A stretch of DNA of 64,000 nucleotides from a virus, in the IMG/VR virus record IMGVR_UViG_3300030116_004360, positions 1 to 64,000 of that record. One strand, given 5' to 3'. Positions 1 to 64,000 of this stretch are shown piece by piece. A program made the translations under genes and the position numbers. Each line of letters begins with the position of its first letter. Within the stretch, counting starts at the first letter, position 1. The notes under the pieces are model-generated. The model searched no databases and had not been told where the DNA came from. It was given only the letters and a program-made list of their open reading frames with translations.

Positions 1-113
1 TTAGAGCATTATTACGTCAAGCAGATTATAGAAAAGAAAGTGAAGTTTCAGATTTATTTCCATTGTTAGCAGATTTAAAGGCAGAAGTTCGTAGATTAGT
101 AAGAAGGAGATAA
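1..113 (+). CDS. C-terminal end of an unidentified protein (partial)
   Basis: An open frame runs from base 3 to a TAA at 111-113 and gives the last 36 residues of a protein whose start lies outside the window. The tail is helical and basic, ending VRRLVRRR. It ends five bases before the next gene, whose ribosome-binding site AAGGAGA lies inside it, so the two are probably co-transcribed. I do not recognise the family. Confidence 0.6.
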   Translation, partial: RALLRQADYRKESEVSDLFPLLADLKAEVRRLVRRR

Positions 114-118
114 TTAAT

Positions 119-607
119 ATGTCTGATGAAATAATCACCTTAAATGGTCAATCAGCAGTTGAATCTAGATTTGCTAAAGATTGGGGAGAGGGTGTTTATG
201 AAAGGAATGCACCGGATTTTTATACTACTGGAATGAAATTTTTTGCTAGAATATTAAATGGTAAAATATCTGGTGTTGTTGGTTGGATAGATAAAGGAAA
301 ATTTGCACTTGTTGGTGGCGTTTTTATTCATCCTGATTATAGAAAAGGCACACCAAATTATATTCAATATGGCTCTACTTATATTAAGTTAGCAAATAAA
401 AGAGCAGAAATACTTAGAGGAAAACCAAAAATTGCTGGATTTAAGCCTATAAATTTACCAACTAAAGAAAAACATTTTAAAGAAACTTCTCATGAAAATA
501 TTCCCGAAGAAGTAATAGAACAGTTCAAACAAAGATACGGTGATAAGTGGGGAATAGCCAAAACATTTTTTATTACAGAAGATTGGTTTGATATATTAAG
601 AACGTGA
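119..607 (+). CDS. GNAT-like acyltransferase fold protein (tentative)
   Basis: A 162-residue protein. The segment GVVGWIDKGKFALVGGVFIH followed by PDYRKG at about residues 51-77 resembles the central strand and acyl-CoA pyrophosphate loop of GNAT N-acetyltransferases. The usual R/Q-x-x-G-x-G/A signature is not fully present. GNAT-like proteins are common near virus packaging genes, where their substrates are unknown. ATG 119 is preceded by AAGGAGATAATTAAT. The fold is inferred from this short similarity only. Confidence 0.45.
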   Translation: MSDEIITLNGQSAVESRFAKDWGEGVYERNAPDFYTTGMKFFARILNGKISGVVGWIDKGKFALVGGVFIHPDYRKGTPNYIQYGSTYIKLANKRAEILRGKPKIAGFKPINLPTKEKHFKETSHENIPEEVIEQFKQRYGDKWGIAKTFFITEDWFDILRT

Positions 608-612
608 TTTAA

Positions 613-747
613 ATGAATAAAAGCACTGTTGTATATAATAGTTCATATTGTGCTATTGATATAATAGGAATGGTTTCTATATTTACAATGACTTGTGTAT
701 TTTTATTATCTTGTTTATATTATGTTTTTGATAAAATATTTAGGTGA
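613..747 (+). CDS. 44-residue single-span membrane protein
   Basis: A short open frame fills the space between the preceding gene and the terminase: ATG 613, TGA 745-747. About residues 17-38 are hydrophobic (IIGMVSIFTMTCVFLLSCLY), a likely transmembrane helix, followed by a short basic end. An upstream CGTGAT fits the ribosome-binding pattern of this genome, and its end carries the GGTGA used by the terminase. Function unknown. A small membrane protein could act in entry, exclusion or lysis, but nothing here decides. Confidence 0.6.
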   Translation: MNKSTVVYNSSYCAIDIIGMVSIFTMTCVFLLSCLYYVFDKIFR

Positions 748-752
748 ATAAT

Positions 753-2186
753 ATGGATTTATTAGATAGAGATTTTATGTCCGAAATGGACTTAGAGTTA
801 TCTAAGAATTCTTTCCCATATTTCTTTCAAAATGTATTAGGTAATATGTTTCCTAAATATATGGAAGAATGGTTAGAACTTATGGAAACAACAGATAGAA
901 CTGTTATTATTTGTAGTCGTGACCACGGAAAATCAGTTTTTATGCATTCATGGGCAGTATGGAATTTATGTTTCCAACCACCTCCATACCAAATGCTTTA
1001 CATATCTTCTAACCATAAGCAGACAATGGTGCATATGAGAGAGATAGATAGAATATTTAATAATCCAGCACTTAAACAATTTAAGCCTAGTAGAGGATGG
1101 GCTATTGGTAATATTCAATTAACTAACGGTAATTCAATTATTGAGCGTTCAGTTGGTTCACAGATTCGTGGACTTCACCCTCAAGAAATTATTATTGACG
1201 ACCCACTAAAAGAATTTAGTTTAGTAGGTATTCAAAAGGTAACTGATTGGTTCTTTGGAGATATGATACCAACACTTCACCATACTGCATCATTAAGAAT
1301 GATTGGAACTCCATTTACTTATACAGATATATTTACTCAATTAGAAGAAAATGAAGTATATACATTAAGAAAATACCCATGTTACAATCAATTAGGAGAA
1401 CCTCTTTGGCCGGATAGATGGAATAAAGAAGCATTAGAACATCGTAAAATGGAAATAGGTTCTTTGAAGTTTACTAGAGAATATTTATGTGTTCCTATAT
1501 CAACAGGAACTAGTTTGTTTGCACCTGAACATTTAGAGGCTGCTAAATCACATGATGATATATTGAGAATTTCTCAACGTAAAGAACAAGGCTACAAATA
1601 TTATGTTGGAGTAGACCCGGCTATTTCCACTGATGGTGACTATAATGTAATTATGGTCTTAGAAGTGGATGAAAATAAAAACAAAAGGATTTGCTTCGTG
1701 GACCGTTCAAAGAACGTAGAGTTCCGAGAAAACATAAATAAGATTAAACTGCTAGGAAAAATGTTTGACCCTGAAGTAGTTTTATTTGAGACAAATACTT
1801 TCGCTAAATCATTTACTCAGGAGTTACGCACAATGACGGATTTAAATGTAAAAGATTTTACAACGACTAGAAAGAAGAAAGAAGAGATTATATTGAACCT
1901 TCAAATGAATTTAGAGAACAATAAAATTAAGTTACCCTATGGAAATAATGAAAGTCAAAAGGTAAGTAAAGCCATTATTGATGAAATGTCTATGTTCTCA
2001 ATTACAGACAGGGGAAGGTTTGAAGGTGTGGGCGCACATGACGATTTAGTTATGGCGTTAGCATTGGCTAATTCGGCTACTCATTTAATGGGTGAAACTT
2101 TTGTATTAATAGAAGATATGGATATATTCGGTGATAAGCAACCAGATACTTTTAACATTAATCCGGGAATAACAGGTTTGTGGTAA
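753..2186 (+). CDS. terL: Terminase large subunit (DNA packaging motor)
   Basis: This protein pumps virus DNA into the prohead and cuts it. The N-terminal ATPase has a Walker A-like SRDHGKS (about residues 55-61) and a Walker B IIIDDPLKE (about 146-154). The C-terminal RNase H-like nuclease shows its acidic residues in VGVDPAIS (D about 288), VLFETNTF (E about 346) and HDDLVMAL (about 429-436). Its 477 residues are normal for the family. I place the start at ATG 753, five bases after the stop of the membrane protein, because the in-frame GTG at 744 is part of the GGTGA ribosome-binding site. Confidence 0.95.
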   Translation: MDLLDRDFMSEMDLELSKNSFPYFFQNVLGNMFPKYMEEWLELMETTDRTVIICSRDHGKSVFMHSWAVWNLCFQPPPYQMLYISSNHKQTMVHMREIDRIFNNPALKQFKPSRGWAIGNIQLTNGNSIIERSVGSQIRGLHPQEIIIDDPLKEFSLVGIQKVTDWFFGDMIPTLHHTASLRMIGTPFTYTDIFTQLEENEVYTLRKYPCYNQLGEPLWPDRWNKEALEHRKMEIGSLKFTREYLCVPISTGTSLFAPEHLEAAKSHDDILRISQRKEQGYKYYVGVDPAISTDGDYNVIMVLEVDENKNKRICFVDRSKNVEFRENINKIKLLGKMFDPEVVLFETNTFAKSFTQELRTMTDLNVKDFTTTRKKKEEIILNLQMNLENNKIKLPYGNNESQKVSKAIIDEMSMFSITDRGRFEGVGAHDDLVMALALANSATHLMGETFVLIEDMDIFGDKQPDTFNINPGITGLW

Positions 2187-2187
2187 T

Positions 2188-3669
2188 ATGAGTGAAAAGG
2201 GAGATAAACTTCGTGAAATGGCTGTTTTAGCAGACCAAGAAGATGAACTTCAAGAGGAACAAGACCGCATTAAAGAAGATATAGAGTTAAGTAAGTGGTT
2301 ACTTACTCAACCCGTTTTATCAGAAGAAGATATTGCTAAGAACTTATCAAAAGATTTTAAAATTAACTTAAGTGATGCTAAAAAACATTTAGAATTGTTT
2401 CCATCAGAATATTTGGTTCAAGATAAAAATATACCTACTTTAATAAAAGAGTTAAAACAATATAGAAGAACCCTAAAAGGTGAAGAAAAAATCAGATTAA
2501 CTAAATCTATTGAAACAATTATTGATGGATATTCTGAACATTTAGATAACTGTATTAAATCTATTTACTGGATTACACCATATAAAGAAGTTTTGAAGAA
2601 ACTAAGATTTAATGAACAAGATTTATTAAAAATTAATTCAATTAAAACCTTAGATGAAAGAAGAAATTTAGTAGATATTTTGTGTAAAATATGGGAAAAT
2701 GATTTAGATATGAAAGATATAAAATATACTCAAGAGTATGCAAAATTATTCAAACAATCTAAAACATATAAAAAAGAATTTACTACATTATTAAAAAATA
2801 TATCTCATCAATCAATTAGAAAATCAAATAAAGAATTAATAAAAGATAATATTATTGCGAAAGTAATTGAAACTCCGGGTATTTCAGCAAGACAGATTCA
2901 TGATAATATGCCCGGTTATTTGTATAGGCGTTCCTCATCAAATATGATTTCAAAGATGGCTAATGAGTTAGGTATAACTAATATTGACGGTAACTATTAT
3001 AAATTGCCTAAAGAATTTAAGAAAGACCTTTATGCTTATACTGCTGCTTTTATTGATTCAGATGGTTATATTACAATGGATAAGAATTTTAATCCTAGAG
3101 TTGGGTTAGTAGCAACAGGTGATAGAGGTAAAGCCTTTATGATTGAAATACAAAAAGCATTAGGTATAGGTAAATTACACCTTGACCAAAAATCTCCACA
3201 AAATACTCGCCCTGTAAATAGATTAAACTTTTATTCTCAACATGATGTTAGAGAATTATTAACAAAATGTTTACCACATTTTAGAATGAAAAAGTCAAAT
3301 GCAGAATTATTATTAGAATTAATCCGAATGAAAAAGGGTTATAAGAAAGAATCTTGGTATAAAAATAGAGTAGAAGAAATATATAAATTAATGAAATGGG
3401 AGAACCATAAAGACCATGTAAATTATAACTTTGCACAGTATGGTATTGACCCTACAACAGTAGCAAAACTACATGAAAATAATAAGATGAGTATGATGGA
3501 TGAAATTGAAGGTATTTCTACACCTATTTTAAAAGATGATGTTAATGATGCTATTGATGATTTAGAAGAAATTGCTGATAAGTATGATTTAAGTGAAGAT
3601 GAATGGTCAAGTGTTGATGATGCTTCTGATTATATATTTGAGCATTATGTGTTAGATGAGGAGGAATGA
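2188..3669 (+). CDS. Protein with winged-helix-like segment and LAGLIDADG-type endonuclease domain
   Basis: A 493-residue protein starting one base after the terminase stop. Residues 1-215 are mostly helical and charged. About 220-272 resembles a winged helix (GISARQIHDN, MISKMANELGI). About 280-395 resembles a LAGLIDADG homing-endonuclease domain: YTAAFIDSDGYI at 284-295 matches the LAGLIDADG helix with its metal-binding aspartate, followed by strand and helix signatures (RVGLVATGD, IGKLHL, LNFYSQ). The C-terminus is acidic. Many tailed phages have an HNH nuclease beside the terminase that aids packaging cleavage. This protein could fill that role or be a domesticated homing enzyme, which is inference. 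Confidence 0.7.
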   Translation: MSEKGDKLREMAVLADQEDELQEEQDRIKEDIELSKWLLTQPVLSEEDIAKNLSKDFKINLSDAKKHLELFPSEYLVQDKNIPTLIKELKQYRRTLKGEEKIRLTKSIETIIDGYSEHLDNCIKSIYWITPYKEVLKKLRFNEQDLLKINSIKTLDERRNLVDILCKIWENDLDMKDIKYTQEYAKLFKQSKTYKKEFTTLLKNISHQSIRKSNKELIKDNIIAKVIETPGISARQIHDNMPGYLYRRSSSNMISKMANELGITNIDGNYYKLPKEFKKDLYAYTAAFIDSDGYITMDKNFNPRVGLVATGDRGKAFMIEIQKALGIGKLHLDQKSPQNTRPVNRLNFYSQHDVRELLTKCLPHFRMKKSNAELLLELIRMKKGYKKESWYKNRVEEIYKLMKWENHKDHVNYNFAQYGIDPTTVAKLHENNKMSMMDEIEGISTPILKDDVNDAIDDLEEIADKYDLSEDEWSSVDDASDYIFEHYVLDEEE

Positions 3670-3671
3670 AT

Positions 3672-3890
3672 ATGGAAAAATGGCAAGAAGTATTAAAGAA
3701 AAAGAAAAAGAAAAAGAGAAAATCAACTGTTAATCAAGCAGGTAATTACACTAAACCATCAATGCGTAGAAGATTATTTAATGCTATAAAAAGAGGAACA
3801 AAAGGTGGTCCGGCTGGAAAATGGTCTGCAAGAAAAGCACAAATGTTGGCTCAAAAGTATAAAAAGAAGGGTGGCGGTTATCGTGACTAA
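3672..3890 (+). CDS. Lysine-rich small protein with N-terminal WxxVLK tag
   Basis: A 72-residue, very basic protein. It begins MEKWQEVLKK, then a run of lysines, and ends KKKGGGYRD. The tag W-x-x-[VIT]-L-K recurs at the start of seven other small proteins in this module. An ATG at 3666 overlaps the previous stop, but AGGAGG at about 3659-3664 is better spaced for ATG 3672. The charge suggests DNA or RNA binding, possibly as a packaged or DNA-condensing virion protein (inference). Confidence 0.7.
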   Translation: MEKWQEVLKKKKKKKRKSTVNQAGNYTKPSMRRRLFNAIKRGTKGGPAGKWSARKAQMLAQKYKKKGGGYRD

Positions 3891-4155
3891 ATGGCAAAAA
3901 GTTCTAAAGGCTAAAACTAAGCGACAACAAGATTTAACTCAATGGACTCAAGAAGAATGGGGAAGTCAAGAACAACATAGAGCCAAAGCAAAAGGAAAAA
4001 AAGCCCCATCTAAAACAAAAGGAAGATATATGCCAAAAGCAACTTATCAGAAAACACCTAAGAAAACTTTAGATTATCAAGATTCAAAGAAAAGAAAGGG
4101 TCGTAAAAAAGGTATTCAACACGTAAAAACAGGAAAGAAATTTAGTCAAAAGTGA
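3883..4155 (+). CDS. Basic small protein with N-terminal WxxVLK tag
   Basis: A 90-residue protein read from GTG 3883, overlapping the last bases of the preceding gene. It begins MTKWQKVLKAKTK. The frame is open further upstream, but the shared tag and the GGGTGGCGGT just before 3883 support this start. The rest is dominated by Lys, Arg, Gln and Thr, with no predicted membrane segment. Probably a nucleic-acid-binding virion protein, judged only from charge and position. Confidence 0.7.
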   Translation: MTKWQKVLKAKTKRQQDLTQWTQEEWGSQEQHRAKAKGKKAPSKTKGRYMPKATYQKTPKKTLDYQDSKKRKGRKKGIQHVKTGKKFSQK

Positions 4156-4160
4156 TTATA

Positions 4161-4499
4161 ATGTGGAAAAGTATTCTTAAAAAAGAACCTAAAAAAGGGA
4201 CAGGTAAAAAACCAAAAGGTTCTTCTAGAAGATTATATACAGATGAAAACCCAAAAGATACTGTTCCTGTTAAATTTAAAACGGCTCAAGACGTAATAGA
4301 TACATTCACAAGTTCAGCGTTTAAATCTAAATCACATCTAAGACAATCACAAATAATAAATGTAGTTGAACAAAGATTACGAGTAGCAGTTAAAAATGCA
4401 AAAGACCCTGAAACTAAAAAGAGATTAAATAAAGCACATAAAGTAGCATTAACCTATAAAGAAAGAAGTAAAAGAAAAACACAGAGGATGAAAAAATGA
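4161..4499 (+). CDS. Basic protein with N-terminal WxxILK tag
   Basis: A 112-residue protein beginning MWKSILKKEPKKG. The start is ATG 4161, because the in-frame GTG at 4152 is part of the ribosome-binding site GTGATTATA. A lysine-rich linker (residues 8-30) is followed by a helical region. The C-terminus is again basic (KERSKRKTQRMKK). It overlaps the next gene by four bases (ATGA), so translation is probably coupled. Function unknown. Confidence 0.7.
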   Translation: MWKSILKKEPKKGTGKKPKGSSRRLYTDENPKDTVPVKFKTAQDVIDTFTSSAFKSKSHLRQSQIINVVEQRLRVAVKNAKDPETKKRLNKAHKVALTYKERSKRKTQRMKK

Positions 4500-4864
4500 G
4501 TTGGAAAGAAGTATTAAAAGCCCATTGTGGGACAGAAAGAATGGACACAGAAGATGATGATGAAGAGTTTGGAAAAACCCTTGTTGGTAATCAAAAACGT
4601 CTTGATAAAGATAAAGATGGTAAAATAACTGGAAAGGATTTTAAGATGCTTAGAGATGAAAAAAAAGCAGTAAAGAGTGATTCTGATATAGAAAAAGAAA
4701 TTCTTGCTGAAATTAAAAAAGAAGGGGGAGCATTAGGTATGAAGAATTTAAAACAAATATGTCCTCCTAAAGATTTAAATAGAGTTCTAGATGCTATGAA
4801 AAGAAAGAAAGTAATTTTCATGCACAGTGATGGAGACATTTATACTCATAAACCAAAGAGGTAA
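4496..4864 (+). CDS. EF-hand protein with N-terminal WxxVLK tag
   Basis: A 122-residue protein beginning MSWKEVLKAH. Residues 37-48 (DKDKDGKITGKD) match a calcium-binding EF-hand loop: Asp at positions 1, 3 and 5, Gly at 6 and Ile at 8. Position 12 is Asp rather than the usual Glu. An acidic stretch (TEDDDEEF) lies before it. The C-terminal 50 residues look like a small winged helix (GALGMKNLKQI, LNRVLDAMKRKKVIF). A single EF-hand may bind calcium weakly or act as a dimer. It sits in the tagged virion series, so it may be a structural calcium-dependent part (inference). Confidence 0.7.
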   Translation: MSWKEVLKAHCGTERMDTEDDDEEFGKTLVGNQKRLDKDKDGKITGKDFKMLRDEKKAVKSDSDIEKEILAEIKKEGGALGMKNLKQICPPKDLNRVLDAMKRKKVIFMHSDGDIYTHKPKR

Positions 4865-4868
4865 TTAT

Positions 4869-5255
4869 ATGAATTGGGAAATTATTCTTAAAGAAATGAG
4901 TTGTCCTAGAGCAACCCAAGATTTAAAACTTAACACTAAAAATAGAAATATGGCTATAAAAGAAGACCATATTAAATACGGCCCACTTAATTTAAATGAT
5001 GAAAAATATTGGGTTGATGCAGCAAAACATTGGAATACATCAGTTGAAGTTGCTAAACAATCTAATTGTAGTAATTGCGTTGCTTTTGATATTAGTCCAC
5101 GAATGATGGATTGTATGCCACTTGAAGGGGATTTAGGTTATTGTTGGATGCATCATTTTAAGTGCCATAAGGATAGAACGTGTTATACATGGGCAGCCGG
5201 TGGACCGATAGATACCGATAAAACTTCAAAACAAAACCAAGAAAAAGGTGAATGA
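4869..5255 (+). CDS. Cysteine-rich small protein with N-terminal WxxILK tag
   Basis: A 128-residue protein beginning MNWEIILKEM. ATG 4869 follows AGAGGTAATTAT. The frame is open back to 4827, but that part overlaps the previous gene. The C-terminal half has a dense cysteine and histidine set (NCSNC, DCMPL, GYCWMHHFKCH, RTCYTW), consistent with one or two metal sites. Similar cysteine-rich proteins occur in other marine viruses, as I recall, but I know no assigned function. It overlaps the next gene's ribosome-binding region. Confidence 0.75.
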   Translation: MNWEIILKEMSCPRATQDLKLNTKNRNMAIKEDHIKYGPLNLNDEKYWVDAAKHWNTSVEVAKQSNCSNCVAFDISPRMMDCMPLEGDLGYCWMHHFKCHKDRTCYTWAAGGPIDTDKTSKQNQEKGE

Positions 5256-5256
5256 T

Positions 5257-5598
5257 ATGGATGAAAAATGGTTTATGACTCTAAAGGCAAAAAAGCCTGA
5301 CCCTCGCTTAAAAAGAGCAGGTGTTTCTGGTTTCAATAGACCAAAAAGAACACCTTCTCATAAAACAAAATCACATATTGTTGTAGCAAAGGATAAAGAT
5401 AAAGTTAAAACAATTAGATTTGGTCAACAAGGAGTTAAAACTAATCAAACTGCTGGACAACGTAAAGCCTTTAAATCTCGTCATCGTAAAAATATTAAAC
5501 GCGGTAAATTGAGTGCGGCATATTGGGCTGATAAAGTAAAATGGAGTCCAAAGAAAACTAAAGAAAAGAAAAATAAAAAGTGGAGAAAGGGGTCTTAA
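5257..5598 (+). CDS. Basic protein with N-terminal WxxTLK tag
   Basis: A 113-residue protein beginning MDEKWFMTLKAKKPD, the last of the tagged group before the portal. The start is ATG 5257, because the GTG at 5248 belongs to the GGTGAATGAT site. The body is rich in Lys, Arg and Gln (KNIKRGKLSAAYWADKVKW) and ends KKWRKGS. A DNA-binding or capsid-lining role is plausible from charge. No domain recognised. Confidence 0.7.
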   Translation: MDEKWFMTLKAKKPDPRLKRAGVSGFNRPKRTPSHKTKSHIVVAKDKDKVKTIRFGQQGVKTNQTAGQRKAFKSRHRKNIKRGKLSAAYWADKVKWSPKKTKEKKNKKWRKGS

Positions 5599-5600
5599 TT

Positions 5601-7235
5601 ATGGCAGAAAGAAGAAGATTTTCTATTCGTAGTTTATTACGAAGACAAACACCTGCGCCAGCAGACCGTAAAACATTCCAATTTGGAATCCAAGAGCGTG
5701 AACACGCTTATTTTATGACCGCGCCTGTAATTTATCATATGGCGCAACAATCAGTAATTGTTCGCACTTGCACTACACAATTAAAACAAGAAGTGTTTAG
5801 GCGTGGTTATTTATGGAAAGAGGCTTTTACTAAACAATGCGTAAGTTGTGGCAAAAAACATGAAAGAGCCGTTGAACAATGTGTTGAATGTGGTAGCACT
5901 AATTTAAGAAATCCTGACCCTAAACAATTACAATATGCTAAAAAATTCATGGAAGATTATGTTAATACATCTAATCAATTATTTATTGATGTGTTAAAAG
6001 AATTAGAAGATGATTTAAATATTATGGATGACGCATATCTTTGTTTAGTTAAAGAATATTTTATTGATGGTGATGGACAAATTAAACTACATAGGATTAA
6101 AGAACTATTTAGAAGTGACCCTGTAACTATGCATATTTACGCTGATGAGTTTGGTCAAAGAGGAACTAAAGGTTTTATATGTCCTATTCATAGAACACAA
6201 TTATATACAGAAGCACACGAAAGTTGTGAATTATGTAATGCAGAAACTAAACCTGTTCATTATGTTAATAGAGTTCATGGTGAAGACCAATATTATATTG
6301 AAGGAGAGGTAGTTCATTTTAGTAAATATGCTCCTAGTCGTTTATATGGTATGTCTCCAATTATTACTTTATGGAACCATGTAACTACATTACTTGCTAT
6401 GGAACAATATGTAAATCAATCATATTCAAAACGAAGGATGCCTAAAGGACTACTTGCAGTTCAAACTAGAAATATTGATTCAATGAAAACCTTTTGGAGA
6501 GCAGTTAAAGAAAGAATGGAGCAAGACCCTCATTTTATCCCTGTAATGGGAATAGAAGCAGATGGTGGAAAAGGTGGTGTTGAGTGGATTAAATTCATGG
6601 ATAGCCTAAAAGAAATGGAATATGTATCTGTTAAAGATGATTTAAGAGATAGAATTTCAGCGTTTTATGGAGTAAGTAAAATCTTTATGGCTGATAACAC
6701 TACTAGTGGTGGACTTAACAATGAAGGTATGCAAATACTTGTTACAAATAGAGCAGTAGAAATGGCGCAGAGTGTTTACAATAAATATGTATTTCCATTC
6801 ATTACAAGACAATTTGGTATTACAGATTGGGAATTAGCACTTCCTCCATCAGAAGAAGAAGATGAGATTGCTAGAATAAGAAAAAGAGAATTAGAAGTAA
6901 ATATTGCGGGTTCAATGAAAAATTTAGGTTTTGAAGTTGATATGGATGAAAAGGGTAGGTTTACTTATACTAAACCAAAGCCAAAGGAAGATACTCCTAA
7001 AGAAGGTGAAGAAGAAGAAAAACCCTTTGAAAAAGACCCATTAGCAGGAACAAATATAGATGCTTCACAAATGGGACAATTGCAGGAACAGGCTTTACAG
7101 GGTGGAAAAGATTCACCCCCGGCCAAAAGAAATAAAGCCTCGATGAGCGTAGGCCCACCAAATAGAAACGCTGGATTACCAAAAGAAGCAGCAAATAATA
7201 ATGTAGATAGAAGAACAGAAAGAAGAGTTGGTTAA
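5601..7235 (+). CDS. Portal protein with two zinc-binding insertions
   Basis: The portal forms the ring through which DNA enters and leaves the head. Support comes from its place between terminase and protease-scaffold, its 544-residue size, and portal-like segments such as SRLYGMSPI, LAMEQYVNQ and the C-terminal IFMADNTTSGGLNNEG region. Unusually, it has two likely zinc sites: C80-x2-C83...C94-x2-C97, and C194-x2-H197...C209-x2-C212. The Pro/Glu/Lys-rich C-terminal 80 residues look disordered. ATG 5601 follows GGAGAAAGGGGTCTTAATT. Confidence 0.85.
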   Translation: MAERRRFSIRSLLRRQTPAPADRKTFQFGIQEREHAYFMTAPVIYHMAQQSVIVRTCTTQLKQEVFRRGYLWKEAFTKQCVSCGKKHERAVEQCVECGSTNLRNPDPKQLQYAKKFMEDYVNTSNQLFIDVLKELEDDLNIMDDAYLCLVKEYFIDGDGQIKLHRIKELFRSDPVTMHIYADEFGQRGTKGFICPIHRTQLYTEAHESCELCNAETKPVHYVNRVHGEDQYYIEGEVVHFSKYAPSRLYGMSPIITLWNHVTTLLAMEQYVNQSYSKRRMPKGLLAVQTRNIDSMKTFWRAVKERMEQDPHFIPVMGIEADGGKGGVEWIKFMDSLKEMEYVSVKDDLRDRISAFYGVSKIFMADNTTSGGLNNEGMQILVTNRAVEMAQSVYNKYVFPFITRQFGITDWELALPPSEEEDEIARIRKRELEVNIAGSMKNLGFEVDMDEKGRFTYTKPKPKEDTPKEGEEEEKPFEKDPLAGTNIDASQMGQLQEQALQGGKDSPPAKRNKASMSVGPPNRNAGLPKEAANNNVDRRTERRVG

Positions 7236-7236
7236 A

Positions 7237-7449
7237 ATGAGTAAAGAAAGACAAAAGATAGAAAAAGATTATATTGACGTTAAAGCGCGTGAAGAATTTG
7301 AAATGAGAAGGGGAACTCTATCAAGAGATATGGCTCCTGTTGGTAATGAGCCTGTTTCTGAAAGAAAGGCTATTCCACACACAAATGATATTCCTGATGT
7401 TATTTTAAAACCTCCTAAGTCAATTAAGAGAACTGAAAATAAATGGTGA
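7237..7449 (+). CDS. Unidentified 70-residue charged protein
   Basis: Begins MSKERQKIEK just after the portal stop, with GGTTAAA upstream. It is rich in Glu, Lys and Pro and ends KSIKRTENKW. Mostly polar and probably extended. It lies between the portal and a 533-residue unknown, so a head role is likely by position. No family recognised. Confidence 0.65.
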   Translation: MSKERQKIEKDYIDVKAREEFEMRRGTLSRDMAPVGNEPVSERKAIPHTNDIPDVILKPPKSIKRTENKW

Positions 7450-7454
7450 TTAAT

Positions 7455-9056
7455 ATGTCTCTACTCAAGGCTTATCTTTTCAATACGGATGACCCTATTG
7501 TAATGCTTAAGTGTTGGTTAGAAGAATTAGAATTAATTAAGAAATCAAGGTCTAATGTATCTTATAGAACAGTTTTTGCACAATCACTTCAAGAAGAGAG
7601 TGATTCAGAAAAAATAGAATTAGTTCAGTTACTTAAAGATTTGATTGGGGAAAATGAAAAATTAAAAAGTTTCTTTAGTTCTAAAGCAAGGGCCGGACCT
7701 AAAAGAATAAGGAGAGCAAAAGGAGTAGGAGGCAAACCTACTTATGTAGATACAAAAAGTCCTTATGGAACTGCATATGAAGAAAATTTATTTGATATAA
7801 AAAGAGCATTAAATCGCTTTAAAAATGTAAATAAAGATGATGAAAACGTAATCGGCACTGTAAATAGAATTATTTCTGCGTTAGATAAGAAAATTAAAAG
7901 AGTTCAAGTATTAACACCTGCAACTCAAGGAAAGAAACAAAAGGAAATCCTTGATGAAATTGAATTTGAAATGAAACAACTTCAAACAAGAGCAAAAACT
8001 GTTGATAGAGCAAAAAAAACATTAAAGGATTATAATAAATATAAAGGATTATATAAGTTATTAGATAAAATATATTCTGATAGAAACTATATTCAAACTG
8101 GTCAAGTAATAGATAATGCATTTACATTTAATAGAAGTATGATTGAAAATTTAGATAAACTTTTTGATTATGGCCCAACAATTATAGCAAGTTTAGATGA
8201 TATAAAAGATAAAAGATTTATTGAAAAAAGATTTGATGGCTCTGGTATTCCTTTGAATGGTAAAAAACTACAAGATGATTTTATTGAATTATTAAGTGGT
8301 AAAATAACTATGCCTGTTACAGAAGGAGGAGTAACAAGAAAAAAAGATATGGATGAGGCTCTTCAATTTTTATACAAAATGTTTACAGGTAAAACACCAT
8401 TTAAATCTAGAAAACAAATGATTTCATTTAAAGAAGGTTTAAAAGAAGGAAAAAGTAAATCAAGAAAATCTAAAGTAGCAATAGCACTACGCGCTAAACA
8501 ACAAAAGCAAAGAAGTGGGTTTGATATATTAAATTCTGATAATTTTAATAAACAAGTAGGACAAGCAAAAGCACGACTGGCAACATATGTTGCTTTAGGT
8601 AAAGATGAAATCGTAGATTCAGTATATATGCAAGCCGGAAGATATTTGAAAAACACTCAAGATGGTAAAATAACTGATAAAAGAATTAAAGAATATATAC
8701 AGAAAAGAAAGAAAGGAGATAATCCACTTAAACCAAAATTTGTTGCTAAACTTACAGGTGAAGATGGAGAAATTGCTAAATTAGAAGATTTCATATATTC
8801 TTTCTATTTCGCTTTTGATGAAGTATTTGTTGATAAAAAACTTTCTAGAGAAGAGTTTAAAAAACAATTATATGAGGGTTCTGATGGCAAATTAAAAAGA
8901 AAATACCCAACAAGATATTCTGGTATTAATGATATGTTACCTAAGAAAGAAGAAAAAGAAGATGGTTCTGAAAAACTATTAGAAGAATTATTGACCGAAG
9001 GAACAATAATACTTAATTCACCAAAAGGAAAGTTAGAATTAAAAAGGAAGGAATAG
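7455..9056 (+). CDS. Unidentified 533-residue basic protein of the head module
   Basis: The start is ATG 7455, directly behind the site GGTGATTAAT; the ATG at 7443 overlaps the previous stop. The protein is helical and lysine-rich. The segment RAGPKRIRRAKGVGGKPTYV (about residues 79-98) is strongly basic and probably flexible. No signal peptide or membrane span. It lies between portal and scaffold, and resembles in composition the 528-residue unknown at 19110. A minor head or ejected internal protein is possible, but I see no diagnostic motif. Confidence 0.7.
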   Translation: MSLLKAYLFNTDDPIVMLKCWLEELELIKKSRSNVSYRTVFAQSLQEESDSEKIELVQLLKDLIGENEKLKSFFSSKARAGPKRIRRAKGVGGKPTYVDTKSPYGTAYEENLFDIKRALNRFKNVNKDDENVIGTVNRIISALDKKIKRVQVLTPATQGKKQKEILDEIEFEMKQLQTRAKTVDRAKKTLKDYNKYKGLYKLLDKIYSDRNYIQTGQVIDNAFTFNRSMIENLDKLFDYGPTIIASLDDIKDKRFIEKRFDGSGIPLNGKKLQDDFIELLSGKITMPVTEGGVTRKKDMDEALQFLYKMFTGKTPFKSRKQMISFKEGLKEGKSKSRKSKVAIALRAKQQKQRSGFDILNSDNFNKQVGQAKARLATYVALGKDEIVDSVYMQAGRYLKNTQDGKITDKRIKEYIQKRKKGDNPLKPKFVAKLTGEDGEIAKLEDFIYSFYFAFDEVFVDKKLSREEFKKQLYEGSDGKLKRKYPTRYSGINDMLPKKEEKEDGSEKLLEELLTEGTIILNSPKGKLELKRKE

Positions 9057-9057
9057 T

Positions 9058-9420
9058 ATGGAATGGGAAAATACTTTAAAAAGAAAACCTCCGCAGGTTA
9101 TTGCTAAAGAAAAGAGTGCTATATTAGATTCTTTATCAGCAAAACAAAAAAAGCGTCTAAAGAAAACATTACAGGCAGCAGAACCCTCAGAATACTTTGG
9201 TCAAGATTTTACTAAATTAGGTGAACTTATTGATATGATGAAAGCCTTAGAGTTTATTAAATCTGATAATAAGTTAGATAAAAGAGTAAAGACATTAGAG
9301 GATTCAAATATTGATATTGTTGCTACTGCTACTAAATTAAGAAAAGAATATGAAACTACATATCGTGCTTTAAGAGGTATGATTTATCCACAAAAGAAGG
9401 GGGATTTAAGAAATGAGTGA
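9058..9420 (+). CDS. Helical protein with N-terminal WxxTLK tag
   Basis: A 120-residue protein beginning MEWENTLKRKPPQ, one of the shared-tag series. After the tag comes a mostly helical body (LSAKQKKRLKKTL, LGELIDMMKALEF, LRKEYETTYRALRGMI). It overlaps the next gene by eight bases. Function unknown; its position implies a head or DNA-associated protein. Confidence 0.7.
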   Translation: MEWENTLKRKPPQVIAKEKSAILDSLSAKQKKRLKKTLQAAEPSEYFGQDFTKLGELIDMMKALEFIKSDNKLDKRVKTLEDSNIDIVATATKLRKEYETTYRALRGMIYPQKKGDLRNE

Positions 9421-9658
9421 AGAAAAGAATGAAATGTTAGAACTATTGAAAGCATTAGTTGAAAAAGTAAATGAATTAGAAAAGGCTGTTTATAATAAAG
9501 ATAATTTATTGATGAAATCTGGTTGGGTTGAAACAGGAACACCAAGACCTAAATTAGGTAGTGCAAACGCTGATGTTGATAATATTGCCAAAATGGATTG
9601 GTCAGATATTACTGAAATGGTCGGTAGATTAGAGAATCAAGAGCGTGGCGGATATTAA
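9413..9658 (+). CDS. Coiled-coil protein sharing a C-terminal motif with the scaffold
   Basis: An 81-residue protein. Residues 1-32 form a strong coiled coil (MLELLKALVEKVNELEKAVY). Near the end it has IAKMDWSDITEMVGRLE, which matches the end of the protease-scaffold protein, YATMDWADIHNLVRDME (M-D-W-x-D-I-x-x-[LM]-V). In HK97-type phages the scaffold C-terminus contacts the capsid protein, so this may be a second capsid-binding or assembly protein (inference). Confidence 0.7.
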   Translation: MSEEKNEMLELLKALVEKVNELEKAVYNKDNLLMKSGWVETGTPRPKLGSANADVDNIAKMDWSDITEMVGRLENQERGGY

Positions 9659-10011
9659 TGAACTGGGAAAACGTCTTAAAAGTTCGCAGACCAAAAATAG
9701 GTATTGGTGATAAACTTTTTAGATTAGCGTTTGAAAGAGTAGTTAAAAAACATGGTGGATTAAGAGTTTCAAGAAGACAGTTTCATGATTTAATGAAGAG
9801 TGCGATAATTGAATTGGCAGAAGAATCTAAATCAAAAAAGGATGCAGAATATAGAGTTAGAATGAGAAATGCTAGTGCGTTAGGAAATAAAGATGCATTA
9901 TTTGTTTATTTAAAAAGAGTAATAGGTCTTCCTAGAGCAAACTTTATTAAAAATTATGACGATAATACAACAGAAATAAAACTTCCAAAAGAATGGAAAC
10001 ACGGTGATTAA
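9658..10011 (+). CDS. Basic protein with N-terminal WxxVLK tag
   Basis: A 117-residue protein beginning MNWENVLKVRRPK, the eighth clear member of the tagged series. ATG 9658 overlaps the previous TAA. The middle is helical and basic (LFRLAFERVVKKHGGLRVS, RRQFHDLMK), with a C-terminus around TEIKLPKEW. No domain recognised. Probably a virion protein by position and shared tag. Confidence 0.7.
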   Translation: MNWENVLKVRRPKIGIGDKLFRLAFERVVKKHGGLRVSRRQFHDLMKSAIIELAEESKSKKDAEYRVRMRNASALGNKDALFVYLKRVIGLPRANFIKNYDDNTTEIKLPKEWKHGD

Positions 10012-10012
10012 A

Positions 10013-10252
10013 ATGCCAGAAAAAGTAACAAAAGAAGAAAAATTGATTGAACTAGCGATTGCTAAAGCAAAAGAAGTAAAAACCCTATTACAGGAAGAAG
10101 GGCCAGATACTTTACTTAGTAAAGAACCTCTTGTTGGAGAAACAATGAAAGTAAAAAGACCAAATAAGAATCCTAAAGAGGAAACTTTTGAAAATCCTGT
10201 TGATAAAGATACAGGTTATGGCCTAGCAGGTCAAATTAATGAATCTAAGTAA
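10013..10252 (+). CDS. Unidentified 79-residue charged protein
   Basis: The start is ATG 10013, immediately behind GGTGATTAAA. The first half is a Lys/Glu helix (EEKLIELAIAKAKEVKTLL). The second half is Pro/Asn/Lys-rich and probably disordered. It sits 12 bases before the ligase-like gene. No function can be assigned. Confidence 0.6.
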   Translation: MPEKVTKEEKLIELAIAKAKEVKTLLQEEGPDTLLSKEPLVGETMKVKRPNKNPKEETFENPVDKDTGYGLAGQINESK

Positions 10253-10264
10253 AGGTGATACATT

Positions 10265-12778
10265 GTGGCTACCTCTGGTGTTGTGTTTGAAAAAGAAACA
10301 AACCCTCTCTCTGGTAGAGTAATTGATTTATTTGAAAAGACACGCATGGCGTATCTTTCTGCTAGAGAGTCACCTAAAGATTATTCTGATTTATGGCGTA
10401 ATGTTGTTAAACAGATTCGTGGGGCATACGATGATTTAGATGACTTTGCGAAGCATCTAAAAAAGATTTTAAATAACGAATTGTTATTTAATAAGGAAGT
10501 ATTAGACCCATCTTCTGATTCTGCTCGTCAAGTGTATGAAGCACTAAAACGGGTTCGATATAATGCGGAAATTGTAAAAGACCCTTTCCTAAAGGCATTT
10601 AATGATAAAGTATTGGAAGAACTGCTTGAAAATGAGAGCGTATATGCGAAATTTATCCATTGGGCTTTACGTGACGACAATAAAACCCTTAATGCAGACA
10701 GTTATAAGAATTTAGGCTTAGAACCTGATGAAATTACAGGGGGTTATCCCGGTCTTGACCTAGTTGAGAAGGATTTGACTTCGTTTATTGTGGAGCATTA
10801 TGGTGATGGAAAAGATTCTAAACGGGTAAATAGTAAGTATGCGGGTGCTAAAGCCCTTTTAGAAAAAGTATTCAAAGAAGAAGGTTCAGATAAACAATGG
10901 TCTAAGTTAGTGGGTGTTGAACTAAAGAAAGCAGAAAAATCTAAATCTAATTTTATAGTTCCCAACAAACCTATGTATAGAATATTCGATATTGATGATA
11001 TGAATGAACTTCGTGGATTTACCGGAGAGTTTCTAGTTCAAGAGAAGTATGACGGTATGAGAATCCAAATTCATAAGATAGATAATAATATTAAGATATT
11101 TTCATACAATGAGAAGGATATTACAGACAAATGCCCTGAACAAGTAAAACTTATGAAAAAGAAGGATATGCCAGAATGTATTTTAGATGCAGAACTGATG
11201 TTATTTGATGATAAAGAGGCTTTACATAGAGCAGATACAATAGCACATATATTTAAAAATCAATATCCTGATGCAACACTTCGCATCCATGTGTTCGATA
11301 TTATGCGACATGAAGATAGAGATTTATTAGATACAGAATTACAAGATAGAATTAATATTTTATTCCATCATTACTCACCAAAATCACATGAATTGTTGGC
11401 TTTCCCATCTAAAAAAGATACTCGTATAGCAGATTCATTAAAAGAGGTTGAGAGTTACGGTAAAGAAATCATGAAAATTCCTACTGCTGAAGGAGTAGTT
11501 ATTAAAGACCTAACTTCTACATATTATGTTGGAACTCGTAAAAATCCAAAATGGGTTAAATGGAAAAAGTTTATTGATTTAGATATGATTGTTTTAAACA
11601 AAAAAGAAACTAAGTCGGGACTTAATTCATATACATTAGGAGCAGGGCCATTAACAACCGAAGAAATGAGAGAATTTGAATCAGTTGAATTTGATAATAA
11701 AAAATATCTTAATGTGGGCAAAGCATTAAATACAAAAATTGATGTAGAAGTCGGAAAAATTATTCGTGTTAAAGTTGATGAAGTAAAGAAAAATAAGAAA
11801 GGTTTTAGTTTATTTTCTGCAAAAGTTATTGAAGTTCCAGAAGTTGAAAGTCCTGAAAAAATAATAACTCTTGAAATGCTTTCTAAAGAAACTAAAAAAT
11901 CCTTAAAATATAAAATAGAAGCATTAGAAAAATCTTATACTGTTACTGATTTAATACATGGTGAAGCAACTCTTATTCTAAAAAGTGAATTTGATGGTTT
12001 TACAATTTATGGATTTGAAGAAAATAATCTAATGGCAAAAAATGCTTTAGCAAATCTTGATTTAATTAAAGACCAATTAGAAATAATTTCTAAAGAAAAG
12101 GTAAGTGTTCTTCGTGTTGGTATTAAAAATTTCTTGACGGAAAAAGGAGAATCTACCCTTGAAGAAATAGAAGATTGGATTAAGAAAAATCCTGAGATGT
12201 TAGAATTATATAATGATAAACTAAATGGTAAAACTAAAGAATTGTCTCAGTTTTTAAGAAATAAAGCAGAAGATATACTCTATGCAAACAAAAAGTTTAG
12301 AGCAAATACAAATGTTTTAGAAAAGGATATTGAAAAAGCAGAAACTCCTAAAGAGTTTAGAAAGGGTAAATTTAAGATATATCTTAGAGATGACGGAAAT
12401 CTTAATGTTATGTTTTTATTAAATAAAGAACAAACAGGTTGGTTAGTTGATATTAACAATGTTGATGATATATTTGCATACTTAGGTAAAGCAAATAAAT
12501 ATCCTGCGGAAGTTGCATCTAATGTTGATAAAACCAAATTGGTTGATGAAGGTGATGTTGAGTTAGGAATACAAAGGGACGGTTATCACGAATATAAATT
12601 AGATGGGAACAAATTTGATACTAGATTGCATTTTAGAGTCATTGAAGTAGATAATAAAGAAATGTGGCTAACATGGTCTGGATATAAACAAGAAATGAAT
12701 GAAATGGATAGTGATGAAGGAATATGGGACTTATCAAAGGATAGGTATAAGAAATTAACCATACCCAAAAAGGATTAA
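10265..12778 (+). CDS. Large protein with an ATP-dependent DNA ligase domain
   Basis: An 837-residue protein from GTG 10265 behind AAAGGTGATACATT. The centre is a complete nucleotidyltransferase core: KYDGMR with the adenylated Lys at 261, DAELML (E310), HVFDIM (342-347), EGVVIKD (409-415) and WVKWKK (430-435), followed by a likely OB fold (about 436-525). The N-terminal 240 residues and the C-terminal 300 are not the usual ligase partners. The end (DGYHEYKLDG, TRLHFRVIE, MWLTWSG) looks like a separate beta domain. It lies in the virion module, and a second normal ligase sits in the replication module. It may seal nicks in packaged or entering DNA, or the fold may be reused (inference). Confidence 0.8.
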   Translation: MATSGVVFEKETNPLSGRVIDLFEKTRMAYLSARESPKDYSDLWRNVVKQIRGAYDDLDDFAKHLKKILNNELLFNKEVLDPSSDSARQVYEALKRVRYNAEIVKDPFLKAFNDKVLEELLENESVYAKFIHWALRDDNKTLNADSYKNLGLEPDEITGGYPGLDLVEKDLTSFIVEHYGDGKDSKRVNSKYAGAKALLEKVFKEEGSDKQWSKLVGVELKKAEKSKSNFIVPNKPMYRIFDIDDMNELRGFTGEFLVQEKYDGMRIQIHKIDNNIKIFSYNEKDITDKCPEQVKLMKKKDMPECILDAELMLFDDKEALHRADTIAHIFKNQYPDATLRIHVFDIMRHEDRDLLDTELQDRINILFHHYSPKSHELLAFPSKKDTRIADSLKEVESYGKEIMKIPTAEGVVIKDLTSTYYVGTRKNPKWVKWKKFIDLDMIVLNKKETKSGLNSYTLGAGPLTTEEMREFESVEFDNKKYLNVGKALNTKIDVEVGKIIRVKVDEVKKNKKGFSLFSAKVIEVPEVESPEKIITLEMLSKETKKSLKYKIEALEKSYTVTDLIHGEATLILKSEFDGFTIYGFEENNLMAKNALANLDLIKDQLEIISKEKVSVLRVGIKNFLTEKGESTLEEIEDWIKKNPEMLELYNDKLNGKTKELSQFLRNKAEDILYANKKFRANTNVLEKDIEKAETPKEFRKGKFKIYLRDDGNLNVMFLLNKEQTGWLVDINNVDDIFAYLGKANKYPAEVASNVDKTKLVDEGDVELGIQRDGYHEYKLDGNKFDTRLHFRVIEVDNKEMWLTWSGYKQEMNEMDSDEGIWDLSKDRYKKLTIPKKD

Positions 12779-12786
12779 CTTAGTGC

Positions 12787-12794
12787 TTATATAC
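12787..12794 (+). promoter_or_regulatory. Possible TATA box before the protease-scaffold gene
   Basis: TTATATAC lies in the 26-base space before the protease-scaffold start. The same eight bases precede the candidate RNA at 37975. Archaeal TATA boxes are centred about 26 bases before the transcript start, which here would fall around the GTG at 12814. That fits only loosely, so the call is weak. Confidence 0.35.
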
Positions 12795-12804
12795 TGAACG
12801 GGGG

Positions 12805-14046
12805 ATGGAGATAGTGTCGAACCAAGACCTATTACTCAAGGGAAATTTAGACGATGAGTTTACTATATTAAAAGCCGAAGAGTTAGTTATTGGGGGTTAT
12901 GCGAGCATAGAAATAGTAGATAAACAAAATGACTTAATTACATTAGACGCATTAAACGAAGCAGTAAAGAAATTTATGCAAGAAAAGAAATTCAGAAACG
13001 TAATGACCAATCATTCAAATGTTCAAGTAGGAGAAGTATTAGATAATTACCGAGATAAAACTGGTAAACTATGGAAAACAGATGTAGATGATGTTGGATT
13101 CTTTGTAGTAATTAAATTAAGAGAAGATATTGAAAAAGCAAAAGAAGTATCTCGCGGAATTAGAAAAGGAACATTAAGAAGTTTTAGTATTGGTGGACAA
13201 GCACTACATAAGAAACAAAAATATCACAAAGAACTAGGCGAATATAACGCAATAGAGAAATTAGAACTCCATGAAGTAACAATATGCGAAAAGGGGATAA
13301 ATCCAGAAGCAAAATTTGATATACTAAAAATGGAAAAAGAAGGTGAAATTATGAGCGAGAAATTAGAAAAAGCAATTGATGAACTAGATAACTTATTGAA
13401 GGAAGTGAAAGAAATGACGGAAGACAAAGAAACGACAGAATACATGGATACTGATGAAAAAGGTATGTATGGTGAGAAAATGGACGAAAAAGCAGACAAA
13501 GACATGGAAATGGCTGATAAAGACATGGAAATGGCCGATGATGATGTTGAAGATGCAGAAACAGAATTAAAGGGTCGTAAAGATATAGCAACCGGAGAGG
13601 TTGAAGACCATGTTCCCGAAGATAGGATTGTTATTGAAGGTGGACGACCTAAAGCATCAACAATGCCTGTAACTAAAGGTTTTGTTGTTCCAACACTTGA
13701 TTTAAGTGCTGAAAACATTGAGAAGGCTTATGCTGAATATAGAGCAGAACAATTAGAAAAATTGGCTTATTCCGATGTTAAGAAGCAGTTTGAAGACCGC
13801 TTTGAGGCAGAAATGGAAGCAAAGAAACTTGAAATTGCTAAAGCCGAGTATGATGCTCAAGAAGAAGTATTAGCATTAAAGAACGAATTTGCAGAATTGC
13901 GAAAGAGTTTAACTGCTGAGAAAGAAATGATTGTTAAGGCTCAAACTGAAGCAACAGCATTACCCGAAAATTTCCCAACAACAATGGAGGATTACGCTAC
14001 AATGGATTGGGCGGATATTCATAACTTAGTGAGGGATATGGAATAA
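12805..14046 (+). CDS. Prohead protease fused to scaffold
   Basis: A 413-residue protein. Residues 1-180 resemble the HK97/XkdF-type prohead protease: GYASIEIVDKQND opening, VMTNHSNVQVGEV with the catalytic-type His, SFSIGGQAL with the Ser, then LHEVTICEKGINP. Residues 185-413 form the scaffold: acidic, repetitive (ADKDMEMADKDMEMADDD) and coiled-coil (about 310-385). It ends in MDWADIHNLVRDME, shared with the small protein at 9413. The protease would remove the scaffold once the shell is built. Start ATG 12805 or GTG 12814; the sequence does not decide. Confidence 0.85.
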   Translation: MEIVSNQDLLLKGNLDDEFTILKAEELVIGGYASIEIVDKQNDLITLDALNEAVKKFMQEKKFRNVMTNHSNVQVGEVLDNYRDKTGKLWKTDVDDVGFFVVIKLREDIEKAKEVSRGIRKGTLRSFSIGGQALHKKQKYHKELGEYNAIEKLELHEVTICEKGINPEAKFDILKMEKEGEIMSEKLEKAIDELDNLLKEVKEMTEDKETTEYMDTDEKGMYGEKMDEKADKDMEMADKDMEMADDDVEDAETELKGRKDIATGEVEDHVPEDRIVIEGGRPKASTMPVTKGFVVPTLDLSAENIEKAYAEYRAEQLEKLAYSDVKKQFEDRFEAEMEAKKLEIAKAEYDAQEEVLALKNEFAELRKSLTAEKEMIVKAQTEATALPENFPTTMEDYATMDWADIHNLVRDME

Positions 14047-14080
14047 ATTTCCTATAAAGGATAAAAAGAAGGTGAAAAAG

Positions 14081-15403
14081 ATGAGTAACTATATACGAAC
14101 AATTAAAGATTTAGAAGCAGCAACCTATGGTGTTGGAAACTTCCCAAATAACGATTTATTGAAAGCAGCAGGTATTGTTGGAGGATTACATACTCCTCAT
14201 GATGGAGCAACAGGTTTTTCTGGTGTTTCAGGCATTACTAACTTATATGGCGTAATTTACGGTCAAAAAGTTTGGTCTATGTTGAATCAAGAAGTTAATG
14301 CACTATCAATGCTGGCTAAACGCCCATATACTTCAAGTGGTTGGAGAATCCTAAAGAGCCGTCCTTCTGGCGGTAGTGGTTCTTCTTTTACTACTACACA
14401 AACTAATAACGCTTTAGGAACAGATAACCCCGGTTCTGATTTAATTGGTGGTGTTCCTGAAAATGAGTCACTATCTAACTTAACTGCGGTTGCTCCTGTT
14501 TATGATAAATTATTCATGAGTCCTAAGACAGTAGCCCATTTGTTTGAGTTCAGTGAACTTGCTATGGAAATGGCGAAAATTGACGATGGTATCGGAGATA
14601 TTCGTGCAATTGTCCGTGAAGACATGGGTAAATTCCATGCAGAAGTTCAGAATAAAATGCTATTAATGCCTCTAGTAGATTATGACCATAGTAATCTAGG
14701 AGATATTGATAGAAACTATACTTCTCTATCTAAGGTAGTAACTTCTAATGCTGAATTAACTGCATTAAAAGCAGCAGGTCAAACTGCTACTGCTTTAGGT
14801 GCTGGTAATGCAAAAGATATTACTCAATTATACGGTAATAACGATAGAGATACTGGTGCATCTTTTATGGATTCACAGGTTAATTTCGGTGGAGGTTATG
14901 CTACTTCTGATAATCGAAGTTTAACTCTAAGTTTGTTAAATAGTTTGATTCAGGATATTCGTCTTGCTGGTGGTGGAACAAAGGTTATTCTAACTGGATA
15001 TGATACCATTCAAGCATTAGCAGACCTATTACAGGCTCAAGAGCGATTTATGGACAGAAAGGAAATTATGCCTTCTCATAACGGTGTTCGTGGAGTAAAG
15101 GGTCGTGAAGTCGGATTCCGTGTAGCGACATACTTTGACCTACCGCTAATTCCATGTAAAGACATGACTAAAACAGTAAATAGTTCATTAACTGCTGCTG
15201 ATTGTCTTTCTGACCTATTGTTCCTTGATACTGACCATTTGTGGCTTGCAGTAATGAAACCAACCCAATACTTTGAGGATGGTATTACTTCTGGCAACCC
15301 ATTCGGTGTTGGAAAACTCGGAAATCAGGGTATGTATCGAACTATTGCTGAAACAGGTTGTTCATTCTTTAAATCTCAAGGTAAGATTACAAACCTCAAG
15401 TGA
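14081..15403 (+). CDS. Major capsid protein, HK97 fold
   Basis: A 440-residue protein directly after the protease-scaffold, the usual place for the shell protein. Supporting segments: an N-terminal helix region, a Gly/Ser/Thr-rich stretch near residues 98-120 that fits the extended loop, LAMEMAKIDDGIGDIRAIVR resembling the spine helix, and a C-terminal half with IQDIRLAGGGTKVILTG and FRVATYFDLPLIPCKDM typical of the A domain. The start is ATG 14081, because the GTG at 14072 is part of AAGGTGAAAAAG. Codon choice looks more GC-tolerant than in its neighbours, as expected of a highly expressed gene. Confidence 0.88.
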   Translation: MSNYIRTIKDLEAATYGVGNFPNNDLLKAAGIVGGLHTPHDGATGFSGVSGITNLYGVIYGQKVWSMLNQEVNALSMLAKRPYTSSGWRILKSRPSGGSGSSFTTTQTNNALGTDNPGSDLIGGVPENESLSNLTAVAPVYDKLFMSPKTVAHLFEFSELAMEMAKIDDGIGDIRAIVREDMGKFHAEVQNKMLLMPLVDYDHSNLGDIDRNYTSLSKVVTSNAELTALKAAGQTATALGAGNAKDITQLYGNNDRDTGASFMDSQVNFGGGYATSDNRSLTLSLLNSLIQDIRLAGGGTKVILTGYDTIQALADLLQAQERFMDRKEIMPSHNGVRGVKGREVGFRVATYFDLPLIPCKDMTKTVNSSLTAADCLSDLLFLDTDHLWLAVMKPTQYFEDGITSGNPFGVGKLGNQGMYRTIAETGCSFFKSQGKITNLK

Positions 15404-15439
15404 GGTTTATCTTAACAATAGGTAAAAGGAGGATTAAGT

Positions 15440-15799
15440 ATGGCAAATACAGTAACAATCTTAGCAGATTCAAAAGGATTTGCGCGACCTAGAGCAGTTG
15501 GCGATGAATATGTTGTTGATGCAGTAATTGATATTACTTCTTATACTTCTAATGGTGAAGAAGTTCTTGCTACCGCTTTTGGATTAAGCACAATTAATTG
15601 CGTTGTTGTAACAGGTATTTCTGTTGATACGCTTACAGGTGGTTATGAAGCAAGAATGATTGCTCCTGAAGTATTATCCGGTGCAGCCAATGGTGGTAAA
15701 TATCATGCTCAAACTGATAGATTTCAAATTCATGCTAAAGAAGCAAGTAATACAGACAATATCGGTGAAATCCGAGTAAGAGTTTGGGGCCTCATTTGA
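15440..15799 (+). CDS. Probable head decoration protein
   Basis: A 119-residue protein directly after the capsid gene, with a strong AAAGGAGGATTAAGT site. The sequence is beta-rich (TVTILADSKGFARPRAVGD, IGEIRVRVWGLI) with no helices of note. Small beta proteins in this slot usually decorate the capsid shell. The role is inferred from place, size and composition, not from a recognised family motif. Confidence 0.6.
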   Translation: MANTVTILADSKGFARPRAVGDEYVVDAVIDITSYTSNGEEVLATAFGLSTINCVVVTGISVDTLTGGYEARMIAPEVLSGAANGGKYHAQTDRFQIHAKEASNTDNIGEIRVRVWGLI

Positions 15800-15809
15800 G
15801 GTGATTAAC

Positions 15810-16121
15810 TTGGTTAAGTTAAGAATCACTGAATATGATGGTCGGCATCAAGTTACTCTAATAAACGGTTATACGTTTACTCAAGAGTGGCTTGACCTTC
15901 CAGCAGAAGAAGCGGTTCTTTCTTTAGAATCGCCTTCCCTTGAATATAAGTTTAGTTCATCTGATGAAGATGATTTACTTAATTTAAGTGAATTTGGTTG
16001 GTATAGGCTAACTAATTTCTTAAATTTAGATAATGATGGCGATAGAAGCAAAATAGTAAAATCCCTTTTACCAACTAAAAAGAAAGTTAGTAAACCAACC
16101 ACTACTAAGAGTAGTAAGTAA
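15810..16121 (+). CDS. Unidentified 103-residue head-region protein
   Basis: Starts at TTG 15810 behind GAGGTGATTAAC; the in-frame GTG at 15801 is part of that site. The N-terminal half has beta strands (KLRITEYDGRHQVTLINGY), the middle is acidic (SSSDEDDLLNLSEFG), and the tail is a Lys/Thr/Ser-rich basic segment (KKKVSKPTTTKSSK). Perhaps a capsid accessory protein. No family recognised. Confidence 0.6.
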   Translation: MVKLRITEYDGRHQVTLINGYTFTQEWLDLPAEEAVLSLESPSLEYKFSSSDEDDLLNLSEFGWYRLTNFLNLDNDGDRSKIVKSLLPTKKKVSKPTTTKSSK

Positions 16122-16192
16122 TATTTACTTCATTTTGGCTTACACTACCTTTATAGGGTAGGGGGGATATGACCCCAATAGGAGCGAGTATT

Positions 16193-16471
16193 ATGGTGCA
16201 AGCAAGTAGAACGTCAGGTGTATTAACTGCATCTGCAATTGTAAATAGAGGTCAATGTAAATTAATGAGTATTCATGCTTGTGAAACTGCTGGTTCAATG
16301 GCTCAAATTAAGATATTTGACGGAACTGATGCAACAGGTCTTGAAATTGCTAGAATAATTCTAGCAGCAGGACAAACAATTGAATTTGATATGCATGGCG
16401 TAATTGCTAAAAATGGTTTATACTTTGAAGAAAGTTCTGGTGCAGTTGCTTGCTCTGTTGAGTTTCAGTAG
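16193..16471 (+). CDS. Small beta-rich virion protein
   Basis: A 92-residue protein beginning MVQASRTSGVLTASAIVN, predicted beta-sandwich (AQIKIFDGTDATGLEIARII, GQTIEFDMHG). Similar short beta proteins are common among structural genes of marine phages, as I recall. ATG 16193 follows GGAGCGAGTATT. An in-frame ATG at 16169 behind a run of G would add eight residues. The space before it contains CTTTATAGG, a weak TATA-like match. Probably a head or neck decoration. Confidence 0.6.
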   Translation: MVQASRTSGVLTASAIVNRGQCKLMSIHACETAGSMAQIKIFDGTDATGLEIARIILAAGQTIEFDMHGVIAKNGLYFEESSGAVACSVEFQ

Positions 16472-16480
16472 GTGATTATT

Positions 16481-16867
16481 ATGGCAGCATTAAATAAAGA
16501 TACAAGATTAATTATGACGATTTTATTCGTTGGTGCTATGAGTGGAACTAACGTATATTTTTATGCAAATTATGGAATTTCATTTCCATATACTGCATTC
16601 GCCCATGCAATTCTTTTTGGGTTATTAACAGTTGGAAGTGTTATGGGTATGAAAGCAATTTTTGATTTAGCAATTAATGATAGAATTGAATTATATTTGT
16701 TAGACCGAAGAATAAAAGCATACTGGGATAGACGAACTAGAGAAGAACAACAAAGGCAGAAGATTAGAGAAACTATGAATATGAATCAAATGAGTTTAAA
16801 TTATATGGCTCCAAGTTATGAATCTTCTGAAATTAGTAATGAGTTTTTAGCGACGGTTGAACAGTGA
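16481..16867 (+). CDS. Two-span membrane protein next to the GTPase block
   Basis: A 128-residue protein from ATG 16481, with GGTGATTATT directly upstream. Two hydrophobic segments (about 10-30, LIMTILFVGAMSGTNVYFY; about 38-62, AFAHAILFGLLTVGSVMGM) are followed by a charged helical cytoplasmic tail (YWDRRTREEQQRQKIRETM). It starts a cluster of membrane and GTPase genes inserted between head and connector genes. No homologue recognised. Confidence 0.7.
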   Translation: MAALNKDTRLIMTILFVGAMSGTNVYFYANYGISFPYTAFAHAILFGLLTVGSVMGMKAIFDLAINDRIELYLLDRRIKAYWDRRTREEQQRQKIRETMNMNQMSLNYMAPSYESSEISNEFLATVEQ

Positions 16868-16871
16868 TATT

Positions 16872-17081
16872 ATGGTAGGTTTTCTATTCAATGATGAAAC
16901 AGTAGTTTCATATGATTTACAAAGAGCGCATTCAGCAGATGTTTGGTTTATTAAAGCAAGAGCATGGATATGGGGAATAACTTGTGCAGTAGCAGCATTT
17001 TTAATTGGAAACATTTTAGGTGTATTTAGTATAAATGTATTTGGAATTGCATTTGATTTAATTGGAAGTATGTTACATTAG
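16872..17081 (+). CDS. Small membrane protein next to the GTPase block
   Basis: A 69-residue protein from ATG 16872, behind AGTGATATT. After a polar start (MVGFLFNDETVVSYDLQRAH) a long hydrophobic region covers about residues 34-66 (IWGITCAVAAFLIGNILGVF, then FGIAFDLIGSML), one or two spans. It ends 12 bases before the GTPase gene. Probably a membrane partner of that enzyme, by position only. Confidence 0.65.
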   Translation: MVGFLFNDETVVSYDLQRAHSADVWFIKARAWIWGITCAVAAFLIGNILGVFSINVFGIAFDLIGSMLH

Positions 17082-17093
17082 GTGTGAGTTTAT

Positions 17094-17747
17094 GTGTCCG
17101 TTGTTGCAGGTTTCGCTATTGTAGTAACAGAGGCAGTATTTTCATTATGGAAAAAGGTTCATGCAATTAATTTTGGAATATATGGAGTTAGTAAAGCAGG
17201 TAAAACTACATTACATCATCAATTAAGAACAAGAGGAGAAGTTCCAAATATTTCTAAAAGAACTGTTGGATTACATAGAGCAACAAGAAAATTAGTTAAA
17301 ATTGATGGAGATGCACATACATTAAAAACTGCTGATGTTGGTGGAGAATCTAAATATTGGAATGAATGGATGAAGGACTTAAGAAAAAGAAAAGTCAAAT
17401 ATGTAATATTTTTATTAGACAATAGACATTTAAATGGAAATAATATGGAACAACAAATAGCATGGAAATTTTTAGTTGATTTAATTTGTAAAGATAAATG
17501 GCCGGGAGGAAAGAAAAAGAAATCTAATGACTATCCTTTAGCAGTTGGATTATGGGCTAATAAAGCAGATTTATGGGCAAAAGGTTTTTCAAAAGACCCA
17601 AGAAAACATGAGATTTTTGACCCATTTAGATACGGAATGAGCCTATTAAATGATAAAGGAATACCAACACATCAATATATAATTAGTGCAAAAACAGATT
17701 CAGAAATGGTTTATCGAGGAATAATGACTATGATTAATGATTATTAG
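17094..17747 (+). CDS. Membrane-anchored Arf/Sar/SRbeta-like small GTPase
   Basis: A 217-residue protein from GTG 17094 behind GGTGTGAG. Residues 3-18 are hydrophobic and may insert in a membrane. All GTPase motifs are visible: P-loop GVSKAGKTT (31-39), switch I KRTVGL (T57) aligned with Arf PTIGF, switch II DVGGE (81-85) where Arf has DVGGQ, NKAD (156-159) giving guanine specificity, and SAK (198-200). The pattern is closest to Arf, Sar and SR-receptor beta GTPases. The Gln-to-Glu change in switch II may slow hydrolysis. It is flanked by two membrane proteins and a zinc-site protein, suggesting a membrane-linked complex acting in assembly, entry or exclusion (inference). Confidence 0.85.
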   Translation: MSVVAGFAIVVTEAVFSLWKKVHAINFGIYGVSKAGKTTLHHQLRTRGEVPNISKRTVGLHRATRKLVKIDGDAHTLKTADVGGESKYWNEWMKDLRKRKVKYVIFLLDNRHLNGNNMEQQIAWKFLVDLICKDKWPGGKKKKSNDYPLAVGLWANKADLWAKGFSKDPRKHEIFDPFRYGMSLLNDKGIPTHQYIISAKTDSEMVYRGIMTMINDY

Positions 17748-17756
17748 GTGAATAAT

Positions 17757-18398
17757 ATGCAAGGTTATGCTCCATCAGGATTATTAATAGGTAGTCAAAC
17801 ACCTAATCAAGTTCCATCTTCTTTTTTAAATAAAAGAGTTGCTGCTCGTTCAGCAGGGCCAATGGAAGAATATCAGTTTTCTGAAATTAGACCAAGAAAA
17901 CAATTAAAAGAAATACGTAAAGTATTATTACCTGAGAAAAAACGCTTTTTATTTGTTAAGTTTGGATATAAATTTAATCTTACAAACAGATGTGTTATTT
18001 GTGGAACACATCATGAATGGGATATTTCCGACCCATATAGGCCGGGAATACCATTACATGAAGTAACTAAAGGTAGGCCATTAAGAGGAACTTATTGCCA
18101 AAAACACTCTGCTATGTATAAACAAATGGAAATGTTAGAACAACAAATTTTAGCAGATGAACACGGTTTAGAATTTAAAAGGTGGATACCTAAACCAAGA
18201 GTTCCACAGGTAATAAATAAAGGCCCATTAACTTCATTAGGGCCAAATGATATAACAAGCCTAATTGCTGCTGGTTGGGTAATTAAACCACCAACAGTAG
18301 ATGAGGAACCACCTAATGAAGAATATAAAAGATTGATGATTGAAATAAAAGGTTCATTAGAAAGAGTAAATAAATTAGTAACAGGAGATGAAGAATAA
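17757..18398 (+). CDS. Zinc-site protein of the GTPase block
   Basis: A 213-residue protein from ATG 17757 (GGTGAATAAT upstream). A likely metal site is C-V-I-C-G-T-H-H near residues 78-85, with a partner C-Q-K-H about 40 residues later. The flanking helices (QLKEIRKVLLPEKKRFLFVK) are basic, and the C-terminal 60 residues are Pro-rich then coiled-coil (YKRLMIEIKGSLERVNKLV). It is translationally linked to the next gene (TAATG). Function unknown. Confidence 0.65.
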   Translation: MQGYAPSGLLIGSQTPNQVPSSFLNKRVAARSAGPMEEYQFSEIRPRKQLKEIRKVLLPEKKRFLFVKFGYKFNLTNRCVICGTHHEWDISDPYRPGIPLHEVTKGRPLRGTYCQKHSAMYKQMEMLEQQILADEHGLEFKRWIPKPRVPQVINKGPLTSLGPNDITSLIAAGWVIKPPTVDEEPPNEEYKRLMIEIKGSLERVNKLVTGDEE

Positions 18399-19096
18399 TG
18401 GTATTTGGAACAAGTAATAGAAAAGTGTTAAACACAATTAATGATAGTAATACACAGACGTTTAAAACAGTAAACAATTTACTAACATTACAAGAAAATC
18501 ATGTTGAAGAATTTTTTCAATATCATGGTTTAGATTTCTTTGGTGCATTAGAACAATTAATGTCTGATGTTACAGAAAGAGTAGTTTCACAGATGTTATC
18601 TAAAATGGAATTATCTTTAACTGCTTCAACAGGAAAAATAACTGTTTCACCCGATTGTTTAAGAGATTACGAAAAGATTACTCAAGAGAATATTGATTTA
18701 GATATTCAAAATTTATTAAACACATCTGTAAATAGTGAAGTTATAATGCAAAGAAAGATGGCTAAATCTTCATACTTAGAATCACAGGGTTATTCTTCAC
18801 CACAACCTCAAATGCCTCAAATTCCACAACAACAACCAATGAATATTCAAGGACAACCACAAACAGGTCAAATGAATATGCAAATGAATCAACAAATGGG
18901 TGCTATTAATAATCAATCAGGTTATCCTGTTCCACCCGCAGGATATGATAATATGAATAACCCATATTGGATGGACCCAAATACGGGTCAAGCAACTTAT
19001 TCACCACCTTCAAGCGGTTTAGGCTTATCTAAGGCTGGACCCGTTGTAATGAAAACTGCTCAAAAAGCAGCAGCATGGGCTAAATGGTTGGCTTAA
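18398..19096 (+). CDS. Gln/Pro/Met-rich protein with C-terminal amphipathic helix
   Basis: A 232-residue protein. The first 125 residues are helical (VNNLLTLQENHVEEFFQYHG). Residues about 130-210 are low complexity, rich in Gln, Pro, Met, Asn and Tyr, including PYWMDPNTGQATYSPPSS. The end, KTAQKAAAWAKWLA, is an amphipathic helix that could bind a membrane or partner. It is the last gene of the GTPase block. No family recognised. Confidence 0.65.
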   Translation: MVFGTSNRKVLNTINDSNTQTFKTVNNLLTLQENHVEEFFQYHGLDFFGALEQLMSDVTERVVSQMLSKMELSLTASTGKITVSPDCLRDYEKITQENIDLDIQNLLNTSVNSEVIMQRKMAKSSYLESQGYSSPQPQMPQIPQQQPMNIQGQPQTGQMNMQMNQQMGAINNQSGYPVPPAGYDNMNNPYWMDPNTGQATYSPPSSGLGLSKAGPVVMKTAQKAAAWAKWLA

Positions 19097-19109
19097 GGAG
19101 TTGAAGTAA

Positions 19110-20696
19110 ATGGTTGAAATAATGTGGAAAGGTTCATTAGTTGCTAATATTGGTGAGCCTAACCACCTTATTATCCAAAAAGAATTTTTACTCTCAAAAT
19201 TTATGGGTTCAGAAGCAGATGCTATTGAATATACAATCAATTCAATTTATCCTAATTTTATAGAATTAACTGAACAACAAACAGGAAAAAAGTTATCTAA
19301 TGAAGAGATTAAAAGAGTTGTTAGCCAAGCAAAGGCTCAACTTAAAAAGATTGAAAAAATGGGAATAGAAAAAATAATTAAAGATGTTCAACTTCCTGAT
19401 GGAAATAGAAATAAAAGGATTATGAGAACTTTAGATAAACCATATCCTGATGTTACTGTATCTGAATCTAGCGATACAAGAAAACAAGCAGAATTTTCTG
19501 GTAATTTAAGTGAAAAGGTTGTTTCACGAAGACAGGATAAAAGATTATCAGATATGTTAGAAGGAAAATATAAAATGACTAAAGGTGAATTCAATTCTAT
19601 ATATGGAATAGATAGTTTAAAAACCACTGGTAAAAAAGTAAACGTAGCAGGTGGTTCTTCTGTAAGTTTTACAATAGATAAAGTAGCAACCAAAGATAGT
19701 GTAAATTATAAATTAACTATGTTATTTAACTTAGTTCCAGATATATCAGCACAAAAAACTATTTTAAGGTCAGAAGGTTTATCTAATGTTGCGTATAATG
19801 AAATTATTGATGAATCAAAATCAAGTTTACGTGAAAGAGCAGAAGAGGATTGGTATAAAGGAAGTAGAGTAAGGCAAAATATTGAACAACATATGTCTCA
19901 ATATGATAAAAGAACATCTTATAATCAACTTATTGCTGATTTACAAGCAGATTTAGTAAAACGTAAAGCAGACCTTAAAAGGTCTAAGGCTTACGAAGAA
20001 GCAAGTAAAACTAAAAAAGTTTCACTTGAACGTGAATATGTTAGAGATTTAAAAGATAGATTAAAGACCTTAAAAAAACAAAGAGATGATTTTAAGAAAA
20101 GACAACAAAAAGCAGAAAGAGATATAGATTTAGTAACTACCTTTGCTATTCCAATAGATTTACAAAAACAAGTAATAGATAAGGCAAAATCAGATGCCGG
20201 TGAACCTATAAAACGTAAAATTAGAACAGAAGAACAATTAAGAAAAAAATTTCAGAAGGCTATGTTAGCAACAGGAAATAAAGCAATCTTTGATAAATTA
20301 AATTTATATGATATACTTAGAGAAGGTTCTGATGTTATTAATGCTCATTATGCTACTAACGCAGTAATAGGACTACAACTCGATTTAGGTAACACAAGTG
20401 AAGTTAAAGATAAAGTAAAATTAAAGGTCTTACTTAAAGTAACTCATTTAGGTGAATTAGATGTTTTACAACATAGAAGGTTTTTGCAAGGTAAATTTAC
20501 TGCTGGAACTCAAGTTAGAACTGATTTAGAAGGTAGATATGGTAAAATTGGTCCCGAAAAATATCTTGATGCTCCTTCTAGTCCAATAAGAGATTTATTA
20601 GTTAAATCTGTTTCTGCAAAATATGAAAAATTAGAACGTAAAATTCAAAAAATGGAAGAAACAGTAAATAGAGTATTAGGTGAAAGAGATGACTAA
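19110..20696 (+). CDS. Unidentified 528-residue coiled-coil protein
   Basis: Reads from ATG 19110 behind AAGGAGTTGAAGTAA. ATG 19122 (MWKGSLVANI) is an alternative that would begin with a tag-like tryptophan. Coiled coil at about residues 280-350 (KDRLKTLKKQRDDFKKRQQK) and again at the C-terminus. Its composition resembles the 533-residue unknown at 7455. It precedes the head-tail adaptor, so it may be a head or ejected protein. Overlaps the next gene by eight bases. Confidence 0.65.
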   Translation: MVEIMWKGSLVANIGEPNHLIIQKEFLLSKFMGSEADAIEYTINSIYPNFIELTEQQTGKKLSNEEIKRVVSQAKAQLKKIEKMGIEKIIKDVQLPDGNRNKRIMRTLDKPYPDVTVSESSDTRKQAEFSGNLSEKVVSRRQDKRLSDMLEGKYKMTKGEFNSIYGIDSLKTTGKKVNVAGGSSVSFTIDKVATKDSVNYKLTMLFNLVPDISAQKTILRSEGLSNVAYNEIIDESKSSLRERAEEDWYKGSRVRQNIEQHMSQYDKRTSYNQLIADLQADLVKRKADLKRSKAYEEASKTKKVSLEREYVRDLKDRLKTLKKQRDDFKKRQQKAERDIDLVTTFAIPIDLQKQVIDKAKSDAGEPIKRKIRTEEQLRKKFQKAMLATGNKAIFDKLNLYDILREGSDVINAHYATNAVIGLQLDLGNTSEVKDKVKLKVLLKVTHLGELDVLQHRRFLQGKFTAGTQVRTDLEGRYGKIGPEKYLDAPSSPIRDLLVKSVSAKYEKLERKIQKMEETVNRVLGERDD

Positions 20697-21825
20697 AACA
20701 ATTTCTCCTAGTGATTATACAGATAATACTGTTGTTAATTATGATGCTGCTCAAGGATATTATTGTAGCGGTAAAGATATTGTAGCATTATTACAAATAC
20801 CTAGTGATAGTGGAACATTTAGTTCCAATACATCACCAACTGCGGTTGATGTAGGTAAAATCATTAAGCGAGTAGAAGATTATGTTGATGAACGTATTGG
20901 GTATAGTTATAGACCTAATGTTTATTCTGATGAATACCACAATTTTGAATTTAGGCCACTTACTCATGCTCAACGATTTAATTATGTAGATTACGTTGGT
21001 TTTATTCAATTAGAAAGAACAAAAATTAGAAAGATAATTTCATTAGAAGTTTGGCAAGGAACTGAATATAAACAATTAGCATCTAATCATGCTTCTGTAA
21101 CATTTAATTCAGATGCCGATAATGTAAGTAATATTCGTTTAACTTTACCTGATGGAGGATTTTTTGATTTAGCCGGTGCAGGAGATTTTGGTTCTGATTT
21201 AACTGCTAATGAATTTAATAATAAACTTGGTCCCGCAACTACGGCACTTGACTTTGCAGCGTTAGTTAATGAACAATATCCAACTAAAACACAACAGTTT
21301 ACAAAACAACAGTTAAAGAAGGCTAAAACAGCAAATGATGGAGTTCGTTCTGTCTCTGATTACTTTTATGCTTACATTGATACTGAAAACTCATCAAAGG
21401 TTATAATTACATCTTTATTGCCCGGAAATGATGGAGATTCTTGCACTATTACCGCCACTCAATCCCCCACTGATGGATGCACATTAGTTGATTTTGCACC
21501 ATCAGGAGCAGAAAAAAATAGAACTGAGGATTGGTGGATGATTGGAGATGAAGGCAAATTATTCTTTACTAGAGAGTTTCCTTACTTAAATAACAATTCA
21601 GTCCGTGTAAACTATATTACAGGTTCAGGTCGTGTTCCGGGTTATATTAATGAAGTAGCCACTAAATTAGCCGCTTCTGAATTATTGCGTCATGATGACT
21701 CTACCGTATTAATTGGTCAAACTGAAGGTGGTATAGATGCTAAAACTAAGTATGATGAATTGAGAAAAGATGCTAATGCTATTTTAGATTCTAAGAGAAG
21801 AATGGCATACTTTATGAATCTGTGA
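20689..21825 (+). CDS. Head-tail connector (adaptor) protein
   Basis: A 378-residue protein from ATG 20689; the GTG at 20680 belongs to AGGTGAAAGAG. The segment VGKIIKRVEDYVDERIGYSY (about residues 57-76) and the helical C-terminus (EVATKLAASELLRHDD) match HK97 gp6-type adaptors, which form a ring under the portal. It is longer than the usual 110-180 residues because of a beta-rich insertion in the middle, about residues 130-300. The place before the tail terminator fits. Confidence 0.7.
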   Translation: MTKTISPSDYTDNTVVNYDAAQGYYCSGKDIVALLQIPSDSGTFSSNTSPTAVDVGKIIKRVEDYVDERIGYSYRPNVYSDEYHNFEFRPLTHAQRFNYVDYVGFIQLERTKIRKIISLEVWQGTEYKQLASNHASVTFNSDADNVSNIRLTLPDGGFFDLAGAGDFGSDLTANEFNNKLGPATTALDFAALVNEQYPTKTQQFTKQQLKKAKTANDGVRSVSDYFYAYIDTENSSKVIITSLLPGNDGDSCTITATQSPTDGCTLVDFAPSGAEKNRTEDWWMIGDEGKLFFTREFPYLNNNSVRVNYITGSGRVPGYINEVATKLAASELLRHDDSTVLIGQTEGGIDAKTKYDELRKDANAILDSKRRMAYFMNL

Positions 21826-21829
21826 TAAT

Positions 21830-22033
21830 ATGAAATCTAAAATGATACTCAAAAAATTTAAAGAGTATATTCAAATTGAAAGAGAAAGAAATAAATTAAT
21901 GCTTGAAGTTTCACAACAATTAGGATTTGATTTTACATTTTCAGAAGAAGAAATATTAAATAATGCTTTTGAAAAGGCCATGTATAATTTTGTAGAATCT
22001 GTTAAAAAGGAGGGAGAGTGGTGGACGAAGTAA
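21830..22033 (+). CDS. Small helical connector-region protein
   Basis: A 67-residue helical protein (KKFKEYIQIERERNKLMLEV; NNAFEKAMYNFVESVKK). It starts four bases after the adaptor stop and overlaps the next start by 16 bases; its last codons carry the site GGAGGGAG for that gene. Unknown, but probably part of the neck operon. Confidence 0.6.
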   Translation: MKSKMILKKFKEYIQIERERNKLMLEVSQQLGFDFTFSEEEILNNAFEKAMYNFVESVKKEGEWWTK

Positions 22034-22551
22034 CTTATGTTGTAGAATTGCTCAAACAAAATTGGGCTAATGCTATTTCATCTGTTAGCGGTATTGCAGC
22101 AGTTCATCAAGTTACACCAACAATTGTTGATGTTAGAAATTTAACAAAGAATAAAGCAGTTAAATATGATTTATCTAACAAAGTAGCAGGTGAATCTTCA
22201 TCTGATTTGATTGTTGTATTTGAAGATAATCAAGACATTCAATACCCAACAATTGCATATGATGTGCGTAATGAAACTTATTCAGTAACTCTACATATTA
22301 GATGTATTGACGATGATAGGGGTAATGGGGTAGCAAATTTTGGCCGCGATAGGCTAAGGGCTTTATACCAGTTAGTTAGATATATCATTGAGAATAAACG
22401 GCGGGGTGCAACTGTTACGTTAAATTCAGATTCAGCAAGATTCAATTTTTTAGAGTTAGGAGGCCGTTCAGAATCTAATGATAGAAATAAAAGAATTTTC
22501 GGCTACAAGGTTGGCGTGACCTTAAAAAGATACGCAATAGCAATTCCTTAG
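22018..22551 (+). CDS. Tail terminator or tail completion protein
   Basis: A 177-residue protein from GTG 22018 (or GTG 22021) behind AAGGAGGGAGA. Its alpha/beta pattern, a helix at VTYVVELLKQNW, strands around YSVTLHIRCIDDD, a helix at RDRLRALYQLVRYIIENK and a closing strand KVGVTLKRYAI, fits the gpU/SPP1 gp17 tail terminator fold. The order adaptor, terminator, tube is standard. The exact subtype is inferred. Confidence 0.65.
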   Translation: MVDEVTYVVELLKQNWANAISSVSGIAAVHQVTPTIVDVRNLTKNKAVKYDLSNKVAGESSSDLIVVFEDNQDIQYPTIAYDVRNETYSVTLHIRCIDDDRGNGVANFGRDRLRALYQLVRYIIENKRRGATVTLNSDSARFNFLELGGRSESNDRNKRIFGYKVGVTLKRYAIAIP

Positions 22552-22592
22552 TATTGTAAGTTTGTAAGGAAAAAAAGGAAAGTGAAAAGAAT

Positions 22593-24215
22593 ATGGTAAC
22601 AAATACAGATATATGGTTAGGTAGTGGAGCAAGTTTAACTTTAGTTCCTGAATTAGATTTTCAAATTAAATTAGATACTACATCATCATCAACACAATTA
22701 ATTGTTGATGCAACATTTTCTGATAATTTTAGATTAGTTGAAGATTTATATGTAGGTTGTATTGTTGATTTATATGATAATTCTGCATCAACTACTGTTC
22801 CTGCTTCTACTCATATTATAACATCTAATGATACTACTTCCGTTACAATTTCCCCTGCTCATTCTGTTGGAACATTACAGGATGCTACCGATTTTATGGT
22901 TATTCGTCGTTATGGCGCACCTTGTCCAACAACTAAAACAGGTTCAATTGCTAGGCTTAATGCAGACAATTGGTTAGGTTTAGTTGAATCTGCAACATTT
23001 CCTAATGTTGAGCAAGAAATGAAACAATTAAATATTAATTTAGGTAGTTCAAGAAACTTTACTCATCAATATAAAGGTATTCGCACCGCTAGTGGTGGTA
23101 ATATAGCGTTAATGGCTAATCATGGAGTATGGTTATATTATGCTCTTGGCGGGTGTTCAACAATTAATGGAACTTTTTCTGCAACTGCCGCTTCTTCCGT
23201 TACAAATGCACATACTAATAATGCTCATTATTTAGATATTGGCACTTCTGCTGCTAGTAAAACATTTAGTGATAGTTTAACTGCACATAATAATCAAGGG
23301 CCAATATTTTATAGAACCGCTACTGATTCAACAGTATTATTACCTTATGTATTAACTAGTGATGGTGATGCTGCTGCTAATTTAACATTACTTACATTAC
23401 CTTCTCATAATGCATCAGGTGTTATTCAAAATCCAATTCAATATACATTTGTTGAAGCAAATGGTGAAGATTTACCTTCATTTGGTTTAGAACAAAACTT
23501 AAGTAAATTAGAAACTAGTAATACTTATAACACCGAAACAGGAAGTGCTAGTGAATCACATAACTTTGTAAGAATTGCTAGAGGTAATCGTGTAAATACA
23601 TTAACCTTTACTGCAAATGAAAATGAGGAAGTTAAAATGACTCTTGATTTAAATACACGCGCAGTTCATAAATTAAAACAATCTGAGGCATATCAAGCAA
23701 GGGGTGGAAATTCTAATGATAAAACATTATTTAATTTTGGTAGTGGAGCAAACACAATTGCTGCAACAGGTGAAGAATCTCTAGAACCTTTCTTTTTCTC
23801 AAGTGGTTCATTTTCTATCTTTGGTCAACAATTCTTAAAAGTTACAAACCTTTCTCTAACTATTAATAATAATTTACAAGATAAGAGATTTGTAGGTATT
23901 GGTAATAAAGATATAAAGTCGGCTATTCCTGCACAAAGAACTTATGAACTTTCTTTTACTGCTATGGTTACAGATGATAAGTTATTTGAAGAATTATTTA
24001 ATGAAACTGAAATTGCTTCAGGAACTTCAACAATTGATTTACAATTCGATAAGGCTAATGGAGAACAAATTGTTCTTAAATTTGAAGATTATATGATGAG
24101 TGCATCAAACTTTACTATACCTGATGATAAAGGCCCAATTACTGTTGAAGGAATGGTAATGCCTAGAACTTTGAATACTTGCACAGTTAAGACACATTGG
24201 ATATTACAGGGGTGA
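22593..24215 (+). CDS. Major tail tube protein
   Basis: A 540-residue beta-rich protein between the tail terminator and the tail chaperones, the position of the tube protein. Features: DIWLGSGASLTLVPELDFQI start, GRVNTLTFTANENEEV-type strands, and an end with KGPITVEGMVMPRT typical of tube proteins with a polymerising loop. It is larger than the common 150-300 residues, so extra surface domains are likely. ATG 22593 follows GGAAAGTGAAAAGAAT. Confidence 0.7.
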   Translation: MVTNTDIWLGSGASLTLVPELDFQIKLDTTSSSTQLIVDATFSDNFRLVEDLYVGCIVDLYDNSASTTVPASTHIITSNDTTSVTISPAHSVGTLQDATDFMVIRRYGAPCPTTKTGSIARLNADNWLGLVESATFPNVEQEMKQLNINLGSSRNFTHQYKGIRTASGGNIALMANHGVWLYYALGGCSTINGTFSATAASSVTNAHTNNAHYLDIGTSAASKTFSDSLTAHNNQGPIFYRTATDSTVLLPYVLTSDGDAAANLTLLTLPSHNASGVIQNPIQYTFVEANGEDLPSFGLEQNLSKLETSNTYNTETGSASESHNFVRIARGNRVNTLTFTANENEEVKMTLDLNTRAVHKLKQSEAYQARGGNSNDKTLFNFGSGANTIAATGEESLEPFFFSSGSFSIFGQQFLKVTNLSLTINNNLQDKRFVGIGNKDIKSAIPAQRTYELSFTAMVTDDKLFEELFNETEIASGTSTIDLQFDKANGEQIVLKFEDYMMSASNFTIPDDKGPITVEGMVMPRTLNTCTVKTHWILQG

Positions 24216-24220
24216 TTACT

Positions 24221-24382
24221 TTGGATAAGTGGGAAAAGAGACGTTTAGCCCGACTAAATGAGTTAAAATCGAAGGCATCTTCTACTAAAACCCCCTCCAA
24301 ATCGCCTAAGCCTACCTCAAAAACCGCCCCTCCAAAGGCAGAAAAAAACACAAATGAAAAGAAAACGAAACTAAAGAAGTAA
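24221..24382 (+). CDS. Small basic Lys/Pro/Ser/Thr-rich protein
   Basis: A 53-residue protein from TTG 24221 behind GGGGTGATTACT. It begins MDKWEKRRLARLNELKSK, vaguely like the shared tag (Trp then Leu), and continues as a disordered basic tail of Lys, Pro, Ser and Thr. It overlaps nothing and sits just before the tail chaperone. Function unknown. Confidence 0.55.
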   Translation: MDKWEKRRLARLNELKSKASSTKTPSKSPKPTSKTAPPKAEKNTNEKKTKLKK

Positions 24383-24399
24383 ATAACATTAACATTCCT

Positions 24400-24418
24400 C
24401 CAACTGTTTGTATGTTGG
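24400..24418 (+). promoter_or_regulatory. Short hairpin in the leader of the tail chaperone gene
   Basis: CCAAC and GTTGG form a 5-base-pair stem around a 9-base loop, in the 57-base space before the chaperone start. It may tune translation or be chance. Nothing else supports it. Confidence 0.25.
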
Positions 24419-24439
24419 TAAGAAGGGGGAAAGAATTAC

Positions 24440-24802
24440 ATGGAAAAGAAAATAGTAAGTGATAAGAACAAATTGTTCGCTAAGGTGAACACTGAATGCC
24501 ATTATCTGAGAATTAAGCCAGATAGTGAAGAATACTTGAAAGTGTGGGTAAAGGAACCCACATGGCTTCAAGTAGAACAGGCGTTATCGTCGGTTGTAAA
24601 TATTAACTCTAAGTCGCAAGACATGGATTTAGACCTCAACAAGATGTATCGCTATATGGTCGAAAACTTCATTGAAAAAACAGAACCTTCATTGACGGCA
24701 ATAGACCTTTTACGACTCACACCCTTTATGGGCAATCAATTAAAAGAAATACTCCCAAATCCATTTGAGGATTTTATGGGAGATGATTCGGGAAAAGAAT
24801 AA
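24440..24802 (+). CDS. Tail assembly chaperone (short, G-type form)
   Basis: A 120-residue protein between the tube and tape-measure genes. These chaperones coat the tape measure while the tail is built. It has a beta start (LFAKVNTECHYLRIK) and a helical C-terminus (YRYMVENFIEKTEP, IDLLRLTPFMGNQLKEI). The reading frame ends at TAA 24800-24802 just after a slippery sequence, and a -1 frame continues into the T-like part, as in lambda gpG/gpGT. AGGGGGAAAG lies before ATG 24440. Confidence 0.75.
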   Translation: MEKKIVSDKNKLFAKVNTECHYLRIKPDSEEYLKVWVKEPTWLQVEQALSSVVNINSKSQDMDLDLNKMYRYMVENFIEKTEPSLTAIDLLRLTPFMGNQLKEILPNPFEDFMGDDSGKE

Positions 24803-25014
24803 GTTTTAGAAGAGCAGTAAGAGGAGGTAAAGTTCATCCTTCTGTTTTATCTAAAGTTATGGTATATACAATAGCGCAAGCCTTTAGCATTAATCCAATG
24901 GAAGTATATGATATGCCTATGAATATGGCTTTAGAGATGTTAATGATTCATAAAGAAGTTAAAGAATTAGAAGCCGAAGAAATTAAGAAACAAACAAGGG
25001 ATGCAAAATGGTAG
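24440..25014 (+). CDS. Tail assembly chaperone, long GT-type form by -1 frameshift
   Basis: After the codon AAA at 24794-24796 the -1 frame reads from 24796 (AGA) without a stop to TAG 25012-25014, adding 72 residues to 119 for a 191-residue product. The extra part, RISFRRAVRGGKVHPS then VMVYTIAQAFSINPMEVYDM and a charged helix, has the compact helical look of T domains (an FSINPMEVYDMP element precedes a helix). The T-like frame has no good start codon of its own near its beginning. It overlaps the tape measure start by seven bases. This is the standard gene order for G, GT and H. Confidence 0.8.
24790..24796 (+). other. Slippery heptamer GGGAAAA for -1 frameshift
   Basis: The seven bases are G-GGA-AAA in the reading frame of the chaperone, an exact X-XXY-YYZ slippery site like the GGGAAAG of lambda. 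It lies four bases before the stop of the short form. No clear pseudoknot was seen downstream; a purine-rich stretch AGAGGAGGT follows at about 24820-24828. Confidence 0.85.
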
Positions 25015-26630
25015 AATCTTCAATCGCTTATATGCAAAATCTTCAATCTTCTATTGAAGCAGTAAGTGATGCTAATGATGGTCTTCTTAGAGGTTTTGCT
25101 CAATTAGGTAATGAAAATAAAAAATGGACTATATTTAGTCGAATGATTTCAGGTAGTGGATTATGGAGAATACAAAATAAAGTAAGAGCAGTATCAGAAG
25201 CATTAAATGTATTTTATGAGGCCCAAGATGCCGGAGTAAAAAACATGATGGAATCTGCACAAAGTTTGGCTAAAATTAATGAAGAATATAATATGTTAGC
25301 AAAAACTGTAAAAAAAGATTCTTTACTTATGATGACTGATGAATTTAAATCTTTAAAGGGTGCATTAGATAAAGTTATGGACCCATCAGAAGCAACAAAC
25401 GTAGCACTACAACAAACTAAAAAAATGTATAAGAAAACTTATGCTGATTTAGGTAATGTTTTAGAAAAACAAGGTAAAAAAATAAAAGCGGCTTTACCTT
25501 CAGCAGAAGATATTCAAGATGATAAAATAATAGAAAAGAACAAAAAAATTATTGAATCATTAAGAAAAAGAACTCCCGGAGATTTAGGAGAAATAAAAGA
25601 AAACGTCCAGTATCAGAGTCGATTACAAAGTAGATTAATGATGACTAGTGACCCTAAAGTTAAAGCAGCATTAGAAGAACAACTTAAATATGTAAAGGAA
25701 CAAAGAAGAGAATTAGTTAAAAATGTAAGAAAAAATGGTAAGTTAGGTAGACAAGCAAATATGCAAATTATTAAGGCTAAATTCGCTAAAAGATTTAGGA
25801 GTATATGGGCCAACACACAAAAGGTTGGAAAGATGGCTTTAACTTTCCTTAAAATATTTATTATAGCAGGAATAATTTTAATTTCTCTTAAAAAATTATA
25901 TGATATATTTGGTAAACAGGTAATAGAGAGATTTAAATCTACCTTTAATTTTATAAAAGACACTTTATATCCCGGTTTTCAAGCAGCGTTTGGTTTTGTA
26001 GCAAGTGGATTTATGGATTTAATGGATGCTTTTACCGAAGGTAGTTTTGTTAAATTCTTTAAAGGCATAATTAAAATACTTGGTGGAATACTCTTAGGAC
26101 TTGTTATGCTAGTAGTTACTTTAGGTGCAGCCATATTAGGTGGACTTTGGGCAATTTTAACTGGAATGTTTGATAAATTTAATGAAGACGTAAGTGAAGG
26201 ACTTGCAGTAATAAAAACAATAGCGATGGTTATATCAGCAATAATTATTGCCATTGTTGGCATTACTGCCGTAATTTTAGGCGCACCTGTATGGATTGCA
26301 GTAGCAATAGGAACTGCAATAATGGCTGGAGTTGCAGCAATTATTAGTGCTATTCCCGGATTTGCTGATGGTGGAGTATCTAGAGGCGGTTTAGCAATTG
26401 TTGGTGAAAAAGGCGCAGAATTAGTTAATTTACCTAGAGGTTCAAGAGTTCATTCAAATCAACAAAGTAGACAAATTGCTGGTGGAGTAACTAATAATAT
26501 AACAGTTCAGGTTCAAGGTAGAATTGGTGCATCAGACCAAGAGATTAGAGATATTGCTAAAAAGGTTGGTGAACATATTAATAGAGAAATTAATAGGCAT
26601 ACATCGTCAGGGGTGAGAAGATATGGTTAG
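25008..26630 (+). CDS. Tail tape measure protein
   Basis: A 540-residue protein that sets tail length and is ejected at infection. A coiled-coil N-terminal half is followed by three hydrophobic segments (about residues 283-303, 350-385, 400-445). The C-terminus has the typical end GFADGGVSRGGLAIVGEKGA followed by ELVNLPRGSRV. By the usual 1.5 angstrom per residue rule the tail would be about 80 nm. ATG 25008 overlaps the end of the GT frame. Confidence 0.85.
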   Translation: MVESSIAYMQNLQSSIEAVSDANDGLLRGFAQLGNENKKWTIFSRMISGSGLWRIQNKVRAVSEALNVFYEAQDAGVKNMMESAQSLAKINEEYNMLAKTVKKDSLLMMTDEFKSLKGALDKVMDPSEATNVALQQTKKMYKKTYADLGNVLEKQGKKIKAALPSAEDIQDDKIIEKNKKIIESLRKRTPGDLGEIKENVQYQSRLQSRLMMTSDPKVKAALEEQLKYVKEQRRELVKNVRKNGKLGRQANMQIIKAKFAKRFRSIWANTQKVGKMALTFLKIFIIAGIILISLKKLYDIFGKQVIERFKSTFNFIKDTLYPGFQAAFGFVASGFMDLMDAFTEGSFVKFFKGIIKILGGILLGLVMLVVTLGAAILGGLWAILTGMFDKFNEDVSEGLAVIKTIAMVISAIIIAIVGITAVILGAPVWIAVAIGTAIMAGVAAIISAIPGFADGGVSRGGLAIVGEKGAELVNLPRGSRVHSNQQSRQIAGGVTNNITVQVQGRIGASDQEIRDIAKKVGEHINREINRHTSSGVRRYG

Positions 26631-27321
26631 TTATGATGGTGGATATAGAGTATTTCTTGATATTGCCGCTAGAGGTGATAATCAAGATTTTAATGTAAAT
26701 AGAATTTTATTAAACTGTAATACTGTTGCCATTACAACGGGAAAAACAGTAATGGCGTTCCCTGTTCCTTTTAGTGGATTAGTAACAGGAGAATCAGCGA
26801 TTGCTTCTTTAGATTTAGGTATGGCTGAAAAAACTATACAATTAAATGGGACTATTTTTGAAGATACAATTAAAAAAGTATTTGATGTTGATGGAACTGA
26901 AACAACTAAAACTAGAAAAATGACGGCTCAAGAAATTTGCCAATTAATCCATTCTTATGTTGATTCATCTGTATTACAAGAACATCAAAATTTAAATAAA
27001 TTAACAATACTTATACCTTCAAGAGTAGATGCAGATTTTGATTATTACACAGTAACTTCTACTTCAACAAGTAGTGAAACAGAAGATTTAAATTTATTAC
27101 ACACAATTCCTTTTAATTATAAAGTGAGAGCATTAGATAATAAAGGGGGATTAGGAGGAATTCAAACTAGTTTACCCGGTTCATTTCCCGATAACTCAAA
27201 TGATGGAACTACAAGTGAAGGATTACAAGGTTTTATTCGTAGTTTTAATACTACATTTACAGGTGAAAGTAATTTTATTGAATTTAGTTTGGATTTCCAA
27301 ATTGCTACTATGTCTCTTTAG
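26623..27321 (+). CDS. Probable distal tail protein
   Basis: A 232-residue beta-rich protein right after the tape measure (eight-base overlap). Segments such as MAFPVPFSGLVTGESAIASL and EKTIQLNGTIFEDT fit the distal tail protein that links tube and hub. It ends LDFQIATMSL. The call rests on gene order and a beta-rich pattern. GGTGAGAAGAT precedes the ATG. Confidence 0.55.
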   Translation: MVSYDGGYRVFLDIAARGDNQDFNVNRILLNCNTVAITTGKTVMAFPVPFSGLVTGESAIASLDLGMAEKTIQLNGTIFEDTIKKVFDVDGTETTKTRKMTAQEICQLIHSYVDSSVLQEHQNLNKLTILIPSRVDADFDYYTVTSTSTSSETEDLNLLHTIPFNYKVRALDNKGGLGGIQTSLPGSFPDNSNDGTTSEGLQGFIRSFNTTFTGESNFIEFSLDFQIATMSL

Positions 27322-27329
27322 GTGATATT

Positions 27330-28151
27330 TTGTATTCAACATATGTAGGACAAAACAATAGTTTGGTTTTTCCTGTTATGTGTAGTGGCTACGTTAAATT
27401 AGATTATAGTGATAATGTAGTAGATGATGCTGGAACAGATAATGTTTATGGTATTTGGGATGATGAATATAGAAACTTCACATTTGAAGCAATTGTTACT
27501 CCATATGATGTTGTAGGTAATGCTACATATCCAAATAATATTTCTACTAAAACTATGCCTTCAAGAGCAGGAGGCACTGGACAAGGATATACTTATCTTT
27601 CTTCTAGTAACAGATTAAGTTATGAAATGTGTTTGTATAGTTGTTCAGCATTTGAAGTTAGATTAGCGAATACACAAGGTAGTAGTGCTTCTGCACCTGC
27701 TGAATATAGAATTGAAACAACAGTATTATTAGGTAGCACTGAATATACTTGTAATTCAAGCACTTGTATTGTTTCTGATACAGGTAAAAGACATTTTCAT
27801 ACTCATGGCTCAGTTAAAGAAAATATCTATTCTTTTACTCCTTTTCATATTTTAGTTTCCTATGATAATAATAATAAGGACTGTTTAATATTTGTTAATG
27901 GTGTTAAAGTGGGTTCTTCTACCTTTTCTACTTCAGATGATTTTACTATGGCAGCAGAAGATATTTATATTGGTGTAGACCATGCACAATTTTCTAATAC
28001 AGATGCTAATACTAGAAAACAATTTATGGGTGAAGTTCATGAATTAGCAATATATAATAGGGCAGTAAAGGATGCACGAAGGAGATTAACATTAAATCCT
28101 CAAATACATAATACACTACTTTATCTTAGATTTGAGGAGGTTGCTGAATGA
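27330..28151 (+). CDS. Tail protein with LamG/concanavalin-like domain
   Basis: A 273-residue protein from TTG 27330 behind GGTGATATT. The C-terminal 150 residues follow the LamG jelly-roll pattern: FHILVSYDNNNKDCLIFVNG, then VKVGSS, EDIYIGVDH, and the closing GEVHELAIYNRAVKD. Such domains often bind glycans, so a host-surface contact at the tail tip is likely. It overlaps the next gene by four bases (ATGA). Confidence 0.7.
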   Translation: MYSTYVGQNNSLVFPVMCSGYVKLDYSDNVVDDAGTDNVYGIWDDEYRNFTFEAIVTPYDVVGNATYPNNISTKTMPSRAGGTGQGYTYLSSSNRLSYEMCLYSCSAFEVRLANTQGSSASAPAEYRIETTVLLGSTEYTCNSSTCIVSDTGKRHFHTHGSVKENIYSFTPFHILVSYDNNNKDCLIFVNGVKVGSSTFSTSDDFTMAAEDIYIGVDHAQFSNTDANTRKQFMGEVHELAIYNRAVKDARRRLTLNPQIHNTLLYLRFEEVAE

Positions 28152-31100
28152 CTAATATTTATTCTGATTTAGTTGTTATGCAACGAGGTGGTTTAATTAG
28201 TGATGAACCCCCTAGTAATTCAGGAGTAGAAGTTCCAACAAACCCATTAATTAGATTTTATAATCCTGATGATGCTTCAACAGGTGGAGAATGGCCCGCA
28301 AATGTAAGTAATCCTGATGATGTAGGCCCAATTACCGCAACAGGTATTGTTTGTTATGAAGTAGTTAAAAATAAATCAACAGGAGATACTGTTGCTACAA
28401 ATGGAGTAAGTCATACAAATGGTAATCCTGTTCAATTAAATAGAATTTTTCCTACTGCGGCTGATGTTACAACATATGCTGAAAATTTTGCTAATACTCC
28501 CGGTTATAGAATAACTACTGACCCCACAACATCTACTTTACAAACACCGTCAAACAATCATACTTCTGCTATTACAAATAATAGTTATGACCATTTTGTT
28601 TTACTCTTTGCAGATGACGAAAATAAACACCATTTTGCTAAAATTACTGAATACATTAAAGATGATGATGGTAATAGAACTTCATTTGAATTTACTCCTA
28701 GTTATGGAAAGGAAATACCTAAAGGAACTAAATTCACTATTTTTAAGGGACCACAATTTAGAGATGGTTCAGGTGATTTAGTAAATACTGATGTTGTAGC
28801 GGTAGCATACGGATTAAGAATGGGTGGTAGTGGTAATAAACACGCTAATCATACATACTTATCAAGACCTAATTTTTTCTTTTATGAAGATAGAGTAAAT
28901 AACTCAAGTGAGTTAGACCATAACACAAAATATACTTTATACTCATCTAGGTCGGATGGTTCCTCTGTTTCACATATTAAAACAGTATTTTCTACTGTTC
29001 AAGATTTTGGTGAAAGAATTATTGATAATAGTTTATTTTCATATAACATAAAACTAGTAGATAATCTTAGAGATACAGATGAATCTGCAACTAATGATTA
29101 TGTAGATTGGGACACGGCTATTGCTAATATACAAAGAAGATTGTCTGATAATACAGGAAATTCATATACAGGCCCCGGAAGATATTTACATTACACCTCT
29201 TCACCTGAACAATGTTCTTTAAACGGAAATGTAATGGATATTGAAATAAATAAAAATATTTCAGTTAGTGGTGATTATTGTGAAATTACTTTTTCTGATA
29301 CTCAAAGAATAAACTCTATGAAAATTAAAGAAAATGACCCATTAACAGTTAGAAGAAATTTGGCTAATAATATAATGAGTAAATCATTTGATGCTCAACT
29401 AATTGGGACTTTTACTGGTTCATCAGGTTCTTCTACTTTAACTGCAACATTAGAATCTGGACAAGATTTAACTAATTTACTTAAAAGTGGTTCTGATTAT
29501 GAAGATATTAAAGTAGGTAGTCACTATTATTGTATTAGTGCTATTGGTGCAGTAAGTAGTAATACACAAGCATTAACAATTAGTCATTATAGAACCTCTG
29601 TTGGTGGCTCTAAAAGTAGTGGAGGACTACAAGCAACTTATTCAAGCGAAAAAGCATATAGGCCAAGATGGTCTACTGTTACTAAAAATTTAATAGTTGA
29701 TTTTGATTTAGATGCTAGAATTACTGATTTAGAAATCTTTTTGAGTAACGGTATTTTAGCAGGAACTAGATTGCCTTTAGCGTCATTCGATGCAGACAAC
29801 AATTTTGTAACTACTACATATACCACTAGTAGATTTAATTCTCAGATTACTGGGAACCATATTTTAGATTTTCATTCTGGAAGTTATATAATTGATAAAA
29901 AAATATTTGAAGGTATTGTTGAAACAATAATAGAAGAATCACAACAAGGTATTCCTATATTTAAAGTAATAGGAAGAAATAAAGTTAGAGAATTACTTGG
30001 CCCAGTAATCAATAGAAATTATACTCATTCAGAAGATATGGTATATTCTACTTATGGTCCGTTAGCATTTTCTAATTCAGTTGTTAATGCTTCACTAACT
30101 GCAATACAATCAACTGGAGCAGTAGCGATTAATGCTACTACTATTACAGTTAATCATCATAGTGATACTTTAGGTAATCAAGCAATTTATAACGGGCAAT
30201 TAATTTTTAATTCTGATAAACATTTTGTTGGTGAAGTTCAATCATATGATACAGGTTCAAAAGAAATCACATTAAAAGATGGTGCTATGACTTCTCTCGC
30301 TTCAAGTGAAGTTTTACATCTTACTTCATATCCATTATTATCTTTTTCTAAAGCACTACATTCTAACTATACCAAAACTAATTCCGCAACATCATTAGAC
30401 AGTAGTGCAAATAAAGGTTTAATTTTTACTTCTGGAGAAGATTTAAACACTAATTCAGATTTGGTTGGCTCTTCTTTAAATACAAATAAAGATGCTAGAG
30501 GTTTCAATATTTATTATCCAGATAACATTAGTAAAGATAATAATTTTTACTGTGGACTAGCAGGATTAAACCACTCTTCTTTTTATAAAGAAAGAGATGA
30601 ATCTAAAATTGTGAACTCTATAATGAGTTATGATATAATTGATATCGAACAAAAAGACAATAAAAGCACAATTGAATTGGCTCCAATAAATCCAGCAATT
30701 TTAGCAAGAGTAAATATTAATGAGGAAAATTCTACTTTAGAAACTTTAACAGATTCCGGTTGGACATTTTCTTCAGGAGTTACTGCATCTAATTTTACTG
30801 TTTCGGGTGTAACTTGGGCTAATATACCATTTACTCATTCTACATTACAATCTGGATATATTTATAAATCAGATGGAACTGTTATTGGAAAGGTTTTATG
30901 GAAAAGAAAACATACTTCTAATGGCAGTTCATTTAATTATCAAATTTCTTTAGATAGGGAATATACTTCTACTGCTAATGAAAAAATATATATCATTTCT
31001 AATTATTCTAACAAACAACTTTATTTCTTAAATAAAAATAATATAGATTCTGGTGGTGTGGTTCAATTAGTAAATCCTCAATATTCAAGAGGAAATAGAC

Positions 31101-34100
31101 CAATTGGTTTTCATGATATAACATCGGAAACATTTCATGGACGAAACTTATATAGATATTTAGATTTACACTCATCTGATTCTGGATTGCTTGGTAAAAA
31201 TAATGTTGTAGTTAATATGTCGAATACGCAACCAATTATGGGAACTAGTAGTGAATTAAAAACAACTGCATCTTCATACAATTTTTATCCCGGAAGTGGT
31301 TTTGTAGCGACACATTCTCTATATACTACCCCAAAAACTAGTATTGATATTCAAACACCTCATGAATTAACAGAAAATAAACCAGTTGTAGGTAGTAACT
31401 TTTTAGATGCAAATAACTATAAATCAACAAATACTCGTTCTGCTTATTTACCACATAATTTTGCATTATTTGATTCTGGCTCTACTAAACAATCAAAAAT
31501 TCTATGTTTGCCTAAATCACATTTAGACAGTGATGTAGATTGGGCAAGAGGAAGTTTAGGAAGAGAATCACAATTTAGCGAAGAAAATCAAGGAAGATTA
31601 AATGCTATCCGTAGAGCAAAAGAATATTTAGAACATATAAATAAAAGTGCAGAAAAATATTTTATTTTCTCTCCTTCGGACATTTATCCAGATTCTAAAA
31701 CTAGAGAAACAAATATTTTAAACGGTAGTAAGGCTTTTACTGATTATAATATTATGATATATGGTGAACCAACTTTAGAAGATAGTTCTATTGAATATCA
31801 AGATATTGTAGGTAAATTAAATCGTAGTAATACTACTGATGAAAATTATGAAACATTAACTATTTCTGAATCCTCACATAGTCCTTCAGAATTAACTAGA
31901 TTTGGTGTAATGAGGCTTACCGAAGTTTGTTTTGATTGGCATTTTAATATTGTAGACCCTGAAAATATTATAGAAAAAAATACTACAATACCTAATTTCG
32001 TTTATTCTGCTCATTCAAGTATTGATTATACAACTGCTGGAACTGAAGCAACTGTTAATGGAACAATGGTTTATGCTTCTGGAAGTCCTGATACATTAAA
32101 GGTTCAATGTTCTGCCAATACTTTTTCAGCAGGAGAATATGCTTTTTATCCTGATGGAAATATGTTAGGAAAAATTAGTTCAATATCATCAGGTGATTTA
32201 GTATTTAATATTGGAGCAGGTCAAGATAACCCTAATGGCTTAAATTCTGATACAGATGGTAATTTTCCAGATGGTTCTAATGTAACTAAACTACATCGTA
32301 GAATACCTACTTATTTAACTGGTAATGAAACAATTAATACAATCGTTAAGGGACAAGGAAAGGAAGATACTTTGCATAACATTAAAGGTAGTCGTTCTAC
32401 TCCTAAACAAAATGAAGGATTTCAAATGTATAAAGGAGGTATATTTAGCACTGAAACTGCTACATTTAAGCATGATAATGTGAATTATAAATCACAACAA
32501 GACAGTGAACAAGCACTTCAAATACCATTTTATTTAGAACAAAAAACAACTGGTTCTTATGAAAATTTTAATGCTCTTGTTTTCCAAAATGATGGCTTTT
32601 CTTTTGTTGAGTATGGAAATCATCAAAAAGTTACTGGTGGTTTACTAAATCCGGGTGAAAGAACTCCGGGTGAATATACTAATATAACACCAGTAGCAAC
32701 TGATGGTTCAGGTGTAACAGATTTAAGAGTTAAAGTTACTGTATCAAGTCATTATAAAAGACCAGTAACTATAGAAATAACAACTCTTGGTTCGGCTTCT
32801 AATGGAAATACTTTTAAAATAACTAATACAGATATTTACGATAGTTCTACAAGTGAAGATGAAGCAACCTTTACTGTTAGAACATCAAGTGGAACAACAC
32901 ATGATGCAGAAGATTTTATTCATCCATCTAGAGTTATAGAAGCGTTTCAGACAGAATCACAAGGAAATAACTCTTCTAGCATTATTGGTAATAGACAAAA
33001 TTTATTAAAAACTAATATTTATTATCCTTCAAGAGTAGTTTTATTTGATAAATATTCTTTAGATGCTGCTCCTGATGGTTCTTCAAATGATACTCAAAGA
33101 ATAAATATACCAAGTATAAACGGTATGACTCTCCCAGTAGCAAATGGAGCGATTCAACTTAAAGTAGATGCAGAAACTAGTGGTAAAAGATATACTTCTA
33201 TATTTTTACCATTAGAAGATACGTTTGCTAAAGATATTAATATCCAAAGTGGTGATTATTTAGGAGCAGGTTGTGAATATTTCTTTAAACCTATACTTGC
33301 ATTAAAAGCACAAAGTGATATGAGTGGAACATACCCTGCTATGAATACTGTAACAAAAGGAACTAGAACACATACTGAAATTCACATTAATAATTATGTT
33401 AGTAGTCATATAACTCCTGATGGAACAGGTAATTATCATCCTAATAATTATTGGTTAGATTTTGCACCAAATTTAACAGGTTACTATTTAGCATCAATGG
33501 ATGGATATATCACTGATTTAAATGAAGCATCAGCAAATGTATATACTGGTTATGATATGAATGAAGTTTCTTCTTATTCTTTACAACCAAATAATATATA
33601 TTATGTTGTTTCACATACAGTTATAGGGGATGCAAACGGTATAACCCATAAAATAGTTGTGGATGGAAATATAACTGATTCAGCAACGCCATTTAATAGA
33701 TATTTTAGAATTTTGAAACCATCTGAAGTTTGTTTTCATGAAAATACACCAAATGAATTAGAATTTTATACACTTAAATCTGAATATACTAAAGAACCTA
33801 GAAGTAATAATATGTATAAAGATATTCCTAGTTCAAATAGTTTTCAAAACTCTGTTATTGGTAATACAACTTCAACAGAAGCAGAAGCATTAAACGCAGA
33901 AAGGAGTGTAGTTTCTGGTTATCAGGAAGGAGTATTATCAATGTATGTCGTTGTGGATTCTGATAGATTAGGAGATGGAAATGATTATGTTGTTAGAAGT
34001 CCTGAAAATTTCTTTGGAACAGGATTAAGTGAGGGTAATTATACTTTTTATACAACTGATGGTAATGAAAAATATAAACAAAATTTAAGAATAGATTTAT

Positions 34101-35200
34101 TTACTGCATCTAAAAACTCTAGTAATAGTGCCTTTCCAAGTTCATTGACTTATACGGTTCCCAAATTAACTTTTGGTTCTAAATTTAACAGACAAGTCGG
34201 AATAGTTTCTTTTTCAACTCCTTTTACAATTACATCACCTAGACCCGTTTCCTTAAGAAAATCATCTAAAGCAAAAATCGGGTGTTCAGTTAGTATTACT
34301 CTAGAAGCAGAAGATATTATCAATGATATTTTAGAAAGAAATAATATACAATTTGATAATACAACTCAAGAATTTGAATATTTTATTGGTCCGAACTTTC
34401 AAGGAGCAGATGCTTATTCAGCAATTAATTTCTTAGCAAGATTAAAAAATAAAAGATTAGATTTTAATGGTAATAACATTTCACTAACTAAAATATTAGA
34501 TAGTTCTAACTTTACAAAGGCTTTCATAACAGATGAAAATGTAGATTATAAGATTACTAGTGTAAGTAGAGAAAACTCATTGTTTGATTACTATAATGAT
34601 ATTAATGTCTACGGAAGGGGAGTTAAATCTAGAGTTCGTGATATAAAAGGAATTAAGAAATTTGGGACTAAAACTTTAGAAATTACAGATGAATCTTTTA
34701 CCACTCAAGAAGAAGTAGATACAGAAGCAAGGAGATTACTTAAGCAACATACTGAAAACAGTAAAAGAATAACTGTTACTTTAGGAACTGATAAATTAAA
34801 ATATTTAAGAGTCGGTGATGTTGTAGATTTCTCATCTAAATATAATGGAATACCTAGAGGAGAATATTTAGTTTTAGGGATTAAACATACAGTCGGTCCT
34901 ATGACTTTGGAATTAGGCGCGTATAATGCAGGTTTACAAGCAAAACTTGCAGAAATGTTAATTGATAATAAAAAGTCAAAGGCATTTATTCGTGGACAAT
35001 CTTTTAAAGAAAACGAAGAAACGGCTATTAATCTTGAACAATATAAAGTAAAGCCAATCAAATTAATAATAACTAAAACTAGTTCTTCGGGTTCATTCAC
35101 ATTAGGCTTTGGTCAAACATTAAATATAGGGACCGCCACATTAGGATTCACCGGAGGAACTAGTTCTTCTACTACTACATTAAAGGAGATAAACTTATGA
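28148..35200 (+). CDS. Giant tail hub/baseplate protein (2350 residues)
   Basis: The largest gene in the window. Residues about 550-620 (LIVDFDLDARITDLEIFLSN, DKKIFEGIVETIIEES, FKVIGRNKVRELLG) and about 2090-2290 (VDYKITSVSRENSLFDYYND, DTEARRLLKQHTEN, YLRVGDVVDFSSKYNGIPRG, LGIKHTVGPMTLELG) both look like pieces of the tail hub of long-tailed phages (gp27/Tal-type). The central 1400 residues are beta-rich, with many Asn, Ser, Thr and Tyr, and may carry receptor-binding domains. The end has a short Gly/Thr-rich repeat (TLGFGQTLNIGTATLGFTGG). Confidence 0.7.
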   Translation: MTNIYSDLVVMQRGGLISDEPPSNSGVEVPTNPLIRFYNPDDASTGGEWPANVSNPDDVGPITATGIVCYEVVKNKSTGDTVATNGVSHTNGNPVQLNRIFPTAADVTTYAENFANTPGYRITTDPTTSTLQTPSNNHTSAITNNSYDHFVLLFADDENKHHFAKITEYIKDDDGNRTSFEFTPSYGKEIPKGTKFTIFKGPQFRDGSGDLVNTDVVAVAYGLRMGGSGNKHANHTYLSRPNFFFYEDRVNNSSELDHNTKYTLYSSRSDGSSVSHIKTVFSTVQDFGERIIDNSLFSYNIKLVDNLRDTDESATNDYVDWDTAIANIQRRLSDNTGNSYTGPGRYLHYTSSPEQCSLNGNVMDIEINKNISVSGDYCEITFSDTQRINSMKIKENDPLTVRRNLANNIMSKSFDAQLIGTFTGSSGSSTLTATLESGQDLTNLLKSGSDYEDIKVGSHYYCISAIGAVSSNTQALTISHYRTSVGGSKSSGGLQATYSSEKAYRPRWSTVTKNLIVDFDLDARITDLEIFLSNGILAGTRLPLASFDADNNFVTTTYTTSRFNSQITGNHILDFHSGSYIIDKKIFEGIVETIIEESQQGIPIFKVIGRNKVRELLGPVINRNYTHSEDMVYSTYGPLAFSNSVVNASLTAIQSTGAVAINATTITVNHHSDTLGNQAIYNGQLIFNSDKHFVGEVQSYDTGSKEITLKDGAMTSLASSEVLHLTSYPLLSFSKALHSNYTKTNSATSLDSSANKGLIFTSGEDLNTNSDLVGSSLNTNKDARGFNIYYPDNISKDNNFYCGLAGLNHSSFYKERDESKIVNSIMSYDIIDIEQKDNKSTIELAPINPAILARVNINEENSTLETLTDSGWTFSSGVTASNFTVSGVTWANIPFTHSTLQSGYIYKSDGTVIGKVLWKRKHTSNGSSFNYQISLDREYTSTANEKIYIISNYSNKQLYFLNKNNIDSGGVVQLVNPQYSRGNRPIGFHDITSETFHGRNLYRYLDLHSSDSGLLGKNNVVVNMSNTQPIMGTSSELKTTASSYNFYPGSGFVATHSLYTTPKTSIDIQTPHELTENKPVVGSNFLDANNYKSTNTRSAYLPHNFALFDSGSTKQSKILCLPKSHLDSDVDWARGSLGRESQFSEENQGRLNAIRRAKEYLEHINKSAEKYFIFSPSDIYPDSKTRETNILNGSKAFTDYNIMIYGEPTLEDSSIEYQDIVGKLNRSNTTDENYETLTISESSHSPSELTRFGVMRLTEVCFDWHFNIVDPENIIEKNTTIPNFVYSAHSSIDYTTAGTEATVNGTMVYASGSPDTLKVQCSANTFSAGEYAFYPDGNMLGKISSISSGDLVFNIGAGQDNPNGLNSDTDGNFPDGSNVTKLHRRIPTYLTGNETINTIVKGQGKEDTLHNIKGSRSTPKQNEGFQMYKGGIFSTETATFKHDNVNYKSQQDSEQALQIPFYLEQKTTGSYENFNALVFQNDGFSFVEYGNHQKVTGGLLNPGERTPGEYTNITPVATDGSGVTDLRVKVTVSSHYKRPVTIEITTLGSASNGNTFKITNTDIYDSSTSEDEATFTVRTSSGTTHDAEDFIHPSRVIEAFQTESQGNNSSSIIGNRQNLLKTNIYYPSRVVLFDKYSLDAAPDGSSNDTQRINIPSINGMTLPVANGAIQLKVDAETSGKRYTSIFLPLEDTFAKDINIQSGDYLGAGCEYFFKPILALKAQSDMSGTYPAMNTVTKGTRTHTEIHINNYVSSHITPDGTGNYHPNNYWLDFAPNLTGYYLASMDGYITDLNEASANVYTGYDMNEVSSYSLQPNNIYYVVSHTVIGDANGITHKIVVDGNITDSATPFNRYFRILKPSEVCFHENTPNELEFYTLKSEYTKEPRSNNMYKDIPSSNSFQNSVIGNTTSTEAEALNAERSVVSGYQEGVLSMYVVVDSDRLGDGNDYVVRSPENFFGTGLSEGNYTFYTTDGNEKYKQNLRIDLFTASKNSSNSAFPSSLTYTVPKLTFGSKFNRQVGIVSFSTPFTITSPRPVSLRKSSKAKIGCSVSITLEAEDIINDILERNNIQFDNTTQEFEYFIGPNFQGADAYSAINFLARLKNKRLDFNGNNISLTKILDSSNFTKAFITDENVDYKITSVSRENSLFDYYNDINVYGRGVKSRVRDIKGIKKFGTKTLEITDESFTTQEEVDTEARRLLKQHTENSKRITVTLGTDKLKYLRVGDVVDFSSKYNGIPRGEYLVLGIKHTVGPMTLELGAYNAGLQAKLAEMLIDNKKSKAFIRGQSFKENEETAINLEQYKVKPIKLIITKTSSSGSFTLGFGQTLNIGTATLGFTGGTSSSTTTLKEINL

Positions 35201-35616
35201 TAACCGAAGAAACAAAACGAAGAATGGCTATGTTTTTAAAAACATTTACAACAACCGCAAAAGTGGGTAATGGTGGTGATAGCACCAATCCATCAAGTAA
35301 TGATTTAGATTCAGTAGTTTCATCTTCTTCGTCGTTTTCAACAGTATTATCGGATGAAAATGTAGTTGATTTTAATGCAACCTTTAATTCATTAACTGGC
35401 GAAACAATTAGAGAATTTGGTATATTTGCTACATTACCTTCAAGTGAGGTTCATTTTAATACCCTAAAAACAAATATGGCTTTATCAGTATCAGATACTA
35501 TTTCTACGGCAGTTACAACAGATACAGTTATGATTGCTAGATTCAACTTTGATGCGTTAGGGCCTTTTACTGCATCAGATACAGTTAATATTACTTTAGT
35601 AGCGGAGGTCGAATAA
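35197..35616 (+). CDS. Unidentified tail-tip protein
   Basis: A 139-residue protein, four-base overlap with the hub gene. A short helical start (TKRRMAMFLKTFTT) is followed by a Ser/Asn-rich linker and a beta-rich domain (VVDFNATFNSLTGETIREFG; ASDTVNITLVAEVE). It sits between hub and fibre, so it may be an adapter or fibre-attachment protein. No family recognised. Confidence 0.6.
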   Translation: MITEETKRRMAMFLKTFTTTAKVGNGGDSTNPSSNDLDSVVSSSSSFSTVLSDENVVDFNATFNSLTGETIREFGIFATLPSSEVHFNTLKTNMALSVSDTISTAVTTDTVMIARFNFDALGPFTASDTVNITLVAEVE

Positions 35617-35617
35617 T

Positions 35618-37825
35618 ATGGTAAGTAACCCCAATCAATACAGTAAAAGCGCAACTTCACCAACTGCTCAAATAGAAGATGGTGTTGATTTTCCACATAC
35701 AGGAATTATTAAAGCACTTTCTGATGGTTTAGGTCAAAACTATGCAATAAGTGGATTTGATATTACAATTGATAGTGCAACACAAATTGACGTAGGAGCA
35801 GGTGTTATTTTTAGAGATGGTAATAAAGTTTCAATTAGTGCAGTAAATAATATGTCTTTAAGTTCTACTTATACTAATGGTTATCATTTATTAGTAGCAG
35901 ATAGTTCAAATGTTCTTAGAATTAGAAATCCTACTGCGGTAAATAAAGTTCCAGAATATACGGCAGGAGATACTATTATTGCAGTTGTTACTCATACTGG
36001 AACTGCAAATGTTGGTCTTCAATATCTTACTGTAAATAAAACTGAAAATAGTTTAAGTATAGGTTATAATGATTCTGGATATACAGAAATGAGTAAAATA
36101 ACTGCTGCTTCTGGTGGAACTACCGTAGAAGTTCCTACTGCTGGTGGAAATTTTATTATTGATAATACAGATGCAGATAAAAAAATTGTAGCAAGATTAG
36201 GTAGTGATGATGCTAATACTGCCTTTGAAGTTAGAAATAATTCTGATGCTGCTAAATTAACTGTTGGTGGCGATGGTTTAGTTGCTACTGCTGGTAATAT
36301 TAAAGTCGGTGGAAATGTAATTCAGGCTTCTGATGGTGGAAGCACTATTACTATGGACACTAGTGATAATGTAACTATTGCTGGAGATTTAACAGTTAGT
36401 GGTGGAGATATTATTGGGCCTACTGATGCTGCATTAACAATTAAATCAGATGGTGATATGCATTTTAGAGTAGATGCCGATAATGATGGAACTCATGGAT
36501 TTAAATTTAGAGATGGTGGAAATAATATTGTTGCTCAAATAACAGAAGCAGGTTTAATACAATATGATGGTATTGCATATCAAGCCATTCAAAATATGAC
36601 TTCTAATAGAAGTGCTGGTTGGCATACAATTGCTAAAATTAAAGGTAGAAGTGGTGGTTCTGGTGGAGGAACAGGAGGCTCAAATCAAAGAGGTCACGCA
36701 ACATTCTTATTAAAAGATGAAACATCATCAAGACATCAAACAATTGAATTTAATGCTTCTCATATGTTTGGAACAGATGCTTCTAATAACATAACAGTTA
36801 CACATAGCGCATTATTCTCTACTGCCGTTGTTACTAAATTAAGATTAAAAGATAATTCTACTTATGACGGTTGTGCTTTACAGATATATATAGCAGATTC
36901 AACAAATAATATTGTTTTATACGTTAAAAATAATTTTGCGGATGATGGATGGGTTTTAGTTGATACAGTAGCAGATGGTTCAGACCCCGGAGATTTAGGC
37001 TATAATAACGCTTGGTCAGATTTTGTTGCTACTGCTGCATCAGAAGTAGATTTAAACACTTTAGGTTTATTACAAGGTGGAATGCATACAGAACATTTTA
37101 GTGCTGATGATGCTAAAATGGGAACTTTAGAAATTACAAATAGCGATTCAACAACAAATGCCGTTGTATTCCCATTAAAAATTTCAGAGGAAACATCAGG
37201 AACTCCTGCTAATGGTTTAGGAGTTGGAATACAATTTGAAGTAGAAACATCAGCAGGAAATAATGAAATTGGTGCTACAATGGAAGTAGTAACAACTGAT
37301 GTTTCTTCTGGTAGTGAAGATTTTAAAATAGTTTTTAAGGCTATGGCGGCTGGAAGCGCAGCAGCCGAAATGTTGTCTTTAGACGCTAATAACGTCACAT
37401 CACCCGTAAATGGTAGAATAATAACTCCGGGTTTTGGATATAATTTTGGAGGTGCAGTTTATGTTTCTGGACCCACTAGTAGTAAGGGAAATATATCTTT
37501 TGCTAGAGTTGTTATATTAGATGTTAGAAATAGCGCAAATAATTTCTTTGCTTTACCTGCAAGTTCAGGTGTTTCTAATGGTCAATTAATTACATTAAAA
37601 AATCCAACTAATGTAGATGCTATTATTAGCCCACAATCAGGAGATGAAATAGATTTTGGAAGCACAAATAATGGTATGATTGGAAGTGCTAATGTTTTAA
37701 CTTTGCCCGGTGCAGGTTGTGTTACTTTAATGTGCTATTCAGGTTGGGATAAAAATAATTTAACAGACAGTAATGGATTAGGAGCAACTCAAAGTGGATG
37801 GTTTGTTGTTAATCAAACAGTATGA
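35618..37825 (+). CDS. Probable tail fibre protein
   Basis: A 735-residue protein, last large gene of the virion module. The N-terminus (about 1-160) resembles a tail-attachment domain. About residues 175-330 hold repeats of the fibre type (KLTVGGDGLVATAGNIKVGG, SDNVTIAGDLTVSGGD) found in many marine phage fibres. The C-terminal region, ending SGWFVVNQTV, is likely the receptor-binding or trimerising tip. AGGTCGAATAAT precedes ATG 35618. Confidence 0.75.
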   Translation: MVSNPNQYSKSATSPTAQIEDGVDFPHTGIIKALSDGLGQNYAISGFDITIDSATQIDVGAGVIFRDGNKVSISAVNNMSLSSTYTNGYHLLVADSSNVLRIRNPTAVNKVPEYTAGDTIIAVVTHTGTANVGLQYLTVNKTENSLSIGYNDSGYTEMSKITAASGGTTVEVPTAGGNFIIDNTDADKKIVARLGSDDANTAFEVRNNSDAAKLTVGGDGLVATAGNIKVGGNVIQASDGGSTITMDTSDNVTIAGDLTVSGGDIIGPTDAALTIKSDGDMHFRVDADNDGTHGFKFRDGGNNIVAQITEAGLIQYDGIAYQAIQNMTSNRSAGWHTIAKIKGRSGGSGGGTGGSNQRGHATFLLKDETSSRHQTIEFNASHMFGTDASNNITVTHSALFSTAVVTKLRLKDNSTYDGCALQIYIADSTNNIVLYVKNNFADDGWVLVDTVADGSDPGDLGYNNAWSDFVATAASEVDLNTLGLLQGGMHTEHFSADDAKMGTLEITNSDSTTNAVVFPLKISEETSGTPANGLGVGIQFEVETSAGNNEIGATMEVVTTDVSSGSEDFKIVFKAMAAGSAAAEMLSLDANNVTSPVNGRIITPGFGYNFGGAVYVSGPTSSKGNISFARVVILDVRNSANNFFALPASSGVSNGQLITLKNPTNVDAIISPQSGDEIDFGSTNNGMIGSANVLTLPGAGCVTLMCYSGWDKNNLTDSNGLGATQSGWFVVNQTV

Positions 37826-37829
37826 TAAC

Positions 37830-37922
37830 ATGAAAACTAAAACTAAGATTGTATATGTTATTGTTAATTCAATACTTCTAATAACCGCATTAATAATAAT
37901 TGTTTTCAAATATAACCGATGA
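37830..37922 (+). CDS. 30-residue single-span membrane peptide
   Basis: ATG 37830 lies five bases after the fibre gene, stop TGA 37920-37922. After KTKTK, residues 7-26 are hydrophobic (IVYVIVNSILLITALIIIVF), followed by KYNR. The positive ends and single span resemble small membrane peptides such as holin-like proteins, but length alone cannot decide. It could also be chance; the upstream site TATGATAAC is weak. Confidence 0.45.
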   Translation: MKTKTKIVYVIVNSILLITALIIIVFKYNR

Positions 37923-37944
37923 AAATAGTAGCGTAATTGCTGAT

Positions 37945-37952
37945 TTATATAC
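37945..37952 (+). promoter_or_regulatory. Archaeal-type TATA box before the candidate RNA
   Basis: TTATATAC, the same octamer as at 12787. Its centre is about 26 bases before 37975, where the GC-rich island and its closing stem begin. The spacing is what archaeal TBP/TFB promoters use. No clear BRE purine stretch is seen upstream. Confidence 0.5.
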
Positions 37953-37974
37953 TCTGATAATGGGTTAAATTATT

Positions 37975-38144
37975 GGCCCTATTAGAGAGCGCGTGTAAGC
38001 ACTTTGATAGGTCGCAACGGGTAGGTCGCTCCCCGATTGAAAAGAGGCTCCTGAGAGGCTTCTTAGGGGGCATTTTAGGGGTGTTTCAACGGGGTCGAAT
38101 CCATTGAAAATCAAGGCCAAAATAAGCGTGAGAAATTTTTTTTT
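37975..38144 (+). ncRNA. Candidate structured noncoding RNA between the convergent modules
   Basis: No convincing open frame, but an island of roughly half G+C in a strongly AT-rich genome. TTGGCC (37973-37978) pairs with GGCCAA (38115-38120) to close the element. Inside are CCTGAGA/TCTTAGG (38050-38067, seven pairs with a GGCT loop) and TTTCAA/TTGAAA (38084-38109) enclosing GGG/TCC. A TATA box sits about 26 bases upstream and nine Ts end it (38136-38144). Together these suggest a transcript of about 165-170 bases. It is not a tRNA as far as I can fold it. Role unknown: a regulator, a packaging RNA or a decoy are possibilities. Confidence 0.5.
38136..38144 (+). terminator. Oligo-T terminator, + strand
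   Basis: Nine consecutive T after the GC-rich island. Archaeal RNA polymerase stops at such T runs. It would end both the candidate RNA and read-through from the virion module. Confidence 0.55.
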
Positions 38145-38150
38145 GAAAAT

Positions 38151-38170
38151 GAATAAAAAAATAAAAAAAG
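38151..38170 (-). terminator. T-rich terminator, - strand
   Basis: Read on the - strand this is CTTTTTTTATTTTTTATTC, 25 bases after the last - strand gene. It fits a double oligo-T archaeal terminator for the early module. Together with the T run at 38136 it separates the two converging modules. Confidence 0.5.
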
Positions 38171-38194
38171 GGAGACAAGAAGAATTGGCCTAAA

Positions 38195-38356
38195 TTAGAC
38201 CAAAACTTCCTGCCCCCGCATTTTTTCACTCCATAGGGCATTACATTCCCTACATTCCCAAACTCTTACACTTTCACTAGAACCTACATAAAAGGCTAAT
38301 AACCTTTTAGGTATAGTATGTTCCCCACAAAACATACATTGTTCTCTAAGAGCCAT
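38195..38356 (-). CDS. 53-residue zinc-ribbon protein
   Basis: Begins MALREQCMFCGEHTIPKRLL and contains a second pair, WECRECNALW, so C7-x2-C10...C35-x2-C38 forms a four-cysteine zinc ribbon. It starts four bases after the membrane gene upstream, with AGTGATAAT as ribosome-binding site. It is the last gene of the - strand module. Function unknown; such ribbons bind nucleic acid or protein. Confidence 0.65.
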   Translation of the reverse strand: MALREQCMFCGEHTIPKRLLAFYVGSSESVRVWECRECNALWSEKMRGQEVLV

Positions 38357-38360
38357 ATTA

Positions 38361-38510
38361 TCACTTTCTTTTATTTTCTGTTCGCATTAGTGATTCCATA
38401 TATTCTTCAATAGATTCTTCACTTAAATTCGACCCACCAAAGGCGGCGAAGAATAATAGTGAAATAACTATCACAAACATTATCCAAGTTATTACTTCCC
38501 ATGTATCCAT
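38361..38510 (-). CDS. 49-residue single-span membrane protein
   Basis: MDTWEVITWIMFVIVISLLF then FAAFGG forms one transmembrane helix (about 6-24), followed by an acidic, helical tail (LSEESIEEYMESLMRTENKR). ATG 38510 lies three bases after the exonuclease stop, with the site GAGTGGTAAAAA upstream. No family recognised. Confidence 0.6.
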   Translation of the reverse strand: MDTWEVITWIMFVIVISLLFFAAFGGSNLSEESIEEYMESLMRTENKRK

Positions 38511-38513
38511 TTT

Positions 38514-39110
38514 TTACCACTCCACATTCATTTTTACAATCTCTTCCTTTTCTATACTAAAGGCTTTGATTGAATTTTCTTTACCGTGTTTCCACAGTTT
38601 ATACACTAACTTACAGTCATCAACACAGTAATCTACTACTGTTGTATATTCTCCTGATTTCCACATAGAAGGAGCCATGATACTTTCTAACTGCTTAGTT
38701 TCTCCAAAATTATGATTGACTAAATTTTCTAAAGAAAATCTTTCACCATGTTCTTTGACTAAATATCTACTCGTATCTATATATTGTTTATTATCTAGAT
38801 ATTTTTTTATACAAAATATATCTAATGAATCTCTTAATACAGGTAAATCAAAAGCACCAATATTGTGTCCTAATAATTTTCCCCCCTTTTCTAAATGATT
38901 ATCTAAATCATATTTCAATTGACGAATAGGCAATATTTCATATTCATTAGAATCTATTTTTGAAATCAATTCTTCTTCAACATATGCTTTAGAAATATTT
39001 CCATCATAAGTGCAAACTGTTGATACTAGAAACATATGGGTATTACCCCATCCACCAATCTCATTAGAGAGATTTTTTGTTTCTAAATCTATTGCTAATA
39101 CTTCACTCAT
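38514..39110 (-). CDS. DnaQ-like 3'-5' exonuclease
   Basis: A 198-residue DEDD-family nuclease. Exo I is AIDLETK (D-x-E), Exo II is LLGHNIGAFDLPVL (N...D) and Exo III is VVDYCVDDCKLVY (the acidic D of the Y-x-x-x-D type). No polymerase domain is attached. It probably trims DNA ends or proofreads in trans, because PolB also has its own exonuclease motifs. The start is ATG 39110, overlapping the previous stop; ATG 39122 would add four residues. Confidence 0.8.
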   Translation of the reverse strand: MSEVLAIDLETKNLSNEIGGWGNTHMFLVSTVCTYDGNISKAYVEEELISKIDSNEYEILPIRQLKYDLDNHLEKGGKLLGHNIGAFDLPVLRDSLDIFCIKKYLDNKQYIDTSRYLVKEHGERFSLENLVNHNFGETKQLESIMAPSMWKSGEYTTVVDYCVDDCKLVYKLWKHGKENSIKAFSIEKEEIVKMNVEW

Positions 39111-39336
39111 TATCTTCGCCATCCGATGACCATAATTGTTTCAATTTTTCTTGTTGTTTATCTTTAGGCTTTTCAACATGAGTTTGCCTTTGTAAGAATG
39201 CAACAAGATTTTCTCCTGCAACATTAATCATTGACTTTAATTCCCATCCATCATTACCATGAGAATTTAAACTTTCTACAATTGATTTCGGTCCATTACT
39301 TACTGCAAATACTAAATACGTTGTTTCATACTTCAT
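39103..39336 (-). CDS. DUF4177-like small protein
   Basis: A 77-residue protein. MKYETTYLVFAV, then a helix, NDGWELKSMINV and LVAFLQRQ follow the DUF4177 pattern (short strand, helix, GWELVS, strand, R). The family is small and of unknown role. The charged tail is disordered. It overlaps its neighbours by four and eight bases within the replication operon. Confidence 0.55.
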   Translation of the reverse strand: MKYETTYLVFAVSNGPKSIVESLNSHGNDGWELKSMINVAGENLVAFLQRQTHVEKPKDKQQEKLKQLWSSDGEDNE

Positions 39337-40805
39337 TGTTCATCACCTTTCCATTTAACATAAACTGGCTTTCCTCTTTTTTCTTCTATAAAATAATCTT
39401 TAATAGATTTGAATTTTCTAAATGCGGTTGGTCGGGAAGTTCTTGTTACAGACATAAATTCGTGCATTAAATCCGCTTTTAAAGCAAAACCATCTTCTGT
39501 TTTTTGAACATTATCAATTGCTGTTTTCCAATGGTTAATTCCAGCATTTTGCACAACTGATTCGCGCCTCTCCCGTAGTGCTACATCTAGCCACGCTACC
39601 AACGCTATATAACTCTGTCTCATTAATCTTGATGCTTGACGCACGTTTTTAACACTAACGACATATCTTTTACTTTTATCCTTTATACTGGGTGCTTCCA
39701 TAATAGACATTAGTATCGCCATTTTATTCATATTAATAAACATACGCGCACTAAACTTATCTGTTGTCTCCTTAACCTCATCACGAACATTACGCAAATA
39801 TTGTTGCATTCGATAATACTCAAGTTTCATATAATCTTGAACTTCGGGTCGCCATACTACAAAATTTCTAGCAATCTGCTTTTTATCCCAATCAGGATTT
39901 TCAGCCTTAATTTCAAGTTTATGTTCCATAGCAGTAGTGTATATCTTAAATAGAGCATTAGCAAACTTTTCGATAGGTTGGTCAATATCATCATCAATAC
40001 CAACTGCTTCAATCAATTGCATCATCATTTGGTCTTTCTCATAATCAGTAGTTTCTCTAACATACATAACCATTCTTTGTAGTAGCCCTGTATCTGTAAT
40101 TACTTCTTGAAGATTCTTTGGAGGATAAGTAGTCGCATAAATAGACCTTTTAGCCTCACAAACTAAAATGGGACCATTAGTTAATTTTTTAGTAATTCTC
40201 CAATTTTCTCCCCACAATGTATTTAACATAGTATTTAGATGACCAATTAAACCTTCTTTGTGATTATGTGCCTTAAATATACCAACATTCTCAAATTCAT
40301 CAAAAGCAACAAGACCAGAACCACGAAGTAATCCATGATTTTCTTCATATATTGAAACTCCTTCTTCATCTTTACCTGCTTCATACACACTACCAATTAA
40401 TGCAGGTGTAGTGAAATCTTTTACATCTACAACATTATATCTTTCTTCACCAATTAAAGCATTTACTTTTTCATAAATTGCAGAAGTAACTGGCCCTAAG
40501 AAATTAAATAATGTAGATTTGCCTGAACCTGTTGTTTGAATCCAAACAAAATGTATTCTAACATCTTCTGTATTTCTTCTTAATTTTACTGCAACAGTAT
40601 CAGACATCAATTGTCCCAATAAACACATAAATGCCATAGCACAGGGAACTTCATTCATTGTTGAAACTTGAGAAGCAGAATTAATCCATTCAGTTAATAC
40701 ATAAGGATATTCTTCTAAATTTTCTCTTGGTTCAAAGGTCATATCATGCTCTTCAAAGTTGAAGTCATCGTCATCTAATTCATCTTTATCTATAAATTCT
40801 GGCAT
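39333..40805 (-). CDS. P-loop ATPase, replicative helicase candidate
   Basis: A 490-residue protein. Walker A TTGSGKST (91-98), Walker B LVAFDEFENV (165-174), and a possible arginine finger in TGLLQRMVMYVRE. The C-terminal 60 residues look like a winged helix (LKADLMHEFMSVTRTSRPTA, then FRKFKSI). The layout recalls DUF3987-type phage ATPases and, loosely, MCM (AAA+ core, C-terminal winged helix). No other helicase of the replication module is obvious, so this is the best candidate to unwind DNA. The exact family is uncertain. Confidence 0.65.
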   Translation of the reverse strand: MPEFIDKDELDDDDFNFEEHDMTFEPRENLEEYPYVLTEWINSASQVSTMNEVPCAMAFMCLLGQLMSDTVAVKLRRNTEDVRIHFVWIQTTGSGKSTLFNFLGPVTSAIYEKVNALIGEERYNVVDVKDFTTPALIGSVYEAGKDEEGVSIYEENHGLLRGSGLVAFDEFENVGIFKAHNHKEGLIGHLNTMLNTLWGENWRITKKLTNGPILVCEAKRSIYATTYPPKNLQEVITDTGLLQRMVMYVRETTDYEKDQMMMQLIEAVGIDDDIDQPIEKFANALFKIYTTAMEHKLEIKAENPDWDKKQIARNFVVWRPEVQDYMKLEYYRMQQYLRNVRDEVKETTDKFSARMFINMNKMAILMSIMEAPSIKDKSKRYVVSVKNVRQASRLMRQSYIALVAWLDVALRERRESVVQNAGINHWKTAIDNVQKTEDGFALKADLMHEFMSVTRTSRPTAFRKFKSIKDYFIEEKRGKPVYVKWKGDEQ

Positions 40806-41494
40806 TATACTCTCACCTTTTCTTCACTATTTAATATATCAATTATACGTTGTCCTACTACTTCACCAAATCCTTCTAAGAAGGCTATTTCAGAAGATTT
40901 ACATTCCCCTAATTCCATAATAGAACCAAAGGTTTCTAATAATTTCTTTGCTTTATTTTCACTAACTCCTTTAATTGAGGACAACATATCTACTCTAATA
41001 TCATCAGTAGTTATTCTTTTAATTAAAGAAGGTGAAATTACAGGTCTATCAACAGGTTGCATTTTAGCAACTGTTGTAATCATTTTAGCGGCTATTGCTT
41101 CTGATGGAGCAAATATTGGTTTAGCATCTGTATCTAAAATAATACGACCTAACGCTCCATAGAACTTATTATGTAATATAGTTTGTCTTGATTCACGCGG
41201 TAAATCTTTAGCATATTTATTTGCTACTTGACGAATAGCCTCTTCAATATTACCATATATCATTATAACATTAACATCATACGCTCTATCCATATTATCA
41301 ATTTGATTCCACAATCGTTTATTTAAAACCGATTGAAGAAAATCTTGAGTATTTTTCGCCTCAAAACATACATTACCCACAACATAATCCCCAACTTCAA
41401 TCCACTCCTTATTTGTTTTTATTGCTAATTCTTTGGCATACATTTCTACTAATCTAGATAGAACAGAATTTTCTCTGCTATCTATAACTAACAT
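40805..41494 (-). CDS. XPF/MUS81-family nuclease
   Basis: A 229-residue protein. The ERCC4 nuclease core shows DSREN, EVGDYVVG and FEAKNTQDF (the V-E-R-K-x-x-x-D element, with Ala for Arg). The C-terminal 70 residues hold two helix-hairpin-helix motifs (LSSIKGVSENKAKKLLETFG; LEGFGEVVGQRIIDI). XPF family enzymes cut branched DNA at replication forks. It lacks a helicase domain, like the short archaeal forms. The start is ATG 41494; the GTG at 41503 is part of the AGTGGTTATT site. Confidence 0.85.
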   Translation of the reverse strand: MLVIDSRENSVLSRLVEMYAKELAIKTNKEWIEVGDYVVGNVCFEAKNTQDFLQSVLNKRLWNQIDNMDRAYDVNVIMIYGNIEEAIRQVANKYAKDLPRESRQTILHNKFYGALGRIILDTDAKPIFAPSEAIAAKMITTVAKMQPVDRPVISPSLIKRITTDDIRVDMLSSIKGVSENKAKKLLETFGSIMELGECKSSEIAFLEGFGEVVGQRIIDILNSEEKVRV

Positions 41495-41601
41495 AATAAC
41501 CACTCATCAACCTTAGTTTGTCTCATAGTATCGGCAATAGTTAAAATGATTCCGTATTCATTCAATCTAGTTTGTCTTGCACTTAACTTATTCTTATCCA
41601 T
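41488..41601 (-). CDS. 37-residue protein ending in a PCNA-binding (PIP) box
   Basis: Short frame between primase and nuclease. Read from ATG 41601 it gives MDKNKLSARQTRLNEYGIIL, then TIADTMRQTKVDEWLLC. The end Q-T-K-V-D-E-W-L matches Q-x-x-h-x-x-a-a, and closely resembles QKTLDEWF at the end of PolB. ATG 41610 is also in frame. AGGAATGAG lies just upstream and the stop overlaps the nuclease start. It may be a PCNA-binding inhibitor or adaptor (inference). Confidence 0.6.
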   Translation of the reverse strand: MDKNKLSARQTRLNEYGIILTIADTMRQTKVDEWLLC

Positions 41602-41612
41602 ATATCTCATTC

Positions 41613-42656
41613 CTATAAATGTTGCGTTGTTTGTGTATCATCTGTATCAGGGTATCTCCAACAACGACCAATACAATACCCTTTAGGTATTAAAGAAGAA
41701 TCACATTGAGGTGCGCTATATCCTCCTTTAACAATATATTCAATTGCTTTACGAGTAACATTTGGGTTCCAATCAATCCAAATATCATCCTTTTTAGCAA
41801 TAGATTCAATTTCTTTAAAAATTGTTTCAGTAATCTGCTCTTGACTTTCAATATCAAGATTCCTATTTCCTAAAGATAGAATATCCCTATACCATTGAAC
41901 TAGATATACTCTTGCTTCATGGGAAGGGTTTTCAACCATTGTTGCAGAATATAAACATGGTAATAAAGGTAGTGAACCTTTTCTTTCAGGAATATCAATT
42001 TTAGCCATTTCTAATTGGATTGGCTTTACATCAGGCCAAGATACTAATTTATTACCATATTCTGTTCTAGGAATTTTTCTAGGACTCTTAGCCATTTGTA
42101 ATATCTCAACGATTGATTTATTTAAATCCTCTACTAATAATGGAATACAATAATAACATTCTGATGAATTCATATTTACAGTATTCGGTATTCTTCTTAA
42201 TCTAGAAGTTTGAATTACTCTACCGTCTAATGTTCCATTCTTTGTCCATGATTGAACAGTTCTCCAAAATTCTTGAACAGGTCTTATATTAGAATTACCA
42301 TTTGTTATTACACCAAAAACAAAAACATGAAAACCATTTCCACTAAAGAAAAATGTAAACTTATAATCTAACTCTAAAAGTTTATTTACAACAATTTTTA
42401 CATCTTCCCAAGATTTACTTATTGGTTTATCATGAGAATCAAAATCAAGAAAGGCTCTATCAACAATAACAGAAGCATCTACCTGTTTACTATTACGAAA
42501 TAATTCATAATCATATACAGATGTATAAACATTCATTTTATTATTATAAGATTTGATAAAATTTGAATATTGTTCTTTATTAGTTACAACCATTCTAGGT
42601 GTTCCAAATCCCATATTTTTAATTGAACCTGCCCATACTACTCTAGGAAATTTCAT
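41613..42656 (-). CDS. Archaeal-type primase with PriS catalytic part and PriL-like iron-sulfur part
   Basis: A 347-residue protein. The N-terminal catalytic domain has FLDFDSHDKP (D71, D73) and FFFSGNGFHVFVF (S105...H110), then RIPNTVN, the three archaeo-eukaryotic primase motifs. From about residue 228 it resembles the PriL C-terminus: LLPCLYSATMVENPSHEARV then APQCDSS and GYCIGRCW give C234, C318, C328 and C332, the order of an iron-sulfur site. So both primase subunits seem joined in one short chain, as in some archaeal plasmid primases. It would make primers for PolB. Confidence 0.85.
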   Translation of the reverse strand: MKFPRVVWAGSIKNMGFGTPRMVVTNKEQYSNFIKSYNNKMNVYTSVYDYELFRNSKQVDASVIVDRAFLDFDSHDKPISKSWEDVKIVVNKLLELDYKFTFFFSGNGFHVFVFGVITNGNSNIRPVQEFWRTVQSWTKNGTLDGRVIQTSRLRRIPNTVNMNSSECYYCIPLLVEDLNKSIVEILQMAKSPRKIPRTEYGNKLVSWPDVKPIQLEMAKIDIPERKGSLPLLPCLYSATMVENPSHEARVYLVQWYRDILSLGNRNLDIESQEQITETIFKEIESIAKKDDIWIDWNPNVTRKAIEYIVKGGYSAPQCDSSLIPKGYCIGRCWRYPDTDDTQTTQHL

Positions 42657-43057
42657 ACTCTTTTCACCTTAACTGAACCGGCTCTTGTTTCTACACCTTC
42701 ATCAGTTTCTTTGATAGATACTTCTTTCTTTTCTTTCGGTGTTTCATTAACTTTAACTACTTTATTTAATGAAACTGAATCATTTTCTTTATTGAAAGAA
42801 ACTGTTGCTTCTTTAAGTAGTTCATTTATCCTACCTGCAATTTCAGCAGTTAAACTAATTTCTAATAACTTATAGAAACCTTCTCCAAAATTCCCTGTAA
42901 ATTCAACATCAGTGTCCCAAATAATATCTAATTTTTCCGTTGCCGTCATATTATTATATAACTCTTGAAATATAGAAGTTATTGTTTCTTTCATGTTAGA
43001 AATATCAGAGAAATTCCATTCTCGTCCTAATATTATTTCATCAATCTTCCTTTTCAT
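42653..43057 (-). CDS. Unidentified 134-residue acidic-helical protein
   Basis: Begins MKRKIDEIILGREWNFSDIS and overlaps the primase by four bases, so its product may act with it. Residues 20-95 are helical. The last 45 are charged and probably disordered (KVNETPKEKKEVSIKETDEG), ending SVKVKRV. No family recognised. Confidence 0.65.
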   Translation of the reverse strand: MKRKIDEIILGREWNFSDISNMKETITSIFQELYNNMTATEKLDIIWDTDVEFTGNFGEGFYKLLEISLTAEIAGRINELLKEATVSFNKENDSVSLNKVVKVNETPKEKKEVSIKETDEGVETRAGSVKVKRV

Positions 43058-43211
43058 TTTTATCCCTCTTTAACATCTTAAACCATTTCTGTTCATCTCT
43101 TGCTCTCTTCTCTTCATATTTAATTAAACATTCACAAGGTTCGGCAATATAATCTCCAGAATGTCTTAATCTTTTCATTATTACTCCATCAATACATTTA
43201 TCACATTTCAT
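43041..43211 (-). CDS. 56-residue zinc-finger protein
   Basis: From ATG 43211, directly behind GGTGATTAA. MKCDKCIDGVIMKRLRHSGD then YIAEPCECLI gives C3-x2-C6...C26-x-C28, a short four-cysteine finger. A basic helix follows (KYEEKRARDEQKWFKMLKRD). The stop overlaps the next gene by 17 bases. A DNA-binding or adaptor role is possible. Confidence 0.65.
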   Translation of the reverse strand: MKCDKCIDGVIMKRLRHSGDYIAEPCECLIKYEEKRARDEQKWFKMLKRDKNEKED

Positions 43212-43215
43212 TTAA

Positions 43216-44103
43216 TCACCAAAAAGATTGGTTTTGAGCATCATCACAAATTCCAAAATAAGAACAATGAGCGCAGGTCTTATAGAAATATTTTCCAGCA
43301 AAATTACTTTGTTCATAAGACCAAATAACTTTAGCCATCAATTTAAGTAATGCACTTGTTGAACTTTGTTTTACAGGTTCTACATAAATATAATTTGATT
43401 CAGGATACCACCATCCCCAATTAGTTACTTTCATTTCAGGGTCAATTCCTGCATCAATCAATAATTGGTCATTACAGTGTTCAATCAATAATTTATAGAA
43501 AGCAGATTCCTTTCTCATACCTGTTGTTTTATAATCTTTCCAAGTCCCTGTTTTTAATTCCATAGGTAATAGACCACCATCTTCAACAAACAATCTATCA
43601 ATAATACCTTGAAGATGAACAATATAATCTCTTGTTAATGGAAACTTAGGGTTTTGATTTCTTGCTATCATAAATTTAGCATCTAATCTAACTTCATTAC
43701 CAACAGGTAAGAAGTTTTCTAACTTATCTTCTTGTTTTAAATCAAGAAACCTCTTTGCTTCAAAGTTAGCAGAAGTCCAATATTGTTCACCACCCCATTC
43801 ATCAACAGGAAATAATCCCATGTTGTATGTAATTAAATCTGATTTAGTTAAAGTAGAAGCCTTTTCTACATCATATATATCAAAGAAGTTTTCATAAGCA
43901 TTATGTATCACTGTTCCTTTAGTCATAGCATCTGTTGTATCTTGAGGTAATCTCAAAGGATATGAGTAAAAATACTTTTTAGGACACCAATCATAAGACA
44001 TTACAGATGATTTAGTCATCTTTAAAATTGGGTGTATATCCCAATTTGTTTCGTCTTCTGTATAATTTTCAGGGTTCCAATCGTATGTAAATTCTTCACT
44101 CAT
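43216..44103 (-). CDS. Cas4/RecB-like PD-(D/E)XK nuclease with iron-sulfur site
   Basis: A 295-residue protein. Nuclease residues are seen in TVIHNAYE (H), QGIIDRLF (D) and PMELKTGTW (E-x-K). Four cysteines fit the Cas4/AddB-type cluster: one in SYDWCPKKYFYSY and three at the end (KTCAHCSYFGICD). Enzymes of this type resect DNA ends. Here it sits with Sak4-like, XPF-like and ligase genes, suggesting recombination-dependent replication. No CRISPR genes are nearby. Confidence 0.85.
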   Translation of the reverse strand: MSEEFTYDWNPENYTEDETNWDIHPILKMTKSSVMSYDWCPKKYFYSYPLRLPQDTTDAMTKGTVIHNAYENFFDIYDVEKASTLTKSDLITYNMGLFPVDEWGGEQYWTSANFEAKRFLDLKQEDKLENFLPVGNEVRLDAKFMIARNQNPKFPLTRDYIVHLQGIIDRLFVEDGGLLPMELKTGTWKDYKTTGMRKESAFYKLLIEHCNDQLLIDAGIDPEMKVTNWGWWYPESNYIYVEPVKQSSTSALLKLMAKVIWSYEQSNFAGKYFYKTCAHCSYFGICDDAQNQSFW

Positions 44104-44356
44104 TCTCTTCCTCTCCTCTATTATAAAAAATACGGTTTGTATTGTTCTTTTTCATAAATCTTAAAGATTCTTCTGAAAACATAACTATCGCAATAATCTT
44201 ACGAAATAAGTCCCAAGATATATCATACTTTTCTTCTAACATTTCATAATTAAGCACTAAGTCGGCTATTGCTTTTTGTATAGTTCTTTTTCTTTCATCT
44301 GATTCATAGTCAACATTAATCCAATCAATTAACGCCTCTATTCCTTCTTTACTCAT
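44096..44356 (-). CDS. Unidentified 86-residue helical protein
   Basis: MSKEGIEALIDWINVDYESD begins a mostly helical protein. It overlaps both neighbours by eight bases, so the three genes are translated together. It ends with an acidic NRGEEENE. No domain recognised. Confidence 0.6.
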   Translation of the reverse strand: MSKEGIEALIDWINVDYESDERKRTIQKAIADLVLNYEMLEEKYDISWDLFRKIIAIVMFSEESLRFMKKNNTNRIFYNRGEEENE

Positions 44357-44549
44357 CTGTTCTCCACTCCTTTATTGTTTCTAATAACATCTTAAAAAAA
44401 CCATCATCTCTTCTTTGTTTGATAGATAATTCAAGAATAGTTTTTTCTAACTCATCAATCCTAACATTATATTTAGTTTCAATACTTTTCAATTTTTCTT
44501 CTAGTTCACTAACTCTAGTTGCTAACTTATCATCTTTTCTTCCAAACAT
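44349..44549 (-). CDS. Small coiled-coil protein
   Basis: A 66-residue protein from ATG 44549, overlapping the polymerase stop (TAATG). Residues about 10-48 form a coiled coil (RVSELEEKLKSIETKYNVRI). It ends LLETIKEWRTDE. Possibly a dimeric partner of the polymerase because of its position. No family recognised. Confidence 0.6.
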   Translation of the reverse strand: MFGRKDDKLATRVSELEEKLKSIETKYNVRIDELEKTILELSIKQRRDDGFFKMLLETIKEWRTDE

Positions 44550-45448
44550 TAAAACCACTCATCCAACGTCTTTTGTCTAATATCTAACTTAACAGGATTA
44601 ATTTCCCATTCCATAGCGTCAAATACAGGTTGTGATTTCTTTACAATCACATCTGCATAATGCAAGTAATTTATACTTACTTTAAATCTATCAATCAATT
44701 CCATCAATTTATCATATGTTGGTGCGGCCAACCATTCTAATTTTTTAGATAATCCAGTTATCGGATGAATCCATGATAAATTACCCGGTTTAATTTTAAT
44801 AAAATGAACTGAATCAGGCATTTCATTAAAGTTACTATAATACCATAATGCCCCTGAAATATGTGAACCAACAGAAGGACTTTTCTTATCTAAAGTTGTA
44901 AAGAAAGTTTTACTAGTCCCACATTCACAATTAGGCATATCTATGATATTTTGTATTGAATATTGACTTTTACAATCTGGACATTTAACTGATAATCTAT
45001 TTTCTCTAACTCTCTTCCAATCAACTAATTCTTTCAAAGATATATCACCATCCTTAATTTCATTATATCTCTTTCTACAAAAGTCATTTATTTCACCTTT
45101 AGTATTTTCAGAAGCCCACATTTTCAATACTTTAGTTTGGTGTTCTTTTGCTAATTTAGTTTCAGAAACTCTTTTAGCCATAAAACCAGTCATAGTAAAT
45201 TTAGGTTTGTCTAGATAAACTCCATCTTCCCATGAAACAAGACCAGCATTTCTATTCTTCTTAACTCCAACTCCTAAAGATTGATAATACTTCTCAAATT
45301 CTAACTGAACAGGGTGTTCATCAAAACCTAATAAATTAGGAAAAAGAGATTGAACATGAGCATTTAAATGTTCACATAACTCCTTTGCTTCATTAACAGA
45401 AGGAACAGTTACATAAATTGAATCTGTATGTCCATAAACTACTTTCAT
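44549..45448 (-). CDS. polB: Family B DNA polymerase, C-terminal part (motif C, thumb, PIP box)
   Basis: A 299-residue protein beginning MKVVYGHTDSIYV, so the catalytic motif C (YGDTDS type) is only five residues from the start. A thumb follows, with a four-cysteine insertion (CPDCKSQYSIQNI...NCECG). The chain ends RQKTLDEWF, a canonical PCNA-binding box. With the next gene it makes one whole polymerase. Its own site GGTGAT lies seven bases before ATG 45448, inside the end of the first part, so it is translated as a separate subunit. Confidence 0.9.
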   Translation of the reverse strand: MKVVYGHTDSIYVTVPSVNEAKELCEHLNAHVQSLFPNLLGFDEHPVQLEFEKYYQSLGVGVKKNRNAGLVSWEDGVYLDKPKFTMTGFMAKRVSETKLAKEHQTKVLKMWASENTKGEINDFCRKRYNEIKDGDISLKELVDWKRVRENRLSVKCPDCKSQYSIQNIIDMPNCECGTSKTFFTTLDKKSPSVGSHISGALWYYSNFNEMPDSVHFIKIKPGNLSWIHPITGLSKKLEWLAAPTYDKLMELIDRFKVSINYLHYADVIVKKSQPVFDAMEWEINPVKLDIRQKTLDEWF

Positions 45449-47142
45449 TTCATAATCACCATCCTTTTTACTTCTAATGCGGCACTTCTAATTGCTTCTC
45501 TAGCAGAAGCAGTAATTGATGCTGCTAAATCAATATCTCCCCAACCAAAACCTTGTTTACCAATTACACCATAAAAAGAAGCAGAAAGGCGTTTTACTGC
45601 CATTTGATTTACAAACCACTTATTGTATTCCATAGTGTTGCCCTGTTCTCTCGCAAGATACATTCGACGCTTATATTCATTTCGTAGTTCCTTTAATTCT
45701 AAAACACTTTTAGGTAAAAGACCTAATTTATCTGTTTTATAGTATCTCATAACTTTTGATTTTGTTGGCGAAAAATCTCTAGGTGTAGCAATATTGACCG
45801 CAAATTCAGTTGGTTCTTTTGATTTAGTTTCCCATGAAATATTTCTAGCAATCATCATTGATGGATATAGCCCTGCAAAATCTAAAGCAGCGACATTTAA
45901 ATGTAAACCATGTGTTTTTTCAGTTGTCGGGTCATAAATCATAGCACCATCATAATTAATCTTTTGAACTGACTTATCTCCTGTTGGAGCCTTCCAAGTT
46001 GCATTTCTCATAAAATATACTGCACCCATCATACTTACATACATACATGATTTAAATGGGGCTTTTAGAATCCTTTGAAGGTAAATAATTGCATCACTAC
46101 AAAAATTAGTTTCATCAAGTTCTACTAATAACTCCACATCTATTTTAGCATACTCAAGATAAGTTTCTGTATCTTCTAACCAACCTCGACGGAAAAATTC
46201 ATTCTTATCAGGAAATTTTTCACTAACTAATTTCTTTTTGCCTAAAGCCATTTCTGCTATATCATCTAAAGCCATTGAAGGTAATGTTCCTTTTTGAGCA
46301 TCGCTCCATTGTCTTTCAAATGCTAAATCTAGATTAAGAGTTAATCGTCCACGAATAGGTTGTGAAATAGCATAATAGTCATCAACCGCTTTAGTTGCTT
46401 TTACACCATCATTCCAAATTACACCTTTAACTTCATTATATGGTGATAATCTTCTAGGGTCTAAATCATTAGCGATACATCTATGAATTAACTTAGGTAA
46501 ATCATACTTTAGACCAAACCATGCTAATAACATATCGGGGTCTTTATCTTCAATATAAGTTAAAAACGCATCAAGCATTTCTTTTTCAGAATTAAAGACA
46601 GACATATGAGCGACTTCTTTTGTAGACATTTTAAATCCATTATACGGGTCTTGGTTAGGAAACCATATCCATTGATAGTATTGCTTATCATAATTATCAT
46701 AAGCAACAATACAAGTAATTGCGCCATCATACAAATCATCAGCCATCCATTCCATATCCCAATACATTTTACGCATTTTAAATTCAGGAATGTCTTTTAA
46801 TTCATCAACACAGTATCTATCTATAATTGATACATCTGCTTCATAGGTTTGCATAAAACAATCTCTTGCTTTATACATATCATTAGGTGAATGAACATAT
46901 ACCTTTTTCAATAATTGACCTTGAAGATTGACCCAATTACCATTTTCATATTCAAATGGAAACCATAACTTAGCCTTTCTACCTTGAAAGGTATGGGTTA
47001 CTTCATAACCATCTACTTCTGTTTCAATAGCGCGAATAAAGAAATATGGTCTAAAATTTTCGACCTTTGTTTCCACTCGATTATTTTCAGAGTCACGCCA
47101 TCTTAAATTAATATTCTTATCATTGGTATAACAAATATCCAT
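45445..47142 (-). CDS. polB: Family B DNA polymerase, N-terminal part (exonuclease, motifs A and B)
   Basis: A 565-residue protein. The N-terminal part carries the proofreading exonuclease: MYWDMEW (D129, E131), the Exo II region AWFGLKYDLP, and YLEYAKIDVELL. Motif A is LDFAGLYPSMM (D about 421). Motif B is KRLSASFYGVIGKQGF. It stops after EVKRMVIMK, four bases into the second subunit gene. The start is ATG 47142, behind AAAAGGAGTAGTAATA; an upstream ATG at 47169 would add nine residues but overlaps the zinc-protein gene. The thumb and motif C are supplied by the neighbouring gene. Confidence 0.9.
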   Translation of the reverse strand: MDICYTNDKNINLRWRDSENNRVETKVENFRPYFFIRAIETEVDGYEVTHTFQGRKAKLWFPFEYENGNWVNLQGQLLKKVYVHSPNDMYKARDCFMQTYEADVSIIDRYCVDELKDIPEFKMRKMYWDMEWMADDLYDGAITCIVAYDNYDKQYYQWIWFPNQDPYNGFKMSTKEVAHMSVFNSEKEMLDAFLTYIEDKDPDMLLAWFGLKYDLPKLIHRCIANDLDPRRLSPYNEVKGVIWNDGVKATKAVDDYYAISQPIRGRLTLNLDLAFERQWSDAQKGTLPSMALDDIAEMALGKKKLVSEKFPDKNEFFRRGWLEDTETYLEYAKIDVELLVELDETNFCSDAIIYLQRILKAPFKSCMYVSMMGAVYFMRNATWKAPTGDKSVQKINYDGAMIYDPTTEKTHGLHLNVAALDFAGLYPSMMIARNISWETKSKEPTEFAVNIATPRDFSPTKSKVMRYYKTDKLGLLPKSVLELKELRNEYKRRMYLAREQGNTMEYNKWFVNQMAVKRLSASFYGVIGKQGFGWGDIDLAASITASAREAIRSAALEVKRMVIMK

Positions 47143-47149
47143 ATTATTA

Positions 47150-47299
47150 CTACTCCTTTTTAGTATCAAGATACCTTTTAAATCTAAAAGTATTATCTAG
47201 TAGGGTAAATAAACAACCTGCACAGGCATTATAATGAAGAACTCCCATGACTCTATCTTTGTCTCCACAAATATCACATTCTACATTTTTATATTCCAT
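47150..47299 (-). CDS. 49-residue zinc-finger protein
   Basis: From ATG 47299, just after the sliding clamp gene. VECDICGDKDRVMGVLHYNA then CAGCLF gives C8-x2-C11...C26-x2-C29. The spelling C-x2-C-G-D-K...H-Y...C-x-G-C resembles the first finger of eukaryotic nuclear receptors, almost surely by convergence. A basic tail follows (FRFKRYLDTKKE). It lies between PCNA and PolB; its end holds the AAGGAG site used by PolB. Confidence 0.65.
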   Translation of the reverse strand: MEYKNVECDICGDKDRVMGVLHYNACAGCLFTLLDNTFRFKRYLDTKKE

Positions 47300-47300
47300 A

Positions 47301-48065
47301 CTATCTCAACCTAACAAATGGTGCTTTTACTAACTTTCTATCAACGGCTAACATTAGTATTAGTGAATCATCACTAAATAATATATCAACTGTTCCAGCA
47401 TTATTAAAGAATTTATGCACAGGTGCAGTAAATTCAACTGTTGATTCTTCTCCTTCTCCTGTAACTTCTTCAACTACGGTTTTGAATCCTTTGAAATCTT
47501 CATCAGAAGATATAGTAAATTCTTCTCCATAATCAAACTTATAAATCCCAGTTCCAACTATTTCACATGAATCAACTGCATCAAGCAAAATTTGAGAATC
47601 AACATTTATTCTAGTTGAAAAAGACGTTTTTCCTCCCCATGACTTGATTAAATCAAGTGGAGTCAATACATTAAATTCTGCTTCATGTTGATTAAAATTA
47701 TTAATCATATTCATATGAGGATGATTAACTACTAAAGCCATTTTAGCAGTTTTACCTGCTCCGCGCATTGTAAGGTAATCTTTGAATTCAAGCGTTACAT
47801 TATCTGAAAACTTCTTTAAATAAGTAATTAGAGTGTTACCTTCAATAGTGGCTGAACCATCCTCTATTCCCTCAACAGTTATATTAAGGGTTAAACACAA
47901 TGTTTCATCTGAATTGTATATAGTTAGTGTATTACCTTTACAAACTAAGTAAAGATATTCACATAAGAACTTATTCTTTAAGCCACTACTGGTATAATAT
48001 TTACCTTTTAATGTGCTAGTTTGGATTGCATTTGAAAGAATCTTGTTATCACAAGAAAACTTCAA
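47301..48065 (-). CDS. pcn: Sliding clamp (PCNA)
   Basis: A 254-residue protein, the normal size of archaeal PCNA. It begins MKFSCDNKILSNAIQTSTLK, has the paired alpha/beta pattern of two clamp domains and ends DDSLILMLAVDRKLVKAPFV, like the C-terminal strand that receives PIP boxes. The interdomain loop is around ALVVNHPHMNM. It forms the ring that tethers PolB and ligase to DNA. The PIP boxes seen in PolB, the RFC-L-like protein and a 37-residue protein support a working viral clamp. Confidence 0.85.
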   Translation of the reverse strand: MKFSCDNKILSNAIQTSTLKGKYYTSSGLKNKFLCEYLYLVCKGNTLTIYNSDETLCLTLNITVEGIEDGSATIEGNTLITYLKKFSDNVTLEFKDYLTMRGAGKTAKMALVVNHPHMNMINNFNQHEAEFNVLTPLDLIKSWGGKTSFSTRINVDSQILLDAVDSCEIVGTGIYKFDYGEEFTISSDEDFKGFKTVVEEVTGEGEESTVEFTAPVHKFFNNAGTVDILFSDDSLILMLAVDRKLVKAPFVRLR

Positions 48066-48937
48066 AGATTTCCCTCCTGAAGTTCAGGAATACCAAACCA
48101 TTCATTTTTACCATTAGTAGAAAATATAACCCATTTATTACCAACTAATTCAGGATTAGTTTTACTTGCTTGTAATTCAGCAACATATTGAGTTACACCA
48201 CCCTTCTTTGTTTTGTTAATATGAATCATTTGAATAAACCTCGCTGGTGTTGATTTATGCCAATCAGGAACTTCACCGATAGGAACAGGATTAACAATAT
48301 CTCCATATATAGGTTTCATATGAGTAATGATATATCTATCACACATTAAATCCATGAAGTTATCTAGTAACCTATTATAGATTCTATTTCTTACTTTCCA
48401 ATCTAAAGGATTTACACGAATAGAATCGGTATCATGAATAATAGTTCCTTCACGCTTATTACTTTTAACTAAATGCGCTCTAAGAACATCACCGGATGCT
48501 TCATAGGCTTTATCTAAACCATCAAGAATAACGGCCTTAACATTACCTTCTTCTATTTCTTCTCTACAATATCTAATAAAAGAATTAGCATTATCAAAGG
48601 ACGCTTCATGATTTTCTGTTCCATCAGCATTAAACTGTCTTGGAGTAAAGATTACAATATTAGGGTCACGATTATGGCATGAATCCCACGTAGGTTCAGA
48701 ACCATTATCCCAATCTAATACCATTACTTTTAATCCTTGTTTAATTTCTTCTTCTGTTCTACAATCTAAAGCAATTCCAGTTTTACCCACTTTAGGGTCG
48801 CCAGTAATTGCACAATTGATATACGACCTATCTCTTGATATTCTATTTGATATTTGAGATAACATCTGTTCTTTTAATAAAGCATATTTACTTTTTTCAT
48901 TTGCATTTTCATCTTTCTTTTCAGTATTCCAAGCCAT
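48062..48937 (-). CDS. Sak4-like RecA-family ATPase
   Basis: A 291-residue protein. Walker A is ITGDPKVGKTG (about residues 44-54) and Walker B is VKAVILDGLDKAYEA. The shape, an early P-loop, a LDWDNGS second strand and no long N-terminal domain, matches the Sak4/RadB-like single-strand annealing ATPases of viruses. It would work with the RPA-like protein in recombination. It overlaps PCNA by four bases. Confidence 0.75.
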   Translation of the reverse strand: MAWNTEKKDENANEKSKYALLKEQMLSQISNRISRDRSYINCAITGDPKVGKTGIALDCRTEEEIKQGLKVMVLDWDNGSEPTWDSCHNRDPNIVIFTPRQFNADGTENHEASFDNANSFIRYCREEIEEGNVKAVILDGLDKAYEASGDVLRAHLVKSNKREGTIIHDTDSIRVNPLDWKVRNRIYNRLLDNFMDLMCDRYIITHMKPIYGDIVNPVPIGEVPDWHKSTPARFIQMIHINKTKKGGVTQYVAELQASKTNPELVGNKWVIFSTNGKNEWFGIPELQEGNL

Positions 48938-49136
48938 TTTTATTCACCTTTCTATATTTATTCCATAATTCTATAAATTCATTTCTTTCTTTTTTAGTTT
49001 TAAATCGTTCTCTAAGGTATTTGCCAGAAGGCATATGAAACTTAGCCCAATAAGTTCCATCTTCATCATTTTGTTTCCAAGTAATAAATTCAATATCTCC
49101 TAAAAGAACGCTATATCTTTCTGTTTGATATAACAT
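48921..49136 (-). CDS. Unidentified 71-residue protein
   Basis: MLYQTERYSVLLGDIEFITW begins a short beta region (YWAKFHMPSGKYLRERF) followed by a helix (KTKKERNEFIELWNKY). It overlaps the Sak4-like gene by 17 bases. Possibly a small nucleic-acid-binding protein. No family recognised. Confidence 0.6.
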   Translation of the reverse strand: MLYQTERYSVLLGDIEFITWKQNDEDGTYWAKFHMPSGKYLRERFKTKKERNEFIELWNKYRKVNKNGLEY

Positions 49137-49201
49137 ATTAATTTCTCCATTAAATAGGCGAGAGAATGAGATTGCCGATGGAGGTGAACACTCTTATCCC
49201 A

Positions 49202-49220
49202 TTTTTAACTGTGTTAAAAA
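49202..49220. repeat. Perfect inverted repeat in a 102-base gap
   Basis: TTTTTAAC and GTTAAAAA are exact inverted copies around a 3-base loop. It lies 19 bases after the stop of the RPA-like gene (read on the - strand) and before the 71-residue gene. It could be a terminator hairpin, a regulator site, or both. The rest of the 102-base gap (49137-49238) shows no gene. Confidence 0.45.
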
Positions 49221-49238
49221 CTCTCATGATTAATTTAA

Positions 49239-50486
49239 TTAGAACCAATCAAAATCTTCTTCATCTGGATTATCGTATTCAACAACCGCACCACGACGAT
49301 TAATTACATACAATCCTTGAAGATTGATTGATACATCTCCTAATGAACCATCTTCATTCTTTCCTTGACTAGTTCTTCCAACAACAAGAACATGACTTCC
49401 AATACCAAAATCAATATCAATTGACGGAGGAATCCATACAGTTGTTGAAGATGTTCCACCATCATTATAATCAAAATCTGCATTTAAGTCACTAAGATAA
49501 ATAATCCTATTTCCATTCTTTGTAGGTTGAGGTCGAATATTAACTACATCACCATCACTAATAACCATCTTTTCATTCCACGGCTTATCCATAGATTGAA
49601 TATGATATTGTCCTAAACCTAGTAAAGGACTCATATAGTTACCCATTGTTGAGGCTAAAGTATCTGAAATGTTAATAGTTGATTCATCAACCTTATATTC
49701 ACATTCAGCAGATAATTCATCATTATACTCTAAACTCAATACTGTTTGAAAATCTTTATCAATTCCATAAATCATTCCCTTTTCATCATTTACCATACCA
49801 TTGAAATGCAATAGTCGGAAAGTTTCCGGCTTGAAAGTTTGTGCGCTATTTCCACGAATACGGAACATATAGTGCTTAGGTTGTCCACTAACTGAACCAA
49901 CAAAATGACCTGTTAATTGCCAATTATCTTTAGGTAGTGGCCTTCCATAATTAGGATTAGCAGAACCATTCCAACCTGTTTTTTGAGTATTAAGTGGAAT
50001 AACCCATTTTCCTTCATCAACCTCTCTAGCAATTCCGGGCAACTTTTCTACATCTTTTACCTTTTCTTCACCATCATGTTTTGCAGATAATTGATAACCT
50101 TCACCGTTTGAAACGGCAATTGCTACCATTCCTACTTCATAAGTAGTTTGTGGGTCACGTTGATATTGAGCAACTGCTTTATTTGCAGAAAGGTCACTAA
50201 AGTTCTTAGCATCTTCCATAGCAACAAAGAATCCAAATATCTTCTTTGGGCCATTATCATTATCATTCATAGCATTATTGTTATTATTGTTATCAGGGTT
50301 TTCCTGACGCTTCTTTTGTTGAACAAACCATTGATTGAAAAGCCCTAATGCGAGTCGTGGAGATTCAGATACATTAATCTGATTCTGGCTACAAATCTCA
50401 TCAAACCTTTCTTTTGTTTGTTCAACAGACCAATTAATAACATCGGCTGCTTTCTTTATGTTTTCCATTATTTCTTCTTCATTCAT
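49239..50486 (-). CDS. RPA-like single-stranded DNA-binding protein (tentative)
   Basis: A 415-residue protein. The middle is beta-rich, with strands resembling OB folds (YEVGMVAIAVSNGEGYQLS, NWQLTGHFVGSVSGQPKHYM, GSHVLVVGRTSQ). The N-terminal 80 residues are helical and followed by an Asn-rich linker. It ends in an acidic tip with aromatics, PDEEDFDWF, like bacterial SSB tails that recruit other proteins. Located between RFC and Sak4-like genes. The start is ATG 50486 behind AAAGGTGAAAGAA; the open frame upstream is only charged repeats. Confidence 0.6.
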   Translation of the reverse strand: MNEEEIMENIKKAADVINWSVEQTKERFDEICSQNQINVSESPRLALGLFNQWFVQQKKRQENPDNNNNNNAMNDNDNGPKKIFGFFVAMEDAKNFSDLSANKAVAQYQRDPQTTYEVGMVAIAVSNGEGYQLSAKHDGEEKVKDVEKLPGIAREVDEGKWVIPLNTQKTGWNGSANPNYGRPLPKDNWQLTGHFVGSVSGQPKHYMFRIRGNSAQTFKPETFRLLHFNGMVNDEKGMIYGIDKDFQTVLSLEYNDELSAECEYKVDESTINISDTLASTMGNYMSPLLGLGQYHIQSMDKPWNEKMVISDGDVVNIRPQPTKNGNRIIYLSDLNADFDYNDGGTSSTTVWIPPSIDIDFGIGSHVLVVGRTSQGKNEDGSLGDVSINLQGLYVINRRGAVVEYDNPDEEDFDWF

Positions 50487-50512
50487 TTCTTTCACCTTTA
50501 TTTTTATTTCTT

Positions 50513-51424
50513 TCACTTCATTTGTGCTATCATCCACGATGCTAAAACTCTTGGAGTTACAGTTTCACTTCTCCATTCAGTTTCGCCTATAATACGAAGC
50601 ATTTTATATTTTACACTCGCATCAAATTTACCATTTATAATTACATCGTGAAGGCCATTACAAATGATTTTCATAGTTTTTCCATTATAGATTTCTGCGT
50701 ATAATTTTTCTAAAGCATCATCTAATTTATTATCAATTACAAATTCAATTATTTGTTGATAATCAGTTAGGGATTTAGTCATTTGAACCGATAAAGTCGT
50801 ATTTGAATTTATTGCGGCTTGTAATTCAACTATTGCCCTACGAATATCACCACCGAACCCACCTATAAAGGTTTGCAGATTCTCAATGGGTGGAATTGGC
50901 TTATTTTCCTCTTCAAGGATTAGTTTCAATACATTTAGGATAGAATCGTTAGAAACCGTCCCAAAGTAATAATTTGCACATCTTGATTGAAGGGGATAGA
51001 CAATCTTAGACCTATCGTTCGATGTGAACACAAAACGAACATGGTCTGAATATCGCTCCATTATCCTTTTCAATGCATTCTGAGCGTCATTAGTCATATT
51101 CTCCATCTCATCCAATAAGATGATTTTAAATGGAACATCACCAATAGTTCCGCTTTGTGCAATATCTTTAATTTTTCCTCTAATTACATCTAACTTCCTA
51201 TCATCACTCGCATTGATTTCAAAGAAATTAGATTGCATATTTTCTCCTAATATCTCATATCCTAAAACATATGCCGTTGCAGTTTTTCCTGTTCCGGCAG
51301 GACCGTATAATAATAAATTAGGCATATCTTTTAGAAGCACCCAATTTTCTGCATCCATTTTAAAATTCTCTTGTCCAACAATTTGACTTAATTTTGTTGG
51401 TCTATACTTTTCTGTCCATAACAT
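50513..51424 (-). CDS. rfcS: Replication factor C small subunit (clamp loader)
   Basis: A 303-residue AAA+ protein. LWTEKYRPTKLSQIVGQE is the RFC box, LLYGPAGTGKTATAY the Walker A, IILLDEMENM the Walker B (DEAD-like DEME), TSNDRSKIVYPLQSRC sensor 1 and the SRC motif. It opens PCNA onto primed DNA. The length is about 15-20 residues under typical archaeal RfcS. A second AAA+ gene at 52420 may be the large subunit. Confidence 0.92.
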   Translation of the reverse strand: MLWTEKYRPTKLSQIVGQENFKMDAENWVLLKDMPNLLLYGPAGTGKTATAYVLGYEILGENMQSNFFEINASDDRKLDVIRGKIKDIAQSGTIGDVPFKIILLDEMENMTNDAQNALKRIMERYSDHVRFVFTSNDRSKIVYPLQSRCANYYFGTVSNDSILNVLKLILEEENKPIPPIENLQTFIGGFGGDIRRAIVELQAAINSNTTLSVQMTKSLTDYQQIIEFVIDNKLDDALEKLYAEIYNGKTMKIICNGLHDVIINGKFDASVKYKMLRIIGETEWRSETVTPRVLASWMIAQMK

Positions 51425-51732
51425 TATTTCACCTCTTGTTCATATTTTTTAATATCTATTTTCCATGCTGCATTTCTTTTATTTACATTTTCAATATAAT
51501 TCAAAGAAGACAAATATCTTCCTGTTGCATAAGCCGTAGGCATATTTCTCATATGAAATGTAAGATGCGCCCCAGTCATTTTAAAATAATCTTCGGCATT
51601 GTCTTTAGCCATCCAAAGAATATCTTTAGACCTAAAGGGTTCATTTCCATATATTAAATACCATAAATTTAAACCGTAATCAATATACTTTTTATGTTGT
51701 GGTTTAATTACCTGTCTTGTTTTACTCTTCAT
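51424..51732 (-). CDS. Unidentified 102-residue protein
   Basis: Directly upstream of RFC small subunit, sharing one base. Mainly helical (KDILWMAKDNAEDYFKMTGA; MRNMPTAYATGRYLSSLNYI), with basic ends. The arrangement hints at a small DNA-binding fold, but no motif is decisive. Confidence 0.55.
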   Translation of the reverse strand: MKSKTRQVIKPQHKKYIDYGLNLWYLIYGNEPFRSKDILWMAKDNAEDYFKMTGAHLTFHMRNMPTAYATGRYLSSLNYIENVNKRNAAWKIDIKKYEQEVK

Positions 51733-52420
51733 TTTTATTCACCTTTTGTATAACTATTTTCATTATTTGTTGATATTCATATTCTAATTGTTCTTTCAAT
51801 ATTTTTGGGTTTAGGCCCTTTGGGTTCATTAATCTTTTGATTCTATCCCTTTCTCTTCTTTTTTGCTTTTGTAATAAAGACCTTTCTTTCTTTGGAATAA
51901 CTCTATCTCTTTGAAATATCAATCCTTTTTCATAAAGTTTACGCCTAGCGTGACTAATCATTGGCGGCTTAACTCCTAAAGTTTCGGCTATTTCAGAGAC
52001 AGTCAATATCGAATGATTTTCAATTATATATTGTTGATTTTCTTTCAACCAAAGATTGAATGCGTGATTTCTTTTTCTTCCATCCTTTCTTTTCAAAGAA
52101 GAATATATTTTCAAAATTCTATTTGACCATGCTTCAAACCTTTCTCTTGCCTTTTCAAGACAAAGGGAATCCTCTTCGTGTCTTTTATAAACTCTGTTAA
52201 ATTTATAAGATTCAACATAGTAATTATCACCAGTTTCTATTAACACACAAAGTTCATTAAAGGTTTCTTCATCTAATTTTAAGGCTACCGTTTGCCACAC
52301 ACGACTAATTGTAGTGCTAGAAAACTTCGATGTTTTTTTAAACAACCTAAGTATTTCTTTTTGACTACTATAACTAGCACCAAAAATGGCTAGAAATTCT
52401 CTTTGATATTGACTAACCAT
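51722..52420 (-). CDS. Protein with winged helix-turn-helix
   Basis: A 232-residue protein from ATG 52420, overlapping the previous stop. Residues about 140-165 read ILTVSEIAETLGVKPPMISH, a classical helix-turn-helix, then ARRKLYEKGLIFQRDRV as a wing. The N-terminal half is helical, with a second helix-turn-helix-like part around SSQKEILRLFKKTSKFSSTT. The C-terminus is strongly basic. It may be a transcription regulator or origin-binding protein, inferred from the domain. Confidence 0.6.
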   Translation of the reverse strand: MVSQYQREFLAIFGASYSSQKEILRLFKKTSKFSSTTISRVWQTVALKLDEETFNELCVLIETGDNYYVESYKFNRVYKRHEEDSLCLEKARERFEAWSNRILKIYSSLKRKDGRKRNHAFNLWLKENQQYIIENHSILTVSEIAETLGVKPPMISHARRKLYEKGLIFQRDRVIPKKERSLLQKQKRRERDRIKRLMNPKGLNPKILKEQLEYEYQQIMKIVIQKVNKNEE

Positions 52421-53274
52421 CATAACCACTCTGTTAAACTACTTCTTCCTTTAGGAATTACCCTATCAGTTTTTTTCTTTCTTTTCTTTTCACCGAGTCC
52501 TAATAATCTACACTCGGCATTATTTAATTTTGTTTTAGCCCATTCTGAAACTAAGTCATCTTTTACTAAATCACGAAGTAAGTATTCTTCATGGGACTTT
52601 AATTTAAGCCTTCTACATAAACCCGGAATCTTAGAGTAAGTTCCTCTTTTTGGAAATTGAGGTCTATTAAAATCTCTACCATCATATAAGTATGCTAACA
52701 TCTCATAGAAATATTTCATAGGTAATCTTCTTCTTACTCTAGCATCAACATAAATTAATCTATTTGGGTGAATATTTTCATTCAACCAAGACATAATTTG
52801 TGTATCTGATGGTTTGTTTACCTTTAGTTTATGTGCTACCTTATCTCTATCTGTTTCTCTTAGATATTCCATTACGATACCAAATATCGCATCTTCTAAT
52901 AAATACGGTTCTGAACTTCTAGGAGCAAGAACTTTTATTTCTTCTCTTAAATGATTCTTAGAACCTACCCTTTTTATTTTACAAAGGGCTTTAATTTCTG
53001 ATGGTATATCTTTTTCATTATGGCAAGTCAATACTAAAGGACCGGAATAATCTATTATTAACGATTTAATTAAATCAATATTTGCCTTGTAATGAATATC
53101 CTCAATAATTATCCCCTCATCGGTGAGAGAATAAATATCTAATTCAGGCATTAGATTAGCAAAATATCTATTTGCATCAGGTAACATATCAATAGCAGTT
53201 GTAGATTTACCCGTTCCTGCTTTTCCAACTAAAATTATAGGTTGAGTTTCTTGTGCGATAGTTAAAAATCCCAT
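52420..53274 (-). CDS. AAA+ ATPase, possible clamp-loader large subunit
   Basis: A 284-residue protein. Walker A ILVGKAGTGKST (about 14-25), Walker B EGIIIEDIH. There is a lysine-rich C-terminus ending KGRSSLTEWL, similar to a PIP box and to the end of archaeal RFC large subunits. The size is small for RFC-L, so it may be a reduced clamp loader or another AAA+ protein acting with PCNA. The start is ATG 53274, overlapping the previous stop. Confidence 0.55.
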   Translation of the reverse strand: MGFLTIAQETQPIILVGKAGTGKSTTAIDMLPDANRYFANLMPELDIYSLTDEGIIIEDIHYKANIDLIKSLIIDYSGPLVLTCHNEKDIPSEIKALCKIKRVGSKNHLREEIKVLAPRSSEPYLLEDAIFGIVMEYLRETDRDKVAHKLKVNKPSDTQIMSWLNENIHPNRLIYVDARVRRRLPMKYFYEMLAYLYDGRDFNRPQFPKRGTYSKIPGLCRRLKLKSHEEYLLRDLVKDDLVSEWAKTKLNNAECRLLGLGEKKRKKKTDRVIPKGRSSLTEWL

Positions 53275-53669
53275 CAAATAACGCCCTTAATTTCTAAAAT
53301 TCTTTCTAACCCTTCTTGAGTTAAATGTTGACCATTTTCATACAAATTGAAAATTTCTTTAAATGGTTGCCAATTACCTTTAGCATCCGGTAAATCAGGA
53401 ACTAATTGTATTGTCCTATAAATATTAGTAGCACCACTAACTCTTAGTATAGGTAAAGGTCTAGCCTTATGTTCGTAACTTCGATATTGGGATTGAATAT
53501 CATATTGAGCAAAAGTTCTTTCTAAAGCCAAAAGGAAATCTGAACTTCCTCTGAAGTTTAATCGTAAGCGAACTTTATATCCCGTTCTTAATCTATTATC
53601 TCTTGATACATGAATTTCAGGCTTAGGTAAACTTAGTAAGATACCTTCTAATTGTTCTTTAGTAAACAT
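53274..53669 (-). CDS. Small LAGLIDADG-fold-like protein (tentative)
   Basis: A 131-residue protein from ATG 53669 behind GGTGATTAAT. Segments TGYKVRLRLNFRGSSDFLLA, LPILRVSGATNIYRTIQLVP and WQPFKEIFNLYENGQHLTQE follow the strand and helix order of single LAGLIDADG domains, but the acidic catalytic motif is not obvious. It may be a DNA-binding relic or accessory protein. Overlaps both neighbours. Confidence 0.45.
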   Translation of the reverse strand: MFTKEQLEGILLSLPKPEIHVSRDNRLRTGYKVRLRLNFRGSSDFLLALERTFAQYDIQSQYRSYEHKARPLPILRVSGATNIYRTIQLVPDLPDAKGNWQPFKEIFNLYENGQHLTQEGLERILEIKGVI

Positions 53670-53670
53670 A

Positions 53671-53805
53671 TTAATCACCTCTAATTATAAATGCTAACAA
53701 TACACAAATTGTGCAGATATTTACAATATTCACCATCATCAAAATTCTATTACTTTTATTTATCATTACTAACAACTCCTTTAATAAATCATTCGTTTCG
53801 TCCAT
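53671..53805 (-). CDS. 44-residue single-span membrane protein
   Basis: ATG 53805, stop TAA 53671-53673. After a short helix (MDETNDLLKELLVMINKSNR), residues 21-41 are hydrophobic (ILMMVNIVNICTICVLLAFI). The last codons double as the GGTGAT site of the following gene. The start overlaps the end of the upstream gene. Function unknown. Confidence 0.55.
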   Translation of the reverse strand: MDETNDLLKELLVMINKSNRILMMVNIVNICTICVLLAFIIRGD

Positions 53806-53968
53806 CATTCCCATCTTTGTCCATCCCCTGTTCAATATCAACTAATGTTGCTCGACGCGAGAGGTTATTAAACATACTCATGATTTCTTCTACCTCTTTT
53901 TGTGTTTCATCCCATACCTTTTCATCAGTATATTCAAATCTAATTGTTATATATTTACTATATTTCAT
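53789..53968 (-). CDS. Unidentified 59-residue protein
   Basis: ATG 53968, stop TGA 53789-53791. MKYSKYITIRFEYTDEKVWD starts with a beta strand, then a helix (EVEEIMSMFNNLSRRA), then a strand and an acidic tail (MDKDGNDGRNE). The alternating strand-helix-strand resembles a small ferredoxin-like unit. Overlaps the histone-fold gene by four bases (ATGA). Confidence 0.55.
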   Translation of the reverse strand: MKYSKYITIRFEYTDEKVWDETQKEVEEIMSMFNNLSRRATLVDIEQGMDKDGNDGRNE

Positions 53969-54414
53969 TTTAATCCATCCATATATTTAGCGTTTTCTGC
54001 CCAATAACCTCGACCTGCATCAGGAGGCAATTGTAAAAAATACCAATGAGCAGGTTTTAATGTCTTATGATTATTTTCTTCTGCGTTTTCCTTAGCATAC
54101 CAAGCAAGTTCAGTAATTAAATCAGTAATATGTTCATGAACAAATTTAACTAAGTCACGACTTACAGGCATATTAGTTTCTTCACGAATTAACTTTGCTA
54201 TTGGTATCTTAAGCCCAGAAATACTCTTTTCTCTCTTAGGTTTTTCAGGAATAATTAAATCCCCATCTTTAAAATAAGGAACCATATGTGCGGCCATTTG
54301 CATATATCTTCCTCTAGTTTCAGAAACCTTTTTCATAAAGGCAATACCTTCATCAATCTTTATACAAGTATATGGTTCATTATCAATTATAGTAAAATCA
54401 TCTATCTCTATCAT
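53965..54414 (-). CDS. Histone-fold protein
   Basis: A 149-residue protein. Residues 69-130 match the archaeal histone pattern: KIPIAKLIREETNMPVSRDL, then VKFVHEHITDLITELAWYAK and HKTLKPAHW. The opening PIA-x-LIR, the VS-x-D start of helix 2 and HKTLK (RKTIK in histones) are the diagnostic points. An extra N-terminal domain of about 65 residues comes first. It may bind or wrap virus DNA or interfere with host chromatin (inference). It shares one base with the ligase gene. Confidence 0.7.
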   Translation of the reverse strand: MIEIDDFTIIDNEPYTCIKIDEGIAFMKKVSETRGRYMQMAAHMVPYFKDGDLIIPEKPKREKSISGLKIPIAKLIREETNMPVSRDLVKFVHEHITDLITELAWYAKENAEENNHKTLKPAHWYFLQLPPDAGRGYWAENAKYMDGLK

Positions 54415-55973
54415 TAAGCATACCTCCTAACCATTTCTTCGTATGTATCAATATCCGCAACAGGTTTATCATTACGAATTCTTTTACATCTAGGGAATCT
54501 TAAAGCATAAGTTTCATCTTCATTTTTAGTTACTACATCTCCTGTAACTTCAAGAACAACGCGAGGTAAAAATAAATATGTATCCTTTTCAGAGGATATA
54601 ATTATCTTACGAAGTTCGTTAGTTAATCTAAATAAATCTGTATCAGAAAAACCTGTTCCAACGGAACCTATCTGAATAAATTCATTTTCGTGTTTAACTG
54701 ATATATCAAAAGAACCAAATACATTTGCTCTTTTACCATCACCATATCTAGCACCAGTAATAACCACATCTAATTCAATTAATGGTGGCTTATATTTAAT
54801 CCAATCTTTAGACCTTTTTCCCGGTTGATATAATGCATCAGTTGGTTTAATAATGATTCCTTCAAAACCATCTTGAATTGCTGAATGATAAAAACCCATA
54901 ACTCCCATTTCATCTGTATTTTCACTCCAAATCCTATGAGTTGGAAAGGGACCGTTGTTGTAGTCCCACTTACTTAATCTGTTATATAATGTTTCATCCA
55001 TAAAAGATTCACCATCCATTTGTAACATATCAAATATAACAAACTTAACTGGACATTTTTGAACTGCATCCATCTTATCTTTTGAATGAACTCTAGTGCC
55101 TAACTTTTGATGCTTTTCAGGAGTCCCATCTTCTTTAATAGGATAAATCTCTCCATCAACAATAAATTCATTTGGTAGATTTGATTCAAGAATTTGTTGA
55201 ACAATATCAGGAAATTGGTCAGTAGCATCTTTACCTTTACGATTAAAAATAATTACTCTATCGTTCTTTCTATGAACTTGATACCTATTACCATCATACT
55301 TATATTCTACAACATAATTATTATTAGGCCACTTATCTTTAGGTAAGGCTTTTGCTAACATAGGTTTAATAAAATTACCAAAGCCTAATGTGTTTGGAAC
55401 TTCTATATTATTCTCATAAAATGAAATAACTTCATCAATAGGTAAAGCACGAATATCTACTTCCATCTTCTTAAGGTCTTTATTATAATATTCAGAAACG
55501 GCCTTCACTAAATTTTTATTCTGAAAACCATTACGAGGTTTTCTTAACCAATACCGAATAAACCATTTCTTTTCTAGGCTATTCATCTTATTGAACATCT
55601 CTTCAAACAATCTAAAAACATCACCATCAGAACGACTACAATCTAGAGTTAAAATACGAAGTAATTGATTTAAACTAATCCCACTTTCTCCTTCCATATA
55701 ACCATCAAAATTATGAACTCCATCAGCCAAATCACCATACATAGATGAAAAGGTTTCTATTTCATCTTCATATACACCATAAGCATTAGCAACCCATTTT
55801 ACTGCTTTCTTCTTAGCGATATTATTTGGTTCAAGGTCTAGATTTAAAATCTTCACTAGAACTGTTTTATTGTTAGATTTATCAAATGCTTCTTGAAAGA
55901 GTTTAACTTTAAATGTTGGAGCAACAGTTTCTATACTTTCATTAAACTGTGCAAATTCATATAAAGTATTCAT
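54414..55973 (-). CDS. lig: ATP-dependent DNA ligase
   Basis: A 519-residue ligase of the archaeal/eukaryotic LigI type. The N-terminal DNA-binding domain (about 1-195) is followed by the core: EYKYDGNRYQVH with the adenylated K225, FIVDGEIYP, FVIFDMLQMDG, GFEGIIIKP and WIKYKP, then an OB fold ending in RCKRIRNDKP. It joins Okazaki fragments. A second, differently built ligase domain is in the virion module at 10265. The start overlaps the preceding stop by four bases. Confidence 0.93.
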   Translation of the reverse strand: MNTLYEFAQFNESIETVAPTFKVKLFQEAFDKSNNKTVLVKILNLDLEPNNIAKKKAVKWVANAYGVYEDEIETFSSMYGDLADGVHNFDGYMEGESGISLNQLLRILTLDCSRSDGDVFRLFEEMFNKMNSLEKKWFIRYWLRKPRNGFQNKNLVKAVSEYYNKDLKKMEVDIRALPIDEVISFYENNIEVPNTLGFGNFIKPMLAKALPKDKWPNNNYVVEYKYDGNRYQVHRKNDRVIIFNRKGKDATDQFPDIVQQILESNLPNEFIVDGEIYPIKEDGTPEKHQKLGTRVHSKDKMDAVQKCPVKFVIFDMLQMDGESFMDETLYNRLSKWDYNNGPFPTHRIWSENTDEMGVMGFYHSAIQDGFEGIIIKPTDALYQPGKRSKDWIKYKPPLIELDVVITGARYGDGKRANVFGSFDISVKHENEFIQIGSVGTGFSDTDLFRLTNELRKIIISSEKDTYLFLPRVVLEVTGDVVTKNEDETYALRFPRCKRIRNDKPVADIDTYEEMVRRYA

Positions 55974-56428
55974 TCTTCTTCATCTCCAAACATTTCTTCA
56001 AACTGTTTAATTGTATTTACATACATTTTACTTAGAAATTGTGTTGTTTTATACATCTCATCAAGTAGTTCTTTACCTCCAGAGCCTAATGACTGTGATA
56101 CACCCACTAAACCAACCATAGCAATAAAAGCCTTTAAATGTGCTAGTGTAATATTCATAGAGTTTATTACCTGCTTTCTATGTTCACGGTCGTCATTAAT
56201 TCTAAACATAGATTTTAGAGTTTCTATATTATTTAGCCACACAAGTTCTTTAACTTTATCACTTTCATCAGAACCATATACATCATCATATGTTGCATCT
56301 GCACCTAGATATAAACCACTACAAAAATTATCTATCAATTCATCTGGCAAATCTCCCTTCATTTTTTCTTGTAATGTATGTAATATATCATCTACTTTGT
56401 GCATTTGTTCTTTCTTATGTTTATTCAT
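55970..56428 (-). CDS. Unidentified 152-residue helical protein
   Basis: Mostly helical: MNKHKKEQMHKVDDILHTLQ at the start, NITLAHLKAFIAMVGLVG in the middle and an acidic end FGDEEE. It has one base of overlap with the histone-fold gene upstream and four with the ligase. No motif recognised. Confidence 0.6.
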   Translation of the reverse strand: MNKHKKEQMHKVDDILHTLQEKMKGDLPDELIDNFCSGLYLGADATYDDVYGSDESDKVKELVWLNNIETLKSMFRINDDREHRKQVINSMNITLAHLKAFIAMVGLVGVSQSLGSGGKELLDEMYKTTQFLSKMYVNTIKQFEEMFGDEEE

Positions 56429-56652
56429 TACTGATACCTCCCTAGTATTAAATCTGCAAAAGCAATATCAACATGATGTGGCATTACTTTTGAATATCTT
56501 TTATCTCTTTCTAATGCCAAAGAAACTAGATTGCCTAGCCTTTGCATTAATATCTCACTTCTCTCTTGAAATTGTTCAATTGATTCAGGAGATAATGTCT
56601 TTCCTTTTGTTTGTTCTTTTAATGTTCTTTTTGATTCTTGATAACTTACCAT
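56428..56652 (-). CDS. Small histone-fold-like protein
   Basis: A 74-residue protein from ATG 56652 behind GAGGTGATTAAA. Residues 18-71 read KTLSPESIEQFQERSEILMQ, then LGNLVSLALERDKRYSKVMP and HHVDIAFADLIL, the helix 1, long helix 2 and helix 3 layout of a histone fold (VMPHHVDIA resembles the helix 3 entry). Charge is balanced rather than strongly basic. It might pair with the larger histone-fold protein at 53965. An alternative frame start upstream would run through the hairpin and is unlikely. Confidence 0.6.
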   Translation of the reverse strand: MVSYQESKRTLKEQTKGKTLSPESIEQFQERSEILMQRLGNLVSLALERDKRYSKVMPHHVDIAFADLILGRYQ

Positions 56653-56677
56653 TTTAATCACCTCTTGAAAATAAACA

Positions 56678-56735
56678 GGTTGAACTGCCGTCCTACGCAT
56701 CTAGAATCCTAGACGCTTAGAGTAGCAGTTGAACC
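56678..56735. repeat. Long imperfect palindrome between two genes
   Basis: GGTTGAACTGC (56678-56688) is nearly mirrored by GCAGTTGAACC (56725-56735), 10 of 11 pairing. Between them CTA/TAG, GC/GC and TCTAG/CTAGA continue the pairing to a four-base loop AATC. The 58-base unit fills most of the 92-base gap between the histone-fold gene (start 56652) and the zinc-site gene (stop 56745). It could be an operator, an RNA hairpin or part of an origin. Confidence 0.6.
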
Positions 56736-56744
56736 GGACTATTT

Positions 56745-57143
56745 TCACTCTATCATTTCACCTCTAATGAATTTATTTACTTCATTAAAGGTAAAGAAAT
56801 ACCTCGGTATCTCTAATTCGTCCAATCTATTTACAACCCAACAAGCCCCACCTAAACTACTTATTTGGACTATTTCATAAGTAGCCTTTCCTTTTTGAAT
56901 TACTTCTTTAGTTCCTATTTCAGGAGTTAATCCATAAATTCTAGTTAATTCTTTAGCGATACTATCCATATTTTCTGCTACATATTTAATTATATGAGTT
57001 CTTTGAATAGGAACCTTTGCATCTACTTTAACTTTAATTTTTCCAGTCCAATCACAAACTTTACATTTGTTTGCATCACATATTGGACATTTTATTTCTG
57101 CCGGTAAAGGTGCTGGAAATCTTACAGTTACAGTTTTTTTCAT
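56745..57143 (-). CDS. Protein with DnaJ-type zinc site
   Basis: A 132-residue protein. EIKCPICDANKCKVCDWTGK (about residues 16-35) gives C-x2-C-x4-C-x2-C-x-x-T-G, the CxxCxGxG type seen in DnaJ and related zinc modules. The rest is alpha/beta (VQISSLGGACWVVNRLDE). It sits after the chaperonin genes and a 33-residue gene. Its job is unknown, but a folding or nucleic-acid role is plausible. Confidence 0.6.
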   Translation of the reverse strand: MKKTVTVRFPAPLPAEIKCPICDANKCKVCDWTGKIKVKVDAKVPIQRTHIIKYVAENMDSIAKELTRIYGLTPEIGTKEVIQKGKATYEIVQISSLGGACWVVNRLDELEIPRYFFTFNEVNKFIRGEMIE

Positions 57144-57241
57144 GGGTTTGCCTCCATATATTCTATAACCACTTCATCTATTTCTTTGTCTGGACCCTTT
57201 GGTTCTTTATTGCCCCAAATGAGCCGGTAAAGCCATTTCAT
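57140..57241 (-). CDS. 33-residue protein overlapping the chaperonin end
   Basis: ATG 57241, stop TGA 57140-57142, read in another frame from the last 35 bases of the chaperonin gene. Sequence MKWLYRLIWGNKEPKGPDKE followed by IDEVVIEYMEANP. Its GGTGGTGAAA site and the ATGA overlap with the next gene suggest translation. Function unknown. Confidence 0.45.
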   Translation of the reverse strand: MKWLYRLIWGNKEPKGPDKEIDEVVIEYMEANP

Positions 57242-58775
57242 TTTCACCACCAATAATTGCTACTTCTGTTGTTAAGACCATTAATGCAATTGAAACTGCT
57301 GAACGGAAACTACTCTTAGTAACTTTTACAGGGTCAATGATGCCTCGTTCAAGAAGGTTTACGTCGTTTTCAATCTTAAGCGCATCAAAACCCATACCAT
57401 GCATATTAGATACATCACTGTAAGTTAAATCTACTCCTGCATTTCTAGCAATTTGGAAATATGGTTCATGGAAAATTCTACTCATTAAAACATTAAAATC
57501 ATTTTCTTCCATTTGTGTTGAAGCATCAATTAATGCTTTTCCTCCACCAACAACATATCCTTGTTCTCTAGCGGCTTGTGTAGCATTTAAAGCATCATCT
57601 AACCTTTCTTTCTTTTCTTTTAATTCAATTTCAGTTGGTGCGCCTACTGTAATTCTAGCAATTCCACCACGAAGTTTAGCAATACGTTTCTTTAATCTAC
57701 TAGCAAGATATTTATCATCAGTGCTATTAAATTTAACTTCAAGTGCAATCGCTCTATCTGAAACTCTCTTATCAGTTTCATCATCACTATCTACTGTAAT
57801 AATAGTTCTATCTTTATTAATGATAGCCTTTGAAGCCATACCTAGAACTAAATCATCATTCTTAGAAATATCTTCACCAGAATCTACATCAATAACTTTA
57901 CCGCCAACAATAGAAGATATATCATTCATCTCATCAATCATAGCATCACCAAAACTAGGTGCTTTAATAATACAACAATCAATAGTTTTTCTAAGAATAT
58001 TAACAATAATATTAGCCAATGCTGAACCTGTAACATCTCGCGCCATAATTAATAGTGGTCGCTTATGAGTATTACAATGTTCTAAATATGGAAGAATATC
58101 TTGAAAGTTCTTAATATCCTCATTAGTCATTAATATATACGGATTGTCCAAAACACATGAACCATCATCTTGATTAATCATAGTATGGCTAACCATACCT
58201 CTATCAATCTCATAGCCATTTACAATCTCAATACTAGTTTCATTTGTTGTTCCTTCTTGAACAGAAATAACACATTGTTCACCTGCTAGAGAAATTACTT
58301 CAGAAATTAACCCACCTAACTCTTCATCATTGTTAGATGCAATTGTGGCAATTTGCTCAATTTTTTCTTGATTATCAACAGGTTCGGCCATAGTATCGAG
58401 AACCGCACAAATAGAATCAGTATATTCTAAAATACTCTTTCTAAACTCTGCTAGATTTTCAATAGTTTCTTGATTAAAATAATCACATAATGCCTGTGCT
58501 AATACACAAGCGGTAGTAGTTCCATCACCTGTATTTGATTGAGCCTCTGATGCAACATTTTGAATCAATTCGATTCCCATTTGAATAAAAGGGTCATCAG
58601 AAGATACAAATTTAGCAATTGTTACACCATCATTAATAACAGTTGGTTTAGGATATGTTTGTAATACAACAGTTTTAGCCTGTGGACCCAATGTTGGTTT
58701 TACTGCATCGGCAACAAGATTAACTCCTGCTAATATCTTTTCTTTCGCTTCATCATTAAATAATACTTTACTCAA
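57207..58775 (-). CDS. groEL: Group I chaperonin (GroEL-like)
   Basis: A 522-residue protein from TTG 58775. Landmarks: VKPTLGPQAKTV, TVINDGVTIAKF (aspartate near 49), GDGTTTACVLAQAL (83-96), GMVSHTMINQDD and ITVGAPTEIELKEKKERLDD. The C-terminus lacks the usual Gly/Met tail and ends MALPAHLGQ. A GroES-like gene precedes it, supporting group I rather than the archaeal thermosome. It would fold virus proteins, such as the capsid, in its chamber. Confidence 0.9.
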   Translation of the reverse strand: MSKVLFNDEAKEKILAGVNLVADAVKPTLGPQAKTVVLQTYPKPTVINDGVTIAKFVSSDDPFIQMGIELIQNVASEAQSNTGDGTTTACVLAQALCDYFNQETIENLAEFRKSILEYTDSICAVLDTMAEPVDNQEKIEQIATIASNNDEELGGLISEVISLAGEQCVISVQEGTTNETSIEIVNGYEIDRGMVSHTMINQDDGSCVLDNPYILMTNEDIKNFQDILPYLEHCNTHKRPLLIMARDVTGSALANIIVNILRKTIDCCIIKAPSFGDAMIDEMNDISSIVGGKVIDVDSGEDISKNDDLVLGMASKAIINKDRTIITVDSDDETDKRVSDRAIALEVKFNSTDDKYLASRLKKRIAKLRGGIARITVGAPTEIELKEKKERLDDALNATQAAREQGYVVGGGKALIDASTQMEENDFNVLMSRIFHEPYFQIARNAGVDLTYSDVSNMHGMGFDALKIENDVNLLERGIIDPVKVTKSSFRSAVSIALMVLTTEVAIIGGENEMALPAHLGQ

Positions 58776-59005
58776 AATTTCTCCCCCTTTCCTGTTTCAA
58801 AATAAATTTGTGAAATATCTATAATCAGATACTTCATATATGGAACTGCTGCTTTATCATTAAAGACAACAAATTTACCATCATATTTCCCATCAGGAGA
58901 AGATATTACTCTTCCTGTTTGGGAATCTGTTGTAATTAATCCAGAAATGCTTGTTTCATCACGCTTCTCAATAATTACCCAATTGTTACAATCTAATACT
59001 CTCAT
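58772..59005 (-). CDS. groES: GroES-like co-chaperonin
   Basis: A 77-residue protein from ATG 59005 behind GGGAGGTATTCTA. MRVLDCNNWVIIEKRDETSI, then GLITTDSQTGRVISS and GKYDGKFVVFNDKAAVPYMK follow the Cpn10 strand order; the mobile loop would be near SISGLITTDS. Overlaps the chaperonin start by four bases. At 77 residues it is short for GroES (about 97), so the lid may be reduced. Confidence 0.7.
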   Translation of the reverse strand: MRVLDCNNWVIIEKRDETSISGLITTDSQTGRVISSPDGKYDGKFVVFNDKAAVPYMKYLIIDISQIYFETGKGEKF

Positions 59006-59139
59006 TAGAATACCTCCCTTTTTCCACACGTATCACAACGTAAAACTACCATTGTTTTTCTAGATTTGTTATTTACATTTTTTTGTTCTGCAATAACCAT
59101 TCTACCATTACTACAATCTAAACACTTAACGCCCGTCAT
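59005..59139 (-). CDS. 44-residue zinc-ribbon protein
   Basis: ATG 59139, stop overlapping the GroES start (TAATG). MTGVKCLDCSNGRMVIAEQK, and later LRCDTCGKREVF, give C6-x2-C9...C35-x2-C38. A basic loop (VNNKSRKTM) lies between. A tiny ribbon like those at 38195 and 47150. Function unknown. Confidence 0.6.
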   Translation of the reverse strand: MTGVKCLDCSNGRMVIAEQKNVNNKSRKTMVVLRCDTCGKREVF

Positions 59140-59266
59140 TTATAATACTCTCCAATGTTTCTCTTACAACATACCTAGCAATATGAGGCCCATGACCTCT
59201 TTTTAAACCATTAACATATCTTTGTAGTTTATTCAAAACTATTTCTAATTTTTCTGAATCATTCAT
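59126..59266 (-). CDS. Unidentified 46-residue helical protein
   Basis: ATG 59266, stop TAA 59126-59128. MNDSEKLEIVLNKLQRYVNG, then LKRGHGPHIARYVVRETLES. Overlaps the coiled-coil gene by four bases (ATGA) and the zinc-ribbon gene by 14. No function can be assigned. Confidence 0.5.
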   Translation of the reverse strand: MNDSEKLEIVLNKLQRYVNGLKRGHGPHIARYVVRETLESIINDGR

Positions 59267-59457
59267 TCCTCTTCACCTACCGTAAACTCTAATTCTAATA
59301 CAGAATATCTATACTCTTCTTCCGCAGCCAACAATTGATGGATTAAAAATGTATGCCTTGAAAGAAGGTTTTCAAATTCAGATTCAAATAGTTCTAATTC
59401 TTCTTTAGCCTCCTTAACATACTTTTCTGCTCTGTTTACATCCTTTTGAGTAGTCAT
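59263..59457 (-). CDS. Small coiled-coil protein
   Basis: A 64-residue helical protein (AEKYVKEAKEELELFESEFE; LIHQLLAAEEEYRYSVLELE) with an acidic end. It overlaps the JAMM protease gene by four bases, so it may be a partner of that enzyme. No family recognised. Confidence 0.55.
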   Translation of the reverse strand: MTTQKDVNRAEKYVKEAKEELELFESEFENLLSRHTFLIHQLLAAEEEYRYSVLELEFTVGEEE

Positions 59458-59975
59458 TCTTCTTCACCAACATAAGCCATTCTTTCTTCATAAAAGATAA
59501 AATTTTGTAATGTTTTATCATCTTGCATCCAAAGCATCCTTTGTCTATCACCAAGAACAATTGCAGATTCCATCAATAGTTTCCAAGAATTAATAGTCCT
59601 TCTATCAGTTCCACTAAAATAAGCAGTTCCAAACGGATGAGTATGAATCCAACATTTAATCGGCAATTTCATTTGTTTCAATTGTTCTTCTTGATTCTCA
59701 AAAGAAACGAATCCCGGAGTCCCATAACTGATAAATAATTTCTCATTAGAATCAATTACTACTTGAACTTCTCTATCAATATCAAAAGCCTTTAGGCTCA
59801 TAGCAAAAATTTCATCCAGAAATGCTGATGAAAGATACCCTGCAAATATTTTATATCCATAGTTATCTATTTTCCATTCATCATAATCTTCTCCTTTATG
59901 ATTTTGCCATATTTCAAACAAACTTGTTATTCTTTCTTTCCAATCTTCTATCTTTATTTCACTACCATCTACCAT
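59454..59975 (-). CDS. JAMM/MPN-domain metalloprotease
   Basis: A 173-residue protein from ATG 59975 behind GGTGATTAAA. The metal motif is WIHTHPFGTAYFSGTDRR: H111-x-H113-x7-S121-x2-D124, the exact H-x-H-x7-S-x2-D JAMM signature, with a candidate upstream Glu near 55. JAMM enzymes cut ubiquitin-like proteins from targets. It lies nine bases after an E1-like gene, which suggests a conjugation or de-conjugation pair. Cysteine-desulfurase-type sulfur carrier use is another option. Confidence 0.85.
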   Translation of the reverse strand: MVDGSEIKIEDWKERITSLFEIWQNHKGEDYDEWKIDNYGYKIFAGYLSSAFLDEIFAMSLKAFDIDREVQVVIDSNEKLFISYGTPGFVSFENQEEQLKQMKLPIKCWIHTHPFGTAYFSGTDRRTINSWKLLMESAIVLGDRQRMLWMQDDKTLQNFIFYEERMAYVGEEE

Positions 59976-59984
59976 TTTAATCAC

Positions 59985-60539
59985 CTATACATTTATCATT
60001 TTAAATTCATTCACTTCTTCATTATTAAACCATCTTTGAATCCATTGTGCGCCCATACCTGCAATTGCTACATGGGTAAAATGAATCCCTTCTTTTTCTC
60101 CATTCCAATCACCTTGGCAGGAAAAAGAACCTTCTGGCCCCTTTAATAAAGTATCAATCTTATTCTTATCAATGTCGTAACTAACTAACGCCCCATTTCT
60201 ACCTTGAGAACGTAAATCAAGCCACTTTACATTTGAATTGTAAAGCATTTTACGCACATCTAAATTATCTGCACAACAAACTACCAATTCAAATCCTTTT
60301 ACTTGATTTTCCATCAATACCCGATATGGTTGAGGTTTAACACCTTCACATTTATTAGCCATCACTTCGGCCTTATTCATATCTAATTGTCCAATATTAA
60401 AATTTTGGTATGTTAAATTCTTTCCTTCTACAATATCAGGGTCATACACCGTAATATCGTATAACTTCGTTCTATGCAATAGTGGTATTAGAAAACTTCC
60501 AATTCCACCTGCTCCTATAATCATTATTTTTCTTTTCAT
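59985..60539 (-). CDS. E1-like adenylyltransferase (ThiF/MoeB family)
   Basis: A 184-residue Rossmann protein. Motifs: IIGAGGIGSFL (ATP loop, 7-17), YDPDIVEGKNLTYQNF (D33, N41, Q45) and VVCCADNLDVRKML (D91, R96), the D-x-N-x-x-x-R of E1 enzymes. It is shorter than MoeB (about 250) and shows C141 in GSFSCQG, a possible catalytic Cys. No E2-like protein or clear ubiquitin-like protein was found in the window. It sits between TFB and the JAMM protease. Confidence 0.85.
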   Translation of the reverse strand: MKRKIMIIGAGGIGSFLIPLLHRTKLYDITVYDPDIVEGKNLTYQNFNIGQLDMNKAEVMANKCEGVKPQPYRVLMENQVKGFELVVCCADNLDVRKMLYNSNVKWLDLRSQGRNGALVSYDIDKNKIDTLLKGPEGSFSCQGDWNGEKEGIHFTHVAIAGMGAQWIQRWFNNEEVNEFKMINV

Positions 60540-60541
60540 TT

Positions 60542-61468
60542 TTATTCCTCCCTATCAAATCTTATTCCATTAACAAAATCATCTACTGTTATCATTTGTA
60601 ATAGTTCTCTCTTTGCTTTACCTTTTACTGTAAAACCTAAATCCCTTAGAAGTTCATTAGTATTATTTCTCGTAGAAACTGATGTTGTTTCTGTAACTTC
60701 TGCTATTCTTACTAAGGAAAAGTTTCTATGTAATATAGTTCTAGTTACATTCAACACTGTTGCAAAAAATGTTTTAGTTATTGGTTTTGGTTTAGCATAA
60801 TAAATGCCTTCGACGTATTTACCAATAATGTGAGCAGTTTTAAGAAACTCAAAATCATTAGGACATAATTTACTAACCAATAAATCTATTTCTTGAGGCA
60901 CATTTTTTTGTGCAATAACATGAGGATTTCTAAAAAATCGTGCTACGATTCTTACCTGCTTAAATAAACTTCTTTCACTAATATCTAACTTCTTAGCAGT
61001 TTGTTTAATAGTTATTGGTCTTCCTAACTCTTTTAGTGTAAAGAATGTTAAAGCACCTGCTCTAACTTCATAGGGTGTTCTTTTGAATAACCCAACACTA
61101 TGCGCCCTTCTACAATATTCTACAAGAGTTTCTTGTGATAAAGGTGTAAAATTTCCATCAGTCATTTCAGTTAAAGCCATCTTAGAATACTTAATATTTA
61201 TTTCTAAGGATTGGTGTTTTTTATGGCCGTGAAATTTTTCTGCTCTTTTAAGACGATAACCTATTCCTTCTTTTGCATTTATGGGTGCAGAACCTAATTG
61301 ACCTTTATCAGGAGAATGAATAGTTTCACCCGCCTTATTTAAACTATATGTTGTTTCTTCAAGTATAATTGATTCTGCTACTAATCCACAAGTATTACAA
61401 ACAAATGACCCTAATCGGTCATCAAGAGTATATTCTCTTTCTCCACATTCAAGACACGGTTCTCGCAT
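60542..61468 (-). CDS. tfb: Transcription factor B (TFB)
   Basis: A 308-residue protein. The zinc ribbon is C5-x2-C8...C24-x2-C27 (EPCLECGERE; GSFVCNTCGLV), then a B-reader region with NAKEGIGYRLKR, then two cyclin-like repeats (about 110-200 and 205-295), with SERSLFKQVRIVARFF and STRNNTNELLRDLGF as recognition-helix regions. Viral TFB could send the host polymerase to virus promoters such as the TTATATAC sites. It ends two bases before the E1-like gene starts. Confidence 0.9.
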   Translation of the reverse strand: MREPCLECGEREYTLDDRLGSFVCNTCGLVAESIILEETTYSLNKAGETIHSPDKGQLGSAPINAKEGIGYRLKRAEKFHGHKKHQSLEINIKYSKMALTEMTDGNFTPLSQETLVEYCRRAHSVGLFKRTPYEVRAGALTFFTLKELGRPITIKQTAKKLDISERSLFKQVRIVARFFRNPHVIAQKNVPQEIDLLVSKLCPNDFEFLKTAHIIGKYVEGIYYAKPKPITKTFFATVLNVTRTILHRNFSLVRIAEVTETTSVSTRNNTNELLRDLGFTVKGKAKRELLQMITVDDFVNGIRFDREE

Positions 61469-62669
61469 TAATAAATCCCTCCAAATTATTCCAATCTAAT
61501 CTACATTCATTCTGTCCACTAACATGATATTTTTCAATATAGCGTTTAATAGTATTTACCATAGCAACAGTCATTTCGTCATTTAATAATGCTAATGCTC
61601 TAGCACAGAATTGGTCACCAACAGAAGAATGTCTAGTCATATTATCAATACAAATAGGCCCATGAAGGGCTAATTTAGGTTTTAATCCATGTCCTCCTTC
61701 ATTGTGCTTAACAATAAATGTTGAAACCATTTGAATATCACTTTTATATTCAGCATCAGAAAGAACCCAATCTGCTAATTTACCTCTAACTATCATATAT
61801 GTTCTTTCTGCCTTTTCAATAATTCTAATTCTATTAGGATTAGAGCGTTGCATGGCTTCCATTAGTTCCTTTGCTCTTTCTTCAACAATATGTTGAGTTC
61901 TATTTTGTTCTAAAAATGCAACCATTAGTTTTTGTTGTGTTTCTGTTGGTTTTTTACCCATTAATTTTACCCATAACTTTTTCGGTGAAAGATGTTTCCA
62001 TGAACCACCTTTCTTTTCTTTCCAATAAAAGTTCATATATACATCTAAATCTTTAATAGAAATTGGAGCCCAAATTCCATCAGATATTTCAATTGCTAAT
62101 TGATTTTCACCAACCATTTCTACTCTAAATCTACAATCAACCTTTTCTCGTTCTTTATACCAATGAAAAGGTGCGCGATTTTCTAATGCATAAGAAACAT
62201 TCTCTGGTAAAATTAAGTTTCTTTCTAAGTAATTATATAATTCTATTGAGTCATTAGTAAAACATGACCTATAAATAGTTCTTGCTAAACTACGTAATAG
62301 ATTTTCCTTAGATGTAACTTTACCATTAATACCATATCTAGTTCCTTTTTTGTAGAAAAGAATAGGAAGTCCTTCACCACTAATAGATGAAGAACCAATA
62401 GTAACTACATAATTAAATTCTCTAGGCTTATCAATATCATATGAGTATCTACTTCTTCGCTTTCTAGTATTAAGCACATTATTTAAAAATTCATAAATTG
62501 CTTGAATTGTTGGTTCATGTGCCTGTCTAAAATTGCTAGGATTTAAAGTAACACGTTGTTCATAGATTTCATCTGATGAACTTTCATTTTTAACTGTAAT
62601 TCTTGTTTTATATTTAACTTGCGCTCTATCTGTCGCTTCTCTTATATTTATTTCATATGCATATACCAT
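61449..62669 (-). CDS. Unidentified 406-residue protein
   Basis: Begins MVYAYEINIREATDRAQVKY and shows an alternating alpha/beta pattern with basic patches (NTRKRRSRYSYDID). APFHWYKEREKVDCRFRVEM and the C-terminal CRLDWNNLEGFINA are distinctive but I do not recognise them. It overlaps the TFB start by 20 bases, so co-expression is likely. Confidence 0.6.
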   Translation of the reverse strand: MVYAYEINIREATDRAQVKYKTRITVKNESSSDEIYEQRVTLNPSNFRQAHEPTIQAIYEFLNNVLNTRKRRSRYSYDIDKPREFNYVVTIGSSSISGEGLPILFYKKGTRYGINGKVTSKENLLRSLARTIYRSCFTNDSIELYNYLERNLILPENVSYALENRAPFHWYKEREKVDCRFRVEMVGENQLAIEISDGIWAPISIKDLDVYMNFYWKEKKGGSWKHLSPKKLWVKLMGKKPTETQQKLMVAFLEQNRTQHIVEERAKELMEAMQRSNPNRIRIIEKAERTYMIVRGKLADWVLSDAEYKSDIQMVSTFIVKHNEGGHGLKPKLALHGPICIDNMTRHSSVGDQFCARALALLNDEMTVAMVNTIKRYIEKYHVSGQNECRLDWNNLEGFINARTVS

Positions 62670-62837
62670 TTACATCACATAATCCTTATCTTTAAAATTC
62701 TTTTTGCACTTATGGTGCATTTCTTGTTTTTGTTCTTCTGGTGTTAATAACTGATGACCACATATTCTACATCTAGTAGCAATTCTTCTATTATAATTAA
62801 ATTTACTATCCACATAATCGGGGTCATGTTCGGTCAT
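62670..62837 (-). CDS. 55-residue zinc-site protein
   Basis: From ATG 62837 behind GAGTGATATT (an ATG at 62855 is also in frame). The sequence includes ATRCRICGHQLL and MHHKCKKNF, giving C-x2-C...H-x2-C or H-H-x-C metal ligands. Basic C-terminus. One of several tiny zinc proteins in this module. Function unknown. Confidence 0.6.
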   Translation of the reverse strand: MTEHDPDYVDSKFNYNRRIATRCRICGHQLLTPEEQKQEMHHKCKKNFKDKDYVM

Positions 62838-62841
62838 AATA

Positions 62842-63153
62842 TCACTCTTCTTCATTGTTAATTTCTTCATATATACTATACTCTCTAATTAATTGATATT
62901 TACCATCTAAATATCCATATTTTCTGCGAGTAATAGTTTTGAAATCAGTTTCCATTAGCCCCATCATGATAGCATACATAATTACCATATTAAAGGGTTC
63001 TTTTTTTATTGAAGTCCAAGACCATTTTTGTCCTTGTATTGATAATGGTTTTTCACTATTCCATTTTATTCTCATAGCCTTTATTACTTCACTTTTATAA
63101 AAATTCTTTAATATCCAATCTGGATTTGCCTGTCCATCTACTATCTTAACCAT
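62842..63153 (-). CDS. Unidentified 103-residue protein
   Basis: MVKIVDGQANPDWILKNFYK starts a compact alpha/beta protein with an aromatic-rich middle (IKWNSEKPLSIQGQKWSWTS) and a basic segment (TDFKTITRRKYGYLDGKYQL). It ends in EEINNEEE. Overlaps the upstream gene by eight bases. No family recognised. Confidence 0.6.
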   Translation of the reverse strand: MVKIVDGQANPDWILKNFYKSEVIKAMRIKWNSEKPLSIQGQKWSWTSIKKEPFNMVIMYAIMMGLMETDFKTITRRKYGYLDGKYQLIREYSIYEEINNEEE

Positions 63154-63430
63154 CTACATCACCATTATTATTATAATATTCTAACATATTTTCTGTTTCT
63201 TTCTTTTTATTTTTCATCCACTGTGGATAACCCATAGCAATAGCATCATCAAGATGCCATAAAGCCTCAGTTATTTCTGAAACTACCATAAATATTCTAT
63301 TTTTATCAGAATAATGTAATGTTTCTGCTTTATAAATAGTATTCATAATTTTTATCCAATGTTCAGGTTCAAAATAATGCTCCCATTCAAGAACTATTCT
63401 TTTACATTCATGAAAATCCTTAAAAATCAT
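63146..63430 (-). CDS. Possible MazG-like helical protein
   Basis: A 94-residue helical protein. RIFMVVSEITEALWHLDDAI has E-x-x-E and D-D spacing that recalls the metal site of MazG-type nucleotide pyrophosphohydrolases. Neighbouring the reductase gene fits a nucleotide-metabolism role. The usual second acidic pair is not clear, so the call is weak. Overlaps the reductase stop by four bases. Confidence 0.4.
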   Translation of the reverse strand: MIFKDFHECKRIVLEWEHYFEPEHWIKIMNTIYKAETLHYSDKNRIFMVVSEITEALWHLDDAIAMGYPQWMKNKKKETENMLEYYNNNGDVDG

Positions 63431-64000
63431 ATTTCACAAACTCCACCTGCACACGCGGCTTCACCACTTAAATTAGTATTATCTTCTAATTCTTTTACAG
63501 ATGTTAAATCAATAGTTTTTAAGTGGGAAGCCAATTCATTAAATTGTTTCAACCCAATATCTTCAAATGGTGCTTGAACATAAGTTCCACCATCATAAGG
63601 TAATACAGATAAACCGTTGTAATAATGACGATTCATCCATAACCATTCTCCAACCGGAGTCCATTCATCTTCTTTAATAGATATTGTAGCAGATACATTA
63701 TGCGTATTCATACCATCAACGTGACCTCTTTGAACCCAACGGATTGAATATCTTTTAACACGCTCTAATAGGTCAAAAACATCCTCTGTTCTAACGATTG
63801 ACCCCTTTGGTGCGCGTTGAGGTATGCTAATTTTGGCCTCTGTTTCCTTCTTAAAAAAATCATCTTCAACTAATTCAGGATGATTAGCCTTCAAGTAAGG
63901 ATAAATCGCTTCACCCTTTCCAACACTAACTCTACGAATATAGTAATCATTATGATAAGCATGAATACCTGAAGAAGTCCCTAAAACTAGAGATGTTGTT
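63427..64000 (-). CDS. Ribonucleotide reductase, C-terminal part (partial, probably class II)
   Basis: The frame is open to the window end; the first visible residues read TTSLVLGTSSGIHAYHNDYY, then IRRVSVGKGEAIYPYL. Further on come VSATISIKEDEW, NRHYYNGLSVLPYDGGTYVQ, and the end EAACAGGVCEI with redox cysteines. These match adenosylcobalamin-dependent (class II) reductases. It supplies deoxynucleotides for virus DNA. The start lies beyond 64000. The class is judged from short motifs only. Confidence 0.8.
   Translation of the reverse strand, partial: TTSLVLGTSSGIHAYHNDYYIRRVSVGKGEAIYPYLKANHPELVEDDFFKKETEAKISIPQRAPKGSIVRTEDVFDLLERVKRYSIRWVQRGHVDGMNTHNVSATISIKEDEWTPVGEWLWMNRHYYNGLSVLPYDGGTYVQAPFEDIGLKQFNELASHLKTIDLTSVKELEDNTNLSGEAACAGGVCEI

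Follow-up and report, generated by a model that had tools for sequence, protein, structure and literature searches.

The five-gene block and its genomic setting

The DNA analysed here, called the window, comprises the first 64,000 nucleotides of the IMG/VR record IMGVR_UViG_3300030116_004360, which derives from a magrovirus-like head-tail virus and is 90,477 bases (90.5 kb) long. A block of five genes occupies 16.48–19.10 kb of the window: first those for membrane proteins 1 and 2, next that for a small GTPase, then a zinc protein, and last a flexible protein rich in glutamine and proline, called the Q/P-rich protein (Table 1). The spacing between neighbouring genes of the block ranges from −10 to +14 bases. 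The late genes of the window are arranged as terminase, portal, ligase, protease, MCP, block, and connector. A preliminary description of this DNA had located five open reading frames here, and all five sit where it placed them. It had also stated that the block breaks the usual capsid-to-connector order, which agrees with the comparison with HVTV-1, where three small ORFs and a small membrane protein, gp124, are all that separates the MCP from the connector. Its statement that the GTPase is flanked by membrane proteins needs correction: both small membrane proteins are encoded upstream of the GTPase and none on the other side.

Table 1. Positions of the block, its sequence features, and surrounding genes in the window.
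Feature	Position	Strand	Remarks
Terminase	744–2186	+	Virion module
MWKSILK-tagged small protein	4161–4499	+	Lies between the terminase and portal genes and is not part of the block; the window's only clear tagged member
Portal	5580–7235	+	Virion module
Ligase	10265–12778	+	Virion module
S78 prohead protease	12805–14046	+	Virion module
SU10-like MCP	14072–15403	+	Virion module
orf100, small non-membrane protein	16169–16471	+	Directly upstream of the block; no TM; 47/47 MCP-anchored loci (among the best 80 loci per scan)
Membrane protein 1	16481–16867	+	First ATG at 16481, ORF open from 16472; ~128 aa; 47/47 loci (among the best 80)
Membrane protein 2	16857–17081	+	At most 74 aa; one TM
Small GTPase	17094–17747	+	217 aa; GTG start; assigned by motifs, Foldseek, and TIGR00231
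GTPase N-terminal hydrophobic helix, residues 2–22	17097–17159	+	Predicted from the model (low local confidence) and hydrophobicity
P-loop GVSKAGKT, residues 31–38	17184–17207	+	G31, G36, K37, and T38 invariant
G3 motif DVGGE, residues 81–85	17334–17348	+	D[VI]GGE in all group-1 copies matched by the motif scan
G4 motif NKAD, residues 156–159	17559–17570	+	NKxD in 65/65
G5 motif SAK, residues 198–200	17685–17693	+	Invariant
Zinc-site protein	17748–18398	+	216 aa; homologous to a group-2 protein of ~300–345 aa
Putative zinc site C82-x2-C85 ... C117-x2-H120	17991–18107	+	Invariant
Q/P-rich protein	18398–19096	+	N-terminal region conserved; 47/47 loci (among the best 80)
Q/P protein C-terminal amphipathic stretch	19040–19093	+	Conserved in relatives
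Positional gene between block and connector	19110–20696	+	Always present, hypervariable; 356–1326 aa in most relatives
Tail tube	22593–24215	+	Virion module

Membrane protein 1 carries a charged C-terminal tail and, in most relatives, two hydrophobic segments; two TM segments were counted in 46/62 relatives and one in 16/62. Membrane protein 2 has a single TM segment in 52 of 60 relatives. The CxxC..CxxH pattern of the zinc protein is found in 65/66 proteins of the window's own group of viruses (group 1) and in 49/51 proteins of a second group (group 2). An ArfGAP-like identity was considered for the zinc protein and rejected, as a PDB search recognised no fold (best E 1.9) and the sequence matches obtained were not meaningful. 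The hypervariable positional gene that follows the Q/P-rich gene was left out of the conserved unit.

The replication module lies on the − strand and encodes PolB, an ERCC4 nuclease, a second ATP-dependent ligase, a Cpn60/TCP1 chaperonin, and a TFIIB-like zinc ribbon. Magroviruses are viruses of Poseidoniales, and their published definition was used for comparison (PMC12999244). The record shares with the Magrovirales a genome of ~90–110 kb, PolB, a ligase, a terminase/portal/protease/MCP module, and opposite directions of the modules, so that it fits the trait description of a magrovirus-like virus (PMC12999244). By the same description, we infer that the host belongs to the Poseidoniales.

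The viral GTPase

The P-loop, the DVGGE, NKAD, and SAK motifs, and the hydrophobic N-terminus previously claimed for the GTPase are all present, and switch I reads RTVG. The motif residues are near-invariant across 24 aligned relatives, and the P-loop and NKxD are kept in all 65 full-length group-1 copies. The N-terminus (19-residue Kyte-Doolittle mean of 1.85) is predicted to form a hydrophobic, weakly amphipathic helix, which the structural model places with low local confidence. The AlphaFold model has a pLDDT of 75, and Foldseek gave 1293 hits for it to small GTPases in the PDB at E<=0.001, with Rab33, Ras, RHEB, Arl6, and G-alpha at the top. In addition, TIGR00231 (small_GTP) matches 24/24 members. 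With its G1, G3, G4, and G5 motifs and a predicted Ras-like fold, the protein qualifies as a Ras-superfamily small GTPase in the wide sense. It very probably binds GTP and is membrane-associated.

The preliminary description had called the protein closest to Arf, Sar, and SRbeta. This holds insofar as Arf (PF00025) is the best single Pfam match of the window protein (E 3.3e-4); the score of 20.6 bits is below the curated cut-off of 22.3, and PF00025 matches 5/24 members. SRPRB (PF09439) scores 19.3 bits against the window protein with a cut-off of 25, and its best member reaches E 6.3e-5. Across the 24 members the MMR_HSR1, Roc, SRPRB, Ras, and Arf profiles compete, joined by Gtr1_RagA and EF-Tu in group 2, and the window GTPase falls below the curated cut-off of every competing Pfam family. 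Membership in Arf is not supported by the Pfam, NCBIfam, and PDB profile searches, which remained below the cut-offs, and the window GTPase also misses the PF09439 cut-off for SRP receptor beta.

Arf/Sar1 and SRbeta do share with the viral GTPase a GKTT P-loop, a T-x-G switch I (in group 1), a G3 motif of the form DxGG[E/Q/H], an N-terminal hydrophobic helix (predicted in the viral protein), and weak Pfam matches. However, the viral protein scores below the curated cut-offs and no lower against other small-GTPase families, and its dedicated neighbours are unrelated. Group-2 proteins show the G3 variants DIGGQ, DVGGQ, DVGGH, and D[LI]AGD. The GGQ and GGH endings, which correspond to DxGGQ of Arf and DxGGH of Sar, are confined to part of group 2, while group 1 has DxGGE. 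The Arf label is not established; on a small-GTPase fold, the motifs (GKTT, and DxGG with E, Q, or H as the next residue) appear Arf/Sar-like in part.

Relatives of the GTPase are encoded on 379 viral contigs, far above chance, and it found no match in the GenBank phage collection. A cellular origin was rejected after a pattern scan of 84,980 species genomes, which detects close relatives only, returned two contigs. Both are virus pieces carrying MCP, protease, and block that had been misbinned in a 'Maricaulis' MAG.

Conservation of the block in group 1

To avoid circularity, loci were sampled through the MCP and not through the GTPase, with at least 4.2 kb of downstream sequence required. 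Each scan contributed its best 80 loci, which are the closest ones, so that sampling of the most divergent magrovirus clades may be thin. Among these loci, orf100 and the genes for both membrane proteins, the GTPase, the zinc protein, and the Q/P-rich protein follow the MCP in 47/47 MCP-anchored loci. The flanking genes are therefore conserved with the GTPase as one unit inside the virion module, as had been proposed. Median identity to the window is 63.6% for the GTPase, 63.8% for the MCP, 42% for the connector, and 49% for the tube. Genetic distances of the block genes correlate with each other at 0.73–0.90 and with those of the prohead protease at 0.81–0.90, values that none of 500 permutations reached in the four pairs tested. 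Because these distances track each other and the prohead protease, the block is inherited together with the virion genes. It is almost certainly a co-inherited five-gene unit of the late operon; the unit is well supported, and its mechanism is weakly supported.

This pattern bears on the idea that the block serves host take-over or superinfection exclusion, in which a late membrane complex would change the host envelope or block other viruses. Exclusion systems commonly include small membrane proteins. Against this stand a GTPase as conserved as the MCP and the presence of the block in every sampled locus, whereas exclusion genes are usually accessory. A defence system was also rejected for the GTPase, which has no PADLOC match. 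Such a function is very unlikely.

Occurrence in a second virus group

A second, distant group of marine head-tail viruses contributed 57 loci with a two-TM protein, a one-TM protein, a GTPase, a zinc protein, and a Q/M/P-rich protein, and the block order is the same in 54–57 of these 57 loci. Profile comparison by hhalign aligned the GTPases of groups 1 and 2 with a probability of 100% and 30% identity, the zinc proteins with 93% (E 3e-7), and the Q/P proteins with 79% (E 1.7e-5). By these comparisons, the three proteins are homologous between the groups. The membrane-protein pairs gave no significant similarity in the profile comparison, and those of both groups resemble each other in length, order, and number of TM segments; the positional counterparts in group 2 have two TM segments in 45/48 (membrane protein 1) and one in 44/45 (membrane protein 2). 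No counterpart of orf100, a conserved neighbour in group 1, was found in the group-2 block.

In group 2 the block lies upstream of the terminase, ~20 kb from the MCP and on the same strand. The late order there is block, then further on terminase, portal, ligase-like gene, protease, and MCP, where terminase, portal, protease, and MCP were named by position and resemblance and not by profile search. A third, more divergent branch (L389) shows the same block order. Since the same order recurs at another site in group 2 and in the third branch, the block has, judging from gene order, moved as a unit while staying within the virion operon. This was the behaviour that the preliminary description had suggested looking for among related viruses. 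The hosts of the two distantly related tailed-virus groups are probably abundant marine archaea.

Two further sets of viruses were compared. In group 3, whose viruses have an MCP and a chaperonin, no GTPase block was detectable. The nearest named relatives are the Druskaviridae (HVTV-1 and its relatives), which have a homologous module and in which neither a GTPase, zinc, or Q/P gene nor an MW tag was found. HVTV-1 shares with the window a homologous protease, MCP, and tail tube in identical order, but its corresponding slot holds the small one-TM protein gp124 alone in place of the five-gene block.

Peptide-tagged variable proteins beside the GTPase

Variable genes are inserted into the late operon, and many of their products begin with the N-terminal peptide MWxx[IV][LI]K, read after trimming to the conserved ATG. 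Inserts between orf74 (membrane protein 2) and the GTPase, and between the GTPase and the zinc gene, are tagged in 43/46 cases, compared with 6/478 in the other gaps of the operon (Fisher P 9e-53, a value that is overstated because relatedness makes the sequences non-independent). The tag was already known from the gap between GTPase and zinc genes when the gaps were analysed, and the other gaps and group 2 serve as the comparison. The bodies of the tagged proteins fall into many mutually unrelated clusters, 25 in a set of 112 ORFs that includes a few chance matches (L051, for example). The codons of the tag vary synonymously, which indicates that the peptide itself is conserved. The window itself has no tagged gene beside the GTPase. 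Its orf528, which starts MVEIMWKG, was considered as a tagged protein and rejected; the motif is absent, and orf528 is the hypervariable positional gene.

Group 2 shows a different tag, [FY]xx[AGV][WF]x[hydrophobic][hydrophobic]x0-1[KR], which is AFxxAWxLLK-like and mostly near the N-terminus. It is carried by 174/420 accessory ORFs upstream of the block and 43/296 downstream, 217 in all; this count is descriptive, as the motif was defined after examples near the block had been seen, and shuffled sequences and MCP windows are its controls. The motif occurs in 1/1092 shuffled ORFs and in 1/905 ORFs in the MCP windows of group 2, where the inclusion of both strands and of spurious ORFs somewhat inflates the contrast.

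Few of the tagged proteins could be assigned: one is identified with confidence as a C5 DNA methylase (E 3.8e-18), and there are weak GNAT and ASCH matches. Some tagged proteins resemble ADP-ribosyltransferases or metalloproteases when judged by eye only. None of six variants of the tag peptides was found in the literature searched.

The link between the tags and the block may be coincidental, reflecting a late-operon junction that tolerates insertions. Tagged genes also occur between portal and ligase and between connector and o177, and group 3 has MW-tagged proteins without a detectable block, which means that tag and block are separable. Other variable junctions, in contrast, hold hundreds of untagged ORFs and no tagged ones (0/275 between MCP and orf100; 0/98 between the Q/P gene and the connector), and group 2, with its block at another site and a different tag, shows the clustering again. 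Coincidence is a serious possibility, if short of an even chance. It is compatible with any function of the block and is weighed apart from the functional explanations.

In phage T4, N-terminal peptides some ten residues long serve to target internal proteins (PMC9026906), and DarB of phage P1 carries an N-terminal packaging signal (PMC9024508). The T4 internal proteins, Alt, and DarB resemble the viral set in that unrelated proteins share a short N-terminal peptide, a feature by which such capsid-targeting cargo is recognised, in a virus with a prohead protease and with a DNA methylase among the contents (PMC9026906, PMC9024508). The archaeal viral tags differ in peptide sequence and in being clustered beside a GTPase cassette. 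By analogy, the tagged proteins resemble phage capsid-targeting cargo, and packaging into the head is their candidate role. Their association with the block is more suggestive of assembly or cargo delivery than of exclusion, a correlative argument given that tags also occur without the block.

The same observations could be read as virion-borne machinery for entry or ejection, with packaged membrane proteins and GTPase acting at the host membrane during ejection. The block is located among virion genes, the tagged proteins look like ejected cargo, and the membrane helices could form a conduit. A GTP-dependent switch, however, requires cytoplasmic GTP and would be awkward if packaged, and this reading is improbable. 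Among the results obtained, none bears directly on entry or exclusion.

Comparison with archaeal vesiculating GTPases

The coupling of small GTPases to membrane proteins is typical of eukaryotic trafficking; ArvA is the one worked-out archaeal case. A membrane-associated small GTPase with a dedicated operon is already known as a type of system. ArvA, ArvB, and ArvC (OapA, OapB, and OapC) form the vesiculating GTPase operon of Haloferax volcanii (PMC10927574). Like the viral block, this operon encodes a Ras-superfamily small GTPase with an N-terminal membrane helix, near PF00025 and PF01926, together with a zinc protein (PMC10927574). Unlike the Haloferax control, which was positive, the five virus records searched lack the OapB (PF09846) and OapC (PF09845) families. 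The viral zinc protein has a CxxC..CxxH site and does not match the ArvC family, and the viral block adds two membrane proteins and the Q/P protein. On the basis of the partner families, the block was rejected as an ArvABC vesicle system.

The main rival explanation is an egress or lysis cassette, in which the GTPase and membrane proteins would deform or open the host membrane in the manner of ArvA or of holins. The predicted Arf-like N-terminal helix, the small membrane proteins, and the late-operon position agree with it, and ArvA is a small GTPase that drives membrane budding in Euryarchaeota (PMC10927574). Yet the ArvA partners are missing from the five virus records searched, egress does not predict that tagged proteins should cluster around the block, and embedding between capsid and connector genes would be unusual for a lysis cassette. 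Egress is rather unlikely.

In the magrovirus literature searched, whose coverage is incomplete so that an earlier mention is possible, no description of the GTPase or the block was found. The five-gene set is real and apparently new to the literature, and its novelty is provisional. The earlier proposal of an undescribed membrane-handling system is upheld as far as a conserved unit in the virion module, its membrane-protein features, and the absence of a description in that literature are concerned, but not for any particular function.

Proposed role of the block

The best guess from gene content and position is that the block forms a GTPase switch, anchored in the membrane, that serves virion assembly at the late stage, the loading of cargo, or exit. 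Both small membrane proteins, together with the N-terminal helix of the GTPase, would bring the GTPase to the host membrane late in infection. Binding of GTP would expose a surface of the GTPase that recruits the zinc and Q/P-rich proteins. The membrane-bound switch would then organise virion assembly, most likely prohead formation and the loading of internal cargo, and the tagged variable proteins encoded beside the GTPase would be effectors that are packaged in the head and ejected. There is a precedent in T4, whose proheads mature on the membrane and then detach (PMC9026906).

The evidence is genomic throughout. A role in assembly or cargo loading at the membrane is favoured by the late-operon position, the universal presence in the sample, the capsid-like conservation, and the clustering of tagged proteins, of which the late-gene position fits assembly and egress alike. 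That the block acts in assembly or cargo loading rather than in egress or entry is a tentative conclusion, plausible at somewhat less than even chances. The more specific proposal is that a membrane-tethered GTPase complex sorts a large, fast-changing set of peptide-tagged effectors into or through the virion in two or more deeply diverged lineages of archaeal head-tail viruses; this is a speculative and rather unlikely reading.

We know of no earlier membrane-GTPase system in the virion module of a tailed virus. With conservation equal to that of the MCP, such a block in viruses of marine archaea would represent a second, independent archaeal membrane-GTPase system. If the tags are packaging signals, they would reveal dozens of unknown families of injected effectors at once and provide a simple route to more.

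The virion module of the window's magrovirus-like relatives and that of the distant marine head-tail viruses carrying the block upstream of terminase have in common the gene order portal, ATP-dependent ligase-like protein and prohead protease. The neighbourhood is an odd one for a replication enzyme such as a ligase. The KxDG motif is absent from the protein of the distant marine virus L388.

A gene is present in every case in the gap between the block and the connector; it is hypervariable and mostly encodes 356–1326 aa. Near-identical contigs excepted, the window copy had no relative at the threshold used. In the third-branch block (L389), a 65 aa ORF (1951–2148), AbrB-like by eye, separates the GTPase from the zinc gene.

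L389, with its divergent block, and L115 and L116, both carrying MCP, protease and block, are virus pieces among the contigs of a MAG labelled Maricaulis, which is probably binning contamination. The L127 record (IMGVR_UViG_3300021958_000021, 184,733 bases), in which two GTPases and two chaperonins occur together, is possibly two genomes joined during assembly.

The distant marine viruses (L315–L371) carry arrays of accessory proteins, among them a C5 DNA methylase (L315), with the motif AFxx[AG]Wx[LV][LV]K, which is mostly N-terminal and C-terminal in one family.

Coordinates and positions of the features
Feature	Locus	Coordinates	Position
Ligase-like protein	Window	10265–12778	Between portal and prohead protease
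Ligase-like protein	L388	13435–16860	Between portal and prohead protease
Hypervariable gene	Window	19110–20696	Between block and connector
AFxx[AG]Wx[LV][LV]K proteins (examples)	L316, L320, L330		Upstream of GTPase
MW-tagged protein	Window	4161–4499	
MW-tagged protein (example)	L066	10660–11226	
MW-tagged protein (example)	L059	6659–7198	
MW-tagged protein (example)	L030	10668–11549	

In the magrovirus-like relatives (L003–L193), otherwise unrelated proteins begin with a common peptide, MWxx[IV][LI]K (the MW tag), which is kept at the peptide level. No mention of this tag family was found in the literature searched. MW-tagged proteins are also present in a third virus group (L260, L266, L270, L271 and L273), in which no GTPase block was detected. 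The peptide is likely a sorting or packaging tag.
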